This document shows, piece by piece, positions 1 through 41,401 of a DNA stretch of 41,401 bases (position 1 is the stretch's first letter; every line of letters begins with the position of its first letter). Where the stretch lies: positions 131,929 through 173,329 of the forward strand of contig CAINDA010000065.1 of NCBI GenBank assembly GCA_903847205.1, written 5' to 3'. The stretch comes from an uncultured Bacteroidota bacterium (GTDB lineage Bacteria > Bacteroidota > Bacteroidia > 2-12-FULL-35-15). Made by a program: the position numbers and the translations under genes. The notes below the pieces were generated by a model that saw nothing but the letters and a program-made list of their open reading frames with translations, was not told where the DNA came from and searched no databases.

Positions 1-258
1 AATGCCGGATACGGTGGTATAAACTTTACTCCGCAAAGGATGGCTTGGTGTAACGCCCTTCATTATACCTTCATAGGTAGATAAATCTAATCTTGACTTA
101 TGATCCTTGGAATTATGACAGCCTGACATTGTGCAATTATTCACAAAAATAGGCAGTACGTTTTGCTGAAAACATATGTCGGGATTATAAGCATCATTCC
201 GGCATGAATTATAAATAAATGCAGTTAGTGCAAGCAGGAGGATTGTTTTTGTCTTCAT
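1..258 (-). CDS. Cytochrome-c-like secreted protein, N-terminal part only (cut by window edge)
   Basis: An 86-codon open frame starts with ATG at 258 and runs off the left edge with no stop, so only the N-terminus is visible. It begins with a hydrophobic signal sequence (MKTKTILLLALTAFIYNSC) whose Cys may be a lipidation site, although the lipobox is not ideal. Then come a P-I-F-V-N-N-C stretch and C-T-M-S-G-C-H-N, a CX4CH arrangement, followed by R-L-D-L-S-T-Y-E-G-I. This pattern resembles the planctomycete-type cytochrome c modules common in Bacteroidota envelope proteins, where heme attaches through the two Cys and the His. Whether CX4CH binds heme here is inference. The partner domains are unknown because the rest of the gene is missing. 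Confidence 0.65.
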   Translation of the reverse strand, partial: MKTKTILLLALTAFIYNSCRNDAYNPDICFQQNVLPIFVNNCTMSGCHNSKDHKSRLDLSTYEGIMKGVTPSHPLRSKVYTTVSGI

Positions 259-647
259 AAAGAAAGGGGAGATTCAGCGCCCGAAATTATCGAATTATTT
301 GAATCGGTTTTATGATTTATATCAGTTTTTTGTTTATTAATGGTCAGACTTCATACTAATCAGTAAGTGTATCTTTACATGTTTTTTTATTTTTCGATGT
401 AATACAACCATTAAGTTTATATCAGCAAAATTATTCATCAACATGTAAATTTATGTTACACAACTTTTGAAATATTTACATCATTCACACCTTCAAATAA
501 TTTTATTAATAGAGTTTTTCATAATATTTCAATTTTATAACGCAGCAAATACTGTTTTATTATATGATTAAAATCAAATGCAATAGACATTGAATTCCAT
601 TGTGTTTCCAATGAGTAAATCCCTTTTAGCATTGCTTCCATTTCCGA
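259..647. other. AT-rich intergenic stretch, no gene seen
   Basis: This gap of about 390 bases lies between the start of the edge gene and the stop of the M1 peptidase gene, both on the minus strand. It is very AT-rich with short A and T runs. I found no convincing open frame, RNA gene or strong terminator hairpin. It should hold the promoter of the edge gene, but I could not identify a clear -7/-33 pair. Confidence 0.5.
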
Positions 648-3600
648 TTAAAAGGCTCTGTTTATACCAATTACAAAACGGTATTGAACAAATCCTTTGT
701 CGGAAGGCGGGATTTTATTTAAGAAGAATGGCATATCAAAACGAATAGTCAAAGGGTTAACCGTTTGGAGCACCCCAAACTTTTTAATGGTTAAAGCAAT
801 GCCCAAGCCGGCATCAACTCTGACATCCGTCATTTTTAATACATTATCGGTTACCGCATTATAATTGATTACACCGGCATCGCCGAACAAGTAGGTACAT
901 AGTTTGAATGTGCGTGTCAGCCAATTTTGTTTCCTGATTTTCACAATCCCGTCAAATTCTAATTCTGCATTTACTGCTGCTCCTGTCTGCCCTTTATAGG
1001 TGTTAACAGTGCTTCCATCGCTTTGCAGCTGGGGGGCGAGATAGCCTGAATAGCCTCTTAAATTGAGTCCGCCGCCGTATTGAAAATTATTGGGAGTGGC
1101 TCCTATCTTTGCCATTTCAGGGCTGAAGAAACCTTGTGAACGTGTATATTTATTATCCATCATATCTTCCGGATTACCGCCGGCTAAAAATAATGAAGAT
1201 TCGGAAGCCCAGTTGGTGCCGGTTCCGTACTGACCGATTACGCGGGTATCGAGGATTAATTTCCCTAAGCGGGTGCGGTTAACTGATGTTAAATTTATCA
1301 GTTGATAATCGTAATCACTTAAAAGAGCTGATGAGCGCATCCCTAAGTTAATTATACCTGCCCCGGCAGCGTAATTATAATTATGCTCAATGCCGATATT
1401 TATTGTATTATTCAATTGGCTGGGAAGCCATTCGTCGGGAAGGAGGAGATAAGTGAGATCGTTCAATCCTTTGCGGTACATCGATTTAAAATTCATATAC
1501 ACGCGGTTTTTTCCTGAAGCATCTTTCCGGTCGAAGCCGATGTTATATGCATTAAGTCCGTCAATAGCTTTTGCGCCTGCATAAAATGAGGAGCCCTTCA
1601 TAAATTTGTCAGTTGATGTGCGGTAGTTGAAACGGAAGCTGACATTGTCGTAGGAGTTTTTTGAAACCCCGTCGGCAGGGAGATTATTCTGCCCGATGCC
1701 TGTATTGAACCAAACCGCTGCATCAAAAATATGTTTGTAATTCATATAATTTCCGTTGGCGCTTAATCCGGCTTTAATACCGTCGTAGCCGTTATACCAA
1801 ATATCGGGGCGGGCAAATAATTCATACCTCATCCAATTCGATGGGTTATAAATTTTTGAATCGAAACGGTATTTTATTGAAATATTTTTGTTGTTATTAA
1901 GCATATCTACATCCGCTAAACGTGTGCTGGGATCAATCACCACATCTTCAACACCGCTTGGAATAACAACAACGGCAGTGTATTCAGGTTTTATTTTATC
2001 CCAGCCAATCCAGCGGGGAAGTACTGCTGCTGTTGTTTTTTTTACGTACCAGTTGTTTGGTATATGAAAATTAAAAACGCTGTCGTTGTTTGCTACAACG
2101 GCAAAATCAAGAGGCATCTGCATGCCGTATCTTTTGAAAGTGATTTTATATTCATCTTTTTTATCTCCTTTTCTCACTGATTTTACGCCGTAGTCAATGG
2201 TTTTGGATGTTTCAATCCATTCATCAAAAAACCAGTTTAAATCAACTTTGGTATATTGTATAATTGAATTTCGGAAATCTTCTAAGTAAGGGTGGGCAAA
2301 TTTCCATTGAGAAACGTAATGCTGCATGGCGCTTAAAAATACAGAATCGCCGAGCGTGTACTGCAGGTTGTAAAGCATCACTGCTGTTTTCATATATACC
2401 TGGCGGTAACCGCCGCCGTGGCCTAAAGCGCCGTTGTACCCGTCAGAATGCACATTAAAATTTGCATCAATCCCTCTTGCGGCTTCGCCCATGTAGCCGC
2501 TGAAAACTTCGCTGTTGCGCACATAATCAGGCTCGGTGAAACGTTTTACATAGTTTGATTTCGGTTCAAATCGTACCCGCTGATTTCCGTCGATTCGTTC
2601 ATAGGTCCAGTTAGTTAAAAACTGCGTGAAGCCTTCATCAAGCGCTGCACGGTATGTTTCATTTGAACCAACCATGCCGAAAAACCAATTGTGGCCTATT
2701 TCATGAGCCAGCAAGTCGCGGTAATCGGGGTCATAACCTCCATCGAGCGTAAGCATGGGGTATTCCATGCCATCCTGTGCATCGGCAACAACCATTTTCG
2801 GGTAACCGTATAATCCAAAATCCTGAGAATTTACTTTGAGAACTTTAGCAGTATATTCAGCTGCGTTCTGCCAGCGTGATGCATGCGGTTCCTGAGCAAG
2901 GGCAATACATTTAATGCCGTTCCATTCAGCTTCTCCGATTCGGTAAGTAGGATCGGCAGTAAGGGCAAAATCATGAACATTTTCTGCATGAAATTTCCAA
3001 GTTTTGGTTGAGCCGTCGGGCTTAATGATTACTGAAGGTGTTTCACCCCATGGTTTATCTTTAAAATTTTTGATGTCTAGTTTTGAACGTAAATCGGCAG
3101 GGAGAACTTCATCCCTGTTGAGGAGAGTGCCTGTGGCATCAAGTATATAATTGTTTGGGAATGTAAATGCGGCATCGTAGGTTCCGAAGTCGCCGTAAAA
3201 TTCATGTTCGAGATGCTGATCGGTATCCCAGCCAAGTTTGCGGTCGTACACCGAAATGCGGGGATACCAATGTACCACATCATAATGTTTATATCCCCAG
3301 GCGCCGAATAATTTCATGCGGTTGCGCATGGTGCCGCTGTCGAAATAGGTTTTGAAATTTACCTGGAAGGTGAGGCTTTCGCCTGATTTAATAGGCTTTT
3401 GCAGAAATACTTTTAAAATAGTATTATCAAGTTCGGTTTTAAGTTCGGTGCCGTTAACAGTTATTTTTGAAACAGTACAGCCTAAACCCTGTGCCTGGTA
3501 TTTGCCGTAATGCATTTTTGCATTGTTGTTTTTATATAAATCATCGAGGTAGGAGCCTTTTGTCTGGGCATTACTGTATAGGTGAAAATAAACATAGGAT

Positions 3601-3839
3601 AAGTCATCGGGCGAATTATTGGTATAAACAAGTTCTTCGGAGCCGTCAATAATATCAGTTTTATCATCAAGTGCGGCAGTTAATTTATAATGAACATCCT
3701 GCTGCCAGTAGCCTTCGAAAGGTTTGCGGTTTTTCCAGTAGTATTGGTTGGATTTACTTTGATATGTGTTTTCGGGGAATTGTGCGAATGCGGTTAATGC
3801 AAATGCGGCTAATATAAAGGTAAAGAGTTTTGATTTCAT
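648..3839 (-). CDS. M1-family zinc metallopeptidase fused to a C-terminal Omp85-like outer-membrane barrel
   Basis: The protein has 1063 residues. A signal peptide (about 1-19, ending AFA) precedes an M1 aminopeptidase-type region to about residue 640. The zinc site is complete: HEIGH at 379-383, then exactly 18 residues to E402 in LDEGF. The substrate-end motif reads GMEYP (357-361) rather than the classical GAMEN. From about 660 the sequence changes to alternating aromatic and polar strands. It carries an LRGY motif (927-930) like the (V/L)RG(F/Y) loop of Omp85 proteins, then F-G-D-A-G and R-F-D-M-P segments, and ends in Phe. I infer a peptidase anchored by, or moved through, its own barrel. 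M1 catalysis is well supported; exopeptidase activity and its side of the membrane are not. It stands alone, with large gaps on both sides. Confidence 0.88.
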   Translation of the reverse strand: MKSKLFTFILAAFALTAFAQFPENTYQSKSNQYYWKNRKPFEGYWQQDVHYKLTAALDDKTDIIDGSEELVYTNNSPDDLSYVYFHLYSNAQTKGSYLDDLYKNNNAKMHYGKYQAQGLGCTVSKITVNGTELKTELDNTILKVFLQKPIKSGESLTFQVNFKTYFDSGTMRNRMKLFGAWGYKHYDVVHWYPRISVYDRKLGWDTDQHLEHEFYGDFGTYDAAFTFPNNYILDATGTLLNRDEVLPADLRSKLDIKNFKDKPWGETPSVIIKPDGSTKTWKFHAENVHDFALTADPTYRIGEAEWNGIKCIALAQEPHASRWQNAAEYTAKVLKVNSQDFGLYGYPKMVVADAQDGMEYPMLTLDGGYDPDYRDLLAHEIGHNWFFGMVGSNETYRAALDEGFTQFLTNWTYERIDGNQRVRFEPKSNYVKRFTEPDYVRNSEVFSGYMGEAARGIDANFNVHSDGYNGALGHGGGYRQVYMKTAVMLYNLQYTLGDSVFLSAMQHYVSQWKFAHPYLEDFRNSIIQYTKVDLNWFFDEWIETSKTIDYGVKSVRKGDKKDEYKITFKRYGMQMPLDFAVVANNDSVFNFHIPNNWYVKKTTAAVLPRWIGWDKIKPEYTAVVVIPSGVEDVVIDPSTRLADVDMLNNNKNISIKYRFDSKIYNPSNWMRYELFARPDIWYNGYDGIKAGLSANGNYMNYKHIFDAAVWFNTGIGQNNLPADGVSKNSYDNVSFRFNYRTSTDKFMKGSSFYAGAKAIDGLNAYNIGFDRKDASGKNRVYMNFKSMYRKGLNDLTYLLLPDEWLPSQLNNTINIGIEHNYNYAAGAGIINLGMRSSALLSDYDYQLINLTSVNRTRLGKLILDTRVIGQYGTGTNWASESSLFLAGGNPEDMMDNKYTRSQGFFSPEMAKIGATPNNFQYGGGLNLRGYSGYLAPQLQSDGSTVNTYKGQTGAAVNAELEFDGIVKIRKQNWLTRTFKLCTYLFGDAGVINYNAVTDNVLKMTDVRVDAGLGIALTIKKFGVLQTVNPLTIRFDMPFFLNKIPPSDKGFVQYRFVIGINRAF

Positions 3840-4025
3840 CCAGTTTTATGATCTGTGAATAGATTGTAAATATAAAAAAAATAGAATAAACGGAGTAAGT
3901 ATTTTCGGTTAGGGGAGGGGATTGGTCTTTTGGCTGCTATGGCTGTTTAATCAGCTATCTGTTTTTTATCAAGCGGGGGAATACTGGGGTACAACCAATT
4001 TCCTTTTTATGCAATTACCGTGCAA

Positions 4026-4110
4026 GACCTCACCCCCGGCCCTTTCCTTGAAAAGGAGAGGGGAGCGTATCGCAAAAAGTTTGAAGTGCTTGTGGGAAGG
4101 GGGAGGGATG
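4026..4110. repeat. GC-rich palindromic intergenic element
   Basis: In the 322-base gap 3840-4161, a C-rich block (cctcacccccggccc) is followed by an imperfect hairpin. CCTTTCCTT at 4041-4049 faces AAGGAGAGG at 4053-4061 across a 3-base loop, and more G-rich sequence follows at 4094-4107. Its composition differs sharply from the AT-rich surroundings. It looks like the small C-rich interspersed repeats seen in Bacteroidota intergenic DNA; that comparison is from memory. Open frames on both strands here are products of the repeat, not genes. The rest of the gap shows nothing else. Confidence 0.45.
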
Positions 4111-4161
4111 CATAAGGACAAAAGTGATATTTGTTGTACACCCTTTAGAAGCGAAGTTTGA

Positions 4162-4863
4162 TTATTTTTTAATCTTCCGATTGTAAACAATTAATTTTAA
4201 TAATTTCAGATCATCGTATAAAACTATGATTTCATAGTCCCCCCACTTGAGCGATTGTTCAGCCTTATTATTAACATTGGATGAAAAGAATGAAAGTGTT
4301 TTTTGTTCCTTATTTTCGGATAAAGCTAAATAATATTCGGCATAAGAATCATTGTTAGACGGGGCCTCGTTTTCTGAACGAGCCCCCATAACATCCATGG
4401 ATTCTGTAAAATTTACTGTAAGGTCTCCGATTTTAGCATCTTGCCCGAGGGTAAGAAAAAAGGGCTTTTCGAAACTCAATGTATCAACCGTCAATTGTAT
4501 TGTTTCCTGCGGGCTGATTTCCAGACTATAAATGTATTTTCCTGAAGCCTGGGGGTAATTTGCCGGAGGATTTTTGTCCTTTTGAAAATACCAAAGAAAA
4601 GTTTTAAATGGTTTATTATCGGTTTTTACGCTGAGTTCCAATTGAATATTTGCCGACTTGTCGTTCCAGGGTTTATCTTGAATAAAAAGGTTAACAGGAG
4701 TAATTTCTAGCGTTTTGTATTTTGTCACTTTGTTTTCACCTTTATGCAGCGGTATCTTGAAAGCGGTTTGATTCATATTACTGCCTGATTGAGCATACCC
4801 TTGTAATCCGGTGAATAAAAGTGTCAGAATTGATATTTTAATTTGCGCCTTTTTTAGGTTCAT
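4162..4863 (-). CDS. Secreted hypothetical protein
   Basis: I do not recognise this 233-residue protein. Residues 1-25 form a signal peptide with basic residues, a hydrophobic core (ISILTLLFTGLQGY) and an A-Q cleavage site typical of Bacteroidota. The mature part is mostly beta-like, with alternating hydrophobic residues and no Cys. Segments such as S-L-E-I-S-P-Q-E-T-I-Q-L-T-V-D are compatible with an immunoglobulin-like fold, which is only a guess. No catalytic motif is visible. The gene is 71 bases downstream of the YdeI/OmdA gene on the same strand, so the two could share a transcript. Probable location is the periplasm or cell surface. Confidence 0.7.
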   Translation of the reverse strand: MNLKKAQIKISILTLLFTGLQGYAQSGSNMNQTAFKIPLHKGENKVTKYKTLEITPVNLFIQDKPWNDKSANIQLELSVKTDNKPFKTFLWYFQKDKNPPANYPQASGKYIYSLEISPQETIQLTVDTLSFEKPFFLTLGQDAKIGDLTVNFTESMDVMGARSENEAPSNNDSYAEYYLALSENKEQKTLSFFSSNVNNKAEQSLKWGDYEIIVLYDDLKLLKLIVYNRKIKK

Positions 4864-4934
4864 TGTTCAAGTGTATTCTAACAATACTTATTCGGTTTTC
4901 ATAATTTATATTATATCTCCTGAAATTAAATGCA

Positions 4935-5528
4935 TTAATCATCTAATCCCTTTCCAATAAGAATCTGCGGCATATATTTTTCAACTCTGTCCTCCCGGGT
5001 TTTGGATTGTTTGGCCTGCGAAAAATAATAAATATATCCTCTTTGACGGCCCGGTGTTAAAGCCTCAAAAGCTTTTTTCAGGGCGGGAGTGTTATCTAAC
5101 TTTTTTTGGAATTCTTCAGGGATTTTGTACTCTGAAGTCTTTTTTAACTCCACCTTTACACCGGCTTTTTCCACTTCAATGGCTTCATGAATGTAGGCTT
5201 TCAAGACTGGTTTCAACTTCACTATTTCCTTTACATTGGTGAACCTGATTTGACGGCCCGACTGCACGTTCTCCGTTTGCTGGATCAGAATACCTTTGGC
5301 ATCATTTAACAAAACACCTTTGATAAACAGAATAGCACAGTATTCTTTAAACACATGTATTAAAACTACGTTACTTTTCTGATATGTGTAGCAGGGAACG
5401 CCCCATTTCAATTCTTCGGTAAGCCCGCAGTCAAGAATAATCATTCGCAATTGCTCCAGTTCTTCCTGCCACTTTTCGGATTTGGTAAAATAAAAATCGA
5501 CTTTAGGATTCATGCTGCTTTTTGTCAT
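4935..5528 (-). CDS. YdeI/OmdA-family protein (DUF1801 plus C-terminal YdeI domain)
   Basis: The protein has 197 residues and no signal peptide, so it is cytosolic. Residues about 10-115 fit DUF1801: E-E-L-K-W-G-V-P-C-Y-T-Y, then K-E-Y-C-A-I-L-F-I-K-G and the R-Q-I-R-F-T-N segment. Residues about 135-193 fit the YdeI/OmdA C-terminal domain: A-L-K-K-A-F-E-A-L-T-P-G-R-Q-R-G-Y-I-Y-Y-F, then A-K-Q-S-K-T-R-E-D-R-V-E-K. This two-domain order and length are normal for the family. Members have been linked to bacteriocin protection and stress in enterobacteria, but the biochemical function is not established. The ATG at 5528 is followed by a second Met at codon 6 that would also serve. Confidence 0.85.
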   Translation of the reverse strand: MTKSSMNPKVDFYFTKSEKWQEELEQLRMIILDCGLTEELKWGVPCYTYQKSNVVLIHVFKEYCAILFIKGVLLNDAKGILIQQTENVQSGRQIRFTNVKEIVKLKPVLKAYIHEAIEVEKAGVKVELKKTSEYKIPEEFQKKLDNTPALKKAFEALTPGRQRGYIYYFSQAKQSKTREDRVEKYMPQILIGKGLDD

Positions 5529-5599
5529 GGCGGGTTGTTTTAATTTGTTTGATATAACAAGTGCTTTGTTTCATTTATTCTATAATGAAATCTCTTGCA

Positions 5600-5700
5600 G
5601 CAAACTTAATAAATAATTGAAATCAGCAGGGGAATAATTATTCGGGATTACAAATCGAATACTCTTATGCGGGATTGCTGGTTTCGGGCAGCGGCGGGAA
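5600..5700. repeat. ~100 bp direct repeat, copy A
   Basis: The first 24 bases (5600-5623) are identical to 6504-6527. After that the two copies keep recognisable similarity to about 5700, sharing a gataatt-like block, a c/tgcgg-attacaaatc block and a gattgc-ttcg block. Both copies are in the same orientation and flank the gene at 5725-6471. The attacaaatc and gcgggattgc words resemble interspersed repeats common in Bacteroidota genomes; that comparison is from memory. Confidence 0.7.
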
Positions 5701-5724
5701 CATTTTATTGAATAGTTAAAATTG

Positions 5725-6471
5725 TTATTTATTAAATGTATAGCCAACACCAATACCTAATTCATACTGCCAATAAGAAAAAGGGCTGCTCCCCTGATAA
5801 AGAGAAGTATGATATTTACCTGGTACCGGCACATAATCAAAATAAAACATATACTCAGCAAAAACATTTACAAATAAATTATTGTGAATTCTTTTAAATA
5901 AATCGGAATTAATACTTTTTTTGAAATCTAAAATGTTTCCAAGACTTACAGCACTTGAATTTAAGGTGCCTTGTATGGTGCGCTGCTGTTTGGTATTGTA
6001 GTTCTCAACTGTTAATTTATAACGATCATTTAATAAATACAAGCCTGCATCAAGTCCAAAAGTGAGACTTATATATTTGGTTCCTTTTGCTTTATAGATA
6101 AGCTTTAAAAGATAATCAGCTTTTAATATAAAACCTGAATATAAAGATTTTGATTCCAGGCCATATTCTGGATAATTGTAATTATTCGTGCCTCCGTATG
6201 GCAATATGAAATTTTGAGTATAGGAAGATATTTTATTTATGGTATCATAAACAAAGTCTTTTGTATAATAATTTCTTGATGCTAAAAGACCTCCGCCGAC
6301 TGCAATTTTTAATTCATCATGCTTTTTCAATCTTTTAGTAATTGCAATTGCTGGATAATATTTACCATTTAAAAAAGTTCCTTCAAATTGAATCATGTAT
6401 GAATGACCATTCTGCGCAAACAAAATCGAAGTTGAAATTATTAAAAAAGTAAATACTGATATTTTCTTCAT
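5725..6471 (-). CDS. Small outer-membrane beta-barrel-like protein, hypothetical
   Basis: The protein has 248 residues. It has a signal peptide (MKKISVFTFLIISTSILFAQ) and a mature region rich in Gly, Tyr and alternating hydrophobic residues, for example K-I-A-V-G-G-G-L-L-A-S and L-T-F-G-L-D-A-G-L-Y-L. It ends Y-E-L-G-I-G-V-G-Y-T-F-N-K, a pattern usual for the last strands of Bacteroidota outer-membrane barrels. No enzyme motif is visible. It lies alone between two copies of a ~100 bp direct repeat, which suggests it may have been brought in or kept as a unit. Its function is unknown. Confidence 0.7.
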   Translation of the reverse strand: MKKISVFTFLIISTSILFAQNGHSYMIQFEGTFLNGKYYPAIAITKRLKKHDELKIAVGGGLLASRNYYTKDFVYDTINKISSYTQNFILPYGGTNNYNYPEYGLESKSLYSGFILKADYLLKLIYKAKGTKYISLTFGLDAGLYLLNDRYKLTVENYNTKQQRTIQGTLNSSAVSLGNILDFKKSINSDLFKRIHNNLFVNVFAEYMFYFDYVPVPGKYHTSLYQGSSPFSYWQYELGIGVGYTFNK

Positions 6472-6503
6472 TAGGGTTGGTAAAAGATGTTTATCAACTT
6501 AAA

Positions 6504-6600
6504 GCAAACTTAATAAATAATTGAAATGAGCGTGAGGATAATTGTGCGGAATAACAAATCCTTAGTTTTTACTTGATTGCAGATTTCGACCAGTGGGAAT
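6504..6600. repeat. ~100 bp direct repeat, copy B
   Basis: This is the second copy of the repeat at 5600-5700, 904 bases away in the same orientation. It has 24 identical bases at its left end, then about 70 bases of gapped similarity. Its right end touches the stop codon of the decayed SpoIIE phosphatase fragment at 6604. Confidence 0.7.
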
Positions 6601-6603
6601 AAA

Positions 6604-7010
6604 TTATAAATTAATCCCAATAACTAAAACATCATCAATCTGTACTTTATTCCCTTTCCATGCTTCATGAGCTGATGTAATCAGTTTTTTTGCTGCTGCA
6701 TATTCAAACTGTTATTACTTACGAGTAAATCTTTAAATCTTTGCGCTCCGAATTTTTTTCTCTCACGGCCTCCGAACTGGTCCATATAACGATCGGAAGA
6801 AAGATAAATGCTCATGCCTTTTTTTATTGGGATAACATGATTGGCAAATACTTTTTTCAATGGGTCATGCAATTTTGCAATCATTCCCCCTCCGCCAATG
6901 CCGTAAATGTCTTCTTTGATAATTTCAATTTTACCATCATTTAAAATGTACAAAGGGTTTTGTCCGGCAAATTGCACTTCATTGTTTATATAATCAATGC
7001 AGAACTGTGA
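6604..7010 (-). pseudogene. Decayed C-terminal fragment of a SpoIIE/PP2C-type protein phosphatase
   Basis: Reading the minus strand from 7010, the frame gives S-Q-F-C-I-D-Y-I-N-N-E-V-Q-F-A-G-Q-N-P-L-Y, then I-G-G-G-G, H-V-I-P-I-K-K-G-M-S-I-Y-L-S-S-D-R-Y-M-D-Q-F-G-G, and K-K-F-G-A-Q-R-F-K-D-L-L. This matches the end of the SpoIIE domain found in Bacteroidota sensor-like phosphatases. The open frame stops at 6681 in an A7 run. Shifting by one base restores E-A-W-K-G-N-K-V-Q-I-D-D-V-L-V-I-G-I-N-L and a stop at 6604, the normal family end. The metal-site motif reads S-D-R-Y where S-D-G-Y is usual. The N-terminal sensor and first half of the catalytic domain are missing. The fragment continues in frame directly after the stop codon of the beta-helix gene. 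Confidence 0.8.
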
Positions 7011-8525
7011 TTATTGAACGATTAACTTTCCTGAACCTAATGGCTGGCCGGAGGTATTTAAAATGGAATAAATATATGTTCCAGCAGTCAGGTCGTCCTT
7101 AATATTTATAACTGTTTTTCCAGTTTGTACTAAAACCTTTTTAACTTCTCTTCCAGTGATATCATAAATAATTAATTGTGCTTCATCATATTTAATTTTA
7201 CCTGTTAACTCTAAAGTAAAATAATTTGATGCAGGGTTTGGATATAAAACAATGTTTTTTGAATCGGTTTCATTGTTAATTCCAGTTGTTATTCCATATT
7301 CAAAAGCACCAATATCGTCGTGCAAACCAGCGGTTGTTCTAACTGCTAATGGAGATGCAAAATTAACATACTGATAAACCGGCTTAAGCACAAAACCTGA
7401 TGATGCTGTACCTTGCGCACTTGAATGATCAATTACAGATACAGCACTGGAGGTTAAGTGAAAATCATTAGCGGCTGCATTAACAAAACCAATTGTAGTA
7501 TAATCTGCAATAATTTTGTTTGACATTGTATCTAAAGCAGCACCAAGGGTGCCTGAAATTAAAGTATTCATAGTGCCGGCAGAAACTGATGAAAATATAT
7601 TGTTATACACTTTAAATACAGTAATACCGCTTGATGGAACGATATTAAAAAAAGTATATCCGCCATGGTACTTATTAATAACAGTGTTATTGATAAAATA
7701 AAACTTTTGAATAGGATTAGTTGCAGCATCATAACCAACAATGCCATGGTTGATGCTGTTAATTCCCTGAACAATAGTGTTTCCTATTGCTGCAATTAAG
7801 CCGCCTTGCCCTATGCTTAATTCCCAGCTGCCTTGTCCGTTTGCCTCATCAATTACATTGTAAAGTATATAACTTTTCTGCGCTCTGGTTTTCAAACTAT
7901 TTGCTTCACCTCTCGGGTCATGGAAATAGCAGTTTTTAACCAGCAGGCTGTCAGTACTTGCACCTATGTAAATATTATGTTCGTAACCCGAATAAGTAGG
8001 ATTGCCAATAACTTCATAACCGTTATTGTTAAATTCGGTATTTTGAATTGTAACAACAGAACCAGTATAACTGCCTCCTTCTAAAATTCCATTTTGGCAT
8101 GAATGAAACAAACAGTTAGTTATGGTTAAATTTTTTGCCTGAAATCTTATTCCGGCTCCATTGCCGCCATTAGCATCTGAAACTCTTGCCCCGTCAAATA
8201 CTATATTATCAATAGTAATATTGCCGGTGGTACTTGAATTACCAAATACCCAAATTCCTTTTCCATTAGAAATATCACCGCCATTCCAGCTCATCACAGT
8301 TCTATTGCTGCCAGTACCCAAGCCTATAAAAACCAAATTGGAATTATTCCATTGAACGGGATCGTTTAAATAAACTCCGGCATCTATTTTTATAGTATCG
8401 CCATTTTGTACCAGGTTTACAATAGCGCTTGGAGTGGTATGTGCTTGCAATGCTCCTACATGCCATGTTACTGCGTTAGCAAAAGAGTAAGATAGAATTA
8501 ACAGGGATGTAAGAATGTTTTTCAT
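7011..8525 (-). CDS. Right-handed beta-helix surface protein with T9SS type A sorting domain
   Basis: The protein has 504 residues. A signal peptide covers about 1-18 (MKNILTSLLILSYSFANA). Residues about 20-400 have parallel beta-helix character: repeated short strands with N and G turns, such as N-I-T-I-D-N-I-V-F-D-G, N-L-T-I-T-N-C-L-F-H and L-L-V-K-N-C-Y-F-H-D, as in pectate-lyase-like and Disaggr-type helices. The last ~80 residues are a T9SS type A sorting domain, with L-Y-P-N-P-A-S-N-Y-F-T-L, then Y-D-I-T-G-R-E-V and ending G-S-G-K-L-I-V-Q. The protein should be exported through the outer membrane and the C-terminal domain removed. A polysaccharide-related role is common for such helices, but no catalytic set can be named here. 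Confidence 0.88.
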   Translation of the reverse strand: MKNILTSLLILSYSFANAVTWHVGALQAHTTPSAIVNLVQNGDTIKIDAGVYLNDPVQWNNSNLVFIGLGTGSNRTVMSWNGGDISNGKGIWVFGNSSTTGNITIDNIVFDGARVSDANGGNGAGIRFQAKNLTITNCLFHSCQNGILEGGSYTGSVVTIQNTEFNNNGYEVIGNPTYSGYEHNIYIGASTDSLLVKNCYFHDPRGEANSLKTRAQKSYILYNVIDEANGQGSWELSIGQGGLIAAIGNTIVQGINSINHGIVGYDAATNPIQKFYFINNTVINKYHGGYTFFNIVPSSGITVFKVYNNIFSSVSAGTMNTLISGTLGAALDTMSNKIIADYTTIGFVNAAANDFHLTSSAVSVIDHSSAQGTASSGFVLKPVYQYVNFASPLAVRTTAGLHDDIGAFEYGITTGINNETDSKNIVLYPNPASNYFTLELTGKIKYDEAQLIIYDITGREVKKVLVQTGKTVINIKDDLTAGTYIYSILNTSGQPLGSGKLIVQ

Positions 8526-8763
8526 AGTTTGTGCTTAAGTTTTGATAATTTATTTTTTAAAACCTCCAATATTGAAGGTAGAGGTAAAATTAACATAATT
8601 TGTAATGTATTTATTACAATGTGTATTCAAAAATTAATTGATGAGGCTGCAAACATAAGCTGATCAATTTATACAGTGCGATTTTTTTCGAAGAGTTTTA
8701 ATCTTTAGTGTGAGAAAGAATAATTATCTATTAAAAAACAAACGATAAATTTTCTTCAAAATT
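8526..8763. other. Non-coding stretch before an orphan terminator
   Basis: This is the left part of the 334-base gap between the beta-helix gene and the XRE gene. I see no open frame of note. It is AT-rich and must hold the promoter of the minus-strand beta-helix gene. A small plus-strand RNA ending at the terminator at 8764-8799 is possible, but I could not identify a promoter for it. Confidence 0.35.
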
Positions 8764-8799
8764 AAGCCTCCGCTAATCCCGGAGGCTTTTTTTATTTTG
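8764..8799 (+). terminator. Strong rho-independent terminator with no gene upstream
   Basis: AAGCCTCCG (8764-8772) pairs perfectly with CGGAGGCTT (8780-8788) around a 7-base loop, and a T-rich run follows to 8799. The T run places it on the plus strand. No plus-strand open frame lies between 8526 and 8763, and the nearest gene on the left is on the opposite strand. It either ends a short non-coding transcript or insulates the XRE gene that begins at 8860. Confidence 0.8.
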
Positions 8800-8859
8800 T
8801 AGTGCTGACAGCTTTACGGTTATTTCATTTAAAATACTTCAATTTGCATACTTCTAAAA

Positions 8860-9114
8860 ATGAAAAATTCAGCTGAAATATACGGCTTTATAATAAAAAG
8901 TGAACGGGAGAAAAGGAAGCTCTCACTGCAGGCGTTTGCAAATTTATTGGAAATTGAAAAGGGGTATTTATGGAATATAGAAAAGGGAAGAGCAAATATG
9001 ACGTGTAAATATTTTGATAGACTGATAACTAAAATCGGATACAGTCCCAAAGAATTTTTTATGCCGGTTTTAAATTATTATATAAATAAAACAAATAGTA
9101 TCAATAAAAACTAA
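8860..9114 (+). CDS. Small XRE-family helix-turn-helix regulator
   Basis: The protein has 84 residues with one HTH_3/XRE domain over about residues 6-68. I-K-S-E-R-E-K-R-K-L-S-L-Q-A-F-A-N-L-L is helices 1-2, E-K-G-Y-L-W-N-I-E-K-G is the recognition helix, and a Y-F-D-R-L-I-T-K-I-G-Y helix follows. No effector domain is present. It is preceded by a strong terminator and followed by about 760 bases without an intact gene, so there is no partner toxin or phage gene to point to its target. Solo regulators of this kind are frequent in Bacteroidota accessory regions. The ATG at 8860 opens the domain at the normal distance. Confidence 0.85.
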   Translation: MKNSAEIYGFIIKSEREKRKLSLQAFANLLEIEKGYLWNIEKGRANMTCKYFDRLITKIGYSPKEFFMPVLNYYINKTNSINKN

Positions 9115-9230
9115 AACACAAACAACATGCCAACAAGTACACAAATAACCATACTGCAAACCATTGCAGTGCAAAAGCCAAACAAGGGTCTGTTCAATAA
9201 ACTGTGTCAGGGTTAAAAATACAAATTATC

Positions 9231-9288
9231 AGACAAAGAACCTGTGATTCGCTGTCAAAACATCAAGCTCTAAGACAAAGAACCTGTG
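9231..9288. repeat. 16 bp direct repeat pair
   Basis: AGACAAAGAACCTGTG occurs at 9231-9246 and again at 9273-9288, a 42-base period with unrelated sequence between. It is in the non-coding stretch after the XRE gene. Function is unknown; it may be debris of a rearrangement. Confidence 0.6.
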
Positions 9289-9400
9289 CCCTGCTAATAA
9301 GGAATGCAAATTCACAGCAGAAGAATGCAAGCTTCCAGATTATCTTTTAGAGAAATTTCAGAATTGAAGATTTGGGTTTTAGGAACCAAGATTTAAAACC

Positions 9401-9684
9401 CTAACTCACCAGCGTCAGCGATCCGTTTTTCTGAAGCGGATTACCATGCCTGTCAATCATATTGAGGATAAAAAATAAGCTCCCGGCGAAGCAGTTACTC
9501 CAGCCATAGTTCTGCCGTCCCAGCCCGAACCTCCAATACTTCATTCATACATTTTTTCGCCCCAGCGGTTGAAAATACCGGCCGAAAAAAAATTTATATT
9601 TCCTAAAGTAAAGTTGAAAACATCATTTATCCCGTCGCGGTTAGGGCTCAAAATATTCGGATAAATAATAATAGTTTCCGGATC
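9401..9684 (-). pseudogene. Decayed gliding-motility-type C-terminal domain (T9SS type B sorting domain)
   Basis: Reading the minus strand from about 9684 gives D-P-E-T-I-I-I-Y-P-N-I-L-S-P-N-R-D-G-I-N-D-V-F-N-F, then F-N-R-W-G-E-K-M-Y-E. This is the CHU_C / gliding-motility C-terminal signature (L-S-P-N-x-D-G-x-N-D-x-F). An in-frame TGA follows, then G-W-D-G-R-T-M-A-G-V-T-A-S-P-G-A-Y. A one-base loss near a T run shifts the frame, after which F-F-I-L-N-M-I-D-R-H-G-N-P-L-Q-K-N-G-S-L-T-L-V-S and a stop at 9401 complete the domain. One nonsense change and one frameshift make it dead. The body of the secreted protein is missing, and the upstream side is cut by the C-run and 55 bp repeat at 9685-9747. 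Confidence 0.82.
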
Positions 9685-9692
9685 TCCCCCCC

Positions 9693-9747
9693 GTTAAGCG
9701 GAGCGTCCTACTCCGCTTTATTTAACCAGCATCCTGCAGAAAATATA
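9693..9747 (+). repeat. 55 bp hairpin repeat, copy 1
   Basis: This copy matches 11718-11772 at 47 of 55 positions without gaps. A C7 run precedes it. It contains a perfect 8 bp stem, AAGCGGAG and CTCCGCTT, around a 7-base loop (CGTCCTA). It sits between the decayed gliding C-terminal domain and the coiled-coil gene, in the same orientation as copy 2. Confidence 0.85.
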
Positions 9748-9874
9748 AGAAATTCATTTGCAATGCTTCAGAAGCATAAAATAATTATCTTTAATAATAA
9801 AACAAAAAGGATATCGTTTATTATAAAATAATTATCAAACCCTTTGAAACCGGTTTAAAATAAATAGAAACAAA
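9748..9874. other. Rest of the 760-base gap before the coiled-coil gene
   Basis: Besides the direct repeat, the pseudogene and the 55 bp repeat described separately, the gap 9115-9874 holds only AT-rich sequence. The stretch 9748-9874 should contain the promoter of the coiled-coil gene, but I see no unambiguous promoter pair. Confidence 0.4.
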
Positions 9875-10180
9875 ATGAACATCGAACCAAAAACTGATTA
9901 CCAAAACCTTTTGATATGTCAGGCTTATGTAAAAATGCTGCAGTATGATATAAAGACTAAGGATGCTGAGATTGAAAAACAAAAAACTTTAATTCGTGAA
10001 TTAGAAGCTGTCGTTAGAAATCCCGAAAAGAAAAAGGTGATGAGAAAAGAAAAAGCTTATGATGAGTTATATAAAAAAAATGAGGAACAGCAGAAAGAGA
10101 TTAAGAAACTAAGAAAAGATAATTCAGAATTAATAATGAAATTAGTTAAGCCCCCTCATGGGGAGGGAGATGTAAAATAA
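9875..10180 (+). CDS. Small coiled-coil hypothetical protein
   Basis: The 101-residue protein is rich in Lys and Glu with long helical heptad character from about residue 18 to 92, and has no signal peptide or membrane segment. It starts MNIEPKTDYQNLLICQAYVKML. I do not recognise the family. Its last residues (K-P-P-H-G-E-G-D-V-K) are encoded by a C-rich/G-rich palindrome (10151-10167) that belongs to the intergenic repeats here. The original C-terminus has therefore probably been replaced or extended by the repeat. It sits between the two 55 bp repeats with the GldN-like gene. Confidence 0.6.
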   Translation: MNIEPKTDYQNLLICQAYVKMLQYDIKTKDAEIEKQKTLIRELEAVVRNPEKKKVMRKEKAYDELYKKNEEQQKEIKKLRKDNSELIMKLVKPPHGEGDVK

Positions 10181-10201
10181 ATTTCAAAAATATAATGTTA
10201 A
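10151..10201 (+). repeat. Palindrome plus 31 bp repeated word
   Basis: CCCCCTCATGGGGAGGG (10151-10167) is a near-palindrome that forms the end of the coiled-coil gene. The following ~31 bases (10171-10201) reappear with small changes and one extra base at 11691-11722, directly before copy 2 of the 55 bp repeat. Both look like parts of one composite interspersed element. Confidence 0.6.
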
Positions 10202-10343
10202 TCAAAGCCGCCCCCGACAAAATAAAATCTTTTCAAAAACTTTCAGCCGTAATCTTAACTGAATCTATTTTTCCAACATCCGATCATGTATTCAATTTCT
10301 TTTTTTAGCTTTGAGCTAAAACCATAACCTTCTGCTTATAAGT

Positions 10344-11645
10344 ATGAACAAATTTAAATCATATTTCCATTTATTAATTTTATATACACTATTCATTTCA
10401 TCTGTAACAACAGCTGAGAATCTAACAGCAGGCATTTCAAACGATTCGTTAAAACAAAAATATCCATTAATTTATAATGAAAATATAATTTGGGGCGCCT
10501 CCTTATCAAATTTTATATTCATTAACGACAGCTCTATTTTTACCAGAAATTATACATATAGAAATGACAGTGCATTCATTGAAGAGGGCAATAGCGGAAA
10601 AATATATATTGATAAAGAAAGCCTGAAATCAATGAAAGCCGAAGATTCAATTTTTACCGCTGACACAAAAGAAGCCTATCAAGAAAATAGCAGCAAAAAT
10701 TTAAAAGGGAATGAAACAAGGTTTTCCAATTTTTTATTTAACACAGCTTTATCTGGTAATTCAAACATATATAAAAATATATCAGAAGAAAATAATGGAA
10801 TTGGATGTATTGGTTCCAGGTTTACTTCATCCGAAGTTAATAATATACTATGCTATTATGATACTGTTTCTGATTATGCAAAATTACACCCCGAAGCCGA
10901 TGACACTTTAAATTATGAGAGCGAAGCCGATGACTATTTAAATCCTGAAGTGATAGTTCATAAATCACAAATTCAAGCATTAAATTGTCCGCTGGAATTG
11001 TATTTTAATGCTGGCACAAATGAAATAATAAGCAAAGTAAACTGCATAATTCCAGCTCAAGAAAAACTAACTGAATCAGGAAGTGATATAGCCTTATTTA
11101 GCTCAATGTTTTGTATGGCAGTTAATACTATGGGTGTTAAAAAAAATAGTACAGTTGATATAAATGATCCTGACATTATTTGGGCTAAGCGGACAAAAAA
11201 AATATTTTGCCTTCCAAGTTATTATTCCAATGATAATCTTAATTCTAATGTCTCTGAAATAAAAAAAATATTTAATAAAACTATTGTAGATATATTATTT
11301 GAGAAGGTTAAATCCAGAGAAATGGCTGCATACAATCCGAATGGGGAAATTATAAACGATATAGATGATTTTTTATCATATTCTGATACTTCTCAAGTTG
11401 AAGATACAAGCCCAATAAATGGGAAATTTGGCAGCCATATCGAAATTTATAAAAATAGTATTGACCCGCACCAGCTGTTTCATTTTTATCTGCTTCAAGA
11501 TTGGTTTTTCAACAAAAAAACGATGACGATGGAAACTACTATTCTAGGTATCGCTCCCGTTTCTGAGGAATACAATTCTGAAGGTGCAGTTTTAAAAAAC
11601 AATTCTGAATTATTTTGGGTGTATTTTAACGGATATAAACCTTAA
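10344..11645 (+). CDS. Secreted protein with two tandem GldN-like domains
   Basis: The protein has 433 residues with a signal peptide (about 1-24). The C-terminal half matches the gliding/T9SS protein GldN (PorN): D-P-D-I-I-W-A-K-R-T-K-K-I-F (275-288), D-I-L-F-E-K-V-K-S-R-E-M-A-A-Y (316-330), D-W-F-F-N-K-K-T-M-T-M-E-T-T-I-L-G-I-A-P-V (386-406), and E-L-F-W-V-Y-F (422-428). The first half shows a degenerate copy in the same order: E-N-I-I-W-G-A-S (46-53), N-I-L-C-Y-Y-D-T (167-174, against D-F-L-S-Y-S-D-T at 342-349), L-E-L-Y-F-N-A-G-T-N-E-I-I-S-K-V-N-C-I-I-P-A (217-238) and A-L-F-S-S-M-F. GldN forms a periplasmic ring with GldK in T9SS. This copy lies outside any gldKLMN cluster and is longer than usual. 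A 10-residue direct duplication, E-A-D-D-x-L-N, lies at 184-203. Confidence 0.78.
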   Translation: MNKFKSYFHLLILYTLFISSVTTAENLTAGISNDSLKQKYPLIYNENIIWGASLSNFIFINDSSIFTRNYTYRNDSAFIEEGNSGKIYIDKESLKSMKAEDSIFTADTKEAYQENSSKNLKGNETRFSNFLFNTALSGNSNIYKNISEENNGIGCIGSRFTSSEVNNILCYYDTVSDYAKLHPEADDTLNYESEADDYLNPEVIVHKSQIQALNCPLELYFNAGTNEIISKVNCIIPAQEKLTESGSDIALFSSMFCMAVNTMGVKKNSTVDINDPDIIWAKRTKKIFCLPSYYSNDNLNSNVSEIKKIFNKTIVDILFEKVKSREMAAYNPNGEIINDIDDFLSYSDTSQVEDTSPINGKFGSHIEIYKNSIDPHQLFHFYLLQDWFFNKKTMTMETTILGIAPVSEEYNSEGAVLKNNSELFWVYFNGYKP

Positions 11646-11690
11646 ACACCTATCACTTAAACTGTCTCTTTCCACACGTGGAGCGCAAGG

Positions 11691-11772
11691 AGTAAAATAA
11701 ATTTTCAAGAATAAAATGTTAAGCGCAGCGTCCTGCTCCGCTTAATTTAAAAGGCATCCTGCCGAAACTATA
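11691..11772 (+). repeat. 31 bp word plus 55 bp hairpin repeat, copy 2
   Basis: 11691-11722 matches 10171-10201, and 11718-11772 matches 9693-9747 (47 of 55 identical, no gaps). The hairpin stem here has one mismatch (AAGCGCAG against CTCCGCTT). With copy 1 it brackets a ~2 kb segment that holds the coiled-coil and GldN-like genes. Confidence 0.85.
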
Positions 11773-11916
11773 CATTTATTTCCATTTTGTAAATTATCCG
11801 GTTAATAGTTTGTTAATAGTATTGCCCGTTTTCTCCTCCTCTAAAAGTAAAAATCAAAGTATTTTTACATTGCTTTTACCTATTGTAAAGCATAACAAAT
11901 TTCTAAATCTAATTTT

Positions 11917-13854
11917 ATGGATTACTTAACGAGTTATTGGTGGCTTGCTATCCCCATTTTAATGATTTTACTTTATAAAATTATACTCCGCATTTTATGC
12001 GGGATGGTTATTATCCCTCAGGACAGAATCGGATTAGTAACAAAAAAATTCGTGCTGTTCGGCGAATTCAAAGAAATGCCCGATAACCGCATTATAGCTG
12101 TAAATGGCGAAGCCGGCTTTCAGGCAAAAACATTAGCTCCGGGAATCTATTTCGGCAAATGGGTTTGGCAGTATGAAATAATATTGCAGCCATTCGTAAT
12201 TATTCCTCAGGGTAAAATTGGTTTGATATTAGCAAGAGACGGTGCTGAAATACCTACCGGCGCTATCTTAGCCAGCAAAGTTGACTGCGATAATTTTCAG
12301 GATGCAGAAAAATTTTTAAAATCTGGCGGACAGAAAGGACGGCAGGCCGCTTACATAACAGCCGGTTCATACCGCATCAATACTCATTTATTTTCAGGCA
12401 CTGAGGCTGATATGATAAATATTCGCGAAAGCATGGTAGGTGTTGTAACTACTCTTGACGGCCACCCTATTGAGGATGGTCAGATTGCCGGCACGTTGGT
12501 TGAAGGCCATAATAATTTTCAAGACATTGACAGCTTTCTAAAAAATGGCGGAAACAGGGGCTTACAGCCACAGATAGTTTTGGCAGGTTCCTACAACATC
12601 AATCCCTGGGCAGTGCAGATAGAAGAAATTCCGATGACGGAAATCCCGATTGGAAATGTAGGTGTTGTTATTTCATACATTGGTCAGGAAGGAAAAGATT
12701 TAAGCGGTGATTCGTTCAAACATGGCAACATTATGGAGAAAGGCTTCAAAGGTGTTTGGAATGTGCCTTACGGACCGGGGAAATATCCGATCAATAAATA
12801 TATTATGAAAGTGGAATTGGTGCCTACTACAAACCTTGTTCTTAATTGGGCCAGTGCAAGGTCTGAATCTCATAACCTTGATAAAAATCTTTCTACGATA
12901 ACTGTCCGTTCGAAAGATGGTTTTCCGTTTAACCTGGATGTAGCACAGATCATTCACATACCATCATCAGAAGCGCCAAAAGTGATTGCACGTTTTGGTA
13001 ATATGAACAACCTTGTATCACAGGTTCTGGAACCCACTATCGGAAACTATTTCCGTAACTCGGCACAGGACAGCGATGTAATTTCTTTCCTCGGTACTCG
13101 TAAGGAACGCCAGCAGTCGGCAAAAGATCATATCTCTAAAGTATTGGATCAATATAATGTTAATGCTGTGGATACGTTGATTGGAGATATTGTTCCTCCA
13201 GCACAATTAATGAAAACATTAACCGACAGGAAAATTGCACAAGAGGAAGAGCTGACATTTGAGACTCAGAAGAAAGCTCAGGAGAAGCGCCAGGGTGTTG
13301 AAAAAGAAACTGCAATTGCTGATATGCAGAAGGAAATTGTAAAAGCACAGCAAAGTGTGGAAATTGCTGAACGTACTGCCAATGCCACTGTTAAGAAGGC
13401 AGAGGGAGATGCAACAAGTATAAAATTGCAGGTTCAGGCTGAAGCGGAAACAATAAAGATGCGCGCAAATGCATCTGCGGAAGCCACTCGGTATAAGGCT
13501 CAGGCAGATTCTGAAGCAACAAAGTTAAATGCAAATGCCGATGCTGAAAAAATTGCTGTCACCGGTGCAGCTGAAGCAGGAAAAATTTTAGCAATAGGAA
13601 AATCAACTGCTGAGGCATACCAATTAGCAGTAGGTGCAATGGGCGGCGACAACTTTACAAAGTATAAGATCACTGAAGAAATCGGCAAGGGGAAAATTAA
13701 AATTATTCCTGAAGTGCTTATCAACGGCAGCGGAGGCGAAGCGAATCCAATGAATGGATTACTGGGATTGAAATTGATGGAGATGATTGATGCGACTAAA
13801 AAAAGTGACGGGCCTTCCAATTCAAAAGATAATAACGCGGATAAAAAATCATAA
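11917..13854 (+). CDS. SPFH/Band 7 (flotillin-like) membrane protein
   Basis: The protein has 645 residues. A hydrophobic segment at about 7-30 anchors the N-terminus. SPFH-type sequence follows: I-P-Q-D-R-I-G-L-V-T-K-K, twice-repeated I-G-x-V/I-x-x-x-G segments with G-T-L-V-E-G-H-N-N-F-Q-D, then the core S-K-D-G-F-P-F-N-L-D-V-A-Q-I-I-H and the R-K-E-R-Q-Q-S-A-K-D-H region. Residues about 420-565 form a long Ala/Glu/Lys coiled coil (A-E-A-E-T-I-K-M-R-A-N-A-S-A-E-A-T), as in flotillins, and a Gly-rich tail ends the protein. Such proteins oligomerise and organise membrane microdomains; a specific role cannot be read here. The gap of 33 bases to thyA would allow co-transcription. Confidence 0.88.
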   Translation: MDYLTSYWWLAIPILMILLYKIILRILCGMVIIPQDRIGLVTKKFVLFGEFKEMPDNRIIAVNGEAGFQAKTLAPGIYFGKWVWQYEIILQPFVIIPQGKIGLILARDGAEIPTGAILASKVDCDNFQDAEKFLKSGGQKGRQAAYITAGSYRINTHLFSGTEADMINIRESMVGVVTTLDGHPIEDGQIAGTLVEGHNNFQDIDSFLKNGGNRGLQPQIVLAGSYNINPWAVQIEEIPMTEIPIGNVGVVISYIGQEGKDLSGDSFKHGNIMEKGFKGVWNVPYGPGKYPINKYIMKVELVPTTNLVLNWASARSESHNLDKNLSTITVRSKDGFPFNLDVAQIIHIPSSEAPKVIARFGNMNNLVSQVLEPTIGNYFRNSAQDSDVISFLGTRKERQQSAKDHISKVLDQYNVNAVDTLIGDIVPPAQLMKTLTDRKIAQEEELTFETQKKAQEKRQGVEKETAIADMQKEIVKAQQSVEIAERTANATVKKAEGDATSIKLQVQAEAETIKMRANASAEATRYKAQADSEATKLNANADAEKIAVTGAAEAGKILAIGKSTAEAYQLAVGAMGGDNFTKYKITEEIGKGKIKIIPEVLINGSGGEANPMNGLLGLKLMEMIDATKKSDGPSNSKDNNADKKS

Positions 13855-13887
13855 ATAATATTTCCAAAAAGGGAAAATTAAAAAAAT

Positions 13888-14682
13888 ATGAAACAATACC
13901 ACAACCTAATGCAGCATGTCCTTGACAAAGGCGCTGTAAAAACAGACAGAACCGGAACCGGAACAGTGAGTGTTTTCGGCTACCAGATGCGTTTTGATTT
14001 ACAGGAAGGTTTCCCGATGCTGACAACAAAAAAACTGCATTTAAAATCTATACTTCATGAATTATTATGGTTCTTAAAAGGAGATACCAACATAAAATAT
14101 TTGACGGAAAACGGAGTGCATATCTGGGACGAATGGGCTGATGAAAACGGTAACCTCGGTCCTGTATATGGCTCACAGTGGAGAAGCTGGCCTGCAGCTG
14201 ATGGCCGCCATATCGACCAGATAACACAGGTAGTGAATCAAATTAAAACAAATCCCGATAGCCGCAGAATGATTGTAAGCGCCTGGAATGTGGGTGAAAT
14301 TGATAAAATGAAATTACCTCCCTGCCATGCCCTGTTTCAATTTTATGTTGCAGACGGGAAATTGAGCTGTCAGCTATATCAGCGCAGCGCCGACATATTT
14401 TTAGGTGTGCCGTTTAACATTGCATCGTATGCCATTTTAACTTTAATGATAGCGCAGGTTTGTAACTTACAGCCGGGAGAATTTATACATACTCTTGGTG
14501 ATGCTCATTTATATTCCAATCACATTGAACAGGCTAAGCTGCAGTTATCTCGCGATCTTCGTAAACTTCCGACGCTGAAAATAAATCCTGAAGTAAAAAA
14601 CATTCTCGAATTTAAGTTTGAAGATTTTACTTTAGAAGGTTATGATCCTCATCCGCATATTAAGGCCGCTGTGGCTGTTTAA
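13888..14682 (+). CDS. thyA: Thymidylate synthase
   Basis: This folate-dependent enzyme methylates dUMP to dTMP and turns methylene-THF into DHF. The length of 264 residues and the residue numbering match the Escherichia coli enzyme. Catalytic Cys146 sits in P-P-C-H, with R21, R126-R127 in S-R-R-M, Q165-R166-S167 with D169, N177, and H207/Y209 in D-A-H-L-Y-S. All key residues are present, so it should be active. Its product DHF is recycled by dihydrofolate reductase, encoded next at 15160. The pair is normally adjacent; here a four-helix-bundle gene lies between them. Confidence 0.98.
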
Positions 14683-14700
14683 GTTAATAGTCATTGGGTA

Positions 14701-14716
14701 TTAGTCATTTGTCATT
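14701..14716 (+). repeat. 16 bp inverted repeat, left arm
   Basis: TTAGTCATTTGTCATT here is the exact reverse complement of 15152-15167. A partial extra word, tagtcattggg, precedes it at 14687-14697. Together the two arms enclose the four-helix-bundle gene. Confidence 0.85.
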
Positions 14717-14755
14717 GGGATGTGAGTATTAGGTTTGCCTTTTAAAAATAAAAAA

Positions 14756-15124
14756 ATGAAGCAGCATAGACTTGAGGAATTGGATGTTTACCAACTATCT
14801 ATGGAGTTCGGAGAAAACATTTGGGACATTGCAATCAATTGGAGTTTCCTGGCACAAGATACTATTGGTAAACAAATGATTCGATCATCTGATTCAATTG
14901 CTGCGAACATTGCCGAAGGTTACGGCAGATTTCATTTTAAGGAAAATAAACAATTTTGTTATTACAGCAGAGGTTCAGTTTTAGAAACTAAAACCTGGCT
15001 GAGTAAAGCAAATAGCAGAAAACTTATTACAGAAGAACAGCATTCACAATTTATTGCAAAACTTGAAACAATTCATATAAAACTAAATGCATACATTAAA
15101 TCCATTGGCAAAGCATCTCTTTGA
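14756..15124 (+). CDS. Four-helix bundle protein (23S rRNA intervening-sequence protein family)
   Basis: From the ATG at 14756 the protein has 122 residues. L-E-E-L-D-V-Y-Q-L-S-M-E-F, then Q-M-I-R-S-S-D-S-I-A-A-N-I-A-E-G-Y-G-R and a final amphipathic helix are the hallmarks of the IVP/S23-like four-helix bundle family (TIGR02436). I prefer this start to the in-frame ATG at 14735, because the family begins with the H-R-L-E-E-L-D-V-Y element and the seven extra residues are low-complexity. The function is unknown. Members occur inside 23S rRNA insertions and scattered in Bacteroidota genomes. It interrupts the thyA-folA pair and is enclosed by perfect 16 bp inverted repeats, as if inserted as a unit. 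Confidence 0.9.
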   Translation: MKQHRLEELDVYQLSMEFGENIWDIAINWSFLAQDTIGKQMIRSSDSIAANIAEGYGRFHFKENKQFCYYSRGSVLETKTWLSKANSRKLITEEQHSQFIAKLETIHIKLNAYIKSIGKASL

Positions 15125-15151
15125 TTCACCGAGCCTAATGACAAATCTACA

Positions 15152-15167
15152 AATGACAAATGACTAA
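15152..15167 (+). repeat. 16 bp inverted repeat, right arm, covering the folA start
   Basis: AATGACAAATGACTAA is the reverse complement of 14701-14716. It contains the folA start codon (15160-15162), so the ribosome-binding region and first codons of folA lie within the repeat. An additional AATGACAAAT word is at 15137-15146. Confidence 0.85.
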
Positions 15168-15666
15168 AAGTATTATAGTTGCTGTCGCAGAAAAAAATGT
15201 GATCGGGAAAGACAATACCCTGATATGGCATTTACCGGCGGATATGAAATATTTCAAAGAGAAAACTACCGGGCATTGCATAATTACCGGAAGAAAAAAT
15301 TACGAATCAATCCCTGAAAAATTCCGTCCTCTGCCCTACAGAACTAACATTGTAATTTCACGTCAGAAAAATTACGATGCGCCGGGAGCTATTGTTGTGA
15401 GCTCGATTGATGAAGCAATTGAAAAAGCGAAACAAACTGACGATCAGGAAATTTTTATAATCGGCGGTGCCGAAATTTTTAAACAGAGTATGCATTTAGT
15501 TGATAAAATATACTTCACAAAAATTTATCACTCCTTTGAAGGCGACGTTTATTTTCCTGAATTGAATTCAGATGAATGGCTGGAAACCGAACGGATAAAA
15601 GGCATACAGGATGAAAAGAATAAATACAAATACGACTTTATTACATACAAAAAAATCCGCAGATAA
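15160..15666 (+). CDS. folA: Dihydrofolate reductase
   Basis: The 168-residue enzyme reduces DHF to THF with NADPH, recycling the product of thymidylate synthase. Conserved elements are I-I-V-A-V-A-E-K-N-V-I-G-K-D-N-T-L-I-W-H-L-P-A-D (1-28, catalytic Asp28), T-G-R-K-N-Y-E-S-I (42-53 region), N-I-V-I-S-R and I-I-G-G-A-E-I-F, which binds NADPH. Length is typical. The start codon lies inside an inverted repeat shared with the upstream four-helix-bundle cassette, which may have replaced the native leader. It ends 23 bases before the convergent thiL. Confidence 0.97.
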   Translation: MTKSIIVAVAEKNVIGKDNTLIWHLPADMKYFKEKTTGHCIITGRKNYESIPEKFRPLPYRTNIVISRQKNYDAPGAIVVSSIDEAIEKAKQTDDQEIFIIGGAEIFKQSMHLVDKIYFTKIYHSFEGDVYFPELNSDEWLETERIKGIQDEKNKYKYDFITYKKIRR

Positions 15667-15689
15667 AACTTACAAAAATATTTTCAAAA

Positions 15690-16730
15690 TTATTTCAATA
15701 ATGAATCCCAGCCCTGAGCGGTAATCGGGTGTGATGACCCTCCTTTAGTAATTAAATTTATTCCTTCTCTTTTACTTGTCATGTGGCCGATAACGGAAAT
15801 ATCCGGGTTGGCTTTTATTTTAGGAAAATCACTTTGGTCAATTGTAAAAAGCAATTCATAATCTTCGCCCCCGCTTAAGGCGCAGACAGTAGGATCAAGA
15901 TTAAATTCACGCGCCATATTATATGCTGCCGGGTCAATGGGTATTTTATCTTCATACAAACTGCAGCCAACTTCCGACTGTGTGCAGATATGAAGTATTT
16001 CAGATGCTAATCCGTCAGACACGTCAATCATTGCAGTAGGTTTCACTTTCAGCATTTTCAACAAAGGCGGAATATCTTTACGGGCTTCAGGCTTCAACTG
16101 TCTTTCTAATATATAATCATTTCCTCCCAAATCAGGCTGTACTCCCGGGCTTTCCATGAAAATTTGTTTTTCACGCTCTAGTAATTGCAACCCTACAAAA
16201 GCAGCTCCTAAATCTCCGGTTACACAAAGTAAATCACCCTCTTTAGCCCCGTTACGGTAAACCAAATCATCGGCATCAGCCTCACCTATCACAGTAATGC
16301 TGATTACTAATCCCGATTTTGAAGTTGTTGTATCACCTCCTACAATGTCCACTTTATATTTATGACAGGCTTTCATCATACCTGCATACAGCTCTTCCAT
16401 AGCTTCCACAGAAAAACGGTTTGATACTGCAAACGAAACTGTAATTTGTTTTGGTACAGCATTCATAGCGTATATGTCGGATACATTTACCGAAACAGCT
16501 TTAAAACCGAGGTGTTTAAGAGGCACGTATGCCAAATCAAAATGCACGCCTTCTACCAGCATATCGGTAGATACAACCATTTGTTTTCCTTTATAATCAA
16601 TCACTGCAGCATCATCGCCGATGCCTTTTTTGGTGCTTTCGTTTTTAATTTCTATGAATTGAGTCAGGTGTTTTATTAATCCGAATTCGCCTAAACTGCT
16701 TAATTCTGTTCGTCCTGTGTTTTCTAACAT
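15690..16730 (-). CDS. thiL: Thiamine-monophosphate kinase
   Basis: The 346-residue ATP-dependent kinase converts thiamine monophosphate to thiamine diphosphate in the cytosol. Signature elements are G-I-G-D-D-A-A-V-I (36-44), S-T-D-M-L-V-E-G-V-H-F, the N-V-S-D-I-Y-A-M-N-A-V-P metal and substrate region, V-G-G-D-T-T, and D-V-S-D-G-L-A. They occur in the normal AIR-synthase-like order at normal length. No other thiamine genes are nearby; it is convergent with folA. Confidence 0.97.
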   Translation of the reverse strand: MLENTGRTELSSLGEFGLIKHLTQFIEIKNESTKKGIGDDAAVIDYKGKQMVVSTDMLVEGVHFDLAYVPLKHLGFKAVSVNVSDIYAMNAVPKQITVSFAVSNRFSVEAMEELYAGMMKACHKYKVDIVGGDTTTSKSGLVISITVIGEADADDLVYRNGAKEGDLLCVTGDLGAAFVGLQLLEREKQIFMESPGVQPDLGGNDYILERQLKPEARKDIPPLLKMLKVKPTAMIDVSDGLASEILHICTQSEVGCSLYEDKIPIDPAAYNMAREFNLDPTVCALSGGEDYELLFTIDQSDFPKIKANPDISVIGHMTSKREGINLITKGGSSHPITAQGWDSLLK

Positions 16731-16801
16731 TTTAATTTTTTTCTTAATGATTAGAGAATAATAATTTCTGGCAAATACAACTTCTTGCTAAAAATACAAT
16801 C

Positions 16802-18229
16802 TTATATAAACTTAATTTTCCGAGCAGCAAACAAACACATACGCATTAAAATCACGCCGTGTTTAAAACGTGAAATGTTGGTACTGCCATATGTACGCTC
16901 TTTATAGCGGATTGGTATTTCGATTATTTTATGATTGAGTTTATGCGCTCCGAAAATTAAATCGTAATCACCAAAAGGATCAAAATTGCCGAAGTAGCTT
17001 TGGTTCTTCACCAGGCGGATATAATCTTCTTTAAAAATCACTTTTGTTCCGCAGAGTGTGTCCTTAAACTTTTGCTCCAGCAGCCAGGTGAATGCCATGC
17101 TGAAAAATTTATTTCCCAATAAATTCAAGAAACGCATCGCATCTTTTTCCATTGAATACACCAAACGCGAACCATTAATAAAATCACCTTTCCCGGAAGC
17201 TATTGCATCATAAAATTTCGGCAGGTCTTCTGGGGGAACTGTTAAGTCGGCATCAAGTATCATTAATATATCGCCTGTGGCCATTCCAAAACCTTTACGC
17301 ACTGCATCAGCCTTACCTTTCCCACCCTGCTGTCCGATTTTTATATCATGTGTACCGGAATATTTTTTAGCGATTTCCTGTATTTTGCTCCAGGTATCAT
17401 CCGTTGAATTCCCTTCTATAAAAATTATTTCGGTATGATTTCCAAGTTTAGGAAGACGGAGAATTGCATTTTCAATATTGCCGCTTTCGTTACGGGCAGG
17501 AATAACAACCGATACAGAATATTTATCTGAGTACTCTGCTTCAGACAGCACAGACAGCGGTTTTGCAAAGGTGTACATGTTCATCGTAAAAAAACGGAAG
17601 AAAGGCAGCTTTGCTAAAAAACCGTTTAAAAAACTCGAAAGCAGAGGCACATTAAACGGGAATATCATCCGTTTTGTGTTTCTGTAAACATCAAACCCTG
17701 CAGCATAAAGCAGGTTATTTATATCTGCAAGGGACAGCCAATTCTGCAATGGTGTCCGCGTTTTTATTCCGATAAGCTCACCGAATTTCAAAACCGGTTC
17801 CCACAAATAATTGTAATAAGTAACAATTATTTTAGTTTTAGAATGGCAGACTTTATGAAGCTGTTTAAAAATTTCCTGTATATCATCCACGTATCCGATC
17901 AGGTTTGAAAGTATAATTAAATCAAACTTTTCATCCAATTGAATATTCTCAGCTTCCATCACCTTGAAGTCAACATTTTTAAATCTTTCTTTGGCAATTT
18001 CAATCATTGACGGGCTGAAGTCTATACCCACTTTACGTTTCCCGCGTATGCTGCTTATGAGTTCACCCGCACCGCATCCAATTTCAAGTATTGAAATATC
18101 TTCATGCGCAAAATATTCACAGTAATTTGTAATCTCGTTCCAATAATGAGCATTTATGCCCCTTGCTTTTTTTCTTTTCGGAGCCAGCTTCTCAAAGTAA
18201 GCTTTGCTTTTTTCTATGTGATCACTCAT
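16802..18229 (-). CDS. Fusion of SAM methyltransferase and family 2 glycosyltransferase
   Basis: The protein has 475 residues and two enzyme modules. Residues about 1-200 are a class I methyltransferase: I-L-E-I-G-C-G-A-G-E-L (47-57), G-I-D-F-S-P-S-M-I and an L-I-I-L-S-N-L-I-G-Y segment. Residues about 237-475 are a GT2 domain like dolichol/polyprenol-phosphate sugar transferases: V-V-I-P-A-R-N-E-S-G-N-I, E-G-N-S-T-D-D-T, D-A-D-L-T-V-P-P-E-D-L-P (the metal-binding D-x-D) and G-S-R-L-V. A short hydrophobic stretch near 195-225 separates the modules. The gene overlaps the upstream methyltransferase gene by 8 bases, so translation is probably coupled. Likely role: adding a sugar to a lipid carrier plus a methylation step in surface glycan synthesis. 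Confidence 0.88.
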   Translation of the reverse strand: MSDHIEKSKAYFEKLAPKRKKARGINAHYWNEITNYCEYFAHEDISILEIGCGAGELISSIRGKRKVGIDFSPSMIEIAKERFKNVDFKVMEAENIQLDEKFDLIILSNLIGYVDDIQEIFKQLHKVCHSKTKIIVTYYNYLWEPVLKFGELIGIKTRTPLQNWLSLADINNLLYAAGFDVYRNTKRMIFPFNVPLLSSFLNGFLAKLPFFRFFTMNMYTFAKPLSVLSEAEYSDKYSVSVVIPARNESGNIENAILRLPKLGNHTEIIFIEGNSTDDTWSKIQEIAKKYSGTHDIKIGQQGGKGKADAVRKGFGMATGDILMILDADLTVPPEDLPKFYDAIASGKGDFINGSRLVYSMEKDAMRFLNLLGNKFFSMAFTWLLEQKFKDTLCGTKVIFKEDYIRLVKNQSYFGNFDPFGDYDLIFGAHKLNHKIIEIPIRYKERTYGSTNISRFKHGVILMRMCLFAARKIKFI

Positions 18230-18989
18230 TATTAAATTCTATTTTAACTATTTCAATCGTTTTAAACATCCCTAATCGGGACGCAAACGGCTTCAAAATT
18301 TTTTCGATCAAATTAAAAAAAGCAAACGTTTCTATCGGCACCAGTGCTTTTCTGGAAACACCGCCGCTCAATAAATACATTAATGGAGTATGGTATTTGA
18401 CAGATTGTATTTTCAGATAAGGAAATTCTTTATCAAATTTTTCACGGTCTCGTTCAAAATAAATAAATGGCAGCGCTTGGTTAGACCCTGAAAGCGGACC
18501 GCTTGAAATTATTTCCCAATCGCCGTCAATGTCAAAAGGTTCGTGATGAAATGTTTTATAAATCCATCTTCCGAACCAGCTGTTGGCAGGCTCAATCATT
18601 ACAATTTTCCCTCCTGTTTTGAGTGTGCGCTCGGCTTCTTTCAAAAACAAATAGGGTTTAGGAATATGGTGAAAAACGTTAAGCATAAAAATACCGCTTA
18701 ATTCTTTTTGAGAAAAAGGCATAACTTCAGCTGAAAACACCATATCACAATGGTTAAGAGGCATGATGTCAGATGTGATAAGTTGAGGCATCAGCTCTTT
18801 TAAAAAGCCGCCTCCCGAACCTATTTCTAAAATCTTGCCTTGCGGCAATTGTTTTGCAGTGTTTATAAAATCAGAATACCACTTTTCATAAACTTTTTTT
18901 AAAAAAGCCTTTGATGAAATTAACTCACGGTGTTTAAGCGAGGTTTCATGATCCTTCAAATGAGCTGCTATATCGTATTCTATTGCCAA
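18222..18989 (-). CDS. SAM-dependent methyltransferase
   Basis: This 255-residue class I methyltransferase has I-L-E-I-G-S-G-G-G-F-L (motif I, about residues 54-64), F-M-L-N-V-F-H-H-I-P-K-P (motif IV region) and G-G-K-I-V-M-I-E-P, as in the Methyltransf_11 group. The acceptor is unknown. The stop overlaps the start of the methyltransferase-glycosyltransferase fusion by 8 bases, so the two work as a translational pair. Context suggests a lipid-linked sugar or glycan as substrate. Confidence 0.88.
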   Translation of the reverse strand: MAIEYDIAAHLKDHETSLKHRELISSKAFLKKVYEKWYSDFINTAKQLPQGKILEIGSGGGFLKELMPQLITSDIMPLNHCDMVFSAEVMPFSQKELSGIFMLNVFHHIPKPYLFLKEAERTLKTGGKIVMIEPANSWFGRWIYKTFHHEPFDIDGDWEIISSGPLSGSNQALPFIYFERDREKFDKEFPYLKIQSVKYHTPLMYLLSGGVSRKALVPIETFAFFNLIEKILKPFASRLGMFKTIEIVKIEFNNE

Positions 18990-19094
18990 TTGACTATACT
19001 AATTTCGTAAATATGAAGAATGTAAACTTCATTTGTGATACTTGCTTTTCCCTTTGTTTTAAATACAGCTTTGTACTAATCAATTTAAAATAAA

Positions 19095-19853
19095 TCAGAA
19101 TTTGATACTTTCCCTGCTTAGCACAACATTGTAATAACTATTTTCATCCTGATTTAATCCATTAAGCTTTTCCTTGGTCAGAAGCTGCAATTGATTTGAT
19201 GTTACCAGATAAATTTCAAATCCTTTTGACATAACAAAGTCAGCCATTTCAGGAGCTGAACTGCCCGCTTTTTTTAGTCCGTAAGGCCAGAGCTCGGTAA
19301 TTATTTTTACTGAAGGATTATTTTTCAAAGTTTTTTCCATGCCTTTTAATGCTGACATTTCAAAACCCTGAATATCCATTTTAATAAAATCAATCTTCCC
19401 AATATTTTTTGATGTAAGATAATCATCAATTGTTATTCCTTCAATCTGCATCACGTCTTCATAATCATCAATGGGATAAGTGCGATGATCAACATTTAAC
19501 ATTTTAGAAAGATAAATTTTTATTGGTCCTGTTTTATCCGATACTGCTTTGTTTATGAGTGCGGCATTCTTACATTGTCCGCAGTTTTGCTGCAAATATT
19601 TAAAGTTAGCTGCTTCCGGCTCAAAGGCATGAACACTTCCTTCAGGCCCTGTTAATTTAGAAAAAACTTCTGTATAAAAACCGATATTAGCGCCTATATC
19701 AAGCACATTAAAGCCAGGCTTTACAATGGAACCGATAAGTTTAAGCTCCATAGCATCCTGCTTTCTTTTGAATACCGGGTAAATACGGTTGTATATTGGA
19801 AAAGCATTTTTATAAAGAAACTTTCCAACTTTAATGGAGAATGTTTGAGGCAT
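19095..19853 (-). CDS. FkbM-family methyltransferase
   Basis: The protein has 252 residues. V-L-D-I-G-A-N-I-G-F-Y-T-E-V-F, then H-A-F-E-P-E-A-A-N-F and I-D-F-I-K-M-D-I-Q-G-F-E form the normal FkbM signature; the family O-methylates sugars or polyketides. There is no membrane segment or signal peptide. It lies on the same strand as the glycosyltransferase and other methyltransferase genes, separated from them by about 105 bases on each side. A role in methylating a surface glycan is inferred from this context only. Confidence 0.9.
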   Translation of the reverse strand: MPQTFSIKVGKFLYKNAFPIYNRIYPVFKRKQDAMELKLIGSIVKPGFNVLDIGANIGFYTEVFSKLTGPEGSVHAFEPEAANFKYLQQNCGQCKNAALINKAVSDKTGPIKIYLSKMLNVDHRTYPIDDYEDVMQIEGITIDDYLTSKNIGKIDFIKMDIQGFEMSALKGMEKTLKNNPSVKIITELWPYGLKKAGSSAPEMADFVMSKGFEIYLVTSNQLQLLTKEKLNGLNQDENSYYNVVLSRESIKF

Positions 19854-19958
19854 TTTATCAAAAATAAATTTATATTCATAGGCCTTTAAGCTGAAAAGGC
19901 GGTGATAACAAAGTTAAGATTTTTGTTTAAAGACGAGGGTCGGAAAACAAATACCGGT

Positions 19959-20969
19959 TTACAGAAGGTTCTTAATATCACTGATCCAAGCCTGCAGCAA
20001 AACCATTTCTTCTTTGCCGATAACGTTAATGTCAATTAATTTTTGATAGCAGGTAATTAAGTTTTCATAAATATTAGTCTGTCCCGGCTTTAAATGAAGG
20101 CTTTGTAATTCCTTGCAAATATTAAAATTGTTTGAGTAGCCAGGGATTTCATCTTCAAAATCTTTCATTAAATTATGTTCATTGCGTTCCTGCAAAACTG
20201 TAGGCTCATGGTACAAAATACTCCAGCCGCATTCCCATGCAATACGCTGTGCAACATAGCTGCGCCAAATGTCCGTCATCCTGAAACTGCAGTATGACGG
20301 CAGGTACAACAATGCAAATGCTTCTTTAAACCAATGAGTATTCTGACTATTAAACGGGCTCCAGGCATTTTTCCCAAGTGCTAATTTTGCTTTTATTTCA
20401 AAGTTCAGTGGCAGTGGATAAGTTAATCTGTAAACTGCATCAACATCCGGGTTCTCATCTGCCAAGCCCTGTTGAATTGGGCAGTTTATCAAATCTGATT
20501 TTAATGAATTAAGTTCAATTTGTTTTTTCTGAAGTTCTTCCAATGGAAAACCGCGGGGCCAAATTGTATGTTTTGTAAAGTAGTGGTAAACATTCACCCA
20601 GCCCGCATTTTCAAAGGAATGGCTTTTTACTTCGCGCTGCTTATCATTCCAAAATTCTTCTCTTGGAATATTATCATCATCAGTTTCTACTAATTGTAAT
20701 GCACCATTTTTAATAGCCAAAAGGTAGCCGAGGTTTTTCCTTGAATAATGGCGGGTCGGCGTAATTTCGGCCAGTTTGAAAGGCAGTGTTAACTGGCGGT
20801 CAACGCTCCAAAAATCGCATCCTTGCAATTGAAATTCTGCGGGCGATTTTGTATCTCCGATAACAATAAAATCAACATTCCGTTTCTTACATTCCGTTGC
20901 AAAGGTTTTTAATATTGGGTGTTTGTCGTTTGCAATGGAAGTAATGATGAGAGATTTTTTTTCAGACAT
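19959..20969 (-). CDS. STELLO-like (DUF288) putative glycosyltransferase
   Basis: The protein has 336 residues. It begins K-K-S-L-I-I-T-S-I-A-N-D-K-H-P, then F-I-V-I-G-D-T-K-S-P, Y-S-R-K-N-L-G-Y-L-L-A-I-K-N-G-A and E-T-D-D-D-N-I-P (acidic, presumed nucleotide-sugar and metal binding). This order matches the DUF288/STELLO family, first studied in plant Golgi cellulose synthesis and in nematodes, with bacterial members. No signal or membrane segment is visible, so it is probably cytosolic. It lies within the glycan gene set between an FkbM methyltransferase and a GT2. Sugar transfer is likely but the donor and acceptor are unknown. Confidence 0.8.
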   Translation of the reverse strand: MSEKKSLIITSIANDKHPILKTFATECKKRNVDFIVIGDTKSPAEFQLQGCDFWSVDRQLTLPFKLAEITPTRHYSRKNLGYLLAIKNGALQLVETDDDNIPREEFWNDKQREVKSHSFENAGWVNVYHYFTKHTIWPRGFPLEELQKKQIELNSLKSDLINCPIQQGLADENPDVDAVYRLTYPLPLNFEIKAKLALGKNAWSPFNSQNTHWFKEAFALLYLPSYCSFRMTDIWRSYVAQRIAWECGWSILYHEPTVLQERNEHNLMKDFEDEIPGYSNNFNICKELQSLHLKPGQTNIYENLITCYQKLIDINVIGKEEMVLLQAWISDIKNLL

Positions 20970-21060
20970 GGAATGTTGTTTGAAGTTTTAAAAAGATAAA
21001 AATTTTCAATTTTCTGTTTGCTGCCCTGAGACAGGCTCTTTGCAATTCGTTTACAACGAT

Positions 21061-21795
21061 TTATAGTATCGGCCTTTTTCCTCCTAATCGCAAGAAGAAA
21101 TAATAAAATAAAGTTTGATACGCATTTTTTATTGCATTGCTCGAAACCCTTGGTGACGGCGCCTGATAATGAATCGGCACCTCAAAAATTCTCCGTTTGC
21201 GAAGCAGATAACGAAGTTCCGTTTGATAAAAATGAGCTTTGGATTTTAAATCATACGAAATTATTTTTGCAGCTATATCTCTATGAAACCCCTGATAACC
21301 CGAAGTCATATCATGCAGTTTGGTTCCCAATAAAACATTTGCTAAAATGGTCCCGATTTTCGAAAGCATTCTGCGTTTAAAAGGAGAATCTCCCATGGAA
21401 CCGCCGTTAATAAAGCGGCTTCCGAATGCACATTCATTTCCTTCATTCAAAACCCTCAGAAACATTGGTATTGCCCTTGGGTCGTGCGATAAACCTGCAT
21501 CCATTTCAATAATCAATTCATGGCCAGCTTCGTATGCAACTCGCAGTCCTTTCACATAAGCATCCACAACATTTTTATTTTCGGGAGCCCATACAGTCAC
21601 ATAACGCGGGTCTTTTAGAGATAATTCTTGGCAAAGTTCCAGCGTTCTATCTTTAGATGCTTTATCAACAATAAAATAAACTCTGCCGGGATGTAATTCA
21701 TTAATTACAAAATTGAGCATTTCAATAAATGGTTTGAAATCAGCTTCCTCATTCGCCATTGGCACAACTATCGCCCAATTTTTGTAGTAAAACAT
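21061..21795 (-). CDS. Family 2 glycosyltransferase, polyprenol-phosphate sugar transferase type
   Basis: The protein has 244 residues. W-A-I-V-V-P-M-A-N-E-E-A-D-F opens a GT2 fold. D-K-A-S-K-D-R-T, I-E-M-D-A-G-L-S-H-D-P-R-A-I (the D-x-D-equivalent region reads M-D-A-G), F-G-S-R-F-I-N-G-G and M-T-S-G-Y-Q-G-F follow, as in DPM1-like enzymes. No C-terminal membrane helices are present. A TATCTTTG element at 21831-21824 on the minus strand, about 28 bases before the ATG, fits the Bacteroidota -7 consensus TAnnTTTG. It is the first gene of the minus-strand glycan set and is divergent from the suf operon. Confidence 0.9.
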   Translation of the reverse strand: MFYYKNWAIVVPMANEEADFKPFIEMLNFVINELHPGRVYFIVDKASKDRTLELCQELSLKDPRYVTVWAPENKNVVDAYVKGLRVAYEAGHELIIEMDAGLSHDPRAIPMFLRVLNEGNECAFGSRFINGGSMGDSPFKRRMLSKIGTILANVLLGTKLHDMTSGYQGFHRDIAAKIISYDLKSKAHFYQTELRYLLRKRRIFEVPIHYQAPSPRVSSNAIKNAYQTLFYYFFLRLGGKRPIL

Positions 21796-21913
21796 TGTAG
21801 TTTGATGTAATTGATTTTGCCTGCAAAGATAATTTTTTTAATCAGCCTTCATCATTCATTAAATCGAATTCAAATTTATTTGCCGAAATTGCCTGCAAAA
21901 ATTATTTTTTAGG

Positions 21914-21921
21914 TATCTTTG
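21914..21921 (+). promoter_or_regulatory. -7 promoter element of the suf operon
   Basis: TATCTTTG matches the Bacteroidota housekeeping -7 consensus TAnnTTTG and lies 62 bases before the sufA ATG. A TTG at 21889-21891 could serve as the -33 element, but its spacing of 22 bases is a little long. Confidence 0.6.
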
Positions 21922-21927
21922 TACTAT

Positions 21928-21946
21928 ATTTAGATTAATTCTAAAT
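21928..21946 (+). promoter_or_regulatory. Palindromic operator candidate of the suf operon
   Basis: ATTTAGA (21928-21934) and TCTAAAT (21940-21946) form a perfect 7 bp inverted repeat with a 5-base centre. It begins 6 bases after the -7 element, so it covers the expected transcription start. A dimeric repressor responding to iron or Fe-S status (Fur, DtxR or Rrf2/IscR type) is the natural reader, but which one cannot be told from the sequence. Confidence 0.6.
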
Positions 21947-21982
21947 AAGGAAAAGAAAAAACACTTTCTAAAAAGTAAAACA

Positions 21983-22309
21983 ATGATCACAGTTTCAGAA
22001 CGCGCAAAAGAACATGCGCTTAGTTTAATAAAAACAGAAAACCGCCCTGAAGGCACATTTATACGTGTAGGGGTTGACGGCGGAGGCTGCTCAGGCCTGT
22101 CATACAAGCTGGAGTTCGACAATACAGTTAAAGAAGGTGATAAAATTTTTGAAGACAAGGGGATAAAGATTGCCGTTGACAAAAAAAGTTTTTTGTACTT
22201 AGCAGGCACTGAATTAGATTATTCAGGCGGCTTAAACGGAAAAGGCTTTATATTTAACAATCCCAATGCAAGCAGAACCTGTGGCTGCGGAGAATCATTC
22301 GGGGTGTAA
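21983..22309 (+). CDS. sufA: A-type Fe-S carrier (HesB/IscA/SufA family)
   Basis: The 108-residue protein has the three conserved cysteines: C36 in G-G-C-S-G, and C100 and C102 in T-C-G-C-G-E-S-F. It receives Fe-S clusters from the SufBCD scaffold and passes them to client proteins. Position directly upstream of sufB supports the name sufA; by sequence alone iscA or erpA would fit equally well. It is the first gene after the promoter and operator candidate at 21914-21946. Confidence 0.9.
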   Translation: MITVSERAKEHALSLIKTENRPEGTFIRVGVDGGGCSGLSYKLEFDNTVKEGDKIFEDKGIKIAVDKKSFLYLAGTELDYSGGLNGKGFIFNNPNASRTCGCGESFGV

Positions 22310-22314
22310 ATAAG

Positions 22315-22403
22315 TTTAAAGTTTGAAAGTTTAAAGTTGGCAGGCTGATAATAAATTCAGGAACAACTTTGAACTTTGAACTTAAAAACTTTCAAACTTT
22401 AAA
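22315..22403 (+). repeat. 18 bp inverted repeat between sufA and sufB
   Basis: 22315-22332 (TTTAAAGTTTGAAAGTTT) is the exact reverse complement of 22386-22403, with 53 bases between them that contain further A-A-C-T-T-T-G-A words. The right arm ends just before the sufB ATG at 22409. The RNA could fold into a long AU stem that masks the sufB start or moderates read-through from sufA. Such heptamer-rich words also occur as interspersed repeats in Bacteroidota (from memory). Confidence 0.7.
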
Positions 22404-22408
22404 AAAAG

Positions 22409-23860
22409 ATGGCGAACGAAATTTTATCTGAGAAGATCAACGAAGAATATAAGTACGGTTTTGTTACAAATATTGAAGCTGATAATGCCCCCAAAGGCTT
22501 AAATGAAGACATCATCCGCTTTATTTCGAAAAAGAAAAATGAACCGGAATGGATGCTGGAATATCGGCTAAAAGCCTTTCGTTACTGGATAACATTGGAA
22601 GAACCGCACTGGGCTCACGTTTCATATCAAAAGCCTGATTTTCATGACATCATTTATTATTCAGCTCCTAAGCCGAAAGTGTCATTGAACAGCTTAGATG
22701 AAGTTGATCCCGAACTATTAAAAACATTTGAAAAATTAGGTATTTCTATTGAAGAACAAAAACGGCTTTCAGGCGTTGAGAGCAGGATTGCAGTTGATAT
22801 TGTGATGGACAGTGTTTCTGTGAAAACAACATTTAAAGAAACATTATCAGAAAAAGGAATTATCTTCTGCTCATTCGGAGAGGCTGTGCAGGAGCATCCT
22901 GAGCTGGTGAAAAAATATATGAATTCCGTTGTTCCTTATACTGATAATTTTTATGCGGCTTTAAATTCAGCTGTATTTACTGACGGTTCATTCTGCTATA
23001 TTCCAAAGGGCGTTCGCTGTCCGATGGAACTTTCAACTTATTTTAGAATTAACTCTGCTGGGACCGGCCAATTTGAGCGCACGCTGCTTATTGCTGATGA
23101 GGATTCTTATGTGAGTTACCTCGAAGGGTGCACTGCACCGATGCGTGACGAGAACCAGCTGCACGCGGCAGTTGTTGAACTTGTTGCTCATAAAAATGCA
23201 GAAATAAAATACAGCACCGTTCAAAACTGGTATCCCGGGAATAAAGAAGGCATTGGAGGCATTTTTAATTTTGTCACAAAGCGCGGCATCTGTCTCGAAG
23301 ACAATTCAAAAATTTCATGGACACAGGTGGAAACAGGCTCTGCAGTTACCTGGAAGTATCCATCAGTAATTTTAAAAGGTGATAATTCAGTAGGCGAATT
23401 TTATTCAGTAGCCGTTACAAACAACTACCAGCAGGCTGATACAGGTACTAAAATGATGCATCTGGGAAAAAATACGAGGAGCACAATCATATCAAAAGGA
23501 ATCTCAGCAGGCTTTAGCAACAATAGTTACAGAGGTTTGGTGCGTATTGCAAAAGGTGCAAAAAACGCCAGAAATTTTTCGCAGTGCGACAGCTTATTAA
23601 TGGGCGATAAATGCGGAGCACATACATTTCCATACATCGAGATAAAAGATAAAACTGCTGTTGTAGAGCACGAAGCAACAACTTCTAAAATCGGGGAAGA
23701 TCAATTATTTTACTGCAAATCACGCGGTATAGATAATGAAAAAGCTATTGGGCTAATTGTAAACGGGTATTGCAAAGAGGTATTAAATAAGCTGCCAATG
23801 GAATTTGCTGTGGAAGCACAGAAATTATTGGCAGTATCACTCGAGGGCAGCGTTGGGTAG
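22409..23860 (+). CDS. sufB: Fe-S cluster assembly scaffold SufB
   Basis: The 483-residue core scaffold subunit of the SufBC2D complex builds Fe-S clusters in the cytosol. It shows the SufB beta-helix region: [50 protein letters not shown] and [17 protein letters not shown]. These contain the conserved Cys and Glu/His used for cluster assembly. Length is normal. It is followed after 23 bases by sufC. Confidence 0.98.
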
Positions 23861-23883
23861 TTTAAACTTTATAATTAAAATTT

Positions 23884-24636
23884 ATGTTATCAATTAAAAA
23901 TCTACACGCCTCTATCGGCGGAAAAGAAATTCTGAAAGGAATTAATTTAGAAATAAAAGCAGGCGAAGTGCACGCTATTATGGGGCCTAACGGTTCCGGT
24001 AAAAGCACCCTGTCTGCGGTACTCGCAGGGAAAGAAGATTATGATGTTACTGAAGGTGAAGTAATATTCAATGGTAAAAACCTGCTTGAACTTTCTCCGG
24101 AAGACAGAGCGAGAGAGGGGATATTTCTTGCGTTTCAATATCCTGTGGAGATACCGGGAGTAAGCAATGTCAATTTTTTAAAAACGGCTATCAATGAAAT
24201 TAGAGCATACAAAGGTTTAGAACCAATGGCTGCAAAAGATTTTTTAGCGCGCTTAAAAGAAAAACAAAAATTGGTTGAGCTGGATGGTAAGCTTGCAAAC
24301 CGCTCTGTTAATGAAGGTTTCAGCGGAGGAGAAAAAAAACGAAATGAAATATTTCAGATGGCAATGCTTGAACCCAAACTGGCAATACTGGATGAAACCG
24401 ACAGCGGGCTTGATATTGATGCACTGAGAATTGTTGCAGACGGTGTAAATAAATTGAAATCGAATGATAATGCAACCGTTGTAATTACGCACTATCAAAG
24501 GTTATTGGATTATATCATTCCAGATGTTGTTCACGTTTTATATAATGGGAAAATTGTTAAAACCGGTCCAAAAGAATTGGCTTTAGAACTGGAAGAAAAA
24601 GGATATGACTTTATAAAAGCTGAAGCAGCAGTATAA
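23884..24636 (+). CDS. sufC: Fe-S cluster assembly ATPase SufC
   Basis: This 250-residue ABC-type ATPase has Walker A G-P-N-G-S-G-K-S-T-L (about 34-43), signature F-S-G-G-E-K-K-R-N-E, Walker B L-A-I-L-D-E-T-D-S-G-L-D and the H-loop in V-I-T-H-Y-Q-R. The D-E-T-D-S-G-L-D form is typical of SufC and differs from transporters. It drives conformational change of the SufB-SufD pair. There is no membrane partner, as expected. Confidence 0.98.
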   Translation: MLSIKNLHASIGGKEILKGINLEIKAGEVHAIMGPNGSGKSTLSAVLAGKEDYDVTEGEVIFNGKNLLELSPEDRAREGIFLAFQYPVEIPGVSNVNFLKTAINEIRAYKGLEPMAAKDFLARLKEKQKLVELDGKLANRSVNEGFSGGEKKRNEIFQMAMLEPKLAILDETDSGLDIDALRIVADGVNKLKSNDNATVVITHYQRLLDYIIPDVVHVLYNGKIVKTGPKELALELEEKGYDFIKAEAAV

Positions 24637-24646
24637 TGTTTATTCC

Positions 24647-24681
24647 GCGCACAGTCTTCGGCATGCTCAGACTGACTGCGC
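24647..24681 (+). repeat. Hairpin repeat between sufC and sufD
   Basis: GCGCACAGTC (24647-24656) pairs with GACTG-ac-TGCGC (24670-24681) with a 2-base bulge and a 13-base loop. The ttcggcatgctcagactgac core resembles widespread C-T-T-C-G-A-C-A-G-G-C-T-C-A-G-type interspersed repeats (from memory). It lies in the 101-base gap inside the suf operon without a T tract, so it is more likely an mRNA processing or stability hairpin, or a repeat, than a terminator. Confidence 0.6.
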
Positions 24682-24737
24682 ACTGCCTCAATGAGCCAGA
24701 TCGAAATTAGCGTGTAAGCATTTGATATAAAATTAAA

Positions 24738-26039
24738 ATGGAAACTATTACAAAAAAAAATACTATAAAAGATAAACTTCTTTCGGAATTTGAGTTGTCC
24801 AAAAATTCATTATTCGGAAATATAGAACTGCGTGAGCATGCCGCTAAATCTTTTTCTGAACAAGGTATTCCAAACCGAAAACACGAAGAATATAAATATG
24901 TGAATATTGATTTGCTGCTTAAAGGGGATTTTTCTTTAACCGCAAATAAAACACTTACTTCTGCACAGACTGCCCCTGCTTATTTTTTAGAAGATGCCTA
25001 CAATGCTGTTATTGTAAATGGTATTTTCGATACAGCATTATCAAAATTAAATGACGTTCCCAAAGATTTGCATATTTGCAGCCTTGCTGATGCCGTTAAA
25101 AACTACCCTGCAGTTTTTGAGAACTATTATTCCAAAACACTTGATGTTACGGCTGATCCATTCACAGCATTAAATACCGCAATGGCTAAAAATGGCCTAT
25201 TTATTCATGCCGCAAAGAATTCAATAATTGAAAAACCAATACACATTATTCATATTTCATCTTCCGAGGAGAACACCATAATTCATCCCCGCAATTTAAT
25301 TGTGATAGAAGAAAATGCTCAGATAAAAATTGTTGAATCGTATCAAACAATTGATGCTTCTGCTAAAACATTCAATAACGCGTTGACCGAAATGATAATT
25401 GATGAAAATGCATCCCTTGATCATTATAAAATTCAAGACGAAAACGATTGGGGTTTTTTAGTGAATACTACGCATGCAGTTCAAAAAAAACAAAGCAGGT
25501 TTTCTACTCATACTTTTATTTTAAGCGGTTCGTTTGTAAGAAACAATTTGAACATAGCTCTGGACGGGGAATACACTGAATCGCATCTTAATGGCTTGTA
25601 TTTAACAAACGGCAATCAAGTTGTTGATAATCACACACTGGTTGATCACCGAAAGCCGAACTGTAACAGTAATGAGCTTTACAAAGGAATAATTGACGGT
25701 AAGTCAACAGCTATATTCAACGGGAAAATATATGTCCGTAAGGACGCACAAAAAACAAATGCTTTTCAATCAAATAAAAATATTCTGCTGAGTGACGACG
25801 GTACAATCAATACAAAACCACAGTTAGAAATTTATGCTGATGATGTTAAATGTTCACATGGCACATCGACCGGCAAGCTGGATGAAGACAAAATTTTTTA
25901 CCTCCGCGCCCGCGGCTTGAGCGAAACAAGCGCTAAAAAATTATTGATGCACGCTTTTGCTTCACAAGTGGTAGATACTATAAAAATTGATACTTTAAGA
26001 GAATACGTTGAAGATAAAATATCTAAACGTTTTGAATAA
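24738..26039 (+). CDS. sufD: Fe-S cluster assembly protein SufD
   Basis: The 433-residue protein is a SufB paralogue and partner in SufBC2D. The N-terminal helical part (G-I-P-N-R-K-H-E-E-Y-K-Y) is followed by a beta-helix and the C-terminal V-K-C-S-H-G-T-S-T-G-K-L-D-E-D-K-I-F-Y-L-R-A-R-G segment, where the conserved His of SufD lies. Length is typical. In many Bacteroidota sufS and sufE follow, but here the next gene (26221) is unrelated, so the cysteine desulfurase must be encoded elsewhere. Confidence 0.96.
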   Translation: METITKKNTIKDKLLSEFELSKNSLFGNIELREHAAKSFSEQGIPNRKHEEYKYVNIDLLLKGDFSLTANKTLTSAQTAPAYFLEDAYNAVIVNGIFDTALSKLNDVPKDLHICSLADAVKNYPAVFENYYSKTLDVTADPFTALNTAMAKNGLFIHAAKNSIIEKPIHIIHISSSEENTIIHPRNLIVIEENAQIKIVESYQTIDASAKTFNNALTEMIIDENASLDHYKIQDENDWGFLVNTTHAVQKKQSRFSTHTFILSGSFVRNNLNIALDGEYTESHLNGLYLTNGNQVVDNHTLVDHRKPNCNSNELYKGIIDGKSTAIFNGKIYVRKDAQKTNAFQSNKNILLSDDGTINTKPQLEIYADDVKCSHGTSTGKLDEDKIFYLRARGLSETSAKKLLMHAFASQVVDTIKIDTLREYVEDKISKRFE

Positions 26040-26142
26040 TTCATTACTCTTTCTCTTCTCGGTATCTGTATTGTTTTAAGTCATGCAGGTTTAAATCAAG
26101 GAAGTATCACCTGCGCCCTCTCCTATTGTTTAGTAATTTTCA

Positions 26143-26166
26143 TATATTTGATTGTAACAAATCAAA
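26143..26166 (+). promoter_or_regulatory. -7 element and palindrome before the DUF5686 gene
   Basis: TATATTTG (26143-26150) fits the Bacteroidota -7 consensus. TTTGATT (26147-26153) and AATCAAA (26160-26166) form a perfect 7 bp inverted repeat overlapping it. No good -33 TTG at the usual distance is seen. The palindrome could be an operator; the reader is unknown. Confidence 0.4.
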
Positions 26167-26220
26167 ATTACTTACGTCATAGTACAAAAATTATCCTTTA
26201 ATTTTTACCCGAATCCGATT

Positions 26221-28659
26221 ATGAAAAAATCTTTATTCATTTTGTTATTCGTTTTGGGCTGTATTCACTTTTCCTTTTCAGGCAACGTTTCCGGTAAAAT
26301 TATTGACGAAAATAATCAGCCGCTTCCCTTTGTAACAGTTTATATTAAAAATACATCAATTGGCACAACTGCCAATTTTGACGGGCAGTACAACTTAAAA
26401 TTAAACCCCGGAACTTATATTATCTGTTTTAAAATAATTGGTTATAAGTCCGTATCAGAAAATATTGTTGTTGCAGATGGCAACACAATAACGAATATAA
26501 AACTGCTGCCTGAAAGTTTCAATTTAAAAGAAGTGGAAGTTAAAGCAAACGGAGAGGATCCCGCCTATGCAATAATAAGAGAAGCAATTAAAAAAAGAAA
26601 ATATTATCTGGAGCAGGTAGATGCATACAGCTGCGATATTTATATTAAAGGCGAGCAGCGCATCACTAAAAAACCAAAAAAAATTATGGGTGTTGATCTT
26701 GATTTGGATGGAGAAGTTGATTCAGTTACCGGAATAGTTTATTTATCAGAATCTGTTTCTAAATTTAATTTTAAACAAAAAGATAAAATTAAAGAAGTGA
26801 TGGTATCTTCAAAAGTGAGCGGTGATAACAAGGCTTTTAGCTATAACCAGGCATCGGATATGCTTTTTAACTTTTATCAAAATTTGATTGAGATATCCCA
26901 AATGAGTGAAAAAGGTTTTGTTTCCCCCATTTCAAATAATGCTATGTTCAATTATAAATATAAATTATTAGGGATTTTTTATGAAGACGGGAAACGAATT
27001 AATAAAATTCAGGTTATTCCTAAACGTAAGTTCGATCCAGTTTTCAGCGGTATCATCAACATTATGGAAGATACATGGCGCATCCATAGTTTACAGCTTG
27101 TACTCACAAAAGATGCACAGATTGATTTTGTTGATACACTAAGAATCAGCCAGATTTTTCTGCCGATTGAAAAAGATGTCTGGCTGCCTTTCAGTAATAA
27201 ATTCACATTTGATTTTGGTGTTTTAGGCATCAAAGGCGATGGAATGTTTGTAAGTGTTAATTCAAATTATGTTATTAATCCAGATTTCCCGAAACACTTT
27301 TTCACAAATGAAGTAATGAAAGTAAATGATGATGCAAATAAGAAAGACAGTTCTTACTGGAAGGAGTCCCGCCCAATACCTTTAACCACCTTAGAGGAAT
27401 ATGATTACCGCAAACGGGATAGTTTATCACGGATAAAAAATTCGAAGCCTTACACCGATTCAACTGACAGAAAAAAAAACAAATTTAAATTCAGTAATCT
27501 TTTATTTGGCTACGATCATATAAACACCTTCAAAAAAGAAAACATTTCAATTTCCGGGCCTCTTCTGGGGATTCAATTTAACACTGTTCAAGGGTTAAAT
27601 TTAAAATCAGAATTTAGTTTTTATAAGTATTATGAAAATAATAAAAGCTATAAATTTGGAGGCAGTCTGGGTTATGGATTCTCTAATAAAGATTTGTATG
27701 GCACTGTATATGCGGGTTATCATTATAATCCCAAAAAATTTGCAAAGTTAAATTTTACACTTGGTAAAGAGTATATTCAGTTTAACAGTCAAAACCCTGT
27801 TCCGGCTTTAATTAATACGTTGTATTCATTACTGAACGAACAGAATTTCATGAAACTTTATTTAAAATATTATGCAAAGGCGGAGAATACTTCTGAATTA
27901 TTTAATGGATTTTATTTTTCACCGGCTGTTGAATATGCAAACCGGGTTTCGTTAATTAATACATCAAGCTATAAAATTTTAAAAACAAATAATGAATATA
28001 CTTCCAACAACCCCGTTGATACATCATCTCATGGGTTTTATTTTCCTAACAATCAAGCTCTGACTGTAGATTTTAAAATACAATACGTTTTCAAACAGCG
28101 CTATTATACAATGCCATACATGAAGGTTGCAATCGGTTCAAAATACCCAACGCTGAATGTTACTTATAAAAAAGGCATCAATGCACTTGGAAGCTCAGTA
28201 AATTATGACCTTTTAACAATCGGCATTGATCAGAAATTAAATCTGAAAAATTTAGGGAAATCAAATTATTCATTTACTGCCGGCAGTTTTATCAATAATA
28301 GAAGTATGTACTTTATGGATTATTATCATTTTAACGGCAACCAAACACTTTACTCAGGTTTTGCTTTGTCTGATTTTCAGCTTTTGGAATATTATAAAAA
28401 CAGCACCAACAAACAATTCCTTGAAGGCCATTTCGAACACAACTTCCTCGGTCTTTTTCTAAACAAAATTCCTTTAATAAAAAGATTGAAATTAAATGAA
28501 ATAGGCAAAATAAGTATGTTAACTACTGATGGCAGCAACGCTTATGCGGAAATATCAGCGGGTATTAAAAGGCTTGGTTTCAGGGCAGATTTCGTAACAG
28601 GTTTTTCAAATCAGAAAAAAATCAGTTCCGGATTTCGTATAGGATTTGAATTTTTATAA
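26221..28659 (+). CDS. DUF5686-family outer-membrane protein with carboxypeptidase-regulatory-like domain
   Basis: The protein has 812 residues. The signal peptide (about 1-20) is followed by a CarboxypepD_reg-like beta-sandwich at about 21-105: G-K-I-I-D-E-N-N-Q-P-L-P-F-V-T-V-Y-I-K-N-T-S-I-G-T-T. The DUF5686 region then starts with A-Y-A-I-I-R-E-A-I-K-K-R-K-Y-Y, and the C-terminal ~350 residues look like a beta-barrel ending in G-F-R-I-G-F-E-F-L. This is the usual layout for the family, found in Bacteroidota outer membranes and of unknown function. It is followed after 23 bases by the M16 peptidase pair, which suggests a joint envelope role. Confidence 0.88.
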   Translation: MKKSLFILLFVLGCIHFSFSGNVSGKIIDENNQPLPFVTVYIKNTSIGTTANFDGQYNLKLNPGTYIICFKIIGYKSVSENIVVADGNTITNIKLLPESFNLKEVEVKANGEDPAYAIIREAIKKRKYYLEQVDAYSCDIYIKGEQRITKKPKKIMGVDLDLDGEVDSVTGIVYLSESVSKFNFKQKDKIKEVMVSSKVSGDNKAFSYNQASDMLFNFYQNLIEISQMSEKGFVSPISNNAMFNYKYKLLGIFYEDGKRINKIQVIPKRKFDPVFSGIINIMEDTWRIHSLQLVLTKDAQIDFVDTLRISQIFLPIEKDVWLPFSNKFTFDFGVLGIKGDGMFVSVNSNYVINPDFPKHFFTNEVMKVNDDANKKDSSYWKESRPIPLTTLEEYDYRKRDSLSRIKNSKPYTDSTDRKKNKFKFSNLLFGYDHINTFKKENISISGPLLGIQFNTVQGLNLKSEFSFYKYYENNKSYKFGGSLGYGFSNKDLYGTVYAGYHYNPKKFAKLNFTLGKEYIQFNSQNPVPALINTLYSLLNEQNFMKLYLKYYAKAENTSELFNGFYFSPAVEYANRVSLINTSSYKILKTNNEYTSNNPVDTSSHGFYFPNNQALTVDFKIQYVFKQRYYTMPYMKVAIGSKYPTLNVTYKKGINALGSSVNYDLLTIGIDQKLNLKNLGKSNYSFTAGSFINNRSMYFMDYYHFNGNQTLYSGFALSDFQLLEYYKNSTNKQFLEGHFEHNFLGLFLNKIPLIKRLKLNEIGKISMLTTDGSNAYAEISAGIKRLGFRADFVTGFSNQKKISSGFRIGFEFL

Positions 28660-28682
28660 ATTTTACAATTCAAAAAACAAAC

Positions 28683-29999
28683 ATGAGAATAAAAAATATT
28701 ATTTTAATCAGCTGCTTCGTTTGGCCTGCTGTGCAGGCGAAAGCAATAGACTATCCATCCAAATCCATTACTTTGAAAAACGGATTAAAAGTTATTGTCT
28801 GTGAAAAATCAGATAATGATTTTGTTGAATTTGAAGTTTGGTACCGTACAGGCAGTAAAGATGAAAAGCCCGGAATTAGAGGTATGGCGCATCTTTTTGA
28901 ACACATGATGTTTAGAGGAACAACAAAATATCCGGGAAGGGCATTTGACGAAAACATGGAAAAAATCGGAGGGCAGTCTAACGCTTATACATCTTATGAC
29001 AGAACAGTTTACCACGAGTATGTACCTGTAAGTGCTCTCGAAAAAATGATGGACATAGAATCAGACCGGATGTCAAATCTTTTGGTAACACAGGAAGTAC
29101 TGAATGCTGAAAGAGAAGTTGTAGGCGAAGAATTAAGAAACGGCACCAGCAACTGGTATCAGAAATTAAATTCGGACCGTTACCCGTTCCTTTATCCATC
29201 CGGGCATCCCTACGAAGTGGATGTTATTGGATTCTTGAGCGAGATAACAAAATTTACATCTTCCCAGTGCATGGATTTTTACAACAATTATTACAGCCCC
29301 AACAATGCATTTATTGTAGTAGTCGGTAACGTTAAAACGGATGCTGTTTACGCTCTTGCGGAAAAATATTTTGGTGTGATTACCAAGCAGCTTCAGATAA
29401 AGAAAAAAGAAAACATACCTCTCTTAGACACAGCTAAAATCAAGACAAATGAGCTGAATATTAATTTTCCGGTTCAGATATATTCTTATACTTTTTCGCG
29501 CCCTGCGGTAAGCAGCAGCGATTTTTTTGCTCTGGAACTATTGACTGGTGTGTTATTCACAGACGAAAACTCGATTCTCAATAACCGCCTTGTAAAAAAA
29601 GATCATCTTGCATACGGATTTAATCCGCTCGGTGATTCGTGGAGCTATTATCCCAACCAGGGAGGAGTTGATATAATCATGGATGCAGCGCCGGGCAACG
29701 TAAGAGTAAAAAAAGCAATCCGCGAAGAAATTAATAAAGTAATTGAGGCGGGAGTACCCCAGGAAATAGTGGATAATTATATAATTGCAGCTGAAAATTC
29801 AGATAAATTAAATAATTACAAGTGTGATGCAATTTCAAATAAATTGGGAATGGCTGAATATTATTTAAACGATTATAACAGGTCTTATAAGTTAATTGAT
29901 GAATATAAAAAAATAACTCAAGAGGACTTGAAAAGGGTTACAGCTAAATATCTTTCAGAGGAAAGAATACAGCTCATAAATATTAAACCAGAGCAATAA
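28683..29999 (+). CDS. M16-family zinc peptidase, catalytic subunit
   Basis: The protein has 438 residues with a signal peptide (about 1-20). It carries the inverted zinc motif H70-L-F-E73-H74 and the third ligand E150 in E-R-E-V-V-G-E-E, 76 residues on, as in active M16 peptidases. The two-domain length fits the M16B group, which works with a second subunit. The partner is encoded next, 58 bases downstream. Location is the periplasm or outer membrane. Substrates are unknown; M16 enzymes usually degrade short unfolded peptides enclosed in the clam-shell chamber. Confidence 0.93.
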   Translation: MRIKNIILISCFVWPAVQAKAIDYPSKSITLKNGLKVIVCEKSDNDFVEFEVWYRTGSKDEKPGIRGMAHLFEHMMFRGTTKYPGRAFDENMEKIGGQSNAYTSYDRTVYHEYVPVSALEKMMDIESDRMSNLLVTQEVLNAEREVVGEELRNGTSNWYQKLNSDRYPFLYPSGHPYEVDVIGFLSEITKFTSSQCMDFYNNYYSPNNAFIVVVGNVKTDAVYALAEKYFGVITKQLQIKKKENIPLLDTAKIKTNELNINFPVQIYSYTFSRPAVSSSDFFALELLTGVLFTDENSILNNRLVKKDHLAYGFNPLGDSWSYYPNQGGVDIIMDAAPGNVRVKKAIREEINKVIEAGVPQEIVDNYIIAAENSDKLNNYKCDAISNKLGMAEYYLNDYNRSYKLIDEYKKITQEDLKRVTAKYLSEERIQLINIKPEQ

Positions 30000-30057
30000 A
30001 AAAAATTCAAATCCTGTTAGAAAAATTTATTTATGTTTTGAAATAAAATCCGATGCT

Positions 30058-31425
30058 ATGAGAAAATATAAAATTGTAATACTATTAATTTTGGTGCTGT
30101 TTAATTTTAATAATTTATTTTGCCAGTCAAAACCACTGCCTGTGGAAGAATTCAAACTTAAAAATGGTTTGGAAGTAAAGATGATTCATTTTGGCAGTAT
30201 TCCGGCTGTAACCATAAGCTGTTACGTGAATGTGGGTAAAAAAACAGAAACTCCAGGACAGCAGTATTTAGCCTCCATTACATCAAGTGGATTAATGCTT
30301 GGCAACGAAAAATATTCACGTATTGACCAGGATAATCTACTTAGCAAACTGGGATCGGGAATAACCCCGGCATCAAACGATAATTATACTGAACTCAATA
30401 TGCGTTTTCTTAACAAAGATGCTGTTGCTGCAATGGATTTATTTTCTAATGTAATTTTAAAGCCTCTGTTTTCTGCAGATGAAATTAAGCAGCGGATCGG
30501 GCAAACACTCAATTATAACAATCCGTATAAAATGGATATTAGTGCTCTTGCTTCCATGTACTCAGATTTCACTGTATTTGGGACTTCTAATCCGCTCGGC
30601 AGGCACTTTTATGCAGCACAGCTTAATAAAATTACAGCGGCGCAGATAAAAGAATTTTATAAATTTAATTATACACCCAAAAACACCGAGCTTATCCTTG
30701 CCGGAAATTTCGACGGCGCAGAAATGAAGAAAATGATTGAAACTTTGTTTGGCACTTGGACTGCTGCTTATGGTGAAAACAACGGGTCTGCATACGAACC
30801 AGCAGAGATTAACAAGAAAGAATATTTTTTTGTGAACAAGATGAAAGTTACTCAGGCCTGTATTCAATGGAATAAAAAAGGACCGGCAGGAGGTTCAAAA
30901 GATGCTTTGTTATTCCGTTTAGCTAACAATGCATTTAACATACTGCTGTTTGATGAGATACGGTCGAAAGAAGGAAAAACGTACGGTATAAACTGCTGGT
31001 TCAGCGAGGCAGATAATAATGGAATGTATTCTGTATCCACACAGGTTCGCAATGAAGTAGCCTATGAAACAACCGTTTCGTTCGACAGGGTATTAAAGCA
31101 ATTTTACTCGGCAGGTATAACTCAGGAACAGCTTGATAAATCAAAGGCTGCATTAAAAAATCTCCGTTTATCAATTGAAACGCCTGATGCCATTATTGGA
31201 TTTTATAATCCTATATTATATCCTGATATAAATAAACGAAACGAATTTTTAGCTTCTATTGATGGTGTGTCTCTTGAGCAGGTGAATAAAATCGTAAAAA
31301 AATATTTTAATCCTGACTCCTACAAATTAGTGATGGCAGGCGATGAAAGTGTACTTGAGCCGCAACTTAAAAAAATAGACGGTTTGGTAAAACTTCCTGT
31401 TACTAGTATAGAAAAAGATAATTGA
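30058..31425 (+). CDS. M16-family non-catalytic partner subunit
   Basis: The 455-residue protein has a signal peptide (about 1-23) and the M16 fold, but no HxxEH. The corresponding place reads G-Q-Q-Y-L-A-S-I-T-S-S-G-L-M-L-G, so zinc cannot bind. The C-terminal part keeps the R-S-K-E-G-K-T-Y-G Arg/Tyr substrate-binding pair and S-V-S-T-Q-V. This division (catalytic first gene, R/Y-bearing second gene) is normal for heterodimeric M16B pairs, so it is a partner and not a pseudogene. Confidence 0.92.
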   Translation: MRKYKIVILLILVLFNFNNLFCQSKPLPVEEFKLKNGLEVKMIHFGSIPAVTISCYVNVGKKTETPGQQYLASITSSGLMLGNEKYSRIDQDNLLSKLGSGITPASNDNYTELNMRFLNKDAVAAMDLFSNVILKPLFSADEIKQRIGQTLNYNNPYKMDISALASMYSDFTVFGTSNPLGRHFYAAQLNKITAAQIKEFYKFNYTPKNTELILAGNFDGAEMKKMIETLFGTWTAAYGENNGSAYEPAEINKKEYFFVNKMKVTQACIQWNKKGPAGGSKDALLFRLANNAFNILLFDEIRSKEGKTYGINCWFSEADNNGMYSVSTQVRNEVAYETTVSFDRVLKQFYSAGITQEQLDKSKAALKNLRLSIETPDAIIGFYNPILYPDINKRNEFLASIDGVSLEQVNKIVKKYFNPDSYKLVMAGDESVLEPQLKKIDGLVKLPVTSIEKDN

Positions 31426-31518
31426 GTTTTCATTTAAAATTAAGTCTGCCCATTTCATTCAAATTAATTTGTGAAATTTACAGCTGATTTTTTTAATTAA
31501 TTATCACAAAAACTTTTT

Positions 31519-32397
31519 ATGCTTTTTAAAAATAAAAATCTTTTACTTCTTCATTTCATAGTTTTCATCTGGGGCTGGTCCCCCATACTCGGGAAACTTA
31601 TTTCTTTACAGGCATTTCAATTGGTTTGGTTCCGCATGCTGCTCACTGTTGCATCAGTTGCAGTGTATTTGATTTTCATAAAACAAAATATAAAAATTGC
31701 TTCTAAGGATGTTTTTAAACTTATCGGAATAGGCACTATTATAGCTTTTCATTGGTTCTGCTTTTATCATGCAATTAAAATTTCAAATGTTTCAGTAACG
31801 TTGGTAGCCTTTGCTACCGGCACTTTATTTACCTCCATCATAGAACCGATTTTTTATAAACGTAAAATAATCCGTTATGAATTAATTTTCGGAATGGTTA
31901 TTATCGGCGCTATTGCAATTATATTTAAAGTAGAAACACAATATGCGGCCGGAATTATTTTTGGTATTATTGCCGCATTTACTGCTTCTTTTTTTACTGT
32001 CATAAACAGCCTTATGGTAAGGCGCATTCCCGCGCCGGTTATGACTATTTATGAATTAGGCGGAGGATTTGCATCGCTGACAGTTTACCTGTTTTTATCA
32101 GGGCAGCTAAATCATAACTTTTTTGAAGTAAGCAGTGCTGATTGGCAGTGGCTGGCCTTGTTTTCTATTGCAGGAACAGCATTCCCATTTATTGCAAGTA
32201 TTCATGTAATGAAAAAAATCAGCCCCTACACTATGACACTGACTATAAATTTAGAAACTATTTACGGTATCATTTTCGCCTATTTCATTTGGAAAAAAGA
32301 TGAGGCTATGACGCCGGGTTTTTATCTTGGAACACTAATTATACTTGCTACGATTTTTGGAAACGGTTTATTAAAAAACTATTTAAAGAAACAATAA
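31519..32397 (+). CDS. EamA/DMT-family membrane transporter
   Basis: The 292-residue protein is strongly hydrophobic and shows about ten membrane helices in two five-helix halves. The first half starts L-L-L-L-H-F-I-V-F-I-W-G-W-S-P-I-L-G-K-L and the second has F-G-I-I-A-A-F-T-A-S-F-F-T-V-I-N-S-L. This is the RhaT/EamA drug/metabolite transporter fold in the inner membrane. Substrate cannot be assigned. It stands 93 bases behind the M16 pair and ends at a bidirectional terminator. Confidence 0.92.
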   Translation: MLFKNKNLLLLHFIVFIWGWSPILGKLISLQAFQLVWFRMLLTVASVAVYLIFIKQNIKIASKDVFKLIGIGTIIAFHWFCFYHAIKISNVSVTLVAFATGTLFTSIIEPIFYKRKIIRYELIFGMVIIGAIAIIFKVETQYAAGIIFGIIAAFTASFFTVINSLMVRRIPAPVMTIYELGGGFASLTVYLFLSGQLNHNFFEVSSADWQWLALFSIAGTAFPFIASIHVMKKISPYTMTLTINLETIYGIIFAYFIWKKDEAMTPGFYLGTLIILATIFGNGLLKNYLKKQ

Positions 32398-32399
32398 AA

Positions 32400-32427
32400 A
32401 AGCGTCCCGATAAACTGCGGGGCGCTT
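32400..32427. terminator. Bidirectional terminator
   Basis: AAGCGTCCCG (32400-32409) pairs with CGGGGCGCTT (32418-32427), with one G-U pair, around an 8-base loop. On the minus strand a T6 run follows, giving a strong terminator for the PKD protein gene. On the plus strand the T tract is weak, but the hairpin lies just behind the EamA gene. Confidence 0.8.
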
Positions 32428-32451
32428 CTCTCCTATTAAACAAACCAATTA

Positions 32452-34620
32452 TTACTTAGTAATTATTATTCTTCTGGTTGAAACCTGATTGTTTACTTTG
32501 AGCTGTAATAAAAACATTCCGCTTGAAACATTATTTGCATTCCAGACTGTAGAATAGTTACCGGCTGATTTGGTGCCGTTTTCAACGGTGGCAATTTTAT
32601 TTCCTAATAAATCTACAATTGTAAGTTCAACTGCAGCTTCTTTTGAAATAGAGTAGTTAATGGTTGTGCTTTCATTGAATGGGTTCGGATAATTTTCAAG
32701 AGCAGTGCTGATACTCTTTGAATCATTTATGCCGGCAAGCAATGAATGTCTTGCAGCAACATTGCTGCAATAAGTGCAGGTATTGCCGTTTGCATCAACA
32801 ACAGTTAAACATACCTGGTAAGTTCCGGAATCAGCATAAACGTGATTTGGATTTGATGTAGTAGAATTTGTGCTGTCGCCGAAATCCCAGAAATAGCTGT
32901 TGAATGCAACTAAAGAAGTATCTCCGAAATTCACTGTGTTAGATGAAGTACTGTCAGAAGCCGAATAAAAATAAGCAAGCTGACATCCGCCTCCATTCTG
33001 ACTGCCGACAACTACATTATCGCAGTGTGTGCAGCTGCTTCCGCTTGAATCAGCAATTGTTAAACAAACCTGGTATGTTCCGGCAGAAGCATACACATGT
33101 GTTGGATTTTCCAAAGTGGAAGATGTGTTATCTCCAAAACTCCATGAAAAACTTGAAGGAGTACCTCCTGAATAATTCACAAAGTTGATTGTGTTTGGAG
33201 CACTGCTGCTATCAGCATAAGAATAAAAATTAGTCTGGCAGATGCTGTCAATTTGAGTACCTACTGTAATAATATCACAATGTGTGCAGGTAGTTCCATT
33301 AGCACCGTCAATGGTTAAACACACTTGGTATGTGCCTGCTGCAGCATATACGTGAGTCGGGTTTTCCAATGTAGAAATTGTGTTGTCGCCAAAATCCCAT
33401 GAAAAGTTAGTTGGTGTTCCTCCTGAATAATCCGAAAAATGAATTGTATTGGGAGTATTGCTGCTATCTGCGTAGGTATAAAAATTTGCCTGGCATAAAC
33501 TATCGTTTTGTGCGCCTACAGTAATAATATCGCAATGAGAGCAAATTACATTGCCATTAGAATCAGCAATTGTTAAACAAACCTGGTATGTTCCTGCTGA
33601 AGCATACTGGTGATTTCCGTAAGCTTGATTTGAAGTAGTACCATCTCCGAATTCCCATGAAAAGCTAGAAGGGTTTCCTTGAGAAGCATCTGCGTAATTG
33701 ATCGAATTCACACTGCTTGAATCAGAATATGTATAAAAATTTGCCTGGCATACACTGTCAATTTGATTACCGACATAAACGTTATCGCAATGTGTGCAGG
33801 TACCTCCATTTGAATTGGTAATTGTTAAACATACCTGGTATGTTCCTGCTGCAGCAAATAAGTGAACCGGATTTTCCAATGAGGATGTAGTGTTATCCCC
33901 GAAGTTCCAGGAAAAGCTGGTTGGCGATCCGCCGGAATAATTTGTAAAATTTATTGAATTTGGCGTATTGCTGCTGTCTGCATAAGTATAAAAATTTGCA
34001 TTACATGTGCTGTCAATTGGATTACCAATATAAACGTTATCGCAGTGTGAGCAGGTACTGCCATTTAAATCAACAATAGTTAAACATACCTGGTATGTTC
34101 CTGCAGCTACAAAAACGTGAAGCGGATTTTCCAAAGATGAAGTTGAGCCATCACCAAAATCCCAGGAAAAGCCTACGGGCGATCCTCCGGAATAATTTGT
34201 AAAGTTTAGTGAATTTGGCGTGCTGCTGCTATCCGAGTAAGTATAAAAATTTGCCTGGCAAATGCTGTCAGCCTGACCGCCTATAACGATATTATCGCAG
34301 TGCGAACACATGATGCCATTTGAATCAGAAATTGTTAAACATACCTGGTATGTTCCGGAATTAGCAAATGTATGATTGGGACTTTCTACTGAAGAAGTTG
34401 TATTATCGCCGAAATCCCAATAATATGTCATTGATGAATTTCCAATGGAAGATGAATTAACAAACATCACATTTCCATTATTTACTGTATCGTTAACAGA
34501 AGTATATCCTGCAATACATTGTGAGTTTGCTTTTAGGCCCAAACTCAAAAGTGCTCCAATTCCTAAAACTTTTGTAAGTCTTTTTAAATTGTTTTTTTTA
34601 GTTGTTATGGTCGTTTTCAT
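32452..34620 (-). CDS. Seven-PKD-repeat surface protein with T9SS type A sorting domain
   Basis: The protein has 722 residues. A signal peptide (to about 33, K-A-N-S) is followed by seven PKD-like repeats of about 85 residues. Each has W-x-F-G-D-x-T-x-S, N-P-x-H-x-F/Y and G-T-Y-Q-V-C-L-T-I, and a C-(S/T)-(H/Y)-C motif in the tail; most also have a Cys before N-F-Y-T-Y or its equivalent. The last ~85 residues form a sorting domain: N-Y-P-N-P-F-N-E-S-T, V-D-L-L-G-N-K-I, ending R-R-I-I-I-T-K. The protein should be secreted by T9SS and held at the surface. An ECF-type promoter motif lies at 34689-34662, about 40 bases before the ATG. The gene ends at a strong minus-strand terminator. The recurrent CxxC suggests disulfides or metal binding. 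Confidence 0.92.
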   Translation of the reverse strand: MKTTITTKKNNLKRLTKVLGIGALLSLGLKANSQCIAGYTSVNDTVNNGNVMFVNSSSIGNSSMTYYWDFGDNTTSSVESPNHTFANSGTYQVCLTISDSNGIMCSHCDNIVIGGQADSICQANFYTYSDSSSTPNSLNFTNYSGGSPVGFSWDFGDGSTSSLENPLHVFVAAGTYQVCLTIVDLNGSTCSHCDNVYIGNPIDSTCNANFYTYADSSNTPNSINFTNYSGGSPTSFSWNFGDNTTSSLENPVHLFAAAGTYQVCLTITNSNGGTCTHCDNVYVGNQIDSVCQANFYTYSDSSSVNSINYADASQGNPSSFSWEFGDGTTSNQAYGNHQYASAGTYQVCLTIADSNGNVICSHCDIITVGAQNDSLCQANFYTYADSSNTPNTIHFSDYSGGTPTNFSWDFGDNTISTLENPTHVYAAAGTYQVCLTIDGANGTTCTHCDIITVGTQIDSICQTNFYSYADSSSAPNTINFVNYSGGTPSSFSWSFGDNTSSTLENPTHVYASAGTYQVCLTIADSSGSSCTHCDNVVVGSQNGGGCQLAYFYSASDSTSSNTVNFGDTSLVAFNSYFWDFGDSTNSTTSNPNHVYADSGTYQVCLTVVDANGNTCTYCSNVAARHSLLAGINDSKSISTALENYPNPFNESTTINYSISKEAAVELTIVDLLGNKIATVENGTKSAGNYSTVWNANNVSSGMFLLQLKVNNQVSTRRIIITK

Positions 34621-34661
34621 GATTCTGATTTTTTAGGTTAATGTTTCACTCTATAAACAAA

Positions 34662-34689
34662 CACGGAAGAAAAATGGTAAAGGTTGGGT
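34662..34689 (-). promoter_or_regulatory. ECF-type promoter motif P1 (PKD protein gene)
   Basis: On the minus strand ACCCAACC (34689-34682), 16 bases, then CGTG (34665-34662), followed by TTTGTTTATAGAG. The AACC/CGTG pair at this spacing is the general form of ECF sigma promoters. The PKD protein ATG is 41 bases further on. Confidence 0.75.
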
Positions 34690-34712
34690 CTGACATAAAT
34701 TATTTTTGATTT

Positions 34713-34925
34713 TTATGAAGAGAACAGCTTAAAGTGTGTCCGTGAAGCAAAGCAGCGATGTACTGGAACCCATGCATTATTCATTTTAACAACATAATCA
34801 GCAGAAGTATATTCTGCTATCCATAGTTGGTTTGCTTTAAAGCCCAAACCTGTAAGTGCGCCAATTCCTAAAACTTTTGTAAGTTTTTCTAAATTGTTTT
34901 TTTGATTTGTTAGTATAGTTTTCAT
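34713..34925 (-). pseudogene. 5' remnant of a PKD-protein paralogue
   Basis: This 70-codon frame starts M-K-T-I-L-T-N-Q-K-N-N-L-E-K-L-T-K-V-L-G, nearly identical to the signal peptide of the seven-PKD protein. It still resembles it in I-A-E-Y-T-S-A-D against I-A-G-Y-T-S-V-N-D, then loses similarity and stops. No PKD repeat follows. Its leader and promoter region (34926-34994) also match that of the PKD protein. I read it as the surviving 5' end of a tandem duplicate whose body was deleted. The product would be a short exported peptide if made at all. Confidence 0.75.
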
Positions 34926-34966
34926 AATCTCATTTTTTTAGGTTAATGTTTCCCTCTATTAACAAA

Positions 34967-34994
34967 CACGGAAGCGGAAAGTAAAAGGTTGGGT
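34967..34994 (-). promoter_or_regulatory. ECF-type promoter motif P2 (remnant gene)
   Basis: ACCCAACC (34994-34987), 16 bases, CGTG (34970-34967), then TTTGTTAATAGAG. It is nearly the same as P1, including the sequence between the motif and the start codon, and stands 42 bases before the remnant's ATG. Confidence 0.75.
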
Positions 34995-35207
34995 GCAAAT
35001 GAAAATATTTTTAAAATATTTTACATTGGGAAATTATTTCTCATGTTCCCTGTTAAAACATAACAATAACAAGTGTTTCAACAACAACTTAAAAATATCC
35101 GATAAATCAAATGGGGGGAACAGTGTTTAAATCAAAACTAAAAAATATTAAAGTTTAGATTTAAAAAATAAAACGAAGAAAGTAAAATTGAATTTTGGAA
35201 AGGAATT

Positions 35208-36338
35208 TTATTGATAAGAAACCGCTATTACAGCATCTCCATTGGCCATTTGCAATGAAGGGCCATTATTTTGAAATAAAGAACATTTAAATTTCACATG
35301 TAATTTTTTAACGGGCTGATTGTTTTCATTATTCGAATAATTTTCAGTTGATATAATCTGGAAATAGCTGTCGTTAGGCTGAGTGTCGGTGTTTGAATAA
35401 TATACAACTCCTGAATTATCAGTCCAGGTAATTACAACATTTGAAAGTGAAAGAAGATTTGCATTTGGAAACTGCACAGCAAAATCAAAGTTGGTAAAAC
35501 ATCCGGCAAATCCCTGCGTTGCAACGTTTTTAAAAACTTTAGAAGTGCAGCCGTCAGAACCGGTTATTTGCAAACTCACCTTATAAATCCCTGAATTGAC
35601 GTATGTGTGAGTGCTGATAAAACTATTACTGGATGAGCCGTTAAGGATGATGCCGTCTCCAAAATCAATTATATAGGTATAAGGAGTTGTACTGATTTGA
35701 GAGCTTGAAAATGAAATATTATTTCCTGATATCACAGAAGAAATAAGACTTACACTGCACGCTGCATCCGGCACGCCGACTTTTACCTGATTACAAATAC
35801 TGCTTGAGCAGTTATTTGCATAATTAATAGTTAAGCAGGTATTATAGTATCCGGGATGAGAATAAGTATGAATTGGAGCGTCCAGAGCAGAAGTAGCACC
35901 ATCACCGAAATTCCAGGAGTAGGAAAGCACAGAGTCAATTGAAGATGGGGAAGATATAAAGTTCACCGGAAATTGAGTGGGTGTACCGAGAATCGTATCC
36001 ACTCCAAGAAAGGAGTAGTAGCCTGCTGTCAACGAAGTATTTCTCAATGCAGAAGATACAGTATCATTATTGATTTGAAATTTAATTCTGCTATTGCAAT
36101 GCACGCAGTTAGTCGGCTTGAGTTCGCCTAAAAAATTATATACATGATCGGCATCCTGCAAATAGGATGAATACATATAATAATTATTCACTCCTGCCTG
36201 AAGGTTAAAAGGAATATTACTCACAGAGCCTTTAAAATAAAAAACAGGTGCATCATTTGAAGCAGCAGGGTAATCCTTCCTGCACCCAGCTGCACAGATA
36301 AAAACAATAAAAACAGCTAAAAAAAATACACGATTCAT
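35208..36338 (-). CDS. PKD-domain lipoprotein encoded with the sigma/anti-sigma pair
   Basis: The protein has 376 residues. M-N-R-V-F-F-L-A-V-F-I-V-F-I-C-A-A-G-C is a lipoprotein signal with lipid attachment at Cys19. Two PKD-like domains follow: Y-S-W-N-F-G-D-G-A-T-S with H-T-Y-S-H-P-G-Y-Y-N-T-C-L-T-I (about 142-180), and Y-I-I-D-F-G-D-G with H-T-Y-V-N-S-G-I-Y-K-V-S-L-Q-I (about 222-258). A C-terminal beta-rich domain of unknown type closes the protein. It starts 3 bases after the stop of the barrel protein gene, so the three genes form one operon. I infer an outer-membrane partner of the signalling barrel, or a first output of the sigma factor. Confidence 0.85.
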   Translation of the reverse strand: MNRVFFLAVFIVFICAAGCRKDYPAASNDAPVFYFKGSVSNIPFNLQAGVNNYYMYSSYLQDADHVYNFLGELKPTNCVHCNSRIKFQINNDTVSSALRNTSLTAGYYSFLGVDTILGTPTQFPVNFISSPSSIDSVLSYSWNFGDGATSALDAPIHTYSHPGYYNTCLTINYANNCSSSICNQVKVGVPDAACSVSLISSVISGNNISFSSSQISTTPYTYIIDFGDGIILNGSSSNSFISTHTYVNSGIYKVSLQITGSDGCTSKVFKNVATQGFAGCFTNFDFAVQFPNANLLSLSNVVITWTDNSGVVYYSNTDTQPNDSYFQIISTENYSNNENNQPVKKLHVKFKCSLFQNNGPSLQMANGDAVIAVSYQ

Positions 36339-36341
36339 AAA

Positions 36342-38261
36342 TTAAAAATCAAATAAATTATAAGAGATGATTATTTTCAAACCAATATTTCTTTCAAATT
36401 TTTCCTGCGAGAAAAATGTATTGTTTTTCACGTCAAGCAAACCGAAATTCGCAATTGCAGCTACGCTGAATTTTTGTGATATTCTTCTGCGGTATCCTAC
36501 TGCCAATGATGCATCCCATTTATTAAAAGCATTTGAATAATACCCTGTTACAGTTGTTTGAGTTGTATTAACAGGATTCGGAATGTTACCTGTCTGAGTA
36601 GAATCAAGCGGCATAGGAGTCACAGTTGTAGTATTAGTAGTAACCTTGCTTTGCGAATTTAAAAGATAAGATACTGAACCCCCTATGCTAATAGTGTTTT
36701 TATCGTTAATATGAAACTGAAGCATTATCGGCAGCACTGCGTAGTGCAGTGATTTAGCATCAATAATTTTATCAGTTGTAACCGATCCAAAGCTGTAAGC
36801 AGTTTCTGAAAACACTTTTCCGCTTTCTTTTAAATAATAAATGCTTCCATACTGAACTCCTGAATAGAGCGACCATTTTTGATTGACATAATGAGTAATG
36901 CCTATTCCCAAAACAGGATTAAACCCGCGCGCTTCTGAGGCATCTGTATAGTTCCACCCCATTTCAATATTTGTTCCTGCTTCAATAGAAAAGTAAGTTG
37001 CACTTGCCAAACCGCCTGCAGACGCAGTTGCAGCAGCTGCTAAATTATTTTGTGCTGCTAAAGCAGAATCCTGCTTTTGTTTTGCAAGGTCTTTAACAGG
37101 AATAGAAACTTCCGCTTGTTTTGAAGCTGCTGCCAGCGAATCAATTTTAACTTCAGTTTTCTGCACTGATAGAGATTGAGAAGTCGTATTCTGGGTTGAG
37201 GCAGCTGTTTGATCAGGCTGCCCGGTTTTATTTAAGGCTGCTGCACTGCCATCTTTTTCCGAATTTATTTCAGGATGTTTAACTGCACTAGTTTCATTAC
37301 CAGTCTTTACATCATCCGCTTTCATCTGTATCAGCTCATTACTATGAGTTCCAGTTTTATCTTTCTGTTCGTTTTGAGTTAATGGAGCACCTGCATTATT
37401 TTTTTGTGAATTTATTTCCTGTTGGTCAGACTTCGTTTCAGTATCAATTTTTGTTTTGTTTTCCTTCACTTTATCTTCCGCTGTCAATGCCGGAGTTAGA
37501 TTCGAAGATTTGTTTGAGGACAAATTTTGATTCAATGAGACGGGCAGATTAATTTTTTCTGATTTTTTTTCTTCCTTATTATTTTTATTCAATTTTGATG
37601 CAGCTGATTTTATTGCTGTTTCCTGATTTTGAAAATCTTTTTTCCGGGTTTCGCTTTTAGCAAGAATAGATTTGTTTTCAGTTAAACTTTTTTCTTTTTT
37701 AGAAATTTTATTTTGCTCCCTCACAGCCTTAGCCATGGCTGCTGTTTCTTTAATCCGTTCATTCGAAGAAACAGCTTTTTCTTTCAAGGAATTTTCTGCT
37801 AGATTTTTCTTTGACAAATCAATATCCTGCTTTTCCTTTTCAGTTATTGGGGCTGCATTCGTTTTTGAACTATTTTTTTCAGCTGCAACTTTTCCAGCTG
37901 CTGCTTCCATCTCAGAAACAGTATTCTCTTTTTGCGAATTTGAATCTAAGTTTGAAATTGATTTTACTGCGTTCAGATTTTCTTTAATTATGCTGCCGCC
38001 TTTATTTTCTTGCTGATGATTTATTTCAGAAATATTTTTTGTGCCTCCGCTATTTTCTTTGCTGACAAACAGAAGTGTTAAAGCAATACCGCTGAATAGC
38101 CCGATTATAAAAATTGTTCCCCACCTGAAGATTTTGCTTAATCTTCTGGAAGAGTCAATCTTTTTTTCCGCCTTTTCCCAATTTTCTTCGTTGAAAACAA
38201 ATTCTTTTTCTTCGAATTTTTGGCGGATCAGATCATCAAAATTTTCCTGTTCGCTCATCAC
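36342..38261 (-). CDS. Probable dual-membrane-spanning anti-sigma factor (cytosolic head, one TM, long linker, outer-membrane barrel)
   Basis: The protein has 639 residues. Residues 1-44 are charged and cytosolic (F-D-D-L-I-R-Q-K-F-E-E-K-E-F-V-F-N-E-E-N-W), short but placed like an anti-sigma head. Residues 48-66 are a single membrane helix. Residues 67-418 are a low-complexity linker rich in Lys, Glu, Asn, Ser and Ala, with no fold visible. Residues 420-639 are a barrel-like domain (A-T-Y-F-S-I-E-A-G-T-N-I-E-M-G, repeated aromatic strands, final F-D-F). The start overlaps the ECF sigma gene by 4 bases. The same layout is known from Bacteroides dual-membrane-spanning anti-sigma factors (Dma proteins). 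The linker is long enough to cross the periplasm. Sigma binding is inferred from layout and gene order, not from a recognised anti-sigma motif. Confidence 0.82.
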   Translation of the reverse strand: MMSEQENFDDLIRQKFEEKEFVFNEENWEKAEKKIDSSRRLSKIFRWGTIFIIGLFSGIALTLLFVSKENSGGTKNISEINHQQENKGGSIIKENLNAVKSISNLDSNSQKENTVSEMEAAAGKVAAEKNSSKTNAAPITEKEKQDIDLSKKNLAENSLKEKAVSSNERIKETAAMAKAVREQNKISKKEKSLTENKSILAKSETRKKDFQNQETAIKSAASKLNKNNKEEKKSEKINLPVSLNQNLSSNKSSNLTPALTAEDKVKENKTKIDTETKSDQQEINSQKNNAGAPLTQNEQKDKTGTHSNELIQMKADDVKTGNETSAVKHPEINSEKDGSAAALNKTGQPDQTAASTQNTTSQSLSVQKTEVKIDSLAAASKQAEVSIPVKDLAKQKQDSALAAQNNLAAAATASAGGLASATYFSIEAGTNIEMGWNYTDASEARGFNPVLGIGITHYVNQKWSLYSGVQYGSIYYLKESGKVFSETAYSFGSVTTDKIIDAKSLHYAVLPIMLQFHINDKNTISIGGSVSYLLNSQSKVTTNTTTVTPMPLDSTQTGNIPNPVNTTQTTVTGYYSNAFNKWDASLAVGYRRRISQKFSVAAIANFGLLDVKNNTFFSQEKFERNIGLKIIISYNLFDF

Positions 38262-38815
38262 ACAGTTTTTAAGGGAGAAACTAAATTTGTTAACATATCT
38301 TTTAACTTACTTCTCGAAAAATTCAAATGCCACTTTGATGTTCCCTCCGACATACTCAGCATATCGCCGATCTCTTTATGGCTGAACCCATCAATAATAT
38401 ATAAATTAAACACCTTTTGGCTCATCGGGGGCAGTTTCATAATCAGTGCATGAATCTGCTCCATATTCATTTTTGAAATTGCACTGTTTTGCTCTGCATA
38501 ATCTCTTGTTTCATAGTATTCCTCAACGTATTCAATATTCTCTTTATGTTTTTTATCCTTCCTGAATTCATCAATAAGTATATTTATCATCACCTTTCGT
38601 ATCCATGTTTTAAACGGAATTTCGGGTTTATATTTATCCAGATTCTTCAATATTTTCAAAAAACCCATATTCAGCTTTTCTTCTGCATCCTCCCGTGAAT
38701 TAGTGTACCTGAAACAAACCCCCATTAAATAACTGTAAGTTATTTTATAAAGCTCGTATTCCGCCTTGCGTTCATGATTAATGCAAGCTGTGAGAAGTTC
38801 CAGTTCTATGTTCAT
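38258..38815 (-). CDS. ECF-type RNA polymerase sigma factor
   Basis: The protein has 185 residues. Region 2 spans about 20-90: Y-S-Y-L-M-G-V-C-F-R-Y-T-N-S-R-E-D-A-E-E, G-F-L-K-I-L-K-N-L-D-K-Y, and F-K-T-W-I-R-K-V-M-I-N-I-L-I-D-E-F-R-K. Region 4 spans about 122-175: L-P-P-M-S-Q-K-V-F-N-L-Y-I-I-D-G-F-S-H-K-E-I-G-D-M-L-S-M-S-E-G-T-S-K-W-H-L. Region 3 is absent, which defines ECF sigma. The stop overlaps the start of the barrel/anti-sigma gene by 4 bases, so the two are translated together. Two copies of an ECF-type promoter motif lie upstream (P3 and P4), which suggests autoregulation. Confidence 0.95.
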   Translation of the reverse strand: MNIELELLTACINHERKAEYELYKITYSYLMGVCFRYTNSREDAEEKLNMGFLKILKNLDKYKPEIPFKTWIRKVMINILIDEFRKDKKHKENIEYVEEYYETRDYAEQNSAISKMNMEQIHALIMKLPPMSQKVFNLYIIDGFSHKEIGDMLSMSEGTSKWHLNFSRSKLKDMLTNLVSPLKTV

Positions 38816-38858
38816 CTATCATAAAAGTAATTAAAAAACCATATCCTCTGATTATAAA

Positions 38859-38886
38859 CACGTACAATACAATTAAAAGGTTGGGT
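38859..38886 (-). promoter_or_regulatory. ECF-type promoter motif P3 (sigma factor operon)
   Basis: ACCCAACC (38886-38879), 16 bases, CGTG (38862-38859), then TTTATAATCAGAG. The sigma factor ATG is 43 bases further on, the same placement as P1 and P2 to their genes. AT-rich sequence lies upstream of the -35-like half. Confidence 0.75.
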
Positions 38887-38981
38887 CGAATATAATTTTT
38901 TTTTCAATACATATAATTGAATCCCGATTCCTTTATTAGATAAAGGAAAAAATGCCCCTTTACCTCCCTTACAATTATTAA

Positions 38982-39009
38982 CACGTACAAAAAAGGGAAA
39001 AGGTTGGGT
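38982..39009 (-). promoter_or_regulatory. ECF-type promoter motif P4 (tandem copy)
   Basis: ACCCAACC (39009-39002), 16 bases, CGTG (38985-38982). It lies 123 bases upstream of P3 in the same direction with no open frame between, so it can act as a second start for the sigma operon or may be a relic of a duplicated leader. Confidence 0.65.
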
Positions 39010-39196
39010 TGTCGATGTGTTTTTTTTTCATTTTCGTAGATTCTCAAAAAAAACGGCTGATAATGAGTATTCATTTTTCACCATATTAACAATCAATAGT
39101 TCGTAAAAACAAAATCATTAAATCAATTCAAGAAGTTTTAATTCGTACTTCGCAACAGCAATAATTGATTGAAATAACTAAACTGAGAAATAGAAA
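39010..39196. other. Divergent intergenic part between the sigma operon and murA
   Basis: This is the right half of the 381-base gap 38816-39196. It is AT-rich and should hold the plus-strand murA promoter. I found no clear -7/-33 pair and no small open frame. Confidence 0.4.
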
Positions 39197-40501
39197 ATGA
39201 GTGCATTCGAAATCATCGGCGGAAAAAGATTAAAAGGTGAAATAATCCCGCAAGGCGCTAAAAACGAGGCTTTACAAATATTGTGTGCTGTATTGCTTAC
39301 ACCCGAAAAAGTTGTTATAAGCAACATCCCCGACATTGTTGATGTAAATAAATTAATTGATCTGCTTCGCGATTTAGGTGTAAACGTTGAAAAAACAGGA
39401 CATGAAGAATATACCTTTCAGGCAGATAATGTAAATGTTGATTATTTGAATTCAGCAGAATTCAGAAAAAAAGGGGGAGGCCTGCGCGGCTCAATCATGA
39501 TTGTAGGCCCCTTGCTTTCGCGCTTCGGCAAAGGATATATCCCAAAACCGGGCGGTGATAAAATCGGAAGAAGAAGACTGGATACACACTTCATCGGTTT
39601 TCAAAGCCTTGGAGCAAAATTTATTTATGATGATGAAAATGATTTCTATAAAGTTGAAGCCGAAAATTTAAAAGGCTGTTACATGCTCTTAGATGAGGCA
39701 TCAGTAACGGGTACTGCTAATATTGTAATGGCAGCAGTGCTTGCAAAAGGAACCACAACAATTTACAATGCTGCCTGCGAGCCTTATGTACAGCAGTTAT
39801 GCAAAATGCTGAATAGGATGGGAGCCAAAATAAGCGGCATAGGTTCTAACTTATTAATTGTTGAAGGTGTTGAATATTTGGGTGGCACTACTCACCGCAT
39901 GCTGCCTGACATGATTGAAGTAGGCAGTTTCATTGGGCTTGCCGCGATGACACAATCCGAAATTACAATTAAAAATGTCTGCTATGATGAGCTAGGTATT
40001 ATACCAAGCGTTTTTCAGCGTCTTGGAATTAAATTGGAACGCAGAGGCGATGATATTTATATTCCATCTCAGGAAAGTTATGAGATTGATACATTCATCG
40101 ACGGTTCCATCCTCACAATTTCCGATGCTATTTGGCCCGGCTTCACTCCCGATTTGCTCAGCATTGTTTTAGTTGTTGCAACCCAGGCAAAAGGGACGGC
40201 ATTGATTCATCAGAAAATGTTTGAAAGCCGTTTGTTTTTTGTGGATAAACTGATTGATATGGGTGCACAGATTATTCTATGCGACCCTCACCGGGCAACT
40301 GTTATCGGTTTGAACCGAGAGCATCAATTGAAAGGCATTTCTATGACATCACCGGATATACGTGCAGGGGTTTCCCTCTTAATTGCAGCTCTATCTGCAA
40401 AAGGCAAAAGCACCATTCATAATATTGAGCAGATCGACCGCGGATACCAGAATATCGACACGCGTTTGAGGAACCTTGGGGCTGAAATTGTCAGGAAATA
40501 A
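39197..40501 (+). CDS. murA: UDP-N-acetylglucosamine 1-carboxyvinyltransferase, Asp-type active site
   Basis: The 434-residue enzyme transfers enolpyruvate from PEP to UDP-GlcNAc, the first committed step of peptidoglycan synthesis. Elements: K-N-E-A-L-Q-I-L-C (22-30), G-L-R-G-S-I-M-I-V-G-P-L-L-S-R-F-G (95-111), and P-G-G-D-K-I-G-R-R-R-L-D-T-H (118-131). D121 stands where Escherichia coli MurA has the catalytic, fosfomycin-alkylated Cys115. The end region R-A-G-V-S-L-L-I-A-A-L-S-A is normal. An Asp at this place keeps activity and gives insensitivity to fosfomycin in other bacteria. The gene is divergent from the sigma operon. Confidence 0.97.
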   Translation: MSAFEIIGGKRLKGEIIPQGAKNEALQILCAVLLTPEKVVISNIPDIVDVNKLIDLLRDLGVNVEKTGHEEYTFQADNVNVDYLNSAEFRKKGGGLRGSIMIVGPLLSRFGKGYIPKPGGDKIGRRRLDTHFIGFQSLGAKFIYDDENDFYKVEAENLKGCYMLLDEASVTGTANIVMAAVLAKGTTTIYNAACEPYVQQLCKMLNRMGAKISGIGSNLLIVEGVEYLGGTTHRMLPDMIEVGSFIGLAAMTQSEITIKNVCYDELGIIPSVFQRLGIKLERRGDDIYIPSQESYEIDTFIDGSILTISDAIWPGFTPDLLSIVLVVATQAKGTALIHQKMFESRLFFVDKLIDMGAQIILCDPHRATVIGLNREHQLKGISMTSPDIRAGVSLLIAALSAKGKSTIHNIEQIDRGYQNIDTRLRNLGAEIVRK

Positions 40502-40550
40502 TTAAGTAAATATTCCCAATCGAATACCTTAGTCTTTATATCATACTGAG

Positions 40551-40577
40551 AGGGACGCTCTGATTAACGGGGGGGGG
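40551..40577 (-). repeat. Truncated third copy of the 9.7/11.7 kb hairpin repeat
   Basis: On the minus strand a C9 run (from 40577) is followed by GTTAATCAGAGCGTCC, which matches the beginning of copy 1 (C7 run, GTTAAGCGGAGCGTCC) at 14 of 16 positions. The rest of the 55 bp unit is not recognisable. Confidence 0.55.
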
Positions 40578-40601
40578 CAGAGCCTGCTAGCTAAGAATTC
40601 A

Positions 40602-40634
40602 CTAAGCAAAGCTTAGCGACTACCGGGGGGTATA
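40602..40634. repeat. Hairpin and left inverted repeat of the right-edge cassette
   Basis: CTAAGC (40602-40607) and GCTTAG (40611-40616) form a 6 bp hairpin with an AAA loop. The stretch 40610-40634 reappears reverse-complemented at 41259-41281 with a 2-base gap. Together they bound the gene at 40661-41239. Confidence 0.75.
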
Positions 40635-40660
40635 GGAGCTGATATTTTTTTTACACTTAT

Positions 40661-41239
40661 TCAAAATTTTCTATCTTTCAAATATTCTTTTCTGGTTTTT
40701 TGAATTGAAAGGAGCCTTTTCATTTTTTTTCTTTCTTTTCTCAATATTCTTTTCTGAGTTTTTGATAACTGATTGCCATATTCAAATTTCACAATCTTAA
40801 TATATGTTTTGAAATATAAGTAATCAACAATTTTTAGTTTAGAATTATATCCAAGGAATTTATTTGTGAAGGTTGCAGTATCTGTTGAAAGACATTCTAT
40901 AGCATTAAAAAGGAAATCCGACTTGCGACTAAACAAACAATAAACTGCACAACATCTGACTGCTGGACTTGGATGATAGATAAGGTACTCTAAATCTTTA
41001 TTTGAAGCAAGATTGTTAACATTACTAAAGGGCGCAAAATGGGGATTGTCGTTTCCTGCAAAGCCACTTGTTGCTGAATATACAGTATTCTCAGAAGAAA
41101 TAAGATGAATATCATTAAGCAAAAAAAGACTAATTAATGTATCCGAATACAAAATGTTTTTTTTGACTTGGGCATAGCCAACATTAAGAAAAACAATCTT
41201 TAAAAACAGAAAGGCGGATAAAACAATTAACTTTTTCAT
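40661..41239 (-). CDS. Secreted HEAT-like hypothetical protein
   Basis: The 192-residue protein has a signal peptide (about 1-23, ending G-Y-A-Q). The middle, D-L-E-Y-L-I-Y-H-P-S-P-A-V-R-C-C-A-V-Y-C-L-F-S-R-K, resembles one HEAT-type helical repeat. T-D-T-A-T-F-T-N-K-F-L-G-Y and a very basic C-terminus (R-I-L-R-K-E-R-K-K-M-K-R) follow. Function is unknown. The gene is enclosed by ~23 bp inverted repeats and hairpins on both sides, as in a one-gene cassette, and no transposase is visible. Confidence 0.7.
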   Translation of the reverse strand: MKKLIVLSAFLFLKIVFLNVGYAQVKKNILYSDTLISLFLLNDIHLISSENTVYSATSGFAGNDNPHFAPFSNVNNLASNKDLEYLIYHPSPAVRCCAVYCLFSRKSDFLFNAIECLSTDTATFTNKFLGYNSKLKIVDYLYFKTYIKIVKFEYGNQLSKTQKRILRKERKKMKRLLSIQKTRKEYLKDRKF

Positions 41240-41258
41240 AACTTAAAGCATTTTATAT

Positions 41259-41281
41259 TATACCCCCGTAGTCGCTAAGCT
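41259..41281. repeat. Right inverted repeat of the right-edge cassette
   Basis: TATACCCCC-GTAGTCGCTAAGCT is the reverse complement of 40610-40634 apart from a 2-base gap. It lies 20 bases upstream of the start codon of the HEAT-like gene. Confidence 0.75.
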
Positions 41282-41301
41282 GTGCTTTTGGCATTATTAC
41301 T

Positions 41302-41344
41302 GTAAGCTTCGCTTACCCTTTTCATTATCCTGCTTTTGCAGGAT
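41302..41344. repeat. Two small perfect hairpins
   Basis: GTAAGC-TTC-GCTTAC at 41302-41316 and ATCCTGC-TTTT-GCAGGAT at 41327-41344 stand side by side, just right of the cassette's inverted repeat. Neither has a T tract, so they look like parts of a repeat element more than terminators. The remaining bases to the window end show nothing else. Confidence 0.65.
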
Positions 41345-41401
41345 AAATACAAATCATTATTATAATCTTGCAAATAATTTTATTGAACTATCATTTTAGC
41401 A

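Follow-up and report, generated by a model that had tools for sequence, protein, structure and literature searches.

Dma proteins have been introduced as a new anti-sigma class in which one chain extends from the cytosol to the outer membrane, and what they sense is treated as a matter of hypothesis (accessible part of PMC13088901). In the Das2-Dma2 system of Bacteroides thetaiotaomicron (BT_1559-1555), the same part of that paper describes a sigma factor, an anti-sigma factor with a head, a transmembrane (TM) helix, a disordered tether and a C-terminal barrel, and a third gene inside the operon, all of which recur at the locus described here; effects on vesicles and PULs are reported as well. 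Deletion of dma2 raises the expression of its own operon (log2 fold changes of 4.54 for das2 and 6.00 for bt_1557; PMC13088901), which is what autoregulation predicts. EcfO-Reo of Bacteroides/Phocaeicola likewise has an anti-sigma factor running from the cytoplasm to the surface and a regulon that includes lipoproteins, both being traits in common with our operon as we read it (PMC13114119, accessible text).

The window analyzed here is a stretch of 41,401 nucleotides from an uncultured Bacteroidota bacterium. It probably encodes a sigma switch of the Dma/Reo type, which would control its own expression and that of a surface protein exported by type IX secretion (T9SS). The minus strand at positions 35208 to 38815 holds the genes for an ECF sigma factor, a Dma-type anti-sigma factor and a lipoprotein with two PKD domains (ORF list, Pfam), with the following features:

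38258..38815, minus strand: ECF sigma factor, 185 aa (Pfam Sigma70_r2 and r4_2 over cut-off)
36342..38258, minus strand: putative Dma/Reo-type dual-membrane anti-sigma factor, 638 aa from ATG (ORF, Pfam, AlphaFold2, fold matches, head-profile homology)
38127..38258, minus strand: cytosolic head of the anti-sigma factor, residues 1-44, two helices, predicted sigma-binding part (AlphaFold2, conservation, head profile)
38055..38123, minus strand: TM helix, about residues 46-68 (hydropathy of the closest relatives; modelled helix 24-68)
37011..38054, minus strand: disordered periplasmic tether, residues 69-416, K/A/S/N-rich (low pLDDT)
36345..36998, minus strand: predicted outer-membrane beta-barrel, residues 421-638 (PF13568, pLDDT, fold matches)
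35208..36338, minus strand: PKD lipoprotein, 376 aa, lipobox Cys19 (Pfam; in 66 of 71 loci with room)
36003..36269, minus strand: N-terminal half of the lipoprotein core, residues 24-112 (profile lipoN)
35520..35987, minus strand: two PKD domains, residues about 118-273 (Pfam over cut-off, two stretches)
35211..35513, minus strand: C-terminal half of the lipoprotein core, residues 276-376 (profile A6)

When the ORF coordinates were rechecked, all three genes lay where a previous, sequence-only reading of this DNA had put them, and the gap between the anti-sigma and lipoprotein genes is 3 bases, as it had said. Its 4-base overlap between the sigma and anti-sigma genes holds if the latter is counted from the GTG at 38261 (639 aa); the ATG is the likelier start, and with it the overlap shrinks to 1 base (TGATG). 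The gene order is not chance, because the neighborhood search for triplets of sigma, TM-linker-barrel and PKD lipoprotein genes found the same order in 66 of the 71 related loci with room, and the lipoprotein is probably cotranscribed with the other two genes. The anti-sigma gene is present at 75 of 80 sigma loci and the remaining five stop at a contig edge; near-copies (L115/L117/L119 and L097/L098, for example) were left in these 80-locus counts, and some records appear twice, once as a named contig and once as a G genome. The anti-sigma alignment (A4) comprised the 75 proteins minus L117 and L119, near-copies of L115; the lipoprotein alignment (A5) comprised 66 proteins minus L112, L117, L119 and L122, and that of the lipoprotein C-terminal core (A6) omitted L084 and L111 as well. 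Set A7 held 45 of the 75 together with the window, L034 and L198.

The layout of head, TM helix, long linker and barrel that had been proposed for the anti-sigma factor is borne out by Pfam, AlphaFold2 and fold matches. AlphaFold2, with 74 sequences as input, modelled helices at residues 2-16 and 24-68, low confidence for residues 71 to 420 (mean pLDDT of at most 57 in every 10-residue block) and high confidence for residues 421 to 638 (block means of 91-98, one block at 79), so that the C-terminal ~220 residues do fold as a barrel in the prediction. The C terminus matches OMP_b-brl_2 (PF13568) with 28.6 bits (cut-off, 27), and structural comparison gave Z 16.3 against NspA (rmsd 2.9, 154 residues aligned), Z 16.0 against OmpW and Z of about 15 against OmpA. 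The barrel is thus confidently predicted to be small and OmpA/OmpW-like; that it would have eight strands we infer from the same three fold matches. A final Phe, pointed out earlier, is present in the window protein and is no family trait, with 13 of 74 sequences ending in it. The head residues K14 and W27 are kept in at least 90% of alignment rows, the tether varies from 132 to 362 aa across the 74 sequences, and relatives have a single hydrophobic stretch at the TM position, except for 5 of 74 rows at the threshold used. The FecI-FecR type was rejected, with no FecR match in Pfam at E values up to 1 and a C terminus predicted as a barrel. Among PDB sequences, the head profile found nothing convincing.

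By profile homology, the putative anti-sigma factor is related to the published Dma/Reo dual-membrane family. The head profile recovered the Dma gene of locus L256 in a search of whole genome G293 (E = 2.7e-7) and, for the comparison with the NigD loci L253 and L254, gave a whole-genome E value of 6.8e-4 in G285, and the barrel profile matched at E values of 4e-9 to 6e-7 when searched among the ORFs of one locus only (L253, L254, L256). L256 reads sigma, Dma, DUF4943, DUF4858, the order printed for BT_1559-1556 (accessible part of PMC13088901), and L253 and L254 carry NigD beside a sigma-Dma pair; kinship to the B. thetaiotaomicron set runs through loci of the same gene order rather than through the B. 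thetaiotaomicron sequences. Homology to loci of published gene order, together with the shape of the protein, supports the Dma-type layout that had been proposed for it. With regard to sigma group ECF21, the sigma profile also matches the sigma genes of L253, L254 and L256, but the window sigma factor lies across a supported branch from them, on the lipoprotein side of the tree; the window locus belongs to a separate, well-supported sigma subfamily. SigW and SigH are the solved structures nearest to it by sequence.

The lipoprotein had been called a fixed third member that looks new. It is near-fixed, at 66 of 71 loci, and this holds only within one sigma subfamily; its absence at five loci with room counts against the favored reading. 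Newness stands insofar as the three loci of published order examined here (L253, L254 and L256) carry NigD or DUF4943/DUF4858 instead, and falls insofar as Dma operons with a third gene are as such already known (PMC13088901, accessible part). The C-terminal core (profile A6) matched 5 of 395 genomes of the phylum, and three of these, the window's own genome, G094 and G101, have the full gene set; the best core matches besides the own genome, G094 and G101, read T9SS-sigma-Dma-lipoprotein. A phylum search with the whole lipoprotein was dropped, as it matched 228 of 395 genomes, mostly through PKD domains of other proteins. No Pfam family matched the core over cut-off, and its profile found no convincing relative among PDB sequences; comparison with PDB structures was dominated by PKD domain matches (Z 11.9 over residues 192-276). 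Three homologues of 210-214 aa are too short for PKD domains. A NigD identity was rejected, with no Pfam match to NigD_N or NigD_C at E values up to 1 and none to NigD in the PKD-less relatives at E values up to 5. The N-terminal core half contains Cys78 and Cys81, and 48 of 63 alignment rows have two or more Cys there. After the +1 Cys, the window protein has K-D alone, weaker than the surface signal K-(D/E)2 (PMC5080379, accessible text), which counts against the favored reading; K-(D/E)2 lies within the first eight residues in 13 of 63 rows and C-x(0-2)-[KQR]-[DE] occurs in 37 of 63, so the export signal of the window protein is a partial one. Because its linkage is tight, the lipoprotein may be a partner of the sensor.

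Two copies of a candidate promoter, CAACC-N16-CGT(G/A)T, which the previous reading had missed, precede the sigma gene, and further copies lie downstream of the operon together with two more ORFs:

38857..38886, minus strand: ECF promoter-like site P1, 42 bp before the sigma ATG (exact ACCCAACCTTTT-N12-CGTGTT)
38980..39009, minus strand: ECF promoter-like site P2, 165 bp before the sigma ATG (exact match)
34965..34994, minus strand: ECF promoter-like site, 40 bp before the 70-aa secreted ORF (exact match)
34713..34925, minus strand: short secreted ORF, 70 aa (ORF list; homologue in G022)
34660..34689, minus strand: ECF promoter-like site, 40 bp before the T9SS cargo gene (1 mismatch)
32452..34620, minus strand: T9SS cargo, 722 aa, seven PKD stretches and a type A sorting domain (Pfam, TIGR04183)

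The exact 18-base site matches five times in the genome of 5.49 Mb; when the spacing was left free, a 16-base form led to the same five places (none in the reversed control). Within 400 bp upstream of the sigma gene, the site occurs in 26 of 80 loci, compared with a mean of 0.1 in 50 mononucleotide shuffles, and a scan of spacers from 10 to 22 gave 26 matches at 16, 3 at 21 and 0 elsewhere. Across 84 sequences there were 61 sites versus 3 in the reversed control, and 17 of the 18 non-sigma sites before an ORF of at least 300 aa precede a protein with PF18962 over cut-off. Several observations count against the favored reading: the strict site is absent upstream of the sigma gene in 54 of 80 loci; the 61 sites include one (at L051) in front of a tRNA synthetase and 12 more that precede neither a T9SS nor a sigma gene by the rule used; among 59 relatives, genomes that have the sigma-Dma genes and no strict site include G036, G039 and G058, and the single sites of G047, G048, G056 and G057 have nothing recognized behind them; and no such site was seen in the stretches read upstream of the sigma genes at the NigD loci L253 and L254 and at L256. 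One of those 12 sites (L053) is followed at a distance of 212 bp by a T9SS-tail ORF. A three-mismatch site near the genome's second sigma-Dma pair (C45) was dropped, with three such sites found versus three in the control.

The cargo gene that shares these sites and the short secreted ORF had both escaped the sequence-only reading. The sorting domain of the cargo scores over cut-off with both PF18962 (40.8 bits) and TIGR04183 (40.6 bits), and its genome holds at least 150 sorting domains, so that a T9SS is likely present; only one of these at least 150 T9SS-tail genes carries the promoter-like site, which counts against the favored reading. The N-terminal region of the 70-aa ORF resembles that of the T9SS cargo protein; the idea that it is a broken copy of the cargo gene is made less likely by the G022 homologue, which has the same length and its own site. 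At 37 of the 80 loci (27 of the 54 with room on both sides) the operon has a T9SS-tail gene as its neighbor, with cargo domains that vary (PKD, SprB, sortilin and, below cut-off, Cu-monooxygenase-like); the other 43 show no adjacent T9SS-tail gene, many of their contigs being short, and count against the favored reading. Adjacent T9SS-tail genes carry the site in 16 of 37 cases versus 1 of 22 for others, a comparison that leans towards that reading, as 13 proteins encoded downstream of the site had gone into the T9SS profile used; the PF18962 count of 17 of 18 is independent of this profile.

In the switch that we consider probable, the cytosolic head of one envelope-spanning protein would hold the ECF sigma factor. 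The chain would cross the inner membrane, its disordered tether would span the periplasm and its barrel would end in the outer membrane, where the PKD lipoprotein may work with it as part of the sensor or as its target. A change in the state of the envelope or surface would make the head release the sigma factor, which could then read CAACC-N16-CGTGT before its own operon, giving positive autoregulation, and the sites that precede the T9SS cargo gene as well as genes for small secreted or membrane proteins. Gene order, domain layout, Dma/Reo homology, the predicted barrel, the shared sites with their spacing and the T9SS tails were computed here. It is very improbable that the barrel gene encodes an ordinary outer-membrane protein, with N-terminal helices that are a mere membrane anchor and a sigma factor controlled otherwise: PF13568 is indeed a broad family, with 13 matches at E values up to 0.1 in the own genome, but the head is the best conserved part (mean pairwise identity of 30%, versus 22% for the barrel and 12% for the linker). 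Moreover, its profile, which matches 117 of 395 Bacteroidota genomes, adjoins a sigma gene in all 18 head loci picked among the matches listed, including L243 and L244, where the head sits on proteins without a barrel match.

As to what is sensed, an envelope-integrity alarm of the EcfO-Reo type is quite conceivable, though short of probable: the barrel would report outer-membrane damage or failed assembly, periplasmic proteolysis would free the sigma factor, and the lipoprotein and T9SS protein would be outputs rather than sensor parts. The window locus is homologous to Reo- and Dma-type loci, and the neighbors of sigma-Dma pairs differ by lineage (DUF4943, NigD, YceI or cytochrome domains, PKD lipoprotein), as outputs would; the lipoprotein, however, is kept in 66 of 71 subfamily loci while the cargo domains change, which is more partner-like than expected of an exchangeable output. 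Alternatively, the barrel and PKD lipoprotein might monitor the export or surface docking of the cargo, an excess or lack of which would feed back on its own promoter. This fits the adjacent T9SS-tail genes that share the site, the PKD domains found in the lipoprotein and in many cargos, and the precedent of the CTD protein PorA, which affects PorXY-SigP signaling in Porphyromonas gingivalis (PMC7712824, accessible text), but the cargo domains vary and 43 of 80 loci lack such a neighbor, and we regard it as unlikely. Rather doubtful, too, is that PKD lipoprotein and barrel form one surface receptor that reads the neighboring cargo, with the tether signaling across the whole envelope to a sigma factor that uses the same promoter to control both receptor and cargo; if true, ECF sigma factors would control type IX secretion in one more way, at the level of single cargos and not of the machinery. 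As for the self-regulating switch, it would link a Dma-type system to T9SS cargo, and this beyond the gut Bacteroides from which the class was described. With a defined promoter-like site, a defined set of candidate targets and a coinherited lipoprotein, the subfamily lends itself to separate tests of signal, regulon and partner.

Our search of the open-access literature noticed no report in which a Dma-type pair is accompanied by a PKD lipoprotein or by T9SS cargo. Das2-Dma2 has DUF4943 and DUF4858 as third and fourth genes and, in the accessible part of PMC13088901, no PKD lipoprotein, and the sigma factor of the Das2-Dma2-like locus L256 falls outside the subfamily of the window. EcfO-Reo has NigD lipoproteins (accessible text of PMC13114119), whereas the window lipoprotein has no NigD match. 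PorXY-SigP/PorA of P. gingivalis shares with the window an ECF sigma factor tied to type IX secretion and a CTD protein that affects signaling, but it relies on two-component control and acts on genes for T9SS components, in contrast to the Dma-type anti-sigma factor and cargo gene here (accessible parts of PMC7712824 and PMC4800418). For the SM6 promoters of Flavobacterium psychrophilum, the accessible part of PMC9723704 names machinery components such as GldN and PorU as targets, leaves the responsible sigma factor open and mentions no lipoprotein partner; what they share with the window is a CGT -10 box, an ECF/anti-sigma pair and T9SS genes among the targets.

The sequence-only reading had placed three genes at 35208-38815 on the minus strand, and this layout was borne out: an ECF sigma gene is followed by genes for a 638-residue protein, the predicted anti-sigma factor, and a 376-residue lipoprotein. 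The 4-base overlap described for the first two genes holds with a GTG start, but with the likelier ATG start it shrinks to one base. Pfam matched regions 2 and 4 of the sigma factor, PKD domains in the operon and, marginally yet over the cut-off (28.6 bits versus 27), an outer-membrane barrel at the C terminus of the anti-sigma factor. In the AlphaFold2 model of the latter (74 sequences), the head is helical (residues 2-16 and 24-68), residues 71-420 are of low confidence (block means of ≤57), and the barrel (residues 421-638) is confident. Small outer-membrane barrels were the top structural matches of the predicted barrel, with NspA (Z 16.3, rmsd 2.9, 154 aligned), OmpW (Z 16.0), and OmpA (Z about 15). 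Across the 74 anti-sigma sequences, the head is best conserved (mean pairwise identity of 30%), followed by the barrel (22%) and an almost unconserved tether (12%) of 132 to 362 residues (median, 208). The original observation was real and correctly described, but its reading was incomplete.

Named genomes were scanned with a sigma alignment, and the best 80 of 152 confirmed loci were retained. A Dma-type gene follows sigma in 75 of these 80, and the other five loci end 0 to 665 bases past the sigma match. The lipoprotein gene comes next in 66 of the 75 Dma-bearing loci; where the contig left enough space for it (≥1,200 bases), it was present in 66 of 71 and absent from five (L060, L063, L081, L094, and L107). 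Since the sigma query came from eight loci, seven of them with the lipoprotein, this count leans toward that subfamily. In a tree of 106 sigma proteins, rooted at the midpoint for display and containing four flagged long branches as well as a flagged potential long-branch join, all 71 lipoprotein-associated sigmas fall on one side of a branch (support, 100/97). That side comprises 86 rows (71 with the lipoprotein, 5 without, 9 at contig edges, and 1 other); the opposite side holds 20 others, including loci L253, L254, and L256 and the second sigma-Dma pair of the window's own genome (G000 contig C45, L029:3328-5654), which has no lipoprotein. A profile of the C-terminal lipoprotein core matched 5 of 395 phylum genomes, and one of the anti-sigma head matched 117 of 395. 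In the two best core genomes besides the window's own (G094 and G101; L198 and L199), a gene with a type IX secretion (T9SS) tail, sigma, Dma, and lipoprotein are consecutive, and the two weakest matches, in G139 and G434, are to small lipoproteins; the stretch fetched around them contains no sigma gene. Taken together, the locus counts, sigma tree, and core search show that the "fixed third member" claimed earlier is near-fixed inside the subfamily but occurs in a minority of head-bearing genomes. At L066:11037-13445, a tandem pair of same-family lipoproteins lies behind the Dma gene.

A promoter-like sequence, ACCCAACCTTTT-N12-CGTGTT, occurs in three copies in the window versus none in 100 shuffles. 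The sites and the genes behind them are as follows.

Two exact sites: upstream of the sigma gene (operon at 35208-38815, minus strand)
One exact site: upstream of a 70-residue ORF (34713-34925)
One site with one mismatch: 40 bp upstream of the T9SS cargo gene (32452-34620, minus strand)
34920-34965 and 34620-34660: leader, roughly TTTGTTAATAGAGRGAAACATTAACCT, between site and ATG

Besides five exact sites, the whole genome (5.49 Mb) contains a single site with one mismatch and three sites with three mismatches (reversed control, 3 in all); the two exact sites outside the window are at contig C51, upstream of tandem 40-residue single-transmembrane proteins. Among the 80 loci, 26 carry the strict form, CAACC-N16-CGT(G/A)T, no more than 400 bp ahead of sigma (mean of 0.1 in 50 shuffles), and a scan of spacers from 10 to 22 gave 26 matches for N16, three for N21, and none for other lengths. 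The 80 loci together with the window, L034, L036, and L167 hold 61 strict sites versus 3 in the reversed control. In 59 whole genomes, a strict form yielded 24 sites in 11 genomes (reversed control, 5); four of these (G047, G048, G056, and G057) have a single site each with nothing recognised downstream, and no strict site was found in G036, G039, and G058, which carry sigma-Dma genes. The C51 genes (53471-53729; L167:3472-4200) are near-identical, two having an exact site 41 bp ahead, and in L043 a 44-residue transmembrane protein with a similar start lies between site and sigma. The 70-residue ORF shares its N-terminal region with the neighbouring T9SS protein, and G022 encodes a homologue of equal length that has a site of its own (L180 and L185). 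The leader, also seen at L167 and at the sites of G022 and G023, is alike in target genes of the clade and absent from the sigma operon.

Of the 61 strict sites, 28 stand upstream of sigma genes, 3 lie ahead of short ORFs (34713-34925 and the pair at C51), and another 12 lead to neither a T9SS nor a sigma gene by the rule used. Among the 18 non-sigma sites that are followed by an ORF ≥300 residues long, 17 (the window's own and 16 in relatives, near-copies among them) lead into products in which PF18962, the T9SS sorting domain, scores over the cut-off; the exception, L051, has a tRNA synthetase. With a T9SS-tail profile built from 13 of these sorting-domain proteins, a matching gene adjoined the operon in 37 of 80 loci, or 27 of the 54 with room on both sides, starting ≤700 bp past the operon in 20 loci and ending ≤700 bp ahead of sigma in 17. 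The expected adjacency is 0.013 per locus when based on the remaining T9SS-tail genes of these loci, or about 0.03 when based on the 273 first-look candidates in the 5.49-Mb genome. Cargo content varies (PKD, SprB, or sortilin-like), the sorting tail being the constant part.

The whole lipoprotein was modelled with high confidence (mean pLDDT of 92.5), its two PKD domains being flanked by conserved segments (residues 24-112 and 276-376). Homologues of 210 to 214 residues in L086, L087, and L105 keep both segments with no space for two PKDs, which points to a single core made up of the two segments, with the PKDs as insertions. For this core, Pfam gave no match over the cut-off and no convincing relative was found among PDB sequences, and the three short homologues gave nothing in Pfam at E values up to 5. 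A PKD-less relative in the same genome (L167:1491-2144; weak match, whole-genome E of 0.0014) stands ∼1.3 kb ahead of that genome's other exact promoter sites. Lipoprotein-like genes of ∼285 to 306 codons, with no Pfam match, also lie downstream of strict sites within the genus (L173 of G030, L179 of G008, and L172 of G023).

We propose that the head would hold sigma, the tether would connect it to the barrel in the outer membrane, and sigma, once freed, would activate both the operon that encodes it and the cargo gene. The lipoprotein gene is retained in the operon more consistently than the cargo gene, and its product probably acts as a partner of the barrel. Such autoregulation agrees with Bacteroides thetaiotaomicron, where loss of Dma2 raises das2 (log2 fold change of 4.54) and bt_1557 (log2 fold change of 6.00) (PMC13088901). 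The signal may be outer-membrane damage, as proposed for Reo (PMC13114119), or it may be how the T9SS cargo is faring; PorA-SigP of Porphyromonas gingivalis offers a distant precedent for such cargo sensing (PMC7712824).

Dma proteins are described as consisting of an N-terminal anti-sigma domain, a transmembrane helix, a disordered tether, and a C-terminal barrel beside an ECF21 sigma gene, and the Dma2 operon continues with DUF4943 and DUF4858 (PMC13088901). Locus L256 of genome G293, which holds one head-profile match (E of 2.7e-7 for the genome), has this published order of sigma, Dma, DUF4943, and DUF4858; in L253 and L254, NigD is divergent beside sigma-Dma, and PMC13114119 counts nigD genes among the EcfO regulon. 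Because head-profile loci show these features, the window anti-sigma factor is, as judged by sequence comparison with L256, L253, and L254 rather than with the B. thetaiotaomicron proteins themselves, a member of the Dma/Reo family by homology as well as shape. Elsewhere, ∼240-residue head-transmembrane proteins with no barrel match adjoin sigma genes (L243:3914-5730 and L244:3867-6222), and in each case a separate gene follows whose product has an end like that of a barrel protein; this may be a version of the switch divided over two chains. A further sigma-Dma lineage (family f45, L232-L238) has nearby, in the loci tested, genes for YceI, a planctomycete-type cytochrome, plastocyanin, a repeat lipoprotein, or DUF5777 in place of the PKD lipoprotein. 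The window protein shares the chain layout of Dma and Reo, whereas its system has another conserved partner and another predicted regulon; it is a variant of this known kind, with a clear promoter-like site.
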